Positions 1-64,000 of a stretch of 64,000 nt of DNA are shown here, piece by piece. A program made the translations under genes and the position numbers. The notes under the pieces are model-generated. The model was not told where the DNA came from and did not search any database. It worked only from the letters and a program-made list of their open reading frames with translations. Source of the stretch: Agroathelia rolfsii. Taxonomy: Eukaryota; Basidiomycota; Agaricomycetes; Amylocorticiales; Amylocorticiaceae. The stretch's first letter is position 1; every line of letters starts with the position of its first letter. The stretch lies in contig JABRWF010000005.1 in NCBI GenBank assembly GCA_018343915.1, forward strand, positions 1,151,001 through 1,215,000, written 5' to 3'.

Positions 1-215
1 CATAGCATAGTTCCAAGCACCAAAACTAGAACAGTTTCTAGCAGCAATGCAACGAGAACCCTTCTTAGCTCGACATACCGCCTGAGGCGTGAGATAGACA
101 GTCTGCCATCGACAGGCAAGTCGTAATCTTCATCCTCATCCTTGTTTCTCAAGTCTGGGATGTCAGAATAGCCATTTAAAACAAATGGTATGTAATCCTG
201 TTCGGACGACGGCAT
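1..215 (-). CDS. partial membrane-anchored protein, candidate DUF3328/UstYa-like oxidase (N-terminus only)
   Basis: An open frame begins with ATG at 215 and runs without a stop off the left edge of the window, giving 71 residues. It starts MPSSEQDYIPF, continues with a short acidic stretch (NKDEDEDYD, about residues 27-35), a basic stretch (RLRRYVELRR, about 44-53) and then one hydrophobic segment (about 53-71, VLVALLLETVLVLVLGT). This is a type II single-span layout. Known of the family: DUF3328/UstYa proteins have a roughly 40-60-residue charged head, one membrane anchor and a lumenal domain with HxxHC motifs. Those motifs would lie outside the window, so the assignment is inference from the N-terminus and from position: it is divergent from a repeat-peptide precursor starting at 1106. 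Other single-pass proteins are possible. Confidence 0.45.
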   Translation of the reverse strand, partial: MPSSEQDYIPFVLNGYSDIPDLRNKDEDEDYDLPVDGRLSISRLRRYVELRRVLVALLLETVLVLVLGTML

Positions 216-1105
216 GATGGAAAAGACGAAAGTTCATTAGGACCTCGGAGTGGTGGCTGATACGTCGAACCCAGAGAAACATAGCACCGTTACCAGCATT
301 ATTATCCAATGTTGCGGCATTAGATCGATCATAATCTCCCCTCCGACCACTCGCTGAGCTCAACTGACCGATCATGAATTCGTGATGTTACAATTATGAC
401 CTGGTATCTGAGCCGCTATGTACACCAAGCACGATGGCGCAAATATTGCTTCGGTTCTGGTACCTGAATCCGTAGTTTCCTTTTGGACAAATCAATTACC
501 CCACCGTATTGACCATCGCACCTCAGATGTTTGGGATGTCAATGCAAATTATGATTTAGCTCAGTGAACGTAGGCTCGACTTTCAAGTTAGTGGGTTATA
601 CTAACGATACAGATAAATATCCAACCCATTCAAGTTCATATACACTGCTCAGTATGCTCACAGATAACCGAACTGTTATCAGCAAGAATTTTTGGAAAAC
701 GCACACATGGTGAATGATAGCATTCTGCGAATGTTCATTTACCTGGAGTGAAAGTATCTCAGTTCCGCCCCCGGCTTCACAGGCATTCCCGTACAAAAGC
801 CATACAATCAGACAGTTGCTCCAGTTTACTGATCGGTCTTTGTAATTACGCTTCATTTACTGATCTCAATCACAATGTGAATATCAATATAGGTGCTGCA
901 ACAAAGTAAAGACAGTCTTCTTCAAGGGCCTATAATGCACGAGGTCATCGTCGCTAGTGATGGTGTCAGGGAACCCAGCCCCAAGGTCTATGCCAGAAAG
1001 CGTCCGCTGATTTTTAGTTAGGATACGTTGTGGCGAAATGGCATAAATTTGAACGGAATAACAAACCTATGCCTTGGTCTCACCTGTGAACTTTATTCTC
1101 CAGAC
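216..1105. other. divergent intergenic region
   Basis: An 890-bp stretch lies between the start codons of two outward-facing genes, so it should contain both promoters. I see no convincing coding region; the short open frames at 163-375 and 596-856 have no family features. No clear TATA box or operator could be assigned. Confidence 0.5.
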
Positions 1106-1287
1106 ATGCACCTCAATATCATTTCCGCTTTTGCGGTGATCCTTAGCCTTACGGGGAGTCTTGCTGCTCCTGCTAATAAGGTTGGTCTAAGACACCTGCT
1201 TCTCTGTTTGTGTCCTCAAACTAACGCCTTTAAAACGCAAGGTAGTGTTGTCTACATACGACAGCATGAATATCTAACAGTCCACAG

Positions 1288-2338
1288 ATTGACCGCAGTA
1301 TATATGACGGGACTAGGGTAGACGCAGAATATCTGCTGTAGTATGTCCATGGCTTTATCGCAATCATTCTATCCAGGCTGATGTCTCTTGCTATGTCATA
1401 GTGACAAAAGGCACGAACTTGTTCAAGGTACAGTCACTGCACAAAAAAAATGTCCGATTAAGGTGGTTTCACGGCTACATCTCCTTCCTCACAACACTTT
1501 CAACCCAAACAAAGTATACCATGTCATAGTAGACCCCTAATAACCCCATGTACATATGCAAAATATTTTCTTACATCAAATAAACAATGTGTGAGCAAGT
1601 ACACAAACACCCCCATTAAGACCTATCTCTATGATTATCTACTCTGGGAGAAAATGAGTTACATCCTCAAAAACTATATGAAGTGCAGATTATTTTCCGA
1701 TTTTTTCTTGTATGAAAAGAATATGTAGTTGTTGAGATATAAACCAGGTGAACTAGGGCAAAACTGTCTAACTCCGTGCTAAAAGCACAATATACTTCCG
1801 TAAAGTTAACAAAATCTCTAACCACCTTACTTTTGATAGCTCAATTCCTCGACAGTCACATAGTCTTTTCATACAAGAAAAAACTGGAAAATAATCTGCA
1901 TTTCATCTAGTTTTTGAGGATGTAACTCATTTTCTCCCAGAGTAGATAATCATAGAGATAGGTCTTAATGGGGGTGTTTGTGTACTTGCTCACACATTGT
2001 TTATTTGATGTAAGAAAATATTTTGCATATGTACATGGGGTTATTAGGGGTCTACTATGACATGGTATACTTTGTTTGGGTTGAAAGTGTTTTGAGGAAG
2101 GAGATGTAGCTATGAAACCACCTCAATCGGACATTTTTTTTGTGCAGTGACTATAGCATATACAATGGTTCCAGGGTGGATGCAGAGTATCTATTATAGT
2201 ATATCCAGAGTTTGGAGTAACTACTTTGCTAACCTAGATACATGACTTAACAAATTTATCTTGGTTTAGCGATAAAAGGGATAGTGTTGAACATAGTATA
2301 TATGATGAGACCAGAGTAGATGTTGAATATCTTCTGTA
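1288..2338 (+). repeat. three tandem exon repeats with intron at the same codon
   Basis: Three units at 1288-1340, 1402-1430 plus 2156-2198, and 2270-2338 share a 42-nt segment that aligns without gaps (1299-1340, 2157-2198, 2297-2338). The donors that follow are GTATGTCC, GTATATCC and GTACGTTCC. The three introns are 61, 71 and 68 nt. Similarity extends past the donor, so the exon plus its intron was duplicated as one block. Confidence 0.75.
1431..2153. mobile_element. foldback MITE with long terminal inverted repeats, Tc1/mariner-like
   Basis: A 723-bp non-coding element. The left arm (1431-1726) and right arm (about 1858-2153) are near-perfect inverted copies of about 296 bp, separated by about 131 bp of unrelated sequence. 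Ends read CAGTCACTGCACA... and, in reverse complement, TAGTCACTGCACA.... It is flanked by TA at 1429-1430 and 2154-2155, as expected for TA-targeting Tc1/mariner-type elements. No transposase is encoded, so it is non-autonomous. It lies inside an exon of the repeat-peptide precursor; removing it with one TA leaves that frame open. Confidence 0.88.
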
Positions 2339-2431
2339 GTACGTTCCGAGGATTATTGCTTGATAGTATTTGGTTTGACTAACAGGTTTTTTTCTTGTCA
2401 CCCTAGCGATAGAAGGAGCGAGACCGTATAA

Positions 2432-3085
2432 TAAGAAAGTCCTTTGCATGCTTGCTGGCTTTTCAAATAGGCAAGGGTACCACTTGGAAAACTATAAGGG
2501 GTTATAGGTTCACATACATACTTTGCTCTAGATACTAGCCAAGTTCTGCATATACAACTACTACAATGACAGCATCTGTATATCAGCAGGAGCCACTGAG
2601 TTGACTATGACATCGCCGTTACGCCATGGGGCCTCGAAAGTAGAAAACTTTGAAAGTTTTAGTTGCATAGTTGCAGGAGTTAAAACTTGATTGAGGCTTG
2701 ATCACGAGAATGAAGACAGCCAGCAGGCCTAATTGGAGGACCGCAATTTATGGATTACGTCACGCATCCGAATTAGGTCCAAGTTGTCAGTTGGAGGACC
2801 AATTTTAGACTATTCTTATAAAGCTGAGAGAAAATTACCAAGTCTGTCGTATGTCTTGCCAAAAAAGGATATCCCTCAGATTCGGCTTTTGGTCGGGTTT
2901 ATCAGGTTCGACTCGGAGTCTCTGACAAAGAATCGTGACAACACTCTTCGACATCGTTGCAATTTGGTCCGCTCGTTTGGCAATTGCAGGCCTGTCAGTC
3001 CAAGTTGTTGCTCGCGTTTGGTCTAAAATGTTCTAAAAGCCTAGAATATTGCTGCAGATCGCGTTATTTATGCTCTGCCATAGCC
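2432..3085. other. intergenic region, no gene seen
   Basis: About 650 bp between the precursor's stop and the first F-box gene. It must hold the terminator of the former and the promoter of the latter. An open frame at 2733-3026 has no recognisable features. Confidence 0.4.
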
Positions 3086-5047
3086 ATGTCAGGCATAACA
3101 CTTCTCCCTATTGAAGTTTGGCAGAATATCACAGCTCTTCTCGATGCAAAGGACATTGGGCATTTATTATGCTGCTCTCGCACCTTGCATGCTATATTTG
3201 TGGGAGAGATGACTCGCAAGCCACTCATTTGGGAGACTCCTCGCACCACAGCCTTCAATCTTCGTTTCTGGGAGACGAACAGAGACCTGACCCAGAATGT
3301 GAAGAGCTTGTCTATATCTATTACGGCGCAAATACCAGCAGATGTAGATGTGCGCCGTTATAGTACTGCGTGCTCATTGATCAATGTGCACGGAAATAGG
3401 GAGGGTATTGGATTTGCAAATAGCAGCCAACATGCCCAGGTCGCTTATTCCCCTTACATAGCGACAGCACCTCTTTACGCAAAAACACTGGGGACTATGC
3501 GGTGGTTCACCAGTTTACAAAGCCTGACATTCAAGGGGATGCGACTCCCCCCCGGCATATCATCTCTCATTCACGCCTTTCCACAGCTTTATGATCTAAG
3601 CATTTCCTCGTGTGCCATGTCAAATTGCACGGCCGGTATTCTCTATGATCCCCCAGACTCGCTCCGAAAGTTAAACCTAACAGATATATATTATCCACCG
3701 GCGGCTACACAGAGGTCGTCATATCGGCGTCCGCTCACGGAGCAGGAGTTTCATCTCATTGCACCCTTGATAACACTGGTCCAAGCTCCAAACCTTCAGA
3801 CCCTCTCGCTTGACCCAGAAACAGCAACAGTATTGACATTATCCTCCTTAACACCTCTCTCGGATACATTGCAAGATCTACAGGTAACGAAGCGTGTTGA
3901 AAATCCACAAAGTAACTGGCCGTTGGGACCAGGCTCCTGGTCATCTTCAATAATCCTACAACTGCTCATGATCTGCCCGTCGATTGAGTCCTTGCGAGTT
4001 CCCTCGGCTTCTTCCGACTCCACGACTGCCGACGTACTGGAGACACTTTGGGATAGTGGTATGGATAACCAAGCCCTCAAACGTTTGTACTCATACACGG
4101 GCCCACTAAAGCTGGCGCTTCTCTTGGTCCGTAAAGGGCGAATCCCGAAGGAACTGCAGGCAACCGAGCCTTCTCGTTCGACCACTTACTTATTGTCAAT
4201 CTCTTGCCGTGGAGGCTATATGAGTTTGATGGGCCATAGTTGGCGAGATGCGTCGTGCCTCGATTTATATTACCTCTTAACGGCTACCCTGTCGAAATAT
4301 CCCGGCGAGATAAAACGCTTTGGAATTTATGGCTCTTGGTCTTGGTCAGGGATCCCTGACTCGCTGCCATCTGTTCTGACCGAGCTTGTTACCTTGGAGG
4401 GGACTTTAGAAGCTGCTGGGAAGATTTTAGAACGATGGCGATTTTTTCGGGAAATATTGGTATCGTGTTTCACGATGCTAGACCAGGTCTGTAATTGGCT
4501 CAGTCGTGATCGTGAAATACTCGCCTGCGTGGAAAGCCTGCGCGTGACGCGAATATCATCTTGGGATTCCCGATTACTAGTTGAGGTCTTGAATATGCCA
4601 TGTCAACTTCACACACTCGAAATCGCCTACGAAGAAGGATTTGCATCCCAGGTATGTACTAGTACTGTTACCCCCAAATAAACTATCTGCTCATCTTAGA
4701 GACAATATTTCCCGTCACAGGACGAACTGTTCACATTTGGACAATCCCTCTTGGAGAGATACCCTTACCTGGCAGATTTGCGTATATACAACAAAAATGA
4801 TAGCTCTATATCATGGCTGGCCCTTCCAGTTGAACCAGTCGTTCTTGACTTCTATGGAGTACCGCTTGCTATAGACTGGTCAGAAATGGATCCTCCGCTG
4901 ACTGCCGAAGAAGAGCTGGAGCAGTTATTGAATGTATGGCATAGGAAATCTGCGAGGCTCAAGGTCGTGCAGATTGCTGCAAAAAGTGTCTGGAGGCTGA
5001 ACGACGATGGCAACGGTACTGGATATTGGATTGAAGAAAGAGACTGA
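3086..5047 (+). CDS. F-box/leucine-rich-repeat-like protein, paralogue 1
   Basis: Two exons, 3086-4651 and 4721-5047, give 630 residues. The start was chosen at MSGITLLPIEVW because this is exactly the F-box beginning. The F-box-like motif (about residues 5-45) reads LLPIEVWQNITALLDAKDIG, then HLLCCSRTL. The rest is irregular, Leu-rich and LRR-like (LQSLTFKGMRLPP, LRKLNLTDIYYPP, LQTLSLDPETA). Basidiomycete F-box proteins of this kind are presumed substrate receptors of SCF ubiquitin ligases; the substrate cannot be inferred. The intron (4652-4720) sits at the same place as in the neighbour at 5662-7337, with which it shares most of its length, so the two are tandem duplicates. Confidence 0.85.
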
Positions 5048-5661
5048 CAGCGCTCCGATTTAAAGCTTTGAGGACAGAAATTAGCAGATATGTACTAGTA
5101 TATGTATATACTGTGATGGATAGTGTATTATATGGTTTATGATCCAATATCTTCAAAAAGATAACTTGTATTTGTCCTGATAAGCCAGTGATATGGTGAC
5201 CATACTGGCCAGAAAGCGGAGTGGTACAGAGTTTCAAATTTCCAGCTCCGATGATTCCTGTGCTTGCTGCACTTCTATACTTACGCCAATTATAGCGGGA
5301 AGATATCGATTACATTATCTAAGACCCTTCTATAGTGCTCATCTCTGGAATTCTAATAGTGTCCAGGCTGCCTCAACTCGACTCTTGGCAATTAAATTAC
5401 TGGAGCTACACATGCTCGTTGGACTTATGAATCCTTGTTATTGACTTATCTGGTTGCTCACGTGAATAAAACAAAAAATAGATCTTCATATGAATCGTCA
5501 GTGTGCACAGCAGCCAGCCTTGCTTCTTACCGCGTTTTTTTTCTGATCCGTCCATCCAACCCTGGGGCTCAATCTGTTGCCTACCGTCGAGAGTGTAAAA
5601 TCATTCTGCAGCCTGGCATATCAGTATAGGCTGCTTCTCTCGTACACAGAGACCAACGAAC
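5048..5661. other. intergenic region between tandem F-box genes
   Basis: About 610 bp with no supported gene. It should contain the 3' UTR of the upstream paralogue and the promoter of the downstream one. Open frames at 5193-5444 and 5435-5629 show no family features. Confidence 0.4.
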
Positions 5662-7337
5662 ATGGTGGATCTTAGGTTACTGCCTATTGACGTTTGGCAT
5701 CATATAGCATTTTACCTTGATGCACGGGATATGGGCCATCTATCATGCTGTTCTCGTACCATGAATATTTTGCTTTCTAGAGTAGTAGTACAAAAGCCAC
5801 TTGTTTGGAAGTCGCCTCGCACCATGGCCTTTAACCTCCATTTCTGGGACAAGCATCCGGAGTTGGTTCGCAGAGTGAAGATCTTGTCCGTATCCGTCAC
5901 TGAACAGGTCTCGCCAGATAGGATACAATACCATAGTGACCCGACGGCGACATCGCGGCTCGTAAACATACATGGACTTGAGCAAGGCACTGGATGTGCC
6001 AATCATGAACAACACGCTCTGGTCACAGCTCCTTCCAGTGTGGCAACCACATCTCTTTTTTCAAAAATGATTAAAATTATGCGATCATTCGTTATGCTGC
6101 GTAGTTTGACGTTGCGCGATATGCGGTTGCCCGCTAACATTTCACTGCTCATCTATACCTTCCCGCATCTTCGTAATCTGGAATTCACCTCCTGCGCCAT
6201 GTCAAATTATCCAGCTGGCCCTCTATATAAAGCCCCAAGGTCGCTCGAGAGACTTAGTCTAATGGATACACGTTATCCGCCGACAGTCACGGACGACGCG
6301 TCGGAGGCTCAAGAGTTGCTCACGAAACGGCAACTTGATTTTGTTGCACCGTTAATATTATTGGCGAAAGCCCCAAACCTTCGAAAACTGTCGCTCGACT
6401 CAGCGATGGCGACGCTCCTGACTATTTTCACCACACTACCTCTCTCAGGTACGTTGCAGGAACTGCAGATCAAAGATCCGAATGACGAGGGTGGTTCCCG
6501 GCCAAGGTCCTGGCCGTTGCAATTTAAGAACTGGTCGCCACCAACGTTACTGCAACTGCTCATGATCTATCCGACAACAAGACATTTTGCCATGTACAGT
6601 TCTTGGACTCTGTCAGAGGAAATGCTCAACTCACATGTGGCTGCTTTGCCTAACCTTGCCACTTTGGAAGGAAGCCCAGAAGGTGTCGGTGATATTTTAA
6701 GGTGCTGGCGGCCCTGGCTTTTTCGGGAAATAATGGTCTCCGGTCCGACTGGAGAACACCAAATGCGCGACTGTATTGGCCAAATTTGTGTGTATCGCCC
6801 AGTAGGCTTGGATAGTCTACGCCTGGTACAGGTGCCATCGTGGGATCAGGAGCTGTTGGTGGAGATATTGAAAGTGCCATCATCTCAACTTCAGAAGCTG
6901 GAAATCGCCTATGATGAAGGATTCCCGTCCGAGGTACGTGTCTTTTTTTTGTGGTGATGCTGCTATTACTGCTACTACTTCGGGCCTATCATCTGCTTAT
7001 TGCCTCCTTGCAGGCCGACCTATGCACGTTGGGACAATCTCTTCTGGAAAAGTTCCCTTGCCTCACCGACCTGCGTATCTACAACAGCAAAGATAGTTCT
7101 ATCCCGTGGCTCATTCCTCCAGCCAAACCTGCTGCTCAGGACGAGAAGGATGGGCATAATAAAGAGAGAATAGATCCTCCGTCGCCGGCGATTAGCAAGG
7201 AAAAGATCGAGCACTTGTTGGGTATGTGGCATAACAAATCGCTAGTGCTGAATACTGTGCAAGTTGCTGCTAATTGTATTTGGAGGCTTATGAATAACGG
7301 TGGTGATAATGGACACTGGATTCAAGAACATATTTAG
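5662..7337 (+). CDS. F-box/leucine-rich-repeat-like protein, paralogue 2
   Basis: Two exons, 5662-6933 and 7014-7337, give 531 residues. The N-terminal F-box (LLPIDVWHHIAFYLDARDMG) and the following segments match the upstream gene closely (KSPRTMAFNLHFWDKHPELV against ETPRTTAFNLRFWETNRDLT). Compared with paralogue 1 it lacks about 90 residues in the middle: the LLMIYP segment runs almost directly into the MYSSW segment, while paralogue 1 has the long DVLETLWDSG...YLLTATLSKYP insert. The frame stays intact, so this is a deletion (or an insertion in paralogue 1) rather than decay. Presumed SCF substrate receptor; substrate unknown. Confidence 0.85.
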
Positions 7338-8957
7338 GGATTGAAGTTTAGGGCTTGAAGTGATTGCGACTAGAGATGTTTGCTATAACAGTGTAATACT
7401 AGGATATAACAAGCTCATTTGATGCAGACATAAATATAGTCATGTTATACTTGTACAAATACCACACGCTAAATAATATCCTCGCTCGGATTGTGCGACT
7501 AGCTCTAATTGCGTCATTGAAGTGCATGACAGACCTTTTTCTCATGATCAGAAGTCGGTTACTGCTCGAAGTTGGTTTTGAGAAGCAACCCTGAGAAAAA
7601 GAAAAAGAAAAATCAAATGACATCATAAAATGCGGCAAACAAGTATCTTTCTGACTGTGCGATAGGCAATCTAGCTGTTGCTTGCCTTTTACGTAGGTCG
7701 TTCTTACTTGTTGGCTGAAGTTAGTCGCAAAGAAGATCGATTATAACGAGGTTTGATCAGTGACGTCAGAAGATCGGCTAAATAGGTAGATATGGGATAT
7801 CAGAATACAAGAACATGTATGTAATATTTTGCCATAATCGATGGTTGTGATGCACGCAACAAGCGCGCGAAAACGGTGATAGCTACACTTTTGATTGCAC
7901 AGCAGATATATTGGCGTTTAAGCCGGTTATATGAACTGTTATGGACTTATCAAACCGAGTATATTCAATATAATGTTGTGTTCATTGACCGAGTCGAGAA
8001 ACTTGAAGGGAAGCAAGCCACGGCGAGTCTATATTAACAACGTTCATTGCCAGTGGATGCAGGAGATGTAAGAGACGGAAGATATATTTTCATCTTGGAC
8101 AAAATGTAATGACAATTTCCCAGAGTGGCTCCATCAATATCATCTTGATATTCCCGAGGTGGGGCTTGGGGATTCTCGGGAATAGACATGGCATTGCTAC
8201 ATCATGGAGCCAGCCATGTCTTTATATATGTGCCAGTGCTGAAATCATAGAGCAATCCGAAACAGTAGCAACGTGTACTGAGTGCAATGAGAACGGTGAG
8301 ACACGGCCGGTTCATAACTCGGGCACAGGAATAGCCTACGACAGATAGTGCTGTCAGGCTGCTAACATTTACACGAGGATGATTGCCACGCGATAAGAGC
8401 AGTAGCAGCACGAGAGAGCAGGCGCTATGAATGCGTGTTAAGGATTAAGAAGCATGGCAAGGGCACGGCGGCTGTCTCAGACACGAGCTATGGCGAGATG
8501 ATGGGCTGATGTAGATCCTTGGAAGGGCAGCCACAGCAGGCTGGCTTGAAGGGCACAGCCAGGGAGCGGTGCGGCGCACGGTGCCAAGTGTTCTCCGAAT
8601 GTATCAAGCCTGATAAAAAGGAGAGGCACCGTTGGATATATGTATCATATTAGGTATCAGAATACGGTCACCGTGCTACAAGAACATCAAATCATCACTA
8701 TCAGGGTAAGCAGGGTCATTAGCATGGCTATCAACTACTGCTGGTGCAAAGCGGCTGACTGGGGCGATCTAGCCATGAACGGGACACTAGTAAGACAGCC
8801 CGTGACAGATTGTGACAGGGCAGCAGTCACACGGTCACGGGCCCCGGGGGCCAATGGCACAGTTCATCATCGTCTCCAGCCTCCTCCTCATCATCCTCCA
8901 CGGCGCTCACTCTGGTGGGCCAGCGACAACCTCAGCCTACAACCACCACCAGCTCCA
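7338..8957. other. intergenic region, no gene seen
   Basis: 1.6 kb between the second F-box gene and the FHA-RING gene. The frame of the FHA-RING gene stays open upstream to 8640 and has in-frame ATGs (for example 8775), so its 5' end may extend into this stretch. Otherwise nothing recognisable on either strand. Confidence 0.35.
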
Positions 8958-10717
8958 ATGGAAGCCGAACACGAATCCCCGCCATTGCGTTCAACGATCC
9001 TCGGCTCTCTCCTCAGAGGCCGCCCACGCGGCACTTCCCAGTCTGTCGCTATCCCAGCAGACGGCGACCATGACTCCCACTCGCCTAGCTCCGCCAACAG
9101 ACGACGACCAGCAGCTGCTGTCGCTGCAACAAATGCTACAGCAGCACCTACTGCAGGCGCCACTCCCCAGTCCGTTCCAACCCTCACCACAGGTATCAGT
9201 GGCATGCTCCGCCGTCGGCGATCCGCAGGGACATTGCAAACAACAACACAGCCGATGGCTCCCCAGATCGTCGCTCGTTTGCCTACCGCCCCCGCTCCAT
9301 CTGCATCGGGCCCCACCCATCGCATCCGTCTCGTGCCCTCTATCACGTCCACACGCTCCTCCCTTCGGTTTGACCCCATCACACGCGACTTGCGCGATGG
9401 CGATATGGCGCTCCGCATCGGCCGCTTTACGGACCGGTCTGGCATGGGCCTTGCGGCCGCAAACGCATCAAATTCAAACAAGCTAGCATTCAAATCCAAG
9501 GTCGTTTCCCGCGCCCACGCTGAGATATGGGTCGAAGATGGCGGCAAGTTTTATATCCGCGATACAAAATCTTCCTCAGGCACCTTCCTCAACCACGTGC
9601 GTCTCTCACCGGCCGGCGCAGAGTCCGCACGCCATCAGCTCAGAGACGGCGATATCCTCCAACTTGGTGTCGATTATCAAGGTGGCACTGAGGATATCTA
9701 CAAGGCCGTAAAAATTCGCGTTGAAATCGGTCGCGAGTGGCAATCCTCCGCGAATGCGTTCAAGTGAGCCTTTTTTTTTTTTTTTTTTTTTTTGGCTACA
9801 TACGTCATAGACTCGTTCTCATCACTACTTTTCTTCACTAATTGTTTAGCACCAATGCCATTAGGCAGCTCAAACAGCTTGCTGTCACAGATAATGAGGG
9901 GCCTACGCCTCTTAAAGCTCCCAGCAAATCTACTGGTCCAAAAACAACTATACCCGATTGCTGCATATGTTCGTCCTTGTATTTCATGCGGTCTTCTCTC
10001 TATCTTTCTGATACATGCATTCGTCGATAATCAGGTCTGTTCGGAGTGACCATCCGGCAGGCGCTCTTTATAGCCCCTTGCTCTCACACATTCCACTACA
10101 AATGCATCCGCCCACTGCTCATCACCCACCATCCCTCATTTAGCTGCCCACTTTGCCGCACATTCTTCGATCTTGACGAGGATGTCGAGGTCGACAATGA
10201 GGCGAGCATAGGTGAGGAGGACGCTCTCGCGCTCAGCGAGGAGGAAGGCGGACGTCAGACCGAAGTCGAGCTCGACACTGGTGCGTCCAGGCTAGCGTCG
10301 GCGATGAACCACAACAGGCGGACGCTTATGCAGCCCGTCATCGACCTGACCGAGCCCGATGAGGAAGATGCGCACGGGCACAATCATACCCATACTGGTC
10401 TGGACGGCGCACTGGAAGAGGAGGTGGATGCGGAGATGGATGAAGAGTTATTGCTGAACGGGGATGACCATCATCATCGCCACCATCACCATGGGCGCCA
10501 CTCACAGCTGATAGCGTCAGAAGAGAATCCACCGCGCCGGTCGAGCTCGACTTCGCCTGACTTTGATGGCGCTGGTGGGTCTGGCTCTGCCGCCATTCGT
10601 GTCAATGGCGGTGGCGTGCCGATAGACTCTGAGGGTGAAGGCAGTGGGGCAGGCCATGATGTGGAGCTTGGTGTAGGCGCAGATGGGATGCTTGGGACCA
10701 CCAAGCGTAAGCGGTGA
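8958..10717 (+). CDS. FHA-RING finger E3 ubiquitin ligase, Dma1/Chf-like
   Basis: Exons 8958-9763, 9850-9968 and 10035-10717 give 535 residues. A low-complexity Pro/Ala/Thr-rich head precedes an FHA domain with its signature residues: ALRIGRFTDRS, SKVVSRAHAEIW, then SSSGTFLNHVRLSP. A RING finger follows: DCCICLFGVTIRQALFIAPC, SHTFHYKCIRPLL, SCPLC, giving a C-x2-C ... C-x-H-x2-H-x2-C ... C-x2-C series. The second intron lies inside the RING, just after its first Cys pair. This domain order is that of S. pombe Dma1 and yeast Dma1/Dma2, which act at the spindle checkpoint and septin ring. The tail is acidic and His-rich (HHHRHHHHGRHS). The start at MEAEHESPP is a choice; an earlier in-frame ATG at 8775 is possible. 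Confidence 0.88.
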
Positions 10718-10869
10718 GGGTGATGGGACGTTCACTGCTATCGTCACGGCGTGTTGTTCTTCATCCGTCACCTTCCCCCTCCCCCCTCCCCTCTTATTGC
10801 CTCTCCAGTGCAATCCTTCTGCCCTTTTGATAGAAATTTCAGACAGTTTCAAGCCTACTCTAAAGCAGA

Positions 10870-10891
10870 CTGGTCTGGTCTGGTCTGGTCT
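10870..10891. repeat. CTGGT pentamer microsatellite
   Basis: Four full copies of CTGGT plus a partial fifth, in the 3' flank of the FHA-RING gene. Confidence 0.9.
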
Positions 10892-12064
10892 TAACACCAG
10901 CTTATTGATAGGGAATCAGTGGTTTCTCTCTTTCTTACTCTTTTTCTTCTTCTGCAAATGCATTTTATTATTATTTCTCAATGCCCGATCTCCTTTCTTC
11001 ATAACTATTTCTGTAGCGCATACACACATTCATCCATGCACATGCATATAAGACGCTTGTCATGAACGGTCAAAAGCGGCTTGATATCCTCAACCGATCC
11101 AAGTTCATGTTTTTATGTTTATCATTTACAATATCAATCACTTTTTTCTTTAACCTCGACGCCTTTTCTTTTTCTTTACTCTTCAAAAATCGGCGTCACT
11201 TTTGCTTGATGTTCAATCATCGTTTAACTTGCTCTTGAACAAAAAAAAAATAACGTACACACATTTATTCTTTTCATTTCATCATTCACATCACCCCTTC
11301 CATCCACTTATATCCCTTTTGTTTTGCGTTGTTGCAATTCTGACTCTATCTCTTGTTGTCACTTTTTTCTTTCTTTCCGCCACTGCTGTCCCGCCTTGTT
11401 TTGCCTGTCCACCCCTCCGTCCGTCCGTCTGACTTCCCTAATCGCTCTGCTCCTCGCTCTCCCCTCCCTTTTTTCTCTTCATTCATTTATGCCTCACTCC
11501 GGTTATGTTTGGTTCATGCACTCCTGCTGTGTCGCTACAAAGAGTTATTCTCTCTGATGGTGATGGTGATAATATGTCTGCGTTGTCTGTTCTTGTTTGT
11601 ATATTGTAGGTTTGAGTTGTAGCTAGCAACTTACGAATAATGTTGTACTATTTATAATCCCTTTCTTTCTTTCTTACTTTTCTTTTGGGGGGTTCTTCGT
11701 CGATGCTCTTTCCGTTTGATGTGGTCCTGTGAATGCACATCATATGTTCTCAAGTTCTGAACGTATCGGTGCTAGTGTCTTTGACTAAGACATGTCAGTA
11801 ATAATCCGGCGTGTTATACATGTATAAGCGTGGAGCTTAAGACTGAACTACATTGCTATGTGCATGCAGGAGCAAGTTATATGCCGGGTATGCTAGTACA
11901 TACATTTACTATATTCCGCATGTATGCTGTGATGTTGTAATTGCAATTGTAACCAAAGAGTCGTGTTTTTTTAAAGAAAAAAATGCTCGATAAAACTACG
12001 AGTATCCCTGTCAATTGACCGACACGCTGAAGAAAGGGGGAAAACAAGAAAAAGACCACTATCA

Positions 12065-12086
12065 CTACTACTACTACTACTACTAC
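12065..12086. repeat. CTA trinucleotide microsatellite
   Basis: Seven uninterrupted CTA copies downstream of the DUF3328 gene. Confidence 0.9.
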
Positions 12087-12295
12087 ATGCATGTAATATT
12101 CATTGTCATCGCTCTGTCATTAGGACTATCATCACCACACTACTCACTGCATACACCTGCCATGTTCGAAATATGTACTACACGTCACTCAACTCTGTCA
12201 CCTCCCTTCCTCCCTCTTTTCTTTCGTCGACTCGGCCACAAAGAAGTGCCACCATCACTCTTGGCTTCGAGAAGAAAGAGAAGAAGAAGAAGAAA

Positions 12296-13628
12296 CTAGT
12301 AAAAGTCGGGGATGACGATATCATCTGGCACGTGCGTAAAGTAGTCAAACTCTGTCTGGAGCTGGTGGTCCTTGGCCCAGTCGACGATGGCGTCAAAGTT
12401 GCGGCACGAGTGCACGCCGTCCTGGGAGATGAAGGTCCGGTTGCGTTTGTCGGACCATTGCCAGATGACGAGGCTGGTGATGAGAGAGAGCGAGAGATTG
12501 AGAGATTGAGTTGGGGGTTTATTTCAAGAAGAGACAGAAGGGAGGGACTTACGATACGTCTGTCGATCGAGAGTGCGAGGGAGAGAGAAAGAAAGAAAGT
12601 GTGTTAGTTATGGATAGTAATAATGATAGAAAACAAGGGCAGCGTTTTTCTTCTTCTTCTCACCTGAAGCACAAATGAGCGCCTGTCGAACAGCCTCGAT
12701 ACAATGCGAGACGTGGTCGTCCCAGTCCTCGGCGGGTATGCCCGCAATATCGCCCGTCTCTGGGTCGGTGTAGTTGGCCGCGTAGAGACCTTTACGCATG
12801 TAATTCTGCAGATGTTTATATACATATTCAAAATCAATATAAATTCTTGCAAGTGCTCGGTATATAGATAAGAGATAAGGGATAGATATAGGGATGCACG
12901 TACCAAGCAATGCAGCTGGTGGAATACGCCCAGACCGACAATATAGTTCTGCTCGTCTCCCGGGATGGCAGAGGTCTTGTTCGGCAGCAGACGGGCTTGC
13001 CACTTGGGGATCTGGGAGATGCCAAATTCTGTGTGATGAGAATGATTTAGGTCCTTTCGATTAGTACATGGGGCGTGTTTATATAAGGAAAAAAAAAACT
13101 CCATACCGTTGTAGAGATCATCCCATGCCTGATCTGTTTCCGGCGAAGGAGTTTTCTGGTAGATGTTGCGGTTTTTCTCTCCAAAGCCCATCCAGAATTT
13201 CATTGCCTTGAATTTGATAGCATCTTGAGCAGGTGCTGTTTTTATTTATTTGCAAGATAAGACAAGGAAGGAAGAGGGAAGTCGAGATAAGCGCCCAAAG
13301 TGAAGAATGATAAGAACAAGAAAAAAAAATGAGACGCACAGTAGATCTTTTGTGGATAAAAGTTGAACATGGTACGGTTATACGACCGCTCCGAGAGCCA
13401 GAGGCCGGTAAAGAGCAGAATCAAAATCAGTTGGGTGACGACGACGACGTTGCGTGTGCATATGTAGGGTAGCCAGCTGAATCTGCCCTCCTTCCTCGTC
13501 TGGCTGCGCGCATGTCCTAGTGTGGGCGTCGACGAACGCTTTTCGTCAAAGTCGTCTGTGGAGGTATCTCTGGCCTCTGGCGACTCCGGGTCGGCGAGGA
13601 GAGCTTCGTATTCTACGTCGCGGGGCAT
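12296..13628 (-). CDS. DUF3328/UstYa-family oxidase-like membrane protein
   Basis: Six exons on the minus strand: 13628-13340, 13235-13107, 13028-12904, 12805-12664, 12559-12553 and 12473-12296, giving 289 residues. An acidic head (MPRDVEYEALLADPESPEAR) is followed by one membrane segment (about 62-80, VVVVTQLILILLFTGLWL), then the DUF3328 domain: YSPAQDAIKF, HQLHCL and HCIEAVRQALICAS, then DVS...WQW. HQLHC and HC are the paired motifs thought to bind metal. Known members oxidise or cyclise peptides (ustiloxin UstYa/Yb) or other substrates. The fifth exon is only 7 nt; without it the conserved A-D-V-x...W-x-W region and the frame are lost. No precursor gene is adjacent; the repeat-peptide locus is 10 kb away. 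Confidence 0.9.
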
Positions 13629-15166
13629 GGTGTTGGCAGTGGAGTGGGCGTCTGTACTTCCTCGGGGTCAAGGTCTATGAAGCTAACTGGATAAGATAAA
13701 TATATATCTATATCTGTATGGGTGTGTTCCTGAGTGTTGTTATAGACAGGTCGGGACGAAGAAGAAGAGGAATACAAATGGTCAGTTGAGCACGAGCTTT
13801 ATATACATGCGATATTAGGACGTGATGACGGCGGTCAAGACGGCTGGATGATGGATGATTGTTTGATGGCCCTTTGTCGGGTTACACTAGCATCAAGACG
13901 ACAAGACCGAAATGATGAGGTGATAAGGGCTGTATGCCATTGTTGGTATCTGACATGCTGAGGAGCTTGATGTTGTACTGAGGGAGTGCCCAGGTGGTTA
14001 ACTGGGCTCTACCTTATGGTCCTGCACTTATTAGCAACGATTTCTAGTGGAAAGGAATACTAAACCCACCAGGAAATGACATCTCGACTGAGATGGGCAT
14101 CAACGGCCTCGGACGTAATGTTCCCTCATTTTGTTCTCAGGTCCGAAGCAGGCCACGGAGAAAAAATCCAGCTGACCACGCTGACTGATGCGTTTAGAAA
14201 ATTGGCCCGAATGTTAAACCATAGGATATTGTTCTCAACGTAAGCTTTGGCTCTTGTGTGATAACTGGTAATGTTTCTGCTCGGTGTTGTTGATCATGAA
14301 ATGGATGGGCTTCAGAAGCAGGTACTACTCTGCGCAACCGGCTGTCTGAACATAACCGGCATCATCGCGCATCACCTATACACATATCCCAAACCACTGC
14401 AAGGTATCACATCGTAGGCCTGAAAACATCCATTTAGTTGAACTAGCTCAAGCACTGCACCAGCAGTGCTGTTGTCGGTTTTATGTATTTATACCAACTG
14501 TTGCCATCGTATGAACTCTGTCGCAGCATAGCTTGAGTTTCAGAAGCTGTTTCATACTCTTATAAAGTACAGCTTACTGCTATAGTAGGAGTATAAAATT
14601 GTAATGTATCCTTGATTGTTCCAGCCCAAGCGGTTTCTTTGGCCTCAGTTTTTTATAAGATTATTATCGGAAGGAGATTATCCCTATTCAGACGATGTAG
14701 GTAGTAGGCAGCCTTGGATTAGACTTCCAATAACAAATTAAATGCTCATTTCAAAGTCTCGTCAGCTTCAAGACATGTTGGCAATGAGCTCCAGGGACGT
14801 TGCCTCTGACGACAGTTTCACTCAATCCTCGCCGTGACGCTTGATTTTATCGAGGAGGAGCGCTGCATCATCAGACCAAACCATGTTATTTCGATTTTCT
14901 TTGAGAGCCCGTAGATATACTAGTAATTCTCGCATTGATCCGAATGGTTTTCCATGCTATTTTCTATGATGAATATTCTGTGTCGTTAGGAATAATGATT
15001 AGATGACAAGCGTTGGTGGACGAGCAGGCCACTAGCGCAGTAGCCGGCTTGTGCGTCTGCACGTCACCTTGAACCTGATCACCACTTGGCTCACTTTTTC
15101 TCCTGGCACTTTGCTCCGACGTTGCCGTTCTCAGTAAAACCATACATGTTGCACTGTTAGACAACC
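13629..15166. other. divergent intergenic region
   Basis: 1.5 kb between the start codons of the DUF3328 gene (minus) and the LRR gene (plus). It should hold both promoters. I see no supported gene. Confidence 0.45.
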
Positions 15167-18100
15167 ATGTCGACCTCCTCAGCCTCCAGTTCACCATCCT
15201 CGTCCTCTGTAACAATACCCATCCCGGGAAAGTCCATACTGAAACGACCGCCGCCGACGCAACAGTCACTCTTTTCTCGCATAATAAAGATCCTGCCTTC
15301 CCAGACGAGCGCATCCGGCCCCGATGACGAAACCAAGACACTTAAGCGTGCCCATTTTATCCTACCGGAAATTGCGGTCGTCTATCCCATATCCTCCTTG
15401 AATCCTCCCTCTGTGCCGGGCCTAAAAGAGGAGAAGAGAGCTATCGAGGAGAAGGAGCTGGAGAGAAGGAAGCGTGTTGTCCGTGGAGATTCCATCAGCG
15501 GCAGCGGCGCCGATGACTGGTGGTCGATGGACAAAGTGGAGTCGTTTTACAGGGAATGCTGCGCAGGCAGAGAAGAAGAACCAGATGCTGCAGTCTCTGC
15601 TGCCTTCAAGGTGTGTTCGGGGCATCGATCCAATGCTGGATGAGATGACGAGACTGATATGTACGTGTCGTGTGCCTTTTTTTTCTTTTAGAATGCGGCC
15701 ACGGCGCCCCTCCGCACAGTAGATTTGTCTGGCGTGCAGCTAACCCCCACAACTGCCTCTATTCTATCTGATGTATTCACCATCGAATGGGGGCTGCGCA
15801 AGCTGGTGCTTCGCGAATGCAATCTGGATGAGCAGGTGCCACCTCTGTGCGATTGATTGTCCAATTGCTAATGCGATCTACAGACGCTGAAACCTATCTT
15901 GCATGCACTCCTCATACCAGGAACCCTTACGTTTCTGTCCGTCTCATCGAATCATCGTATGAAGGCTCCTGCCTATAAGCTCCTGAGCGCATATTTAGCC
16001 AAGGTCAGCCCAATCACATAAATATGACGATTCCTTGTCTCTGATTCCAATCAACATAGGCAAAAAGCCTGCAATTTCTGGACCTGACCCAGAACGCACT
16101 AGACAAGAAGGCTATAGAATTCATAGTGACCGCCCTTCCAACGGCACCTAACCCAGGCATTATCTCACTCAAACTAGATGACTGCTCCTTGAGGCCTGCA
16201 GCTCTCGAAGCCTTGGGTATGTCCCAGCATTTTTACTAATCATAATCCTCACCATCTTACACTACCCGCACCAGCCCATGTCGTTCGTACATCCTCCCTA
16301 CGCCACATATCCCTACGGCATAACCGTATCGCCGCCAACGGCGCAGTCGCCCTCGCCTTAATGACCAAAGACTACCCCGATATTGTCCCCGGCAGCAACA
16401 GCAACACGAGCCCGACGTCCTCCGTCCCCTCCTCCCCATCAACATCAAACATCAACCTGCCCATGTCGCTTCCGTCCCCTCTTCCACCCCCATCTCCAAT
16501 CACGACGGGCTCAGCCTCACCCACCGGGTCCACGTCCACGCCCTCCCCCCGGCAGAGCATATCCGCCCGTCTGGCCGCCCTCCAGCCTCCGCCGCGGCAC
16601 CCGGCGCTGAACGGCCCGCAAACGACATACACGCCGTACATCCCACGCTCCAAACGTGGCCTGCCCCCACCCTCCCCGTCCCCTGTCGTTTCGGGATCTG
16701 GACAGCCGGTGCCGATCATCACGTCTTCATCGCAAGGAGGGGTGACGACGCGGCACCCCGTACCTGCCATTGGTACGGGGTCGCAGCAGCAACAGCATCA
16801 TGAGCCGCTGCGCACGCCGTTGCATGCACAGGGTCCGAGTGCGGCGCTGTTGGATAACATTAGGGCGTTGGATAATTTACCGAGGTTAGGCGCGTTGAGG
16901 ACATTGGACTTGAGAGGGAATGATTTGAGGGTCAGTGGCATGATTTTATTTATTTATTTATTTCCTTTTCCTTTTTGGTTTATGCTGATGCTTTCTTTGT
17001 ATATTGTTGTAGGCGGGTATTTCCTATCTTGCTCAGGTCTTGAAGCGTAATCGGACACTCAAGGTGCTCAATCTGAGCGAAAACAAGTTGGATGTGCAGT
17101 GCTTAGTAGCGGTTGCCGAGGCATTGGTGAGTCCAAATATTATTTTCAATACTTAGGGTGGATGATTTATATTGTTGGCAAATAAAATAGAAATATAACT
17201 CGTGTCTTGAGACTCTTGATCTGAGCAAGAATCCCTGCTCTGGACCTGGTTTGGAAGGGGTGAGTAGCTCAAATTTGCCCATCAACTGACCTAATTTTCT
17301 CGTTTTCGTATTTGTTAGATACAATCGTTACGAACCGCGTTTACGCTCAATACGGCTCTGAAACGGCTCTTCCTATCTTCTACATCCATGACCTCGGCGG
17401 GTGCGATCGCGTTGGCCGAGTTCCTGCCCGAGTCGAGTTCTCTGCTGCACCTCGACCTGACGGATAACAACCTCGACTTTGCGGGCGTCATGGCGCTTAG
17501 CTCGGGACTCAAGTCGAACCATGTAATGCGTTGTTTGGATTTGAATATCCCGCCTGGGGATGAGCAGTATGCAAAGTAGGTTCTTCCTTTTTTCTTTTCT
17601 TTCTTTCGCCTATTTGATATATCTATAAGTGATCTAACCTGATGCTCATATATGACTAGGATGTGTCGTGATATCCTCAACACCTGCGTACGTAACACTG
17701 AGGAAGCCGAGAAACGCACGCAGGATGTGGCGGTGGCATCGTCATCGGCCGCAACACCAACGGGGGCAGCGGATGGCTCTTCAGAAGGTGGTCGTGGTCA
17801 TGGCAAAGGTGTATGGGGTCTGATTGAAGACAGCCAAATAGCGCGGTCTATCCGCAAGGATGAGGAGAAGCAGGTATGCTAATTAAATCCTCCTTATGCT
17901 GCACGTCGTGATTCCAACAACAAAAAAACGACTAACCATCATCATGGCCAACTCTCTAGATCCGGAGTGACATCATCGTCCAAGCGCGCAGCTTCCTAGC
18001 GCAGCTAACGGAGCTATCCAACGCATCCGCACAGCTCACGACGCTTCCTCCCGACGAAGCGGATGACATGCTGAAGAAGGGTAACCTTCTGCACCAGGAG

Positions 18101-19089
18101 CTCACCTCCTCTGCTGGTATCACCGACAACCCCGCACGGCTACAGGAACTCCTGGAAGTGAACGACCTCCTGACGGCCGCTCTGGCGCGCCAGACCCAGA
18201 AGCAGCAGCAGCAGCGCCGTAATGCACGACGTCCGCCGGGATTGGGTATCTTCACCCCGGGAGCCGAGGATTACTTCGGGAACGGGGACGTCGTCGCGCC
18301 GCCCGAGAAGGTGGAAGAGGCAGCGGTGGAAGACGAGATCGCGTCGACGCCCAGGATCGACAAGGGTAAAGGCAAGGCGCCGCCGGAGCATGAGCCCGTG
18401 TTGAGCCCCACGGCGGCGTTTTTAGATGATTCGGATGAGGATGAGGTCTTTCATTCGGACGTGGAGACGGAGGATGAGATGACTGCCGGAGCTGTGGCTT
18501 CGCCCACGGATAGGTCTGTGATTTTCCACGATGCTTTTTCTGAGATTAATGTACTGATAGATTTCGCGGTGGAATTTTACAGATCCAAGTCGTGGGTGGC
18601 GGAGGAAGGTGAGATCTTCCGCAAGGGGAATGTGTTACTTGGACCGGAAGAGATGGAGGGTGAATATGCTGGAGAAGACTTACGTCGTGAGGTTAGTTCT
18701 TTCTCTACTACTGTTTCGGACTGGTTTGTGACTTACGTTTACTTTTTGTTTCAATTGCACAGCTTCTTGAAGCTATGGTTGAGCGTCCGCCACCACGGCC
18801 TCTTCTGGACGACTTTGGAGTCGAGATACAGCCATCGCCCATCCAGGACGTTAAGGCGCCCGAGTCGCCCCAAGAGCCCCCCAAGCCTTCCCCACGGCCA
18901 TACATCTCGCGCTCGAGGTCGTCCTCTTCATCCATACTTCAGGTTATATCGCCAACCAGTGCAAATGGTAGGCATTAAAGTTGCCCACTAACCATGCTTG
19001 CATTTGGATACTGACTGACGCCTCCCTCCCTCCACATAGGACGTTCGCCAACAAGCCCTATACCTGAAGCTCCATCTCCTCCATCGTAA
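15167..19089 (+). CDS. leucine-rich-repeat protein resembling PP1 regulatory subunit PPP1R37
   Basis: Exons: 15167-15610, 15692-15835, 15884-16003, 16060-16216, 16275-16930, 17013-17126, 17191-17259, 17319-17575, 17660-17873, 17960-18513, 18583-18691, 18763-18967, 19040-19089, about 1007 residues. A further 69-nt segment (18514-18582) is treated as an in-frame intron. The N-terminus has a SILK-type PP1 docking motif (residues 23-26) and a possible RVxF-like motif KRAHF (60-64). It is followed by DKVESFYRECCAG and a run of ribonuclease-inhibitor-type LRRs (LRTVDLSGVQLT, LQFLDLTQNALD, LRHISLRHNRI, LKVLNLSENKLD, LLHLDLTDNNLD). A Pro/Ser-rich loop of about 150 residues interrupts the repeats. The tail has a Gln-rich helix and an acidic stretch. 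PP1 regulation is inferred by motif order. Confidence 0.82.
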
Positions 19090-19675
19090 TGTAACTTATA
19101 TACAATACTCAGGTTTGTGATTTTTTTTACAGGTACGTACGTTATCTATAATAAAACATCATCTCTTCCTGAAACCCTTTACAGCATCATCTTCTACAAC
19201 ATTTTCACACGGAGGACGGTTTATTCTTCTTTACACATTTGGGACCATTTTTCTTAGCGTAAATGTACATACATTGACATGCACATGTACATCATAATGG
19301 CACACAAGGCATCGCTATGGATACATTTTCTTTCTCCCCATCCTCCCCTTTTCCACCTTATATGAGTAACACTACACACAATCTATACTGGTACTGTACG
19401 CATGCTATATTGTCCTTTTGATTGCAAGTCCTGGTATCGTTGATGTACCTGACATGATGATTGTATAAATACCCTGTTAGTCATGAGTGTACGAGCACGG
19501 TACGTATAAGGACCGCCACGCTGCGCACGTTGAGGCGATGACGAGATAGCCAACCAGCCCTGGATGGCCTGAGAGTACGCATGCGCGCGCGCGCGCGCTT
19601 TCAATTATCAACCGTTGAACCTGTACACACTTCATCTTCATCCCTTTACTCCCCCCCCCCGTTCTTTTTCTCGCC
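19090..19675. other. intergenic region, no gene seen
   Basis: About 590 bp between the LRR gene and the peroxiredoxin gene, containing a GC dinucleotide run (about 19582-19598) and a pyrimidine-rich stretch just before the next ATG. Confidence 0.45.
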
Positions 19676-20775
19676 ATGTCTGACGCAGCTGTTGAGGGAC
19701 CACGAAGGTCGACACGTATTTCTTCGCAGACAAAACCGGCTGCTGCTGCTGCACCAGCAGCTGCCAAGAAGCCTCGTGCTTCTAAGAAACGTAGTGCTGA
19801 CGACTCGGGTGACGCTGCTGCACAAGAGTCGACTGCTAAAAAGGTATAAATCTGAATTTATATTATTGGGATTTTTTTTTTTGATAAGTGTACTAATGAT
19901 GTTCAAACACGAATTGCTTTTTCTTTCTTTTATGGTTATGATGGTAAATCATTGATGATTATAATAGTCAAAACCAGCCTCTGCAAAAAAGGACACAAAA
20001 TCCAAGTCTGAGGCTGCAGAGTCGGAAAATAAAGAGGCTGCTGCTGCTGATGAGGAAATAGACGAGCTGGCCAAGGAAAGCGGCGAAGAGGATGTGAAGA
20101 CGATCGACATTGGCGACTCGTTGCCGTCCTTGATACTGAAGAACGAGAAAAACGAGGACATCAACGTGGCGGATTTGACTGCCGAAAAGGGCGTCGTGTT
20201 TTTCCTCGTCCCAAAGGCGGATACACGTTAGTTTATTTTCCTTCCGCCTTTCCCCTTGGGCTTTTTCTTCTTCTCGTACTTAGGGTAGCTTGCTGATGGA
20301 TTTGATGATTGACAGCTGGATGCACCACCCAGGCCTGTGGCTTCCGTGATATTTACCCTGATTTTACCTCGACTGGGTTTGATGTCTACTGTCTGAGTGC
20401 GGACACGCCGACTGCTCAGACCAAGTGGCAAACCAAGGCAAGTCTCTTTCAATGATTTGGTGGTTTTTCCTGCCACTAATAAATGTGTAATTTTTTTTGC
20501 TTCTTTTCTTATAGAAAGAGCTGCCGTATTCGTTGTTATCCGACCCCAAGAGGATCCTCATCAAGGCCCTTGGTGCGGGTGAGGGTAACAAGACCAAGCG
20601 AAGTCATTTCATCTTCGAAAAGGGAGGAAAGCTCGTTGAGAAGAAGAACCCTGTTAAGCCTGCAGACAGGTATGTTCCAGTTATGTTTCTGAGCGGCGAC
20701 CGTTGACTGAGACGCATCTTTTGAAACAACAGCCCCAAGCTTGCTCTGGATTATATCAAGTCTATTGCAGCATAA
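19676..20775 (+). CDS. nuclear-type atypical 2-Cys peroxiredoxin (Dot5/PrxQ/BCP family)
   Basis: Exons 19676-19843, 19968-20226, 20316-20437, 20515-20669 and 20733-20775 give 248 residues. A basic, Ala/Lys-rich head (RRSTRISSQ, KKPRASKKRS) looks like a nuclear or chromatin-targeting extension, as in yeast Dot5. The AhpC/TSA fold follows: GDSLPSLILKNEKNEDINVA, then PKADTPGCTTQACGFRD with peroxidatic Cys146 and resolving Cys151 five residues on, the PrxQ arrangement. Later motifs are FDVYCLSAD, YSLLSDP and FIFEKGGKLV. It should reduce peroxides with thioredoxin. The third intron has a GC donor (AAG|GCAAGT ... ATAG); only this splicing keeps the YSLLSDP frame. Confidence 0.92.
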
Positions 20776-20917
20776 AGAATGGAAGAGTGCTTTCATTTCC
20801 TCATGTGATATTTAATATCTAGTGTATTATATTTTTTGCGAAATCTACTTGCTCTTTTTCTTTCTTGCTATCCTATAGTAGAAGAGTGGCCCGATTATCT
20901 CTGTAATTCTCTCAATT

Positions 20918-21742
20918 TCACGCTCCCACAACACTAGGGACATCTGCAGCCCCGAGATGATTGCTAAGGACATCCACAATCAGCTGATGATCCATCTACA
21001 GAGGTGCGATGTTAATCAGCGTCGACGATAATGCATATGAAGTCGATCCAGCCACGATAAACACACCTCCTGGGGAAGACCAGAGACGATGATCGCGCCA
21101 ATCGGTCCTACGGGAACGTTCTTGAGCCAGATCGGGAACCCACCCCCGTGAAAGGCGTATTCCCCGTCGGGCTGAGATCCTATAGGTGCAGGGCCATACG
21201 TGCCAAACTCTTTCCCTCGAGCGATGGCCTTTTGGCCCATGTAGTACGTTGACCGATTGAAACGCGCCACGGTGCGCGATTTGGCGGCGATCCAGTGCCT
21301 GTTGTTATTTTATGGATGACCATGTAGTGTATAATGGTAGTAGTGTGTAGTAGTATGTTAGTTCCTTGGAAAATACGTGTGTTATGTGGTTATATGTACC
21401 AGTTGTCTGCTGTCACCGCAGTCTTATCTCCTACACTTGCTTTGAAAAGGACGTCTCCGTTGAATAGCTCGATGGAGATGGCGATACCATTAGGTCCTGT
21501 GAGGCCCCTACCGACTTTATCATAGAATGCTGCACGGATGGCTAAACCGATGTTGAAGCTATCAATGAGGAAGTGTAGGTACCAATATTGGTATGAGCTG
21601 ATACTTGATCTCGTATGTTGATTATTGTTCCTGCTCACGCATCATCCGCAGTAAAGGAATAGAATCTCAAGAGCTGCTCTTGACGGTCGATAATGGGCAG
21701 GAATTGTCTTGCACGATCAGCTGCAGCGTCTGAGTTAGCCAT
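20918..21742 (-). CDS. UPF0303 / heme-degrading-domain family protein (YBR137W-like)
   Basis: Exons 21742-21639, 21558-21400, 21298-21067 and 20995-20918 give 190 residues, the usual length of the family. Conserved segments visible are FNIGLAIRAAFYDKVG, GIAISIELFNGDVLFKASVG, TADNWHWIAAKSRTVARFNR and EYAFHGGGFPIWLKNVPVGP, then IGAIIVSGLPQEMDHQLIV at the end. These match the UPF0303 group, related to HbpS/GlcG folds; the yeast member YBR137W has been tied to the GET pathway. Enzymatic function is not established. It converges with the peroxiredoxin gene, with about 140 bp between the stop codons. Confidence 0.88.
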
Positions 21743-22058
21743 CGTTGTTGATACCCGAGTCCAGCTTCAATAGGCGATATTCAAGTTGTATGAGTACTAT
21801 ACCATGTGGAGTACTGATCGAAGCAGGAATAATTATTACTTCTGTGTTCAGTCCGAAAAAATTGGAGTACGGAGGGTTACTGGATGCTATTTTGCTGGAT
21901 GTGGATCACCTAACTATAATGGGCATTTTCTCTTACGATTTTTGATGCTGATGCAAAGTCTAAAATATCATGCATATCTCAGTGGTACACTACATTAACC
22001 ATACATGTTGCTTTCTTTTGACATTATTCAAATACTTTGTGATATACTGATTCCAAGT

Positions 22059-23410
22059 TTACGCCTGCAGCTTCTTCTTGAGCACATCCTTGAGGGTCTC
22101 ACCATCCTCGGCAAACTTCTTGATACCTTCGTGAAGCTTGTCGAAGGCCATCTGCTCCTGCAGGAGTGCCCAACGGAATTCAGGCTCGTTATCAATAAAG
22201 GAGACTTTGTCGATGGGGTGGCCCTCCCTGGCGTTGTTAGAGTCGAGCTTCTTGGGCACCTGGGCAGTGGATTTCTTGAGTTCCTCAAGAAGGCTGGGGG
22301 AGATGGTGAGGAAGTCAATGCCAGCGAGGGACTTGATCTCGTCAACCTGGTAATTATGACAGAGATGATTGATCAATGACTAATTACATATGTGCATAGC
22401 ATATACTTACGTTGCGGAAGGAAGCACCCATAACGATGGTCTTGTAGCCGTGTTGTTTGTAGTAGTTGAAGATCTTCTTCACGGACTGGACACCGGGGTC
22501 GTTGTCGCCAGCGAAGTTGCCATTAGGGTCGTTCTTCTTGTACCAATCGAGGATCTAAACCAGAAATCTGTTTGGGATCTGCAATTATTACGTCATAAGA
22601 TGGCGGTGAGTTACTTACACGGCCGACAAAGGGTGAAATGAGGGTGACGTTAGCCTCGGCGCAGGCAACTGCCTGGCCAAAGCCGAAGAGTAGGGTCAAA
22701 TTGCAGTGAATGCCATCGTCGCGCTCAAGTTCACGGGCAGCCTGGATACCCTCCCAGGTCGAGGCGATCTTGATCAAAATGCGCTCCTTCTTGATGCCAA
22801 CAGATTCGTAGAGAGCAATGAGCTCCTTAGCCTATCGTAAATGTCGTATATCAGTATCAGGTTATCATTATATATGAAGATAGATATGAATGACCTTCTT
22901 CTTGGTTCCCTCTTTGTCGAAGGACAGGCGGGCGTCAACCTCAGTCGAGACACGACCAGGGATGATTTCCAAGATGGCCTTGCCGAACTCGATAAGCTAA
23001 ATGGATAATACGTAAGAGCTTGTCCCTAATAATCCTTTATCTCTAAAAATTTGCTTACAAGTCTGTCTACAGCATGGTTGGCCTGAGTCTCAAGATCACC
23101 GCCCTTCTCCTTGGCGTACTTGATGGCGGCGTCAATGAGGTGAGCGTAGCCCTCCTTCTTGGAGGCAGCCAAGATCAAGGAAGGGTTGGTGGTAGCATCC
23201 TATTCAATAGATGCATATATCAGTGTTTCATTCACCCCGTCAGTCGTAGGCGATCTACCTGAGGCTTGTATACATCGATGGCTGCATATGCGTATATCAG
23301 TTATCGTTTCAGATCACGAACATCGAAGCAGTATACTAACACTCAAAATCGCCCGAGTCCGATACGACGACGGTGCCAGTTTTCTTGAGGTAATCGAGAG
23401 AGGTAGACAT
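22059..23410 (-). CDS. TAL1: transaldolase
   Basis: Seven exons: 23410-23341, 23281-23259, 23199-23059, 22996-22895, 22831-22619, 22554-22411 and 22346-22059, giving 326 residues, the normal length. The chain reads [19 protein letters not shown] (N-terminal signature), [25 protein letters not shown], then [16 protein letters not shown] with the Schiff-base Lys in [37 protein letters not shown], and [17 protein letters not shown]. It transfers dihydroxyacetone units in the non-oxidative pentose phosphate pathway, in the cytosol. The second exon is only 23 nt. It lies head-to-head with the DUF300 gene, with about 670 bp between starts. Confidence 0.97.
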
Positions 23411-24077
23411 GGTGGATGCAGAAGAAAGAAAATGCTGACTGACTGGATTGGTGTTCCCACCCAGTATTATACCGTGACTGGCGCAATCGGAGCTGCTTGA
23501 TCCAAAATCCGACGCGCGCTCCCTCACCCGGCCCGGCACTTCCTTGTAGCCCCGGGCTCTACAGCTTGGGGAGTTTGGGGATGATGCACGTTGCTCAAAG
23601 GCTCTTACTCCAAGCGAACGAAGAAAAACTTGAACCAGTCGCAGATAAATTATTATCTTTTTGTAATAGGCAGATAAGAGAAATGGTAGTTGACAATCTC
23701 GGCTGACGTCATGGCCACGTGATTCAGGTCCAATGACGATAATAATTCCTGTGGTGATATTATTCAGGCCCCTAAAGATCTTTCCACTTTCTACGTACAA
23801 TGGTACATGATAGGGCCGTATGACACAAAAGGTCCATGAGGAGACGAGGGAACCAATAATGTGATGATGAAATAATCCTGATGAGTCAGCATGAAGTGAC
23901 GACAGAACCAATGCGCTGTTCGCTTGTTTCAGACTCCGAATAACACTTTACTTTGTCCACTGCGGTGCGCAGCCCTGCGCTGTAGCCTTTAATTCTGCTC
24001 GTCTGGCGAAGCGCTTGCATATCTGGGCTTCTAGTAGCACCTCTAAACATCTCTGGCAACTCTGGGACTCTGACTTC
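23411..24077. other. divergent promoter region of transaldolase and DUF300 genes
   Basis: About 670 bp between two outward-facing start codons. The frame of the DUF300 gene is open to about 24015, but the only upstream start there is a TTG, so it was not used. No other gene seen. Confidence 0.5.
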
Positions 24078-26765
24078 ATGCTGGATCTATCATTTTCTGA
24101 ACTGTCGCGAAACGCTATACATGTCTTGACAGCGGAGCGCGATGCAGAGCCCAGACAGGGTGCTGGCTCAAAACTACCATCTGTACTGCTGGCATTGACT
24201 GGCATTGCGACGGCAGTTGCTACCATTGTCTCTTTCATGTCAATATACCAACATCTGAAAAACTATCGACAACCCTTCTTACAACGGTATGTTTTCGCCT
24301 TCGAAATTTCTAGGTTGGTTACATATAATCTTGAACGCTTAGAATGGTTATACGAATTATGATCATGATACCTATATATGCCATCTCATCTCTGATCGCA
24401 CTATATTCTTTGGATGCCGCATTTTTTATTGATGCTATCCGAGACATTTACGAGGTAAGCACTGCCTCTTTCTCTTGGAATAGTCATTGTGCGATCAGAA
24501 CGCAGGAAATAAATAGACATGAATTTCACTTGCTTTGACTATCAACTCGAAACACTTTATTCTTTTTCTGTTTCAAGTGGTTGGCATTTCGGTGTTTGAC
24601 ATGACTAATTTAGGTTTGCTTCTTAGGCCTTTGTAATCTACTGCTTTTTCCAACTCTTACTGTTCTATCTTGGTGGCGAGCGCTCTCTACTGATTTTACT
24701 ACACGGACGGCCGCCGAAGGAGCCCGTCTTTCCATTAAACCTTTTCAAACATGAGATCGATGTCAGCGATCCGTATACTTTCTTGGCCCTGAAACGGGGC
24801 ATTCTTCGTACGTATTCTACTTATGCATGGACTTGCATTATTCTCGTTCTCTGGTGTTGAATCTGACTATGTAAAGGGCAATAGAATACGTCCAAGTCAA
24901 ACCTTTTTTGGCTATAGCGACTCTTATTTTGAAAGCTACTGGCAATTACAACGAGGGCCAGTTCAGAGCAGACTCGGGGTATTTGTATATCAGCATTGTG
25001 TACAATGTTAGCATATGTGTTAGTTTGTACTGTTTGGCAATGTTTTGGGTCTGTGTCAACGACGACCTCAAACCCTTCCGGTAAGTTTTGAACTGTTACT
25101 GCTTTTCTTTTTCTTGCTGATTCAGACTATCTTATTTACAGACCTGTTCCCAAATTTCTTTGTGTCAAAGGCATCCTCTTTTTCTCATTCTGGCAATCTA
25201 TCTTTGTTTCTGGTCTCGTCACTGCGGGAGTCATTAACAGGCTAGGGCCATATACAGACATGGAACATATCTCGCTGGGGCTTACGGACACCTTGGTTGC
25301 CTTTGAAATGCCCCTGTTTGCTATTGCGCACATGTATGCATTCGCTCCCCGTGACTTTAGCACACCATCATTACACTATGTGGCACGTATGCCGGCCTAC
25401 TACGCATTCCGTGATGCATTTGGGCTCAAGGATGTCGTCGAGGACTCTCGTGCTACGCTAAGAGGCGAAGGCATGGACTATCGCGCATTCGAGCCCAGCG
25501 AGGGCTTCATGCACCAAGGCATTGGCAGAGAGCGGCGTATCAAGGCCGGCCTGCGATACAGCAAAGGCGGCAAAACGAAATACTGGCTACCACTCCCCGT
25601 CTCTCAGAGAGCGGCGCCGGGAAAGCTGGAAAGGGGCATCAACAACGCCGTCAAGCGCCTTGGCGCGCAGCCCGAGGAGGTCCATGCGCCCTTGCTCGAG
25701 GCCGAGGCGGAGGATGTTTACCACAACGCCCCGGATCTTCAAGGAACCCCGAGGAACCCCGACTGGGACTTTCGTGGTGTGGACGGCGACCCCGATGCTG
25801 GCTTTGACCTGCCCTTTGGCGACATCGATGAGGAGGACGAAGAGCTGTTTGACAGTAGTAGGCGGTATCTTTTTGGTGATTACAACTATCCCAACATCGA
25901 TGTTAGCTCGGAACAGGCCCGGATCATGATTTGGAGCGAAGAGGAGCGTGTTCTCAGCGACGAGCGTGGAGCGTGGGCGAGTCCTATCCGAGGACCTGGA
26001 ACAGGTTACGGCGCTGTCAGCCTACATCCAAACTCTGTCGCCGAGGCGCACAAGGAGAACGGCAAGGGTAAAGGTCGTATGCAGGACGATCAACGGGTCA
26101 GCGAGGAGCGTATCATTGACTATGATGCGGATCGGGCTGGCCTTGATGACAAAGATCGCGATGAAGATGACCAGAATGGTGCTATCAAGTTCAAATGGAC
26201 GAATGTCAAACGGCTGGTCACCAACAGCAACAACGGCCGATTGCAGCCCTCGAACGGTAGAGGCTCGCCGTCGTCGTCGTCACCTATCACACCTCGCTCT
26301 CGCAAGACGTCGAACAGCAACGTGTCTCCGTCCGGGTCCGGGTCGGGCAGCGGGGGTGAGAATGTTCGCTCACCGCCACAGATGTCTCGAAATAATTCAA
26401 GGACACTGCCTCCCGATGCGGTAGATTTGATTGTCGAGGATCCGGAGGCGGCCGACGAAGAGCGTGCGCGGGAACGTAGGAAAGGGGAGCCTGCGTTGGG
26501 AGGGGCTGGCTTACGGAAGGTGTACAGGCGTGGGTTCGTAATTGATGATCCAGAGAACAAACAGGAGATCAGAGGGGAGGTGGAGGCGGATGATCCTGAG
26601 ATGGAACCCTCCGGTGCTGCGGAGAAGAACATAGCAGAGGCTGAGGAGAGCGAGGAAAGGCTATTCGAAGAAGTTGACGGTATCGTGGCGAGGGAGGAGA
26701 CCACGCCTCCAATGCACGCTCGGGTGCTGGACTTGCCGCCGGATGAGGGGAACCCGTGGGCCTGA
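24078..26765 (+). CDS. DUF300/TMEM184 (organic solute transporter Ost-alpha-like) membrane protein
   Basis: Exons 24078-24286, 24343-24454, 24627-24807, 24885-25080 and 25142-26765 give about 773 residues. The N-terminal third has about seven membrane segments with the family's motifs: VSFMSIYQHLKNYRQPFLQR, MVIRIMIMIPIYAISSLIAL, DAIRDIYEAFVIYCFFQLLL, YLGGERSLL, then QYVQVKPFLAIATLILKATG and VPKFLCVKGILFFSFWQSIF. A cytosolic tail of about 470 residues follows that is acidic, Ser/Gly-rich and disordered, much longer than the domain itself, as is usual in fungi. Related plant LAZ1 proteins act at the vacuole and animal TMEM184 at membranes; the transport substrate is unknown. Confidence 0.92.
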
Positions 26766-27723
26766 GACGCGAATGGTCCAGGAGACTCGGAGGACGGTTT
26801 GACGTTTCTTTCAGATAGGGTTTTATTCTTGTACAAGCACATAGGCATTGTGAACACATCATTTTTCTTGATACATCATTAGGCAGCAATAATTTATTAT
26901 TGGTTTATAAAATTAGTAATCGAGTCAACCACTATTGACAAGCTCATTGTATGATGATCTCGACCTCGACGACTATCAATCCAATCGAGGCTAGTTGCTC
27001 AGGCTGTTGCCTTGCATCGACGTCATACCGGAATTGGTTCATCTTGAACATTTCCTGAGATTGTTGGCACATGCATACGTTCCACAGCTGTATCGCTTTT
27101 GATACTGATGCAGGCTGCATTATACAGCCTGAACCGATGTTCGGAGATTCGGTGTCTTGAACGTTCAAGTTGGCAGCCACCTGTTGAGTACGCTCAGTGC
27201 TCATCACAATAACCTGGTGGCTGGTCTGCAGCGGGCCGACTATGGTGGCAACAACTGGTCTGCTATTGTGTATCACCATTACTATGGATGGATCATCCCT
27301 TTGTTCAAAAGTCTTTTTTCCATTGGACAGTCTTCTATATTACGGGCGGCCAATCGCATCAGTAGACCCGCGTTGCGTCGTTGCTATGGTCTGCCGTTGC
27401 AAGCCAGACCGTGGAGAACTCTTTACTCAAACTGGCCCAATCAATTCTTACGCAGTCGCCATCTGGCTTTTGTTGATGCACCAGTGACTTTTTTAGAACC
27501 ATTGCCATCTGCCTGACATAGGTGCCGACAATGGCCATCGCTTTTCATAAATAGGCGAGAAGCAGGGGCATTGATGAGAGAGTAACACCTAAGAGCCGAG
27601 TCTTGCACCTTTTACTCTCTTTTCTTTTTACACCCTCCCTCTCCTTCACCCTTCTTGTTTCTATAGCCTTTAGGCGCCTTTGCCTGGGCTTTTTTTTTTT
27701 TTTTTTAATATATCTATTTTGAA
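26766..27723. other. intergenic region, weak minus-strand coding potential
   Basis: 960 bp between two plus-strand genes. A 111-codon minus-strand frame (27279-26944) has no recognised domain, so it is not annotated as a gene. A T tract and pyrimidine-rich stretch precede the reductase start. Confidence 0.35.
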
Positions 27724-30228
27724 ATGGCCGGTCCATCCACTTCTGCTTCTCCTGTTGCTGCTGCTGCCAAGGCTGCCGCCTCCAAGCTCGCAGCTCTTGA
27801 TAAATCACTGGCAAAGACTCGCTGGCGCGAGTACCCAAATGAATTCTGGTTCTACTGTGCGGCCTTTATTGGTCTCGTCGCTTTCTGCCAATTCCTCTCG
27901 TTTTTGCATACCAAACTCTCCCGCTCGGGACGATCTGGTTGGAAAGATTATGATGCCGAGAAATCGAGGGCCGCCCCTCGCCAATTGGGACCCATCTCCC
28001 TCTCCCGAATCCCTGTCGCTGCCGTCAATGTATTCCGTGTGCTTGCATTCCGCACATCCGTTGGATTTGGTGGATATACTCTGAACCTCGCAGAAGTGGC
28101 TATCACTATCTTATACATGGGCGGATTGTTCACTTGGACATTTGTTAACTGTATGTCAAAGCTGATTATCTTCATCGTCGTACGTGGGAATCTGATTGAT
28201 CTCTTTTCACAGCTACTTCGATTGTCACGCACGATATTAATGTTACTTACTGGGCAAATCGCGCTGGTTTCCTAGCTGCGTCGCAATTCCCGTTGCTCGC
28301 GGCTCTTGGAACAAAGAATAACATTATCTCTCGTGCGTTGGTACCATTGAACCTCGATTAACTTATCTTTTTTTTTTTTACTTACATGCATGTAGTCCTC
28401 ATCGGTGTCAGCTATGATAGGGTATGCAATCGTATTATTTTGCTCATTTCCTAATCAGTTACTGATTTACTCTTATAGTTGAACTATGTCCACCGTATGA
28501 TGGCTCGCTCACTTATGGTCTTGCTTTGGATCCATGTCGCCGGTAAAGTAAGTATTTAGACCCTTTTATGTTAAAATTCTCAGCTTATCTTTTTTTTTTC
28601 ATAGGCTGCGCAGAAGTGAGAATTTTTCCTAGGTGTTATTGCTAGGTAACTAGAACGTTAACACTCCTGCATTGTAGCTCTATCACGGATGATATCATGT
28701 ATGGCTGGCTGCGCTGGGGGTTCGTCGCCGTCATTGCTCTTACTATCTTGGTCGCCTTGTCCGTGCGTCCGGTCAGGAACAAGAAGTACGAACTTTTCTT
28801 CTACGCACACTTTATTCTGGTCCTGGTTTTCCTCGTCGGTGGCTACTTCCATACCGCTGAATTCCAGTAAGCATCTCATTTCTGTCCTCATGGTCTTGAT
28901 TGATTTTCTCACGCATACACTCAGGTATGGTGGCCCTCTTGCTGCGGCCATCATCGTCTGGGCCCTGGATCGTCTTATCCGTTTCGCTCGCTTGGTTATC
29001 AACAACAACTCCTTCAGCTCCCAGTACGCTTCGAACGCTCTGGAAGCACACGCCGAGATCGTCACCAACAAACTTATCCGCTTGGTCGTCCGCCAACCCT
29101 CGCGCTTCCACTGGAAGCCGGGACAGACCGCCTACCTGACCATCCCCAGCCTAACGCACTTCCCACTTGAGGCACACCCGTTCACGATTGGAAGCTACGA
29201 TGGTGCACAGAGTCGGAACGTCACGCCCGCCTCACCATTCTGGAAGGAACTCGTATTCTTGATCAACGTCCGTGGCGGTGTCACTCGCAAGCTCAAGCAG
29301 GCCGCGACGCAGGAGGGGAGCATCAATGTCCTCGTTGATGGTCCTTATGGAGATGCACATGATCTCAGGTGTTTCTCTTCGTGTACTTTGATTGCTGGTG
29401 GATCCGGTGTGTCGTATACGGTTCCAGTGTTGCTGGATATCATCGAGTGAGCTTCACTTCAGTCTTCATCGACATCTAGTGTTGGTGGGTAACTAATCGT
29501 GTGTGTGTGTGTGCAAACCATAGGTCTGTCAGATCAGGAGAGAGCAACTGCCAGAGGATTCTGTTCTTGTGGACTATCAGAGCACCTGGTAAGTTCATCT
29601 TAAGAATTATCAACCAAAACTTTGCTGATACCCGCTGTCCAATTTAATCAGAGGACATCGCCTGGTGCTCCGACGCCCTCCTGCGCGCACTGATGCTCGC
29701 CCCGACCTGGCTCGACATCTCCGTTCGCATCTTCGTCACCGGCCGCGACAGCAGCGTCGTCGATTTTATGGACAACCTTCGCAAGAACAACGGTTCCGTC
29801 GAGAGCATGGGCAGCATGGGTGGCGCTGACACGCGCTCCATCACGGAAGAGAGCTTCGGCTCGTCTGTTGAGGACCTGAAGAAGCCGAGCGCGATCGGGG
29901 CGCTTACCTGTCTGCCGTCCGTCTCCGTTGTTCAGGGCCGTCCAGACTTTACGACAGAGCTCCGTAACGAGGTCGATATTGCTCCCGGTCGGATGTCTGT
30001 TAGCGGTGAGTGTTTGCGCAATATAATACCTCTTAGAGGGGGAAAGGAAAGGATCACTGATATTGTGTCTCGCTTCGTTTGACGTTGTCGTCGTTGACAG
30101 TGTGCGGCTCTCAGGCGGTAGCCAAAAGCATTCGTCGTGCACTTCGCTTCCCTGTGGGAAGCCCCTCCCAGATCTTACGCGGCGGTGCCAGCGTGACACT
30201 CTTCATCGAGGCTTTCGGATTTGCATAA
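27724..30228 (+). CDS. ferric reductase-like transmembrane NAD(P)H oxidoreductase (FRE family)
   Basis: Ten exons: 27724-28150, 28213-28332, 28396-28421, 28479-28547, 28605-28615, 28678-28866, 28925-29446, 29524-29588, 29652-30005 and 30101-30228, giving 636 residues. Several membrane segments carry paired heme-ligand histidines: YVHRMMARSLMVLLWIHVAG and FYAHFILVLVFLVGGYFH. The FAD site reads HPFTIGSYDG. The NAD(P)H site reads LIAGGSGVSYTVPVL with CGSQAVAKSIRRAL at the C-terminus. Such enzymes reduce Fe(III) or Cu(II) at the plasma membrane before uptake. Exon 5 is 11 nt. There is no adjacent iron permease or multicopper oxidase, so a role in a specific uptake cluster is not shown. Confidence 0.93.
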
Positions 30229-31858
30229 AAAGGAGAGGTTTTTATTTGGTTGTATTTCTTTCTTCTCTTTCTCTCCCAGTGAGAGAGAGGGAGTTTTTAA
30301 TAGACGTAATTTATGGGAGGTGTAGATTCACCTTTAGTTCGTCGGTTATAATATCTGTTTGTTCGTCATTTCACGATCCCCTTTCACTCCTTTCATTGCA
30401 GTAATCATTTTTCAAGCCCATTATCATTGTCGTCGTTGTATTATATTGCTTTATCTCAAAAAAAAAAAGTGCACCCATGGTCTTTTTTTCCCGGAATTTC
30501 TTTTATCCTGCCGTTGTTCTCGATTTGTAGTCACATGATGATGTTTTCTGATTGGATTATTTGAGAGGTGATGGTAAACACACACGGTGGTTACCATTGG
30601 ATGGATGGGCAGCAACATGCGGCATGCTGGATTAGGTGATGATTTGGGTTGATGATGCAATATGCTGGTCGCTGGTATTGCTGGGAATTTCATAACATTT
30701 ATGGCAGGTGTTATAATAACCGCCTAGTGCTCACCACCGCATCAAGCGGATCTATACTATAATGCTTAGATAAGCTCCCTTGTCGTGTTTTAGATCTGTG
30801 CATGCAGCTGATAAACAAGTGTGATTTCTAGTAGTAATCATGGTGCGAAGAGGTTGCCATTCACTGCAAACATTGTTGTGTTCTAGATGATCAATTCCAT
30901 TCTAGATTGATCCAGGGTTTCCTATATGCTAAATTTCATGATAAGACTTGGTTGCAATCTCCCAGTGCGTTAGAGCGCACACTCACTGAGTTTCATTTCT
31001 ATCGTTATCTCTCTCTTAATTTTGCTACTTGATTTAAAGCAAACTAATGCTTGCCCACTACGTTTAATTGTAAATCCACGCTCAAATGTTAATATCTTTC
31101 TTCGTCTTGGCTCTCCTTATCATTACTCGCAGAAGCATAGCGTGTGCATTCATTTGGTTCGAAATACGGCGTATACCCTCCTGGCATCCATTAATACAGG
31201 CATCCTTTCGAATCGTCAAGGAGGTCATGTGGCAATGTGGTGACATATACATATTGCTGATGTTATTGAATTGAACGAATTCTGATGATGGGAATAAGCT
31301 GACGGCTTCTAATGGACTGACACTTCCTGTATTCATTCGTGTAGTTCTTCAGGTTAGTAGGGGACATCTCCAGCTCATGCTCTAAGGTTTTCTTTTTTCC
31401 TAAGCAGATAATATCTCAGAAAAGCACATAGGGAAATAGATCTTACGAGTACTTGGCTCACTTACTAGTGAGTAAATCTCACGCCGACGTGCTCGGCAGT
31501 AAATAATAACAATTAGGCTGTTGTAACATGCATATATGCGTCTCGAATGCATAATATTAGCCAAACTGGAACCGAGGTCTGCGGTTCACCAACCACCAAT
31601 TTGATGCAATTGAGACTCATTTAGACTTTTGCGCTAAGGCTGCATGCTGACAGCTATGGAGAATGCCGTATTGAAGTTCGGTATTATGATAGTAACATCA
31701 ATCTTGCATGTGATTTACAAATTTGACTTGTTTTGGCCTTTTTCCACATGACAGCGAGGCCAAGAGTACATTTGCATAGCGCAACACGTGTATAGAAATA
31801 TTAGTGCATAATGTTAGATGAAAGCACCTAATACATAACCTGAATTCTGTCCCTGTGG
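30229..31858. other. convergent intergenic region, no gene seen
   Basis: 1.6 kb between the 3' ends of the reductase and HAAO genes. AT-rich with scattered short open frames (for example 31082-31336) lacking any family feature. Confidence 0.4.
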
Positions 31859-32511
31859 CTACTTTGGTGGGGCAATCTCTCCGCATTCCTTGCACCGCCT
31901 TTGTTCTTCATTCACCATCCAACTGTGAATCAATGGCTTTAGTTGAGTCCCGAGATCTGTCACATGGAATGAGTCCTCGTGAATGATTGTCGGTGTTGAG
32001 TGCGCCGATGATGGGCAATACCAGCGGAGACGGTCTGAAGTCATTTAGATCGGTCATCACGATCGTTTATATAAGAAACGGAGTAAATTACCAGTAGCCG
32101 ACTTGGGCCGGACACGCTCAACGACGATCCCAACAGTATCTGCAAATCTAACAGGGTTGTGCGGTGTGTTTCCTAGTAAATTGGTAGCGTGAGCTGGGTG
32201 CAATCCATAGCTACATGTGTATTAGTCAGACAACCGTGCTGCATACCTGGTAACAAAAACATTTCTCCCTCTTTGATGTTAATATCCCTAAACTTGCCAT
32301 CATCTACCACGCGCAGGAGCATATCTCCCTTGTGCTGATAGAACCATTCTTCTGTCTCGTTAACGTGATAGTCTCGACGCTCGTTTGGTCCGCCGACGAC
32401 CATGATAGTAAAATCTCCTCCGTCGTAGAGACAGAAATTATTTACAGGGGGCTTGAGAAGATGGTTATTATCGGTGAGCCACTTGATGAAATTGATCGGC
32501 GGAGACAACAT
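31859..32511 (-). CDS. BNA1: 3-hydroxyanthranilate 3,4-dioxygenase
   Basis: Exons 32511-32247, 32172-32092 and 32034-31859 give 173 residues. The start was chosen at [12 protein letters not shown], where the family begins. The cupin motif [20 protein letters not shown] supplies His49 and Glu55, and [11 protein letters not shown] supplies His93; the 6- and 44-residue spacings match the Fe(II) site of the bacterial enzyme. It opens the ring of 3-hydroxyanthranilate toward quinolinate in de novo NAD synthesis, in the cytosol. The C-terminal Cys pair of the rubredoxin-like site is present (CKEC), but the first pair is reduced to a single Cys (WYCPSSA). An in-frame ATG at 32667 would add a 52-residue hydrophobic head. 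Confidence 0.93.
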
Positions 32512-32858
32512 AACAGCGAGGAATGAAAGTAGTTTCAAGTTCACAGAGTAGGATGTTACTGAGAATTTGCCAATAGAAGCAAGTGGAAGTTCCGGAATGT
32601 TGTTTGCGAATGTTGATCGAGCGTTGATTACAAAGACGAGTCCGATCAAACTAAGTCTTGGCTTCATCTTTTTTTTTTCCCCAAAAAAATCGTGTGCCTT
32701 GGCTTTATGACGTCAGGACATGCATTGCTATTGATCATGACGCCCATTGCAACGCATCCATCCAATACCCACACGATGGCGTATAAATAAATATCTACTG
32801 CGTCATATACTCACATTCTCTTCAAATCGAACGACCAACCACCAATAAGATATCTTAC

Positions 32859-34553
32859 ATGGCTCAGAGTGATATCCTAGCCAGCTTTTTGGGGGCTTTA
32901 CAAGCAGCCATTTCCGTTGAACTTACACTTATCTATGGGCTCCTTGCTGCATATTTTGGCTTGCTCAGTGACAAGTCTGTAAAACAACTCTCGGTATGTC
33001 CTGAAGTACAAACCTCGTGTGACAAACATGGTCTAACCTCTCGAACGACGTTCATCCTTCAATAGAAAGTTTGCACCCATGTCTTCTTGCCTTGCCTTAT
33101 CATTACACAAACAGGCCCTGAGTTAGACTGGACTAAGTACGTGATGTCCTTCATCTTGCCTCTTATTCAAGATTAGATACTAAGCGCTTTACAGCCTCAA
33201 GCAACTCTGGGTACTGCCTGCCTGGGCATTTGTCACTATTACCATCGCATTTTGCATCGGCGCGGTTTTTCGCTGGACGTTCCGTTTACCAGGCTGGACG
33301 GTTTCAGCAACAGCCATAAACAATGCTAATGCAATGCCCTTGTTGCTCCTGCAGTCCGTACGTTATATCGAACCATGAGTCTCTCTCGGCTAACAAGATT
33401 ATTAGCTGTCTTCGACTGGCTCACTCGACAAGCTAGCTGGCTGGAAAAAGGGCGAGTCCAGCTCGGACGCCATCAACCGTGCCAAGTCCTATGTGCTGCT
33501 CTACATGATTATCCAACAAGCCTATGGTTTCTTTGCTGGTCCTTACTTCCTTAAGCTCGATCGTTCCAACAAGATGGAAGAATCTTCGAGCCGCCATCAT
33601 CGAATTTTGCAGGACTCCGAGCATGTGGGACTCCTTCAGGATTATGATGGAGATCATGAGCGCAACGGACACGATATTAGAGACCCATCTCAGCCTCTCC
33701 AGGATCTCGATGACGAATTGGATACCAGCCCGGATTTTTCAAGATTCAAGTGGGACCCGCCGAGATGGCTCAAGAAAATAGGCGACGTCTTCAATCCGCC
33801 TATCATTGCCGCCATAGCCGCCGTCATACTTGGTGTAAGTGGTTCTCACGACGCTTATTCAATGACGACACTAATACAAGGGGCCATAACTTAGGTAACC
33901 CCTCCACTACACAAAGCTTTCCTAGAAAAGGGTTCTTCGCCTCTGTATCCTTCCATTACTGCATCGTTACAGAATCTCGCAGACCTTTTCACCGCAGCGC
34001 AAATGTTTGCGCTTGGTGGACAGCTTTATCACAAATCGCCCTCCTTAAGCTCTCGGAGACAGACCTTTAAGCCGAGTTCTATGCTTCGCAATTTGTACAT
34101 GCCTCCATCTCTCCCCGTACTTTTTACCCGGTTCTTGATCATGCCTGCGTTCTGCATCGGCATAGTTTTCCTTGCCGCGCGTTCGCATCCAAGCTGGCTG
34201 AGGGATGATCCGATGCTGTATTTTGTGCTGATGATCTGCCCCAGCGGGCCGAGCGCACTGCTAATGGCAAGCTTGACGCAGCTGGTTGGGGTTGACGAGG
34301 GAGAGGTAGCGTGGTTTCTTGTTGTCAGCGTAAGTGATAAAAATGATTATCATGTACTCTTGGCTGATGCATATATGATATTTGATATAGTACATCGTCA
34401 GCCCGCTCATGGCCATCATTGTTACAATCGCTGTTCAGGTAATTACATCGGTATCATCATAGTCGATGATTTTGATTCGGCCACGTGTATGATATTTGGT
34501 TTCAGTTGTACTCGTATTCTTCTAAGATGAGCTTCAATAAACTCAGACTTTGA
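32859..34553 (+). CDS. auxin-efflux-carrier (PIN-like/Mem_trans) family membrane transporter
   Basis: Seven exons: 32859-32993, 33066-33136, 33195-33357, 33406-33834, 33895-34329, 34391-34438 and 34506-34553, giving 442 residues. The architecture is that of the family: about four N-terminal membrane helices (VELTLIYGLLAAYFGLLS, KVCTHVFLPCLIITQTG, INNANAMPLLLLQSL), an acidic cytosolic loop (about residues 150-225, HERNGHDIRD..., DDELDTS), then a second hydrophobic half (NPPIIAAIAAVILGVTPPL, FALGGQLY, RFLIMPAFCIGIVFLAA, PSGPSALLMASLTQL). Plant PINs and PILS proteins export or sequester auxin; fungal members have unknown substrates. It is divergent from the HAAO gene, with about 350 bp between the starts. 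Confidence 0.92.
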
Positions 34554-35333
34554 TTTTGCTGTATATTGAGTAAATTTATATCAGCTATATGTGTGATATT
34601 TTGCATCCACTTTGGTCTCAAAGGGACTTTGCAATACAAGAATACACCCACCTAATAAGTACCTTCTAAATTTCTAAGTACTCTCCGATATAGTGTAGTT
34701 GTCAGACCATAAATTCGCAACGTTTAACGCAGGGGCATTGAACGAACATATTTGGCCAGCATGTAACGTAACGCACCACTACAACGCACCTAGAATGCGT
34801 TACATCTCCAAAAAGGGAAGACTCCTTTTACCATAATTGGGATAATTCAAGACCCTCTTGCACGGTCTCCAATGCAATGTGTGCACGTAAGAGTAATTGC
34901 TGACGATTGTTGATCTCCTGATTATCATTAAATGTACCCAACTGGACCGAAAACCTTGACCCAAAGGGCCATCTAATGTTCATGGTAACACATGGCTCAC
35001 AATAATGAACAAGTTTGCTGGAAGCCTCTAGGTTCGTAACGCGTAACGCTCCGACCAGCTTGAACTTATGGTCCGACAACTCAGTATACCACCTATTAGT
35101 ATCCGGGATCAAGTCACGCTACGCTCCGTTATAGTCGCGCGACTTGCATTCATCAAGATCATTGATTATCAAAGGTTTTGGTTAAGATGAGATTTGTCAT
35201 GACAGCAGTCTTCTGGATGCTATCAAGTATCTTCAGATTTTTCAATGTGTCATCTATTTACATTTACGCAGGTCATTCAACATATATTTAAACCCTAGCT
35301 TGTATCTTCTATCAGCAGAGAGCCTCTCTCATT
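34554..35333. other. intergenic region, no gene seen
   Basis: 780 bp between two plus-strand genes. A minus-strand open frame at 34828-35112 has no family features. A TATA-like ATATATTTAAA lies about 45 bp upstream of the next ATG. Confidence 0.4.
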
Positions 35334-38183
35334 ATGTCGTCTACCCCCAATAGCGAAAAACTGCTTCCAGAACCACCGCTGACCGGGTCCCGGGGACATT
35401 ATCTAACAGACAGTTCTCAAAGCTTAGAATCTTACGACTCGGACTCATTTGAGCTTTTCAATAACTGTCATAGGACAAGCGACAAGCCCTTTTCTGTGCG
35501 AACGACAAGAGAAGAATCCGAGACTTTAACTATCAAGGCGCTCAAAAGACTTGCAATTATTTTACACATTATCCTTGCTCTGTTGCATTTTGTTTTGTTA
35601 ATCATTCTCGTCGGGAGATTGGAGTCTCGGATTATATTGGAAGTAACGGGGGATACAACTTTTTATGCGACTGTCATAAACACCGCAGGCCAAGTTTTCA
35701 TAATTGTACGAAAATCCAAATTACTTGACCCATCATCATACTGATGCTAATCACTTGCTGATGTATTAGGCATATTCGGCTCTGCTTCTACTTATCACTC
35801 AGAACCTGTCATTACGGCGGGCTTTAACAACAAGGCAAACCCTCACAGCTACTCATGACAGCGCTGATGCTTGGACTGGCCTTGGTGCAGCGCTCATAAC
35901 ATTGACGAGACAGTTCTCAGCGCCGGCGTCTGTAAGGGTAACTACTTTAATTACAGCCTACTTGGCGGGGCTGTCGATGCTACATATTACAACTCCCTCA
36001 TTGTTTGGTGTGCAGCTTGTCAATGCGACGAGTACTATTGCGTCTGGTTTTATCAGCTATTCTGACATTGACACTATAGGTATGTTGGCAGCGTGCTAAT
36101 TGCTGGGGATATTACATTTTAAAAATATGCATCCATGACTATATTAGGATGGAGAAAGTTATCAACCGCACTGAATTCCAGCTTCGATTTGTCTATAGAA
36201 TCTCTAGCTGTTGCTGCCAACGGTATATCTGAACTTGGCGTTACTACGGCTGACAATGGCAATTCAATCCCAACGTTGGGTTTACAAGGCGGAATGATCT
36301 ATGATGTAATTACGGGGCCTAGCTTCATGCCTGGGAGCTTCACAGTAGGAGCATTATCATTTAATGTATCATGTGGATATCTAGAGAATACAACCGCCTC
36401 GTTAAAGACTCTAAATAATCAGAGCACATCAGGATCAGGGCAAACTGATGACCGACAATACATTAATTTGAACTGGAAGCATGGAAATACTTCTTGCGAC
36501 TTTCCCATACCTATGCCTGGTAATGTACAATGGTAACTGGTGCTCAATTTCACTGGAGACTCATTGAAGTGATTTTCATAAAGGCACGAATATCTCGGTC
36601 CGGGTATATCATCAAAATCCAGCTCTGCAGGAAACCTGCGGTGGTTATGCGCCAAAAGCCGTGAGTAAAACATGAGGATCTCATATTAGTGGTTTCACTG
36701 TACCATCGGATCTGTTATACAGAGCATTTTATTCACCTCTGCAGTTTTTGAGCAAAATTACATAAATGGTGATACAGTGTCCCCGGATTCAACCCTGGAT
36801 CTCCCAAAAAATGATTATGGATCGATAGTACCTATCCCGGAGATCCAGAATGGTACAGTATCTATCATTGATTATCCTTTGAAATAATGTTGGTAAACTC
36901 ATGGTTTGACTAAGTATTCCTCAGTAATTCATCTGCGATATTATCAGTACCCAGCGGGTTTCAGATCATGGGATGCACCCTTGATTATCAAAAACATGAT
37001 GCAACAGTGGATTCTCAGAGTGGTGTCCTCATTTCATACGACGACAGCCTAACATCTGTGTCTAATTCTGATCATTCCGAGTGGGCACTGTGGGATCCTG
37101 ACTTCGAGAATATTAATCTACCGCAATGGACTAACGGAAACATTTCTCTGCCCGAGGCGGTGAGCTGCTTGCCTATTTCTCTTACATTACTCACGGGAGC
37201 ACTGATCCATATGTCAGTGGCCATTAATTTTCTCATCTACTAACACCGGAAACCTCGATTGGACGAATAGATCAGACATATACTGTACAAGATACAGTGC
37301 AAATTCGCCCAACTACTGTGGGCTTTCAGCCCAAGATATTCCTCCTCAAGAAGAGTACATATTGACGGTTTTAACTGCGCCAATGTTGATTAACTAAAAA
37401 CGTTCTAAAGGTACATCATAAATAATTTTTTAAACGCTGGGGATACCACAGTTGTGCAATCTTCCGATGTATTAGTTTGGATGTACGGCAAAGATAGCAT
37501 TGAACAAGCTCTTGCGTCTATGACTGCAGTTTATTATTGGAATGGTGGGGTACCTAGACAATCACGGTTCTTTGAGTTATGCCACTGATAAATCATTAGC
37601 AATAAAAATTGCTTTATCAGATTCTGACTTTCATCGCGACATGACGTCAAAAAATACCGCTGAAGGAGTAGCATTCTACATCGCTCGATCTTATCTGCGA
37701 GTATGTATCTAATTCCTTACCAAGGCAGATTCAGGATAAATGATGCATTTCTTTTAGCTCAATCTCATTCCAGTAGGTCTTGTATAATTTTTTCTTAAGT
37801 TTGCCATACTATAACACTGCCCATACTCATACTGAAACAACTAGGTTATTATTGGTCTTTGTAGCTCCATTGGGTTGACATTCTTAACCTTTATCTTTAC
37901 AAAGGACCTCTCTACTGCACCGACCGGATCTGGTATATGGAGCCTGAGTGTGCTGCAAACGATCTGGCTGCTTAAGCAACACCCAGACCTTCTCCAAGCC
38001 GTCGGAGAGGTCGAGGAGCCGACAACCAAGAACTTGCGCATAAGCGGGATGATTCCCGCTCTCCTCACCGCCCCTATGGACGAAGACACTGCAAAAGAGG
38101 CGAATTTTGACTCGGAAAGTGGCCCAAAGTTAGTCAGGTTCAGGAGACGTGGTCGTTCTTTGGATTGGGAATATAACATCTAG
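35334..38183 (+). CDS. multi-exon orphan membrane protein
   Basis: Exons supported by frame: 35334-35705, 35770-36079, 36148-36519, 36584-36660, 36723-36852 and 36948-37159. Later exons near 37452-37544, 37600-37700 and 37858-38183 are placed less exactly. Residues: a cytosolic Ser/Glu-rich head (SSQSLESYDSDSFELF), a first membrane segment (LAIILHIILALLHFVLLIIL), two further segments (AYSALLLLITQNLSL, VTTLITAYLAGLSMLH), a large Asn-glycosylation-rich outer domain (NTSCDFPIP, NGNISLPEA, YGKDSIEQALASM), and a last segment near LLVFVAPLGLTFLTFIF followed by a cytosolic tail. This layout is common among uncharacterised Agaricomycete proteins. I assign no function. Confidence 0.7.
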
Positions 38184-38499
38184 GACTCATACAGACTTTT
38201 TCTTAACAAGCACATGCTTGATCTTAATAATGAGAACTTTATAATTTGATTAACAAAACAGGCTATTTTTGCTCTTTAACTACATGTATAATCGTCCATG
38301 CGCTACACTTGATTTATGTTCTTCGATCTTTCCGTACAAATAGAGTTCCAACAACAAACACATCCAAACAGCACAAGCATATTTAGAAGCCTGGAAACAG
38401 AATGGTGTCATCAGTAAACATGAAGGGGTTGAGGAGCCAAATGCACGCGATATGAATAAACATATGCGTGCGTATTTATTTAGTATAGTTAGACGAAAA

Positions 38500-39362
38500 C
38501 TAACCGAACTTCTTGAGGCCAGATTGGATGCCGTCACCGATCTTATCAGCAGTGTTGGAGTCCTACAATCCAAGAGTTAATCTGACCATTCAGAAGCAAG
38601 AGAACAAATTAAACTTACGATGTTGTAACCAGCCTTTTGCGCGGCGTAAGAAACGCCCTTGTCGATGTAGTTGCCCGTCTGGTCGTTGTTGTTATTGGAC
38701 GATTGGTTTGAGCTGTTGTTGTTTGATCCGTAGGAGTCGTTGTTGCTCGACCCGTAAGAATTTTTGTTATTGCTGGATCCATAGTTGTTGTTGTTGCCTG
38801 ACCCGTAGGAGTCGTTGTTCGACCCGTAAGAATCGTCGTTGTTATTGTTGCTCGACCCGTAGGAATCGTTGTTGCTTGATCCATAATTCGAACTATTTTT
38901 CGAACCATGTGAATTATTGTTCCTCGACCCATAGTTATCGTTGTCTCCGGACCCGTAACTGTCGTTGTTATTGTTGTTGGAGCCGTAGCTATCGTTGTTG
39001 CTGGAGCCGTAGTTATCGTTGTTGCTGGAGCCGTAGTTATCGTTGTTGCTGGAGCCGTAGCTATCGTTGTTGCCTGATCCATAGCTATTCTTGCCGCCAG
39101 ATCCGTAGTTGTTACCGGACCCATAGCTATCATTGTTGCTGGACCCGTAGCTGTTGCTGTTGCTGTTGTTGCTGGATCCGTATGAATCGTTTCCGCTGCC
39201 ATAGCTGTTATCGCTGTTGCCGCCACCAGACTGGTTGCTGCCGTAGCTATCGTTTCCACCGAAGCCTCCACCGCTCTGGTTGCGGGAGCCATAGGAGTTG
39301 TTTCCGCCTCCAAAGCCGGAGCCCTGGTTGTTGTTGCTGGAGTAGTCGTCGTTGTAAGACAT
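38500..39362 (-). CDS. Asn/Ser/Gly/Tyr-rich repeat protein, hydrophilin-like
   Basis: Exons 39362-38619 and 38562-38500 give 268 residues. About 70 percent of the chain consists of short repeats of the type SYGSSNND or NYGSGNN, nearly free of hydrophobic residues other than Tyr. It is preceded by MSYNDDYSSNNNQGSGFGGG and followed by an ordered C-terminal segment: NYIDKGVSYAAQKAGYNI, then DSNTADKIGDGIQSGLKKFG. Such composition is typical of disordered stress proteins (hydrophilins) and of prion-like Tyr-rich condensate formers. No enzyme motif is present. Function is inferred only from composition. The long open frame on the opposite strand is a Cys-rich shadow of the repeats. Confidence 0.8.
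38577..39200 (-). repeat. internal tandem coding repeats of the hydrophilin-like gene
   Basis: About 24-27-nt units encoding YGSSNND-like octapeptides. Four consecutive near-identical copies lie at about 38985-39072 and are the youngest part of the array. Confidence 0.75.
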
Positions 39363-40261
39363 GATGATGTTAGGGGATGAGGAGGATGTATGCGGGTTGA
39401 GTCGGGGTGTAGGATGTGGAAAGGGTGATGTTGATAACCATCAGTGGGCTCCTAGATGACGCCTTATATACCTATTTGTCTGGCGTCATCAGTAGGATCA
39501 GATTATGCCATGATAAGGGAATCATGAGATGAAGTCGATGAGGGGCCGATGGTGTATGCATTCATCATAGCCCCCAAGGCCCAGGGGGAGCTTCCGGGTC
39601 GGCACATGTCATTTGCAGGTCGATCGGAGGTCACGCACATGTCCATCCCCTGCTAATGTCACATCATCACATTGAGTCCCGCCGCCCTGTTTCTAAATTT
39701 GGCAATTCGGGCCTTTTCTGGCACTGCCCGACAATACTTTCCACCGCCGGCCGACTTGTGTGGCCGACGGCGGCCCTCGCTGCCCATGCTTGCTCGTCTT
39801 CTCTCGCCTTCCGTGCCTCATGAAATTTGTCTTCCACCGACCCGGTTGCAGTTGAACATAGCCAGTACCTAACCACCCGGGGCGGACGAACGAGACTTTG
39901 TACGAGAAGCGGCGTCTAGGGCTGGACAACACAGCATTACGCTGCTATCGTGGACGGATTGCAATTTGCACCTTTCCAAACCAGACTTAATTAAGATAAG
40001 GGAGCGGGTCATGAGATGATCTACTTCTTAAAATACAAAAATGGGCGCTAGTGATCTAGTAGTTCCGATTGTCCATCATCGCGCTAGGATCCATTAGGGA
40101 ATGTGGCGCGCAAGAGCAGGATGTAGAAGCGAGTAAGAGAGAGAAAAGAAAGCGATATGAATGGGTATATTGATGTAGGGGGTAGCCACGGGCGGTTAGA
40201 AGCCCTTGTCGTCCTTAGTATGCGATGGATAAGTTTATAGTCGAGTGCTTCTAGCCTTTGA
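39363..40261. other. intergenic region, no gene seen
   Basis: 900 bp upstream of the hydrophilin-like gene. It should hold that gene's promoter. Open frames at 39667-39932 on both strands overlap one another and have no family features. A possible 3' extension of the small gene at 40262-40859 falls at its right end. Confidence 0.35.
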
Positions 40262-40859
40262 TTAGTGTTCTCGGTTAGCGGAACGCCGGAGTATTGGCCC
40301 GCGATGGGAGACGCCGTCAAGTCTGACAAGTCGAAACGACTTCACTGGGGGTGGTATGCGCGCTAACATACTCCAAATCTAGAGAGATATTTCAGCTATC
40401 AAGCGCGAATGATAACAGTCAGCGCGGCGGCGTACCGTCCCTGTGGAGCTGGTTGGGAATTTGTACCAGCGGGCAATTCTGTGTTGCCGGTGCTGCGACA
40501 TGATCGCCGTCACAATTCCACGTAGATCCCTTATTTCTTCATGAGGAAGATACGGTTCATGTCTCTCATTGACGGCTCTGTGATTAGAAACTATGAATTT
40601 TGTTCTTCATTTGTGACAACAATAGAGCAAGTAGGGTAGCCTACCTGATGTATTCTTGTACCACTTCTTGGATCTTGTCTTGGTCGTAAATTTCCTCGCC
40701 TAGATCAGTATTGCACCATTCCATAGCTTCCTCAATTAGACTCGCGCCGTGACCAGGTTCATAACTGAAGACGATAGGTCTCGTGTCAAAGTAGGCGTGC
40801 ATGTTTTCCGTTAAACGCAGCCAAGCTGACAGGGGGGAAAAATCCATGTTGATTGACAA
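40262..40859 (-). CDS. small orphan protein
   Basis: Gene model with exons 40859-40645, 40577-40436 and 40378-40262, 157 residues. Starts MSINMDFSPLSAWLRLTENM; includes IEEAMEWCNTDLGEEIYDQD and AVNERHEPYLPHEEIRDLRG. The first intron (GTAGGC ... CACAG) and its frame are well supported. The 3' part is not: a different acceptor would join a frame that runs on to about 40087 (LTASPIAGQYSGVPLTEN...). I recognise no domain. It is acidic and helical in the first half. Confidence 0.45.
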
Positions 40860-41847
40860 TGAGGATCGATTAGCACGTTGAGGTATAGAGAACGGTAGAG
40901 AGAGAGAGATAGAATCCTAATAACATATAATGCTAAGCACAAGCACGCTCGTTATATACGCTTGTGAGTGCTCCCCACAACCACAGGAATGTATAGGATT
41001 TTATTTCCGCGGTCAATTATGATACTTGCTTTGGCACGGTAATGATTGAGCGGCAGAGAAGAGAAGGATGAATCTGTCAACCTCGAGCCTGAGTCACTAG
41101 CGGGTCTCAGCCGCACGAACTGTGTGCTGACGACTTCTGGGCGTCATCATTTTGTAATATATAAGCTCCGGATCATGGGTGCTTCAGTGGTTTGGTGGTC
41201 AAGTACCGCCATCAGAGACGACACTGAAAGGAGGCTGTTTTCAATAGGAATGTTTAATAATAGTCCAGAGCGGCACGACGTATGTGCACCACTGTTGTGG
41301 CAATTCGCCTGGGTAGTTGCCAACACGAGGAGATTGAACGCTAATTGTGGATTATGGAAGGTCGTATATAAGTGTGGCTTGGATAAACGCATCATGTTCA
41401 GTATTCAATGAATGAGTTCTTTGCGCATGCAGCTGTTCATATATGCTCAAAGACCCCTATTGACGTGTTACACGCTCGGTCAAGCGAGGGCCAGCACCAA
41501 TCCAGCAGGGTTGCATATCGAGTACTAAATAAATAGAAAGAGAAGTCGGTTAAGATGTGGCAGCTGTGGCAACCGCCGCTCGTTGCCACCGTAACTGTGG
41601 CTGATGACGCCCACGGGCGCCTATGCGATATTGCCTCGTTGTGCCGTCCAGGCCATCATTAAACAAATGACGACAACTAGCCAAGCCGCCTCCTACTCTT
41701 GTTCAACGAACAATCATCTTGACTTGTGGTCGGTACAAAGTGACTAACATTGCATCATTACTACTACCGCCAAGGGTGCTTCTGAACCAGGCTTATTTCA
41801 CGTTCAACGCTCGGAGCGTCTTCAAGCACTCCTAGCACCGAATACCT
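40860..41847. other. divergent intergenic region, no gene seen
   Basis: About 990 bp. Open frames on both strands at 41046-41411 overlap and show no family features. It should contain the promoter of the aspartic protease gene. Confidence 0.4.
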
Positions 41848-43781
41848 ATGCCTGCACACAGTTCTCATGATACGCAGCGACCGCGCAAACCAAGACGAGA
41901 CCTCTTGATTGCACTCTCCTGGGCCTTGCTTGCAGGAACAGGGATTGCTAGTGCCAATGCAGGGGATCCGATACGGATAGCATTGAAGGCGCGTTCGGGC
42001 TCTTATATTGACCCCTCATCAGCACGCACATCACATTTGGCTCGCCGCGTGTATACTAGTAGAGGTCTCTCCGCTGCCAATATCTCGCTGGCAAACTATT
42101 ACAATGGAACGGACTTGCAGTAAGCCTCACGATCATTTACATGGTTTGTTCAATGAACCAAGTCTCATTCCAAAAACATTGTCCGATTTCCATTACAGAT
42201 GGTATGGAAACATCTCGATAGGCACGCCACCTCAGGAACTTACGGTCTGCCGTCATAGCCTTTGCCAGCCCCTAGTTCAAGCTTGCAGCCTCTGACCGGC
42301 ATTTTCTCAGGTCGTCTTCGACACCGGAAGTGAAACACTGGAAGTAGCCAGTGCGTATAGCTCCTTCAATAGCTGACCCTGACGATGGACCCTACATGAC
42401 ATCTATCTCTAGGCACACAGTGCAGCAGCTGCTCACACCAAACCCAGTTCGATTCCTCCAAAAGTTCAACGTTTGTAAGCTCCGGCGACAAGAACACGCT
42501 GAACTTTGAGACAGGCGTGGGCGTCACGCCTGTGTCTAACTCGGACCCATTCTCCCTCACGCTCGAGCAGGCGATGGACACGGTCTCACTCGGGGGTATG
42601 TCCGCGTCGAACATCACGCTTTACCTGATCACCGCCCAATCTGCACCGTTCGAGGTGGATCCGTTCAGTGGTATCCAGGGTAAGTGCAATTCATTTTTTA
42701 TTCCATCCTATCAGAGATCAGGGAGATAAATTATAATTATTCATGACGAGGTTATTTTTGGTTTATCATTAGGTATGAGCTCGCGATCGCAAGGGATATT
42801 TGATGCTCTCACGCAGCAGGGTCTTCCCTGTGAGCTCCGTTTTGTTACCGTTTCAGCTTTGAGATGAAAGGCTCACAGATTGCCACCGCATTTTTTTCCC
42901 GACCGATCTCTAGCTCTTTTCGGATTGTATCTCACTCCGCAGTCTGTAGGCGACGCAGAGCTCACGTTGGGTGGTATTGATACGTCCAAATTTAACGGTT
43001 CGGCATTTTTTTTTCATTTTTAAATTTCTTTACTGAAGTTTTTATTTTTTTACACAGGCTCCCTCACATATGCCAGTCTACCGTCTGATACACAAGGTGC
43101 ATGGATGCTCAACTCTCAAGGGATCTATGTCGGTGATCAAACGAGCTCTACACTGAGCAAAGGCTTGAATAATGTCATCTTTGATAGTGGGACTAGTAAT
43201 GTAGTCTTGGACACGAGTACAGCCGAAGTAAGTCCGGAAAAACGCCAACTATCTATACAAGAATAGTTCTGATCTTGATTTCTACACGAATACTTTCCGC
43301 CAAATAGGCCATCTACTCACTCATCTCGCCCAATATCAAGGCCTATTCAGCTAAGCCAGGCACATACGGCCTCTCCTGTAGCGACGTTGCCAACCTATCC
43401 TCTACCATTTCCTTCACTTTCACCTCTACCTCCGGCTCTACGTTCAATCTCACCATCCCCCATGAAGAGCTCAGCGTCGGCCCATTTGCAGATAACCCGG
43501 GCATGTGCCAGATGTTTATTAATGCCCTCGATGGAGTGTCCCTCTTGGGCGCGTCGCTGTTGAAGCATTATTATACCGTTTGGGACGTGGGTAATCAGCA
43601 GATGGGATTCGCGCCGAATGGTGTGGTTAGCACGGATTTGCATAACGGGAATGGTAGTAGTAGCACGATGACGACGGGTTCGGTGTCGTCTGATGCCGCA
43701 GCCTCTACAGCTAGCAGCGGTCTGTCCGTCGTGTCCTTGTTGGTGGTGATGGCCATTTCCTTCTTCGGCTTGGGCATGTGA
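41848..43781 (+). CDS. pepsin-like aspartic protease (A1 family), probably GPI-anchored
   Basis: Eight exons: 41848-42119, 42199-42244, 42311-42350, 42413-42679, 42773-42829, 42914-42997, 43058-43227 and 43308-43781, giving 469 residues. After a signal-like hydrophobic stretch (about 17-35, LLIALSWALLAGTGIASANA) and a propeptide, the two catalytic motifs are intact: WYGNISIGTPPQ ... VVFDTGSETLEV and NNVIFDSGTSNVVLDTS. FGLYLTP and DAELTLGGIDTSKFNGSLTY are family hallmarks. A Ser/Thr-rich tail ends in a hydrophobic segment (SGLSVVSLLVVMAISFFGLG) with no charged residues after it, as for a GPI signal. It should act at the cell surface as an acid endopeptidase. Confidence 0.93.
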
Positions 43782-44369
43782 GAGATGGTTGATGAGTTAT
43801 TTAATCTGCAAGACGTACCATTGAACATTTGATTTCATGGTTTAATCTAAACTTTACTTAACGTTTTTCTTACCCGATAAGTCATGTCTACACACACGAT
43901 TCAGATAGTGTAATCATGCCCTCATGCACCCATGACGTTTATTCCTGGACATATCTCCATAGTATATGTATTCAATACATCAAACACACGTCTCGACACC
44001 GATAATTTTTCACAACAACAACAAAAAATAGGTATCCATTGTCTGGGTATATCCGAATGTGTGATACTAGTAGCGTACGGAGCAAGGAAGAGTATAACAG
44101 CGAAAAAGATAAAAGTTCCACAAACGCAACAGACAGAAGAACATGCAAAAAAGAATAACAAGAACAGAAAAAAAAAATCCGTATATATCCCACAGGGATA
44201 AAAAGCTGCCAAAGCTTTGATGGAAAAACAAGAGGTGAACGTGATAGTTCGTAAACGTCAACGCATAAATAATGGTCGTGTCGGTGATGAATGTCATGAA
44301 TGGCATAGAGGGTCATATCAAGCCTTCCCTATAGGCCTCTCGCGAGTCTCTTTGTGTTAATGATCACTC
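43782..44369. other. convergent intergenic region
   Basis: About 590 bp, A-rich on the plus strand between 44020 and 44200, probably 3' UTRs of both flanking genes. The overlapping open frames here are low-complexity artefacts. Confidence 0.45.
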
Positions 44370-44908
44370 TCAATCTCTTGCTAGTCGGTCGACCGCGCGC
44401 AGGAACTATATCACGTAAAAGAAAAGACATCCACACCGTCAGTAATATGTACAAATGGAAGAAGATTTAAAAAAAGAAATGCGGATCATTTCCACAGTAA
44501 AGTTTCATAGAACTGAAAACTCACCTCGCCAACAGGATCCTCATCGGTGACTGTAACAGGCGGTGGCAAGAGCGGAATACTCCCGTCCTCGCTTTCCTCA
44601 TAGTGAGAATGATGCTGTGGGACGACCATGCACCAAATCTCGCTTGGCATGCGGGCGTCAGACAGATTCGGACGACGGGGAAGGATGACGCGTGCTTGGT
44701 CAAAGACGGCGCTGATCCTTGCGCGTGCTGAGCGGCGCGAGTTTGGGGACAATGGCCTTGCACGCAGCTGTGGTGCTGGCGATGGGGGAGGAGGACTTGC
44801 AGGAGGAGGTGGAGAGGCTGGAGAGCTTGAGGATGGTGCGCCGCCGACGCTGCTGCTGCCAGTGCTCATGCGAGAATATCTCTGAAACGCGGAGCGTATC
44901 TTGGGCAT
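44370..44908 (-). CDS. small proline-rich orphan protein
   Basis: Exons 44908-44525 and 44405-44370 give 139 residues. Starts MPKIRSAFQRYSRMSTGSSS, then a Pro/Ser tract (about 25-50, SPASPPPPASPPPPSPAP), a basic stretch (SPNSRRSARARISAVFDQAR) and an ordered end (MPSEIWCMVVPQHHSHYEE, TVTDEDPVGEFLRAVDRL). The intron begins GTGAGT directly after GEF's Glu codon and ends GATATAG; without it the protein is one residue longer and ends differently. No domain recognised. Confidence 0.6.
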
Positions 44909-45598
44909 GGTCGTCGCAGCGCCGTCACAGTGGTGCTTGCTTGACTAGACACAGAGAGAGCTTGACAAAACTCCTGTGGAAATTATTGTCGGTTAGTGAG
45001 TAGCAGCAAACGGTGGATTGAAGACGTACCACAGGCAGAATGTTGTGGTATTACGACAAGGGAGGGTGCGTGCGACTCATGGCTTTTTCGATCTGCCATC
45101 GCAAATGAGGCCACGATGTATGCGCGAGGCTGAAGAATTAAATAAGCTATAGCCAAACAGAACACGCGCGGATCAGGCGCAGTCACGGGACCTGGGGAAC
45201 CTGGCACGGGCCGGGAAGTTGGTCACATGCCAGACGACGGATGACGGATGACGGATGACGATGCGCCCCTTGCCCCGCAAGGCACAGATGCCGGAAGTTG
45301 CTTTATCGTCGCAACTACTGTAGTGTGCGTCTCTACTCTCAAATTTAGAGTCACGGCAATAGACCATGCACAGTCATGGTCACCTGCTCGACTCTTGTCT
45401 TCCGGCCCGCCAAGTGAGCGTCGCTAACCGCTGACGATTATTAGTCCCTGGATGTGAGGGTCGTGCAGGCTAGCCTGAGGGACACCTTGGCAGTGCATGA
45501 GGATACAATAAATACTGCGACTGCTGGCGAATTTATCTCGCAAAGTCTGAGAACTATAGCCTATTACCCCGTGTTTTGACTGTTCTCTGTATTAAACT
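44909..45598. promoter_or_regulatory. divergent promoter region, proline-rich gene and exo-PG 1
   Basis: 690 bp between two start codons. Contains a GACGGAT direct repeat (45235-45262), a block TCCGGCCCGCCAA (45401-45413), and TGCATGAGGAT with an AATAAATAC TATA-like box (45494-45515, about 85 bp before the ATG). The last two blocks recur upstream of the second polygalacturonase gene. Confidence 0.6.
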
Positions 45599-47803
45599 AT
45601 GCGTGTTCTTGCCACTGGAATTACTTCCCTCGCCGCCGCCGCAGTATGTCTGGCTGCCGGTGCTGCTCCTTTTGCCCGTGCAGTAGCCGTCCAAGCAGAG
45701 AAGCGCGGCTTGTGCACAGTCGAACCTCTGTAAGTTCGAATATTCAGACTGTGCTATTTCATTGAGCTAAACTATGCTCCTGCAGCGGAAACGGGCAAGA
45801 TGACGGTGTTTGTACTCGCAGTATTTTTGCGCACATTTCATGTTGCGATAACTATGATATTTTATAGCCGAATATTCTTAAAGCGTTCTCTGAATGCAGC
45901 AAGAACTCCGTTATCGATTTGTCAGGGAACTACACCGTTGGGACTGCGCTCAACACTACCACCTTGCATAATGTTAACATTTCACTCTCGGGACAAATCA
46001 CGTATACTCCCAACATCACATACTGGTCCCCAGCGAGCTTCTATCTTACCTACCAGGTAAGGCCTCCAGTTTTTTTTCTTTCTTCTTATATAGCTCATTG
46101 CTAATAACCCTCGACAGAATGCAACAACTGCATGGTTACTTGGCGGTCAGAACGTCGTGTTAAGTGTGAGTGGAAACCGTTGTCCTATCTGTTATTTATA
46201 TTGAAACATTATTTTCAGGGCGGTGGTGTCATTGATGGCAACGGCCTCGTCTGGTGGGAAGCATACGCGACCAACCCTAACGCGGGTGTCGCAGGCGGTT
46301 CCTCACGCACATTCGCACGTCCTATTCCTCTCACAGTGTATCAAGGCACCGTAGGTTTTCATGTAAACTGTTGGCATACTCTCTTGAGCTTACATCGACC
46401 TCGATTTTTCAGAACATCATTGTCCGTGACATTACCATTCAAAACTCTCCATTCTGGCACAACTTCGTCTACGATTCCACAAATGTCCTTTATGATGGCA
46501 TTACGGTCCAGTCTGTTAGCCCTAATTCATCCGCACCGGCAGTGAACTCGGATGGATGGGACATTTGTAAGTGTTCAGCTACTGCAAATGAGTGATTCTT
46601 TACCTGACAAATAATTGACTTGAACCGGACCTGGTATATATATATATGTAGACCGTTCCTCATATGTGACAATTCAGAACTCGCATATTGACAACGACGA
46701 TGATTGCGTATCGTTCAAGCCCAACTCGACCCATATTGGAGTCGACAACTTGTATTGTAATGGTAGCCATGGTATCTCAATTGGATGTATGTCTTTTTGC
46801 ATACATGTTTTCGTACTTTCTTCTTCCGAGGAGAAGTTGCTAATTCTTTACGATACTTTTCTCCTTTTGACAGCTCTTGGTCAGGTAAGCACCTTGCCTT
46901 TTTCTCATGTACGAGGAATATTCGATCTGATTCTTTGGTTTCTTTATTAGTACGCCGGAGAGACGGACATTGTCGAGAATATCCGGGTGACGAACATCCA
47001 GATGTATAACGCCCAAAATGGTGCACGTATCAAAGTTTTTGTAAGTTCTCTATTCTTTCCCAGTTGCCCCATTTCCTGTCGTCTCTGCTTCTCCCTACCC
47101 GTATTGTCTTCTTGTTCTCCCTTTGCCATACAACCCCTAAGGCGTACGCATCTCTGGATCAATTTTACTGATCCGGATATTCCTCCTTTTCCCCTTCCCC
47201 CAAAAACGACAGGGCGGCGCGAACAGCTCCACGAGTGTCTCCGGCGGCGGGTCAGGCTACGTCCGCAATGTCACCTTCGAGAACTTCTACGTCAGCAACA
47301 CGGCGAACCCGATCATCCTTACGCAGTGCTATGATACCTCGGCGGAGCAGTGTGCGGAGTTCCCGGCGCAGCTGACGATTGATGATAGTGAGTTGAAGAA
47401 TCTCCTTTTTTGCGTGTCCTGTGTTCGGCACGTTACATATATGCACATCGTCACCCCTTTCTCCGCTTATGGACCTTGTTTTGTTAATTCTTTTCTCTTC
47501 ATTAATCATCAGTCCACTACATCAACGTGACTGGTACGGCGAGTAGCAGCACCAAGGGTGTTGTCGTTAGCCTCGAGTGTTCCAACACCTGCAATGACAT
47601 CACCGCAAAGGAAATCAACATTACCGCACCGGGATACACGTCTATCTACCAGTGCGCGAACTTGGCAGATGAATCACTGGTACGTTTTTTTTTTCTTTCG
47701 TCCTTTGATTTCGAGTGTAGGATATGTTTGCTGATGAATTATGTATCTTTGTTGTCACGCACGCTTATAGCTTGATTTCAACTGCACGGATGTGACCATC
47801 TAA
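45599..47803 (+). CDS. exo-polygalacturonase (GH28), tandem copy 1
   Basis: Twelve exons (45599-45729, 45786-45807, 45868-46056, 46118-46165, 46219-46350, 46413-46566, 46652-46786, 46874-46884, 46951-47040, 47213-47387, 47513-47679, 47771-47803) give 428 residues. A signal peptide ([20 protein letters not shown]) and a KR processing site precede the right-handed beta-helix. GH28 motifs are intact: [24 protein letters not shown] (catalytic Asp pair), [12 protein letters not shown] (His) and GARIKVF. The SFKPN and IGSLGQ forms are those of exo-acting enzymes, which release galacturonic acid from chain ends. It is secreted and many N-x-S/T sites are present. Exon 8 is 11 nt. Confidence 0.95.
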
Positions 47804-49102
47804 AAGCTCTTGGAAGGGTAGAAGCAAACGAATCCATCCCTATAGATGTAGAAACCAGGATCCGCGCACATAAATACTTGGACTGTTTTATATTATCATT
47901 ATTCCTATCTGCACAGGCAAAAACCAATCAATACAGAGAAAAGTTATATCTATTTGATTACGAAAAGTAGTGCATAACAAGTGTGGTAGTTGAATGACAC
48001 TGTCAGGGAAAGGGCGCGGGCGGACGGGAATTAAATATCAATGTAGACGCGTAATTGACGAACCGTAAAATGTCAGTGCAATAAGAAAATACAACTACGT
48101 CGCAACAGCTAGTGTGCTCAAGCGCATCATAAGATGCACCCTATGTATGCTGCAGAACGTTCATGGACTTCAGAATCGTGGGGTCCATGGTGGTTTGTTC
48201 CTTGGCCCGTGCTTCAATCCGGAGCCCTATATTTATTAAGTCAATGACGTAGCAGATGTGCCAAGTCAGAAGTGATTATTGGCAGATGTCGATTTATTGG
48301 GTTCAAGTTGAAGCCGTTAAGGTTGTGTCGAAGAGGGAGTGTGATTTTGGTCGGAAAGCGGAACCCTTCGAAATGATGCTAAAATCACGCTTTATACAGG
48401 TTGCCAAACACAGACTCAGACTCATACTACGACTTGGACCGCACACTGATACGACCTTGATCGCATGCTTATACGGTCTGAACGGCACGAGCCATGAAGT
48501 TGTTCACATGATGGAAGACGGACGAAAGACGCCAATGTGACGCTTACTGACACCGGTATCACTGCAATCCCGAAAAATGTCTTTACGTGCCATCCAGGTA
48601 GAAACCATGGATATGTCTCAAAAAATATCACGAATTCTCATTTACAGACGAAATACTGGAGAGAATAGGTTAGTGATTGAAGAGCATTAGTTAGGGTGCG
48701 ATCTTGTGAATCGTGCAATGACGTCTATTGATATTTGATGTGTACGTGTAGGTCCTTACTCCGTAGGCACGGCTACTGTTGACTATGAATAAATCTTGTT
48801 TTAAATGTGAATGCTTATTGACGTGGCATAGTATGCCTTAGTTTTCGAATTTGGGGACGCACACCGGCGGACCATGCATCATCATCAGTCATCTGCCCAG
48901 CATTCAGCTCTTGCTCTCGGCCCGCAAATTGCCTATCGAAATGAAGGTCGTATTTGCAAACCTGGAAGATTATTGATCAATGCATGAGGATGTGATAAAT
49001 ACGAATTCTAGGGAATTTTGTGTTCGTTACCTCTCATCGCCCTAAAAGTCGATAGCCTACTATCCTGCATTTTGGCAGTTCAAGTTCTTGCTGTATTAAA
49101 CC
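47804..49102. promoter_or_regulatory. intergenic region with conserved PG promoter blocks
   Basis: 1.3 kb between the two polygalacturonase genes. Near its right end lie TTGCTCTCGGCCCGCAA (48910-48926) and TGCATGAGGATGTGATAAATAC (about 48981-49002), which match blocks upstream of copy 1 in order and spacing to the ATG. An open frame at 48256-48540 shows no family feature. Confidence 0.55.
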
Positions 49103-51354
49103 ATGCGTATTCATTCCACTGGTGTAACTTCCCTCGCTGCTGCAACAATCTGTCTGGCTGCCGGTGCTGCCCCTTTTGCTCGAGCGGTTACCGTCCAAGC
49201 AGATAAGCGCGGCTCGTGCACAGTCGAAGCTCTGTAAGCTCAGTTGTCCAGATGTATCCTTGTCGTCAAGCTAACTATACTCCTCAAGTGGAAATGGGCA
49301 GGATGATGGTGTTTGTATCTGCTACATTTTGTACATCCCCTGATTACAATAATTAACACTGCTTTCTATAGCCAAACATCCTCAAAGCATTCTCCGAATG
49401 CAGCAAAAACTCGGTTATCGACCTGCCAGGAAACTATACTGTCGGCACTGCACTCAATACCACGGGCCTGCACAATGTTAATATTTCGCTCACTGGACAA
49501 ATAAAATACACACCCAATATCACATACTGGTCTCCGGCAAGCTTCTATCTTACCTACGCGGTGAGACTTGCCGTCATTTACTCTTTCATATATTCAGTGC
49601 TCATTATAATGCTGCATTGCACAGAATGCGACAACTGCCTGGCTACTCGGCGGTGAGAATATTGTATTGAGCGTAAGTAGAGATGACTTTCCTCTATTTT
49701 ACTTTGATTGAAAATTCTTCCTCAGGGAGGTGGTGCTATCGATGGCAACGGCCTCGTCTGGTGGGAAGCATATGCAACCAACCCGGATGCGGGTGTCGCA
49801 GGCGGCTCTTCATTGACATTTGCACGGCCCATTCCTCTTACGGTGTACCAAAGCACTGTACGCACATTCATAGATTGTTGGCCTCTTTTTTGAACTTATG
49901 TTAGTTTTGGCTCATTAGAACGTAGTCGTGCGTAACATTACCGTCCAGAACTCACCATTCTGGCACAACTTTATCTACGAGTCAACAAATGTTCTCTACG
50001 ACAGCATCACAGTTCACTCTGTTAGTTCTAATGGATCCGCTCCAGCGGCGAACACGGACGGGTGGGATACCTGTAAGTAATCCAACCAGCCTCTATGATG
50101 GTCGATTTCTTAAAAGCGAATAATCGATCCGAACTGGGCTTGCTTATATATCTAAGATCGTTCCTCATATGTGACATTCCAAAACTCACATGTGTATAAC
50201 CATGATGACTGTGTCGCGCTCAAGCCCAACTCGACCTATGTTCATGTCGACAATATATATTGTAGTGGCAGCCATGGCATCTCAATTGGATGTATGTCTT
50301 TTTGCGCCGGCGCGCCTTCTCAGCGCCTTCTCTTTCCCTTGAGAAGTTGCTAATTCTTTATGCCTTTTTCTCTACTATAGCTCTCGGTCAGGTATGGATT
50401 CCACCCCTTGTGCATAAGGAAAGATTGGATGTAATACCCTGACTTCTCCATCAGTATGCCGGAGAGATGGACATTGTTGCCAACGTGCAGGTGACGAACA
50501 TCCAGTTATACAGCTCCCATTACGGCGCACGCATCAAAGTTTTTGTAGGCTGCTCTCATTTTCTTTCTTTTTTTTATTTATTTTTATTTTATTTTATTTT
50601 TATTCTCCGATTTCTTTCCTTTTTTTCTTCTTCCGTTGCATGCGTATACCGTATGCGCATATGAACACGTTCTTCCTTCTATCCATCCCTCCGAACCGTC
50701 GTCTTGTTCTCCCTTTGTCATTTGACCTCTGGGACGTCCACATTTCCAGATCATTTTCTGATCCTCCCTCCTGCTATTCCCCCAAATGATAGGGTGGCTC
50801 AAACGATTCCACGAGTATTTCCGGTGGCGGTACGGGCTACGTCCGCAATGTCACTTTCGAAAACTTTTACATAGATGGCGCGGTTAGCCCTATCGTCCTC
50901 ACGCAGTGCTACGATACCTCAACGAAGCAGTGCGAAGAGTTCCCGGCGCAGTTGACGATTGATGATAGTGAGTTTCAAAAGTTTCTTTTTTTGTTTTTGT
51001 ATGCATTGTATCTGGGATGTGCATATATGCGCAATAGTTTCCTTTTTCTGTTCATTAAAGTACTTTTGCTGATGCTTTTCTGTCATTCAGTACACTACGT
51101 CAATATAACCGGCACGGCGAGCAGTAGTAGTGAGGGTGTCATTGTCAGTCTCGAGTGCTCCAACACCTGCGACGACATCACTGCAAAGGACATCAACATT
51201 ACCGTATCCGGATACACGCCCATTTACCAGTGCGCGAACTTGGCGGATGAATCTCTGGTATGTAAAGTTCATTTTGGGGTGAAGAGTACTTCATAACAAA
51301 ATTTTTTTGCACACATTATAGCTTGACTTCAACTGCACGAATGTGATCATCTAA
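49103..51354 (+). CDS. exo-polygalacturonase (GH28), tandem copy 2
   Basis: Twelve exons (49103-49233, 49289-49310, 49372-49560, 49625-49672, 49726-49857, 49919-50072, 50157-50291, 50381-50391, 50455-50544, 50793-50967, 51091-51257, 51322-51354) give 428 residues. Every exon has exactly the length of its counterpart in copy 1, while introns differ. Motifs are retained: [49 protein letters not shown]. Signal peptide MRIHSTGVTSLAAATICLAA and a KR site. Main differences lie in surface loops, so it is a working duplicate rather than a decaying one. Secreted, pectin-degrading. Confidence 0.95.
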
Positions 51355-51617
51355 CAGCTCTCTAAAACCAAGGGAATGTTAGGGAAGCAAGTTCATCACT
51401 CCCGCAGCAGAAATGAGGGTCTCTATATATAAACGCTTGGACTGTTGTACATCATCATTATTTCTATCTGTACAAGTAGAAATCCAATAAATAAAGAGAA
51501 AAAGTACATTTATGTGATCATGAAAGGTGACATTTCACATAATCAAGAAAAAGAGTAACGGTCGGGGATGACATCGTCAATGGCAAGCAGGAAGGAAAGC
51601 ACACCAACATATGTTTT

Positions 51618-53083
51618 TCATGCCGCAACAACAGCCGCAGCTTTCTTCGAGCCCAACACATCCTCAGCTGCATGCCCCAAAGCTTGTACAACATCCGCGA
51701 CAAGGTCCTCGCCCTCCTCAACGCCAACACTAAGGCGGACCATACCCTCCGAGATGCCCAATTTGGCACGCTCCGCCTCGGGGATTGACGCATGGGTCAT
51801 CAGTGCCGGCAGCTCTGACAAACTCTCAACGCCGCCCAAGCTCTCTGCGAGAGTGAATAGTCGCAGATGGCCAAGGAAAGCATGGGCAAACGCTGCCTGC
51901 TGCTCCGAAGTGGAGAATAGTCTCGAGTTGGGATGGAATGAGAGCATACCACCGTATGGGAAGTCACCCTCGGCGCCCGTGAAAGTCTGTAGAGAGCTCA
52001 CCCATCGCTTAGCGACGGGGGCAAGTGCCTCCCACGCGAGTGCGTGACGTGGGTGGGAGGCCAGGCCGGGATAAGCGATTCTATCTGTGTCCACGTACGG
52101 GCTCGACGCTAGTACACGCGCGACGAGCAAGGCGTTCTCTCCATGCGCTTTCATGCGCAGGTGCAACGTCTTGGCGCCACGTTGGGCAAGCCAGCAGTCG
52201 TACGCGCTCGGTACAGCGCCGATGGCATTTTGCAAGAAGCGTAGTTTGGCTGCAAAGGCGTCGTGCGTGGGTGAAGAGGGTAAGAGAATTACACCAGCGA
52301 GTATGTCAGAGTGGCCGTTGATGTATTTGGTGAGTGAATGTAAGACGATATCTGCGCCAGCGAGGATTGGGGAGGCGAAGAAAGGTGATTGGAATGTCGA
52401 GTCGACAAGCAGCAACGGCTGCGATGGGGATGTGTGTGCTACACGAGCGATAGTTGGGATGGACAACACACGCAGAGTGGGATTGCTTGGTGTCTCGATC
52501 CAGATCAACTATCATATCAAACAAGTTAGAATTTACAATCATGTACAATCAACTGATCATTAGACCAAATGCTCACCTTAGTGTTAGGACGAACGTGACT
52601 GCGGATCTCATCTTCACTAAGACCCTCGAGCTCCACGAAATCAACTTCGAGGCCCTGATTCTGGGCCGCGACTTTGGTCATGTACCTGAAGGTTCCGCCA
52701 TAGACGTCATTGACGCTCAGAACATGGGCACCGGGACCCAACGACTGCAGCAATGTGGCCGTAGCCGAGGAACCAGATGCGAATGCGAGTGCCTGGCCGG
52801 CGCCGGCCTCAATGGCCGTCAGCGTCCTCTCCAGAGCATCGCGATTGGGATTGCCAGAGCGAGTGTACTCGTATCCTTTGTGAACACCTACGCTCTCTTG
52901 CTTATATGTGGTGCTGAGAGAGATTGCTGGGATAACGGCCCCTGTCTCTGTGCTAGGCTCTGAGCCTACGTGGATGGCTCGGGTGCCAAATCCGTCGTTG
53001 GTATGATCATCAACGATGGGTTGAGCAGTCTTATCAGATGAACCGTTTACGTGGGTATCTTCGAGTATACGTGCAGGAGACAT
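51618..53083 (-). CDS. cystathionine gamma-lyase family, PLP-dependent (trans-sulfuration)
   Basis: Exons 53083-52577 and 52508-51618 give 465 residues. A 28-residue head precedes GFGTRAIHVGSEPSTETGAV, then KQESVGVHKGYEYTRSGNPN (the family's YSRxxNPT region), ALAFASGSSATATLLQSL, LIWIETPSNPTLRVLSI and LLLVDSTFQSPFFASPI. The PLP lysine is in GADIVLHSLTKYINGHSD. LGGVESL near the end is also typical. The sequence fits cystathionine gamma-lyase (Cys3), which makes cysteine from cystathionine; a gamma-synthase cannot be excluded by motif alone. The C-terminus has a short alanine-rich extension. It converges with exo-PG 2, about 260 bp between stops. Confidence 0.93.
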
Positions 53084-56000
53084 CCTAGAGAGTAGTGGGT
53101 ATGCTGGATGCTGTACAGGTGAGGGATGGCAATTACGATGCTCACCTCTCGACCATGTCTGGCAATTTTTATAATTTTTGATGAATGATTTTTTTCCGCG
53201 CGAGCACGAAAGGATGACGAGCTAGCTGCAGTAGCCACCACCATTTTTGCACGTTCTGCTGACTAAGGCCCTTGCCGAACTCCGCCTGAAGAAATATTTG
53301 TCAGCCACTTGCCACCTGGACGCCGCCGCCTGCAGAGTTGCCAACGCACACGCACAAGAATAGCCAACAAATAGTCCGAGTGATTGGATTCGCATGCTCT
53401 GCCAATGACCGCCATGCGCACCAGCAATTAGTGAGGAACATGGCGCGTACACATAATACTCTACGTGACTGCACTGAAGTTGTGCGGATGATGTGAGAAA
53501 GGCGTTGTCATAGCTGAGTCATGACCGTCATGACGCAAGCCTCTTCCGTGTGTCAGCAGGAATGGAGCGACGTAGACCAAGGAAAGTGTTTCTTCACGGT
53601 GAACTTGAACATAGACGGTATTATATTTTGTATTACGTGAGCGGCTGAGTCGGTCGGTGCCAGGCGCCGGGCTTGGGTGTGTATAATATGTGCCGAAACT
53701 TGACTCGGACGACAGCATTATGATGGGCATATTTGCCCTGACAAGCAGGTTGATGACCCATGACACAGCCGTTACAAGCTGCAGAACGTAGGCGTTGCAT
53801 ATGGATAATCGTCGGTGCGTGCAAAGAGCGATGCACCTTGCACAGTGCCCAGCAAGGCGATTGTATGTGCTATGACCCCTGCATGATCTTTTCTTTTCTC
53901 TTTCTTTTTTTTTCGATCAAGCCCAAGACAGGGGTCTAACCGTTTGATGGAGCAATGGGCTAGCAATTCTATGCTTTCCACCTGACACTCGTCCATCATA
54001 GTGCTGTGTAACGGCACCACTGTAACCCTAACATTGTGTCGTGGCGGGCCACCAGTCGAGAAGAGAAAACTCTTTTGGCTATGGAGCAGCTGCAAAACCG
54101 CGACACGATCATGCACGATGTATGATGGAACGCAGAGCGGTGATAGCACGTCATCTCATCATTATATCGTAACACCCATCCCCACTCCCCATTCCCCTTC
54201 ATCATGCCACGGTTATTAGAGCAGATACCGGTTCTGGACTCAGTATAAAACGGGGGCTCCCTAGATAACGAGAGGCGGAACGGGCTAGGGTAGAGGAACT
54301 CGAAGAAGAAGGAAGAGGAAGAATCAGACGGTGAGGAAGGAGGCGAGTGGTCTGGGAGGCAGTACCTCGGGTTATGCGATGGATTTGATCAATCTCATGC
54401 TGACAATGGGCACCCCAAACTTAATACTCTAAATCCTTGATTTGTGAGGTTAGTTGCACTGTATTGGATCGACGATAAAACCTGGGTCTTGAGTTTGATA
54501 GATAAGATGATCATGTGCCGAGCTCACGTTTACCCAAAGGAAGCAGGGTGGAGCGCTTAGCATCTCGGCGGCCTCAGTTTCCCATTCCATTCTCGGAGAA
54601 GCACATCCTGTAGGGGCGATGAGGAGAAACATGTATTCATACGGAGTATTACGGACTTACGGAGAAGTGGCTCGTTCAAGCATGTGGTCACTGGCTCAGT
54701 GCGTTTGATAAAGTTTGTTCGCCGTCATGAATCACTGGCATGATCAGGTAGTATGATCAACAGACGATTGCGTGCAATTCGGAGGTTCCATTCATCGCCA
54801 GAAAGAACCGACGCGACTTGGTTTTCCTTTTTCCACTTCCTTTTGAAACACAGTTCCATATGTAGACACAAAGCAGAATAAATGGTCGAGCCAAGTTGGA
54901 GGTGGATGGGGCTCAAGAACATGACACAATCAAACACTAACATTGGATTGCCATAGTTGTTAATCGCGTTAATTGAGCTTGATATGATTTCGCGTCATAG
55001 GGAAAAGAGAAATTGAAGGTTGAAGAATATCTAGCCTCATTGTAGATCGACTTGAACACAAGGCTCGACTTTTCAAGACTAAGACGATGGCTATCCCTTC
55101 TCCATACTTCGAGCCCAAGGAGAAGACGAAGTGGAACGGCAGGTTAACAAACAATATGTCGTTCAATAAGTCTGCGACTAATCTGTCCCTGCTTTAACTA
55201 TTAAAAATACCTACTAGTGGTATTAATCAGTCTAGTAATTGCCCAATTCCACTACGAAATAGTCAGCCTTTTACTTCTTGACTCGCCTATCACTATGCGT
55301 TGTCTCCTCGGCGCTTCGCCCATCATGCATCATGGTTGACACATGAGGTGAATGAAGATCGGCCTGCTCCCAACACCGCGATCGCTTTAGCTCTCGATTA
55401 AGTCAAGATTTAATTGTTAATCACTCACTACTACTATCATCGGTGTCAGTCTGAAGCTTTGTGCCTGTACTAGAATGCTGAACAACCCTGCCAAGGCTAC
55501 CATCAAGGCGGAGCTCGACAATGAATCCCCTACTTAGATTTCCCTAACACATGGATCGTCGGAGATTGACAGTGTTTTTTCAATCAAAGCGGCGTAAAGC
55601 AGGGGGCGAATGGAAGCCAGGGCGAAAACAAACTTGAAGAATAAAGTTAGTGAGTTATGCGCTTGGGGTTCTAGGACATTGTTCCTTCCCTAGATATCTT
55701 GCAAAGGCTTCAAGGATTGTAATATCCGAATTAAATTTTGATAAAAATGGAAGATGACGCCAGTGATACAATAATCTTACATTGTCGTAATGCACTTGCC
55801 AAACTCGCCACATAAGTGGTAAGAACGCACGACCATGGATGCACCGGTGCGTGATGATCAGTAGTAAATTTACGGTGTCATGGCTATTGTTAAAGCCGCG
55901 GGCATAAGCTCCGGTATAGTCAGTCACGGTGGCATATGAAAAGCAGATCAGAAGCAATGAAGACATGAGGATGGAATGATACAACTTAGGTGGATCCAAA

Positions 56001-57287
56001 AAAGTAGTTATCAAAACCCTTCCGGGTTACAAGTTACCAGCACATACATACAACTGGCAGTAGGCTCGGGTTCTCGGAACGAAGCCCACCTAAAAAGCAT
56101 GAGCCTAAGAGTCTGTTGTCGGTAGCGCACAGGGGCATGCCATCAACGAGCAGAAAGTGGCGTGGAATGGAAGCTCGTTCAACGTGGAAAGGCTTGCCTG
56201 AAGAAAATACCAGAAATGGGTAAATAAAACATCATGGCCATTGGCATCACACGCGCACGCCGCGCTACTGACAAAGTGTATCCGCGAATACATTTTTTTT
56301 TTTTTGCCTTCCCCCTTGTCCATTGACACGAGGTGTGTTCTCGGTTGCACTGACAAGCTTGGTCAATTTTCCACTAGAACCGTAATCTTGTCAACGAGCT
56401 GCGATTATCGAAGTACATTCAATAGATTTAATCGTTAATGGATCAAATTAAAATGAGCTGATAGAATAATGATTACCAGTTGTATCTACGTCCAAATTGC
56501 AAAATGTAGATGGAAACTGGAAAGCCAGATGATAACTTACTCTTTTGGCCTAATGAGTAAAAGATAACCATCAGTAATCATCTTGCCGTCTCCATCGACA
56601 TCAGAGAGCCCAAGCAATCAGAGTATCGAAGCTAATTTCATGTTAGCAGGGCTCAAAAGAGTCAGGGGACGCCACACAAGCAAAGTTGCCCTCTGAGCAA
56701 GTGAGGAATGGCTCCTCGGCATATCGTGTACGTAAAAGAAGCCATCAGGGAAGTTTTGTGAACCCTGCCAACCTGAGTGTCTCCTTGAACTTTAAGCTTC
56801 CTTTTCGGTGCGGCCACACTATTCCGTAGTTATTGTTGTTGTGACACGCCAAGAAAGTTTCTACGGATGTTGATGCTATAGTTGACGAAGAGAAATTGAG
56901 CAAAATGCCTGGTCCAAGGATAGAGTCAGAATCACCTCAGGCTGTGGATGATAATTGATAACCTGTTTGCCACACAATGTCCATCATCAACAAACACAAG
57001 TTAACCCCGATAATTCCCACCAAGCTCTCCGTTGAGAAGTGGGTTTGCAGGTCACAACGAATCCTTGCAGTCACCAGCCAACACTGCAGTATACAGAACA
57101 CGCTTTTTGAGAAATACAAGCTTCGTCAATAAGAAACAATGTACAATAATGCAACCAAGAAACATCCATATCAGTAATATCTCAATGTCATCTAAAATAA
57201 AGAAAGGTATCATAAAAGTACTCCGAATTTGCCACATTAGTCGTAAAAGGCCATGCTAATGCCCTTTCACAAAGCCTCTGAGTTCCA
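53084..57287. other. gene-poor region
   Basis: 4.2 kb without a gene I can support. A plus-strand TATAAA lies at about 54244, followed by a purine-rich stretch. Two short in-frame islands look protein-like (MAIPSPYFEPKEKTKWNG, from 55087; NNPAKATIKAELDNE, from about 55480), but no splice model joins them. All other open frames overlap or are low complexity. No tRNA-like structure seen. Confidence 0.4.
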
Positions 57288-59303
57288 TTAGCTCCATAGT
57301 TGCCAAAATGCATGGGTCCAGCTTGGGCCTTGTCCACCTCGGCCGCCGGACCCCTGGGGGTGCTGTTCGTTCATAGGGGATGTAGGCTTACGGAACGATC
57401 CCGGCATGCCGAATGTACAATCGTCATCCTCTTCGTTGGTGTTATCATTCCCATGCTGTACGACTTCGTCAGCCGCACCATTCGCTGGAACATTTATGGA
57501 AATATTGGTCGGCTCCGCGGTAGCCTGACCCGGAGCATCATGGCCCCCTTTTTGCTTACTTCTTTCACTGTTGGGTGTGGTAGGATGGGACGGTGTGGGG
57601 CTCCTAGCTCCATTTGCATCCTTGTGTCCCTGCCACCAGCCACTGCCAAAGGATTCGGCTGTGGTGGAGCGACTGATCGGTGAGCGCTCGCCGCTGGCGC
57701 CATCCGTTGGGGATGTGTCCCCCTTAGAGGCATGGCTGGCTGCGCGGGCTAGACGGCCAACAGCACGCACATTCTGAATGGCCGAGCGCCAACGCGCCTT
57801 GGCGTCAAAGTTGGCCTTGATGGTTGCATGAAGGTTGTGCTCTTCTTGTTCATGGGGTACTGCCGCTTCAGGTTGCACTGCGGGAACTGCTGCTTCTGTC
57901 TTCTCCGGCTCTTCCGGGGAAAGCCACTGTGATCCGGATGTATTCAGCTGTGGAATCTCCAATGGAAAAAGGAATCTCTACGTGCTTACAGGATGCTTGA
58001 GCGCCTGATCAGCTGTCAATCGTTCACTGGGCGCCGGCTTTAGTAGTGCCAATATGAAATCCTTGGCTGATGGATACGGGCGATTAGACACATAGGAGGT
58101 GGTACAACTCGTTGCATGATGGACTTGCCTGTTTGGCTGACCTTCGCCCAGTACTTCTCGTGGAATTCAATGCGACCTTGCATGCATTCTTTTGCCAGAG
58201 CTTGAGGTGATTCGGAGCGGAATGGGGAGTATCCACATAGAAGTACATATGTGATTACACTTAAAAGGTTTGAATGAGTATTGAAAATTATACGCTGGGA
58301 AAGGCATTGAGAAATACCCGATGCTCCAGAGATCAACGGCTTTCCCATAGCCGCTCTTCTCTCGTATTTCTGGTATAATGACTTCAGGGGCTACATAGCC
58401 ATACGATCCTGCGAGTGCATGGAGGTGCTCATCAGGAGTATCTAAATGCTTTGCACTAGTCAAAATTGAAATATAAGCTTGCCTGGACCATGAGGCAAAT
58501 GAATACCACATACATTCCGAAGTCGCATATAACAATATCTGAATCTTCTCCCTGATGACGATAGAGTATGTTTTCTGGTCTACAGCGATGAAAAGTGTGA
58601 GGAATACAATACTAATGAGCAAGTCAAAAGGGTATTACTTCAAATCACGGTGAACCACCTCTCGGTCATGGAGATATTTTACGCCCTCAGAGACTTCTTT
58701 AATGACCTAAAAGTAAAGTAAACACGCTGTACGTGCATAGCATAGCTACATTAAAAACCAACAAAACTGGCGTCCTTTTCTGTAAATCTGCCTCGTTTGA
58801 GGATGCGATCGAAGAGCTCTCCACCAGTAGCCAGCTCAAATACAAGATAATATTTGCTGCGTGATTCGAAACATTCATAAAACTTGACAATATTCGGGTG
58901 GGACAATCCACGAAGGACTTTCATCTCGCTCCAAACAGTCTCTTCATTGCCTTTGACCTTTTTCTTTTGTATCAGCTTGAGAGCAACTAAGAGGGTCTTG
59001 TTTGTTGGTGTCGACGTTGGACTCGAGACATTGAGTGCGTCGCGTGAGACTTTAGGTGATGGATCCGCAGCAGCACCAGACTCTGCAACTGCCAATTGCT
59101 CACGAGGAACATGCCAAGTCGCTTTCTGGGCAAAGTCGCAACAGTGAACAATTTGCACATCAATTTACACGCCGGAGAACCGAGCCCACCATGACCTTGC
59201 CGAAGCTGCCGGTTCCGAGTTGTTCATGAATCTCATAATTCTTCTTGTGTGAGTACGACGGAGGTTGAGGGAGAAGTGCGTCCTTAATGGAGAGATGCAT
59301 CAT
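57288..59303 (-). CDS. Ca2+/calmodulin-dependent protein kinase
   Basis: Eight exons: 59303-59190, 59125-58763, 58706-58639, 58579-58514, 58455-58318, 58259-58129, 58066-57990 and 57926-57288, giving 531 residues. Kinase motifs in order: [10 protein letters not shown] (29-38), [10 protein letters not shown] with the ATP Lys88, [32 protein letters not shown], and [19 protein letters not shown]. After the domain, [28 protein letters not shown] matches the autoinhibitory/calmodulin-binding helix of fungal CaMKs. An unusual 45-residue Ser/Thr/Ala-rich insert separates the glycine loop from Lys88. The tail is long and disordered. The sixth intron uses a GC donor (ACAG|GCAAGT); only that splicing joins KVSQT to AKDFILALL. 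Confidence 0.94.
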
Positions 59304-62300
59304 CGATATCTGATCACTACGGATGGGCAAGACGACGACAACGGCGAGACTAGCAAAGGAGAGGCGGTGCTGCTCTACAGCAGCCACAGCCTCACAGACG
59401 ACATGGCTATTGCACAGCTATGGCACGCGTCATAGATTGACGTACCGCCCTATGCGGGGTTCCAAATGCAGCAGCAACTGCTTATGTAAGTATCATTTGT
59501 TGCGTTTCAGCTCCTTGAGAAAAAGAAAAATACCCAGTGAATGGCAAATTATTCTGTTTCCTTTGTTCTCTTTTTGTCTTCTTCCCACTGGCGGATAGTG
59601 AAGAACCAGAGGGGACGGATGAGCGCTGTTATGTTCTGATTGATGTTTAGAAAACTAGGGGATTACCGCAAGTGCGTGTCTAATATATCTTGCTGGCAGT
59701 GCTGGCAACGAGGACTGCTCGGAGTCTCGGACTTGGTCTGGATTTTCACCAATCCAATCCAACCCTGCACAGTTATACAACAAGAGAGAGGAAAAGCCCT
59801 AGCATCCTTCGGAGCTATCAGAGCATCATATATCTGATGAATAACCTCACCCTGCGGATCATTGACATGATCCTACTCAAGTTCCGCCTCCTTTCAGGCG
59901 GTGGTGGCAGCCCACTTCAATCTCTCTTTCTCTGAACATCCATCCTCGTGCTTCTTCAGGATACTCCGGACTACCACACGTTGGAAAGCATCAAGGAGGC
60001 GGGAGATGCAGGTGGTCTTCTCGCTTCTTTTTGCAACCCGCTTTCGTTTCAGGAATAGGATCATGAGTTGTCCTGGTGGTGTCGCCTGGAATGATATGAT
60101 TATCCAGGAGTGACAGTAACTTGAGGCGAGGCAATGCCACCCACTTGACAGGGATCGGCCTCATTCTCAGCGGACAGCTTGCTTTTACGCAACCAAAGAT
60201 ACGTATTTGTGACTTTTAAACCCAACTCCCTCATTTTTCTTTCTTGACTATACTTCTAACTCCGCAAGATGGTAAGCTACTGTTTGACGACTGAATGTTG
60301 AACAGATGATTTTCTCTCGACTATGTTTGGATCGTCAATATCTGTCTCATAGACTGTCTCTATGAAGTTCTAGCTCTCGTTGCGCTCCAACAGTCCCACA
60401 CGAACAGTCCCAGCCGCCTGTTCGCACACTTACTGTCCATTTCCAAAATTGGCTTTCTTGTTCCATCGATATTGATGCTGCGATGAAACATCCCTGCTCT
60501 TTTCTGGGACATTCCCTTGTTCTAAGTCCTCGGTTTGGAAACGGATAATGGTATCCGCAGATGTGGGTTTCGACGGTGCTGGACACCTACTGTACGTGCG
60601 GCTGAGAAGAGGGCGGTTTTTCTCGCCTCCACATGGTAGCCGGAAGTTAAGATTTTGTTACGGGACTGATGACCTGGATCCCTAGCGCGCATTATGTCTG
60701 CGGACCGCGCGCTTGTGTGCAGAAGGTCATCGGATAATGCGGGAAAATGCACAGCAATAAGGGCGCATCAGCCCGATTGGTATGAGGGAGAGTATGAGTG
60801 ATTATGTTGGGATTACCTCAGCAGAAAGCAAGCCCATATCTTATTAGGTGCAGCATCTATGAAGTGTTCGAGTCGTTAGACCAAGTGGCGTCATAGTTTC
60901 TACCGCTGTTGCTCTTGCTGCTACAATGCTGGGAAGTCGGCCCAATTGGCCATTCACACACATATCCCCCTTCGTCTTATTAGACTTCGGGAAGCCTCCC
61001 GGACCTTTTAGACATTTATTTTTTAACGTGCTTACGTTGTTTCATGTGATTTACATGGCCCATAGTGGGCCTATGCTGGAGGGCAGGCAAAGTCTGAAAC
61101 CTAAGCGCTAAGCGCCTGATTGCTCAGGCGCTGATGACTGGCAGTCACAAACATTGATCTTTGGGGGTAAGAAAAAATAGCTGCAATGTGCTCCTTGTAT
61201 GCACGCGATGAAAACTATCTAGGCGATGATGGTTCTTCTCTCTTCAGGGGGCCCTTCTTATTGATCAGATGTCTCCATCTTTCTGTCATATTGGCCCTAA
61301 CTCGGACTCCTGCACATCTCTCTCATCTGCAAAGGCCGCCCATTCCTAGTCCCCTCGGCTTTCGTCTATCTCCCTAACCCTGGTCTAGGAGACCTCTGAT
61401 GGTGGTTGAAACCCAGTGCCTTGAGGTTGAGTAACTCACCATCAGGTCTTGGTATGTGGCTTGTCCAACTGATATTGATGATGACCATGATACTAACTAT
61501 TGCCTCGCCAGTCCTATCCGTCGCCAGGCTCTCTGGCACCTGTTCTATCTTTGATTTCCTAGCTTATACATCCATGATCTATCATCATGATTTTGAGACC
61601 TTCCCCCTACCTGTCATTCGTGGAGAAAATGCGGCATTGGCTGATCATGATAGACGTAGTGGATTACTACAGCGTAGAGGTTGTCAATACTTCACCCTTA
61701 TGGGTATAAGTGATGGCGGCACATTCCGCTATGTCCCTGGGGTTAAGCCATTATTGATGATTTTCTCGGCACCTCAGTCAACCAATCGCTCGCCTCTAGC
61801 CTGCAAGATCACGCAGACAAATGAACCACCCCGTATGCCAAGGCGTCGTCGGGTCGGATCAGCACCAAATATGAACACTGCTTTATCTCATTAATTACTA
61901 ATCCCCCACTTCGCCCTTCGAGGCATCGACCCGGGACTTCCATGGACTCTTGGTTTCATGTGGAATCATTTATAGATATTTTCGTTGAGGTATAGAGCGG
62001 CATGATTAGATTACGGTAGCATTTTTCTTTGTTTACGTGGCGGATTATATATTCACCGGTGACAAGTGACGACGGAAAGGGCGGAAGAGAAACATGCCCG
62101 ATATAACGACGGGCGGGGAACATGTCTTGGTCATTCTGACTGAGAAGGGTAAAAATGGATCAAACTATCAGGCGCCTTTGCTGGTATGTTATGATGAGCG
62201 CCGACGTGTCGCCTGATTTACATACTGCAAGTACTTCACAAGGGTTTTGCTGTGCGCGCGTCCTGGGTTGCGACACGCCATTTAGACTCAAGTGGGTCCA

Positions 62301-64000
62301 GCGCCTCACAAACGAAAACAGACGATTGAACCTGATGCAGCAGACATAGAGCGAAATGCGACAAGGGAAGAGGGGGAAATGAATTACGTCCTATGGCGCA
62401 CTGATTACCATATTTGTTGGTTCCAGCCCACTGGTAAGGTTAACATGCATCTTCCAACACGTAATTAGGGTAAGTGTATTTCTAATCCTAGGCTAAATGA
62501 AGACTACGAAGTCTCACCTGAACCCTATCCAATCCCGAGTCTTCTTATTCTTATCCGGGAGATTTTGGCTTTAGTTCAGCATGATATGCTCTGTGGAATC
62601 GTGATAACTTCATCTGCCATCTTCAAACTGAGCTTCCTATCTCGATGTGCATGGAGAAAAGACCGCATTTCCATGTTTGTCTTGCTGAGCCTACAAGACA
62701 AAAAACAGAGCTCGGAATTCGAATCCCTGAGACGGTAAGGCAGAGGAAGACGGTTCGGGTTCGGAGCCAATGGCAGCCAGGAAACCCCTTACCTCCATCA
62801 CTGTGGTCAACTTCAAATTTGAAAAACTACTCATATCCAAATGTTCAATCGAGTGCAAATTGACATGATGCTGAGCATGACTGATGGAAAGATCGAATGA
62901 TCCGTACCAATGCCCGTATGCGCTCCCGAAAGGGATAAAGGTCGCGCGTATCCATTTCGTTATTTGCACTGCCCGGCCAATAAATGGGGCCGAGGACTTC
63001 CTTCCTCTGGGAAGCACACAGGAATGTGCATATGGACATCATCTAGCCAAAGGTATGACTGGAGTGGAGACAAGATCAATCTGCTGTTCTAGTGGGTTAG
63101 CGAAGAACAACGCATCGCCCACTAGCTCTCTTATTTTCCGTTTTTGATATCTGACAAGCATGATCGCCGTCACCATGCACAGGAATACATTAACGGTCAT
63201 TCCAAATGTTTTGTTATATCACGCTAATACGCCGCGATAGAGTCATTGACATTGAACTAAGCTCGCGAACAGCCTAGTTGCTAGTGCGCGACCGCTCTGT
63301 TTGCATCATTCTTGGCCGTCTCGGTCGCGATCGACGACTGATGAGGATCGCGTAAATGCGTCCGTTTAAGGTGTTCCGCTGATTTACTTATAATTTTCAA
63401 TAAGAGGTGCGTCCAACCGCAACAACGGTAGAAGGCTAGACCCCTGGCTGTTAACTTCGCAATTTCCAATTAGCAAGACTTCTCTCGAGATACCTGGCAA
63501 TTGCTACATGCCAAAAAAGGTGCGTATCATCTGGAAAAGACACATATCACCAATCCCACTTGGGAAGAGAATCGCCTAAAATAAGATAAAATAAACAGGT
63601 CAACACGATTGCTACGGCCATCATGCCAATGAAGTATGGGGCCATAAATCAATATCAATACGGTTTACTTATTTTATCCTCCTTTGTCTCACCCCGTAGT
63701 GATGCTCGCTTCTGGCTGTTTATGAATAATGACAGCGATGTAATAACACTGTAGCCGCATGCTTGTGTGTGCTTCGATCCTCATCCTCGCAGTTGTTATC
63801 CCCTCGTGATCTATAGTCGGCGAATTGAGGCGGGTGTTAAGGGTGTTCATAATGACGACTGTTGGAGAAAGTAAGAAGATCAAACAAGACACCGCGCTCA
63901 CGTTATTTCCTTTTTTCATCATCTTCCTCTCCAACCACAAGAATGGAAATGAAAAGGATACAACACGGTAGCAGCACTCTACGCTCTGTCTCAGGCCGTC
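59304..64000. other. gene-poor right end
   Basis: 4.7 kb upstream of the CaM-kinase. It holds the kinase promoter and otherwise nothing I can support. The longest frame (61406-61894, no ATG until residue 17) has no family feature. Two perfect short hairpins lie close together at 61058-61072 and 61111-61132. Confidence 0.4.
61111..61132. other. perfect hairpin (9-bp stem, 4-nt loop)
   Basis: Stem AGCGCCTGA and TCAGGCGCT with loop TTGC. A second hairpin (GGCCCA ... TGGGCC, 3-nt loop) lies 40 bp upstream. No gene end is nearby, so a terminator role is not supported. Confidence 0.5.

What the first reader, a model, noticed from the sequence alone, without database searches (positions are those of the whole stretch)
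1106..2431. Undescribed secreted repeat-peptide precursor with Kex2-type sites
Sequence shows a signal peptide followed by three diverged copies of a 15-residue core (SIYDGTRVDAEYLLY type), each ending in D-K-R or D-R-R. Differences between copies are largely at third codon positions. Established knowledge: Kex2-processed repeat precursors with a signal peptide produce fungal cyclic peptides (ustiloxin, phomopsin, asperipin) or signals. The conserved Tyr residues in each core are the kind of residue those pathways crosslink. I do not recognise this core family.
Basis: partly seen in the sequence, partly recalled or inferred. Interest (0 to 1): 0.92.

Follow-up and report, generated by a model that had tools for sequence, protein, structure and literature searches.

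The report
Decaying fungal cyclic-peptide precursor gene
A mushroom-type fungus carries, on two related chromosomes, a small gene that looks built to make secreted tyrosine-rich peptides cut at Kex2 sites and cross-linked by a neighbouring UstYa-type enzyme, but both copies are damaged, one of them by a mobile element sitting in the middle of the gene.

Summary
The repeat gene is real. Window 1106-2431 holds a leader exon, three exons each carrying one core (SIYDGTRVDAEYLLY type), and an end exon. Between window repeats, changes are mostly synonymous (pN/pS 0.09). (1) A 723-bp inverted-repeat element (1431-2153) splits the second core exon. (2) A UstYa gene (PF11807) lies head-to-head with it, starting at window 215, minus strand; most of it lies outside the window. 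(3) Contig C4 holds a collinear, about 87%-identical copy of the region with an uninterrupted second core exon. The genome looks agaricomycete, not ascomycete. Best reading: a dikaritin-like Kex2/UstYa RiPP locus, once under selection, now decaying. The adjacent UstYa is broken by different lesions in both copies; the C4 precursor lacks the window copy's start codon; homeolog cores 2 and 3 show no constraint (pN/pS 1.3, 1.6), core 1 does (0.06). Such precursor/UstYa neighbours are already reported from Basidiomycota (103 of 1680 repeat precursors, PMC7329392), so this is a new member of a known kind, with one core per exon. No transcript or product has been shown.

The parts
1106..1180 (+). 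exon 1: leader/signal peptide, MHLNIISAFAVILSLTGSLAAPANK
   Evidence: hydrophobic stretch followed by SLA-AP, no signal-peptide predictor available; junction inferred
1181..1287 (+). intron 1 (107 nt, weak GTTGGT donor, CACAG acceptor)
   Evidence: the frame of exon 2 requires an intron here; donor and acceptor also present in the C4 copy
1288..1340 (+). exon 2: IDR + core 1 SIYDGTRVDAEYLL(Y)
   Evidence: homeolog pair pN/pS 0.06
1402..1430 (+). exon 3, left part: DKRHELVQG
   Evidence: uninterrupted exon 3 in C4:3333342-3333271
1431..2153 (.). 723-nt inverted-repeat transposable element (MITE-like, CAGT... end) inside exon 3, flanked by TA target duplications at 1429-1430 and 2154-2155
   Evidence: 27 matches to one 193-nt arm genome-wide, 2 of them the arms of this copy; no element at the C4 site
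2156..2198 (+). exon 3, right part: core 2 (S)IYNGSRVDAEYLL(Y)
2270..2338 (+). exon 4: DKRDSVEH + core 3 SIYDETRVDVEYLL(Y)
2407..2431 (+). exon 5: DRRSETV and stop
1..215 (-). N-terminal part of a UstYa-family (PF11807) gene, divergent from the precursor; continues outside the window to at least C5:1150345; its third exon is broken
12607..13667 (-). second UstYa-family gene, two HXXHC motifs, four compared exon pieces open in both copies of the region; possible partner in trans
   Evidence: homeolog pN/pS 0.05

Best explanation
It is a decaying member of the Kex2/UstYa (dikaritin-like) class of fungal RiPP loci in an agaricomycete-like fungus. In the ancestral design (inferred) the precursor entered the ER through its leader, a membrane-anchored UstYa-type oxidase made from the head-to-head gene cross-linked conserved Tyr or neighbouring side chains in each core, Kex2 cut after D-K-R/D-R-R, a Kex1-type carboxypeptidase trimmed the basic residues, and short Tyr-rich peptides were secreted. 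Each core sits in its own exon, and the introns after the cores are all phase 2. Shown here: gene anatomy, the UstYa neighbour, a codon pattern of past purifying selection on the cores, a homeologous copy, and lesions in both copies. Not shown: transcription, cleavage, cross-linking or any activity.
For: Repeats real and conserved at protein level. UstYa domain on two separate exon pieces of the divergent gene: 29.2 and 40.2 bits against a cut-off of 25; two HXXHC motifs visible in its C5 copy. Kexin-type P-domain matches exist in the genome, 2. Homologous precursor, also head-to-head with a UstYa gene, in collinear position on C4. Decay: element inside exon 3; UstYa exon 3 in C5 has an in-frame stop and a frame change, the C4 copy has lost one HXXHC motif and has frame breaks or stops in three exons; the C4 precursor lacks the ATG used in the window, has a small gap in exon 1 and a non-standard GC donor; homeolog cores 2 and 3 have pN/pS 1.3 and 1.6, against 0.05 for the second UstYa gene as control.
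Against: Core 1 is still constrained between the homeologs (5 synonymous, 1 non-synonymous difference, ratio 0.06; pooled over the three cores 0.48), as if some selection persisted. The C4 precursor has another in-frame upstream ATG before a hydrophobic stretch. Counts are small (14 codons per core). No tyrosinase or other tailoring gene was seen, though the genome-wide tyrosinase search had no positive control. One protein search found no relatives, so the family is not confirmed in another species. Single breaks could be assembly errors.
Confidence: 0.7

Rival explanations
1. The locus is still active in reduced form. Exons 3 and 4 both start and end in phase 2, so skipping the element-bearing exon keeps the frame and leaves a two-core precursor; the second UstYa gene 11 kb away could act on it in trans.
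For: Exon phases; second UstYa open in the compared pieces with two HXXHC motifs in both homeologs and under constraint; core 1 constrained.
Against: Adjacent UstYa is broken in both copies; homeolog cores 2 and 3 unconstrained; no transcript data.
Confidence: 0.13
2. It was a linear Kex2-processed repeat protein (signal or pheromone-like) and UstYa is only a neighbour.
For: Most basidiomycete repeat precursors have no DUF3328 neighbour (103 of 1680 do; PMC7329392, passages); no tailoring genes among 20 frames scanned nearby.
Against: UstYa is head-to-head with the precursor in both homeologs, 890 bp apart in the window, a second UstYa is near, and every core keeps three Tyr.
Confidence: 0.12
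3. Chance open frames or an assembly artefact, not a gene.
For: No relative found in one protein search; single-base breaks could be assembly errors.
Against: Exons, splice sites (but for one GC donor in C4) and phases agree in two diverged copies; 0 of 150 shuffles reach the observed score; the element belongs to a repeat family of this genome and has a target duplication.
Confidence: 0.03

Closest known systems
Dikaritins (ustiloxin, phomopsin, asperipin-2a loci)
   Same: secreted precursor with repeated Tyr-containing cores between Kex2 sites; UstYa/DUF3328 gene in the locus
   Different: known examples are ascomycete (PMC9233826, PMC12048977, passages); here the genome looks agaricomycete, one core per exon, no tyrosinase, methyltransferase or peptidase among 20 frames scanned nearby, genes broken
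KEX2-processed repeat proteins with a DUF3328 neighbour in Basidiomycota (e.g. Sistotremastrum type S-5 in PMC7329392, passages)
   Same: repeat precursor, Tyr-containing type, DUF3328 genes in the vicinity (8 of 12 members of S-5)
   Different: the repeat sequence of S-5 could not be compared (figure not held, no supplement look-ups allowed), so identity of type is untested
KEPs of Agaricomycetes (PMC9769878, passages)
   Same: class of fungus and precursor logic
   Different: a term search of its main text found no UstY, DUF or tyrosine; [quoted passage not shown]
Epichloecyclins (gigA)
   Same: imperfect repeats, Kex2 processing thought likely, Tyr-Ile cross-link (PMC9233826, passages)
   Different: ascomycete, nonapeptide cores

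Membership tests
Kex2-processed repeat protein (KEP) | ER signal peptide | tested here: inconclusive
   hydrophobic leader in the window copy and, from another ATG, in C4; no predictor run
Kex2-processed repeat protein (KEP) | repeated cores separated by dibasic sites | tested here: met
   three cores followed by DKR, DKR, DRR; the first has only I-D-R in front
Dikaritin | DUF3328/UstYa gene near the precursor | tested here: met
   two PF11807 exon pieces over the cut-off in the divergent neighbour; as it stands that gene is broken
Dikaritin | two HXXHC motifs in the UstYa protein (criterion quoted in PMC12048977) | tested here: met
   HQLHC and HMGHC in the C5 neighbour, in separate pieces; HQLHC and HVSHC in the second UstYa; only HMRHC left in the C4 neighbour
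Dikaritin | tyrosinase, methyltransferase, peptidase or transporter in the cluster (five-gene definition quoted in PMC12048977, later relaxed) | tested here: inconclusive
   none among 20 selected open frames within about 20 kb either side; no tyrosinase match genome-wide, but that search had no positive control
Dikaritin | side-chain cross-linked product | not testable with these tools
   needs mass spectrometry
Dikaritin | sequence relatedness of the core to ustiloxin, phomopsin or asperipin cores | not tested
   no reference precursor was fetched; that the known cores are shorter and different is recalled

The most novel reading that the evidence does not exclude
A cassette-exon peptide array: each core is its own exon, exons 3 and 4 are frame-neutral, and the last Tyr codon of each core is completed only by splicing, so a basidiomycete could vary the number and mix of cross-linked cores by alternative splicing and could survive a transposon landing in one core. 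The paper searches run listed no description of this for Kex2/UstYa precursors.
Probability: 0.1. Interest if true: 0.7.

Novelty: new member of a known kind. Interest (0 to 1): 0.38.

Why it matters
Cross-linked Kex2/UstYa peptides are characterised in ascomycetes (passages). PMC7329392 finds a DUF3328 neighbour for only 103 of 1680 basidiomycete repeat precursors and suggests that the cyclisation factor differs there or that cyclisation 'might hardly occur'. A precursor head-to-head with UstYa, conserved until recently in an agaricomycete-like genome, adds a concrete case that such chemistry may have existed there, and shows a locus dying in two diverged copies. The one-core-per-exon layout could also make such genes easy to miss by gene finders, so counts in intron-rich fungi may be too low (inference).

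Tried and rejected
Chance repeat: rejected by shuffles and by the second copy. Ascomycete origin: my first guess from genome size and contig number (Aspergillus-like, note) was dropped. Large linked RiPP cluster: no tailoring genes among 20 open frames scanned. Related precursors elsewhere in this genome: a protein query found only the two loci, 4 matches. A repeat scan of loci L008-L044 gave the window gene at up to 66-68 and the C4 gene at 49-51; two other places scored as high as the C4 gene: L038 at 55 (Pro-rich, not followed up) and L032 at 54, beside another UstYa match. L032 was looked at: a degenerate repeat with stops and no leader-plus-core layout, so not counted as a precursor. Most loci scanned are only about 3 kb, so precursors further from other UstYa genes would be missed. 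L045-L047, fetched later, were only put through the motif scan; that scan of the window and 47 loci hit only exon 4 of the two known copies (9 rows, overlapping loci). Splicing the element out as an intron: a plausible donor and acceptor exist at its edges, but the product is out of the core frame (read by eye). Relatives in the protein database: none at E <= 10 among 53 candidates for the C4 copy; the database does hold agaricomycete UstYa proteins, but small intron-rich genes may be unannotated. The paper search for gigA intron structure listed unrelated papers; the listings showed no exon-per-repeat description.

Full report
Observation. By exon: leader exon 1106-1180, core exons 1288-1340, 1402-1430 plus 2156-2198, and 2270-2338, end exon 2407-2431. 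The introns are 107, 61, 71 and 68 nt. Introns 2 to 4 start with GTATGT, GTATAT and GTACGT, end in TAG and are in phase 2, so the last Tyr of every core is written TA|T or TA|C across a splice. Across five aligned exon pieces (window exons 2 and 4, C4 exons 2 to 4; the element-split exon left out) the invariant residues are I, Y, D, R, D, Y, L, L; the split core 2 has N at the first of the two D positions. Between the three window cores, synonymous change dominates: pS 0.94, pN 0.087, ratio 0.09. The best-matching pair of 14-residue stretches scores 63, against at most 42 in 150 shuffles; of 38 other window stretches the highest is 58 (a Cys/Arg-rich stretch in the one starting at 37801), then 43. 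The 63 is the antisense reading of the same repeats, so it shows the repeat, not the strand.

Exon 3 is split by a 723-nt element at 1431-2153 with long, nearly identical inverted arms and TA target duplications at 1429-1430 and 2154-2155. One 193-nt arm has 27 matches in the genome (a lower bound), 2 of them the arms of this copy, the second arm at 98%. The C4 copy of exon 3 has no element. Read as it stands, exon 3 meets stops inside the element.

Neighbours. A divergent gene starts at window 215 on the minus strand and runs off the window. Two of its exon pieces match UstYa (PF11807) at 29.2 and 40.2 bits, cut-off 25 (whole-genome hits 69.7 and 30.1 bits). It shows HQLHC and HMGHC, the two HXXHC motifs quoted as a marker of RiPP-related DUF3328 proteins (PMC12048977, passages; motifs). 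Its third exon has an in-frame stop and a frame change. In C4 the same gene lacks the first motif and has frame breaks or stops in three exons. The two sets of breaks differ, so the common ancestor may have been intact (inference). A second UstYa gene at about 12.6-13.7 kb is open in the four exon pieces compared in both copies, has two motifs, and is under strong constraint (pN/pS 0.05 between homeologs). Other frames with Pfam matches: two F-box genes in tandem, FHA and RING domains, a leucine-rich repeat; to the left an RNase PH-type domain, an HMG box and a fungal transcription-factor domain. Among these 20 selected frames there is no tyrosinase, methyltransferase or peptidase.

Second copy. 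About 30 kb around the gene is collinear with contig C4, inverted: C5:1139721-1152425 and 1153579-1171000 align at 87.3% each, the outer limits being those of the stretches compared; the part from the right half of exon 3 to about window 2580 is lower, 77% over 453 columns. A stretch at window 56.8-58.0 kb also matches C4 at 87%. The C4 precursor has core exons (I)IYDGTRVDAEYLLY, SIYDDFRVDIEYLLY and SIYDRTREDTKYLLY. Its exon 1 lacks the ATG of the window copy and has a small gap, but an upstream ATG is in frame with the leader remnant. Its intron 3 begins with GC. Homeolog comparison: core 1 five synonymous to one non-synonymous difference (ratio 0.06), core 2 one to five (1.3), core 3 one to six (1.6), pooled 0.48. 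Repeats within C4 give 0.24, against 0.09 in the window. Against the consensus SIYDGTRVDAEYLL the window cores carry 0, 2 and 2 departures and the C4 cores 1, 3 and 4. I read this as old purifying selection followed by relaxation, mostly in C4, with the window copy hit later by the element. With 14 codons per core these ratios are rough.

Organism. The UstYa search returned 9 proteins, 6 with an organism name: Cristinia, Somion, Panus and three Mycena. The cystathionine gamma-lyase frame at 51.6-52.5 kb has best hits at 56-65% identity; the named ones among the 120 rows listed (of 8000 scored) are, as far as I recognise the names, all Agaricomycetes (class recalled). No close relative appears, so the species is unknown and the placement is an inference.

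Mechanism and rivals. The design matches Kex2/UstYa RiPPs: leader, cores, dibasic sites and a head-to-head oxidase-family gene. Kexin-type P-domain matches are present, 2. Cleavage and cross-linking are inferred. Because the adjacent UstYa is broken in both copies and the precursor is damaged in both, I think the pathway no longer works in this strain (0.7). A reduced activity by exon skipping with the second UstYa in trans cannot be excluded (0.13). A linear-peptide origin remains possible (0.12).

What is known. PMC7329392 (passages) found 7878 repeat precursors in 1345 of 1461 strains; 1758 had a DUF3328 neighbour; in Basidiomycota 103 of 1680 did, and 8 of 12 of a Tyr-containing Sistotremastrum type. 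PMC8893723 (passages) reports 16 UstYa-like genes in Pleurotus, 6 developmentally expressed, 'probably involved in dikaritin production'. PMC9233826 (passages) places dikaritins and epichloecyclins under ascomycete RiPPs and notes, for amatoxin and phallotoxin clusters, that high intron density in these basidiomycetes makes identification hard without transcripts. A term search of PMC9769878 found no UstY, and one of PMC6339444 no intron or exon. So the kind is known. The core sequence was not matched by the one protein search run, and the one-core-per-exon layout did not appear in the listings or in the passages seen. That is not proof that it is unreported, since most subscription papers, figures and supplements were out of reach.

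Verdict. Observation confirmed, interpretation partly supported: a new, decaying member of a known class, moderately interesting for being in an agaricomycete-like genome, for its exon-per-core layout and for its visible decay in two homeologous copies.

Noticed in passing
genome contigs C1-C8: Contigs seem to come in homeologous pairs: C4/C5 at 87% where compared, two RNA polymerase beta-type matches of near-equal score on C1 and C2, two kexin P-domain matches of near-equal score on C6 and C7. Suggests a hybrid, a genome duplication or two very divergent nuclei; only C4/C5 was aligned.
   Followed up: partly
window 1431-2153 and elsewhere in the genome: The 27 arm matches fall on C2 8, C3 2, C5 4 (2 here), C6 10, C7 1 (78% identity), C8 2, C1 0, C4 0 (lower bounds). 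The element looks largely confined to one half of the paired contigs, as if it multiplied in one parent or nucleus.
   Followed up: partly
genome-wide: 36 UstYa (PF11807) exon matches, with groups at C4:381-392 kb, C5:3942-3951 kb and C5:3873-3877 kb; possible further RiPP loci, no precursor recognised in the small stretches scanned.
   Followed up: partly
L032:60-230 (C2:2090635-2093880): A degenerate repeat of about 87 nt next to another UstYa match, with stops in most frames read; probably non-coding.
   Followed up: yes
window 2939-5044 and 5599-7334: Two tandem F-box genes beside the precursor; the C4 region is collinear there.
   Followed up: no
window 46624-46947, 50793-51293 and 42400-43778: Exon pieces of glycoside hydrolase family 28 (polygalacturonase-type) genes at two places and of an aspartyl protease.
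   Followed up: no
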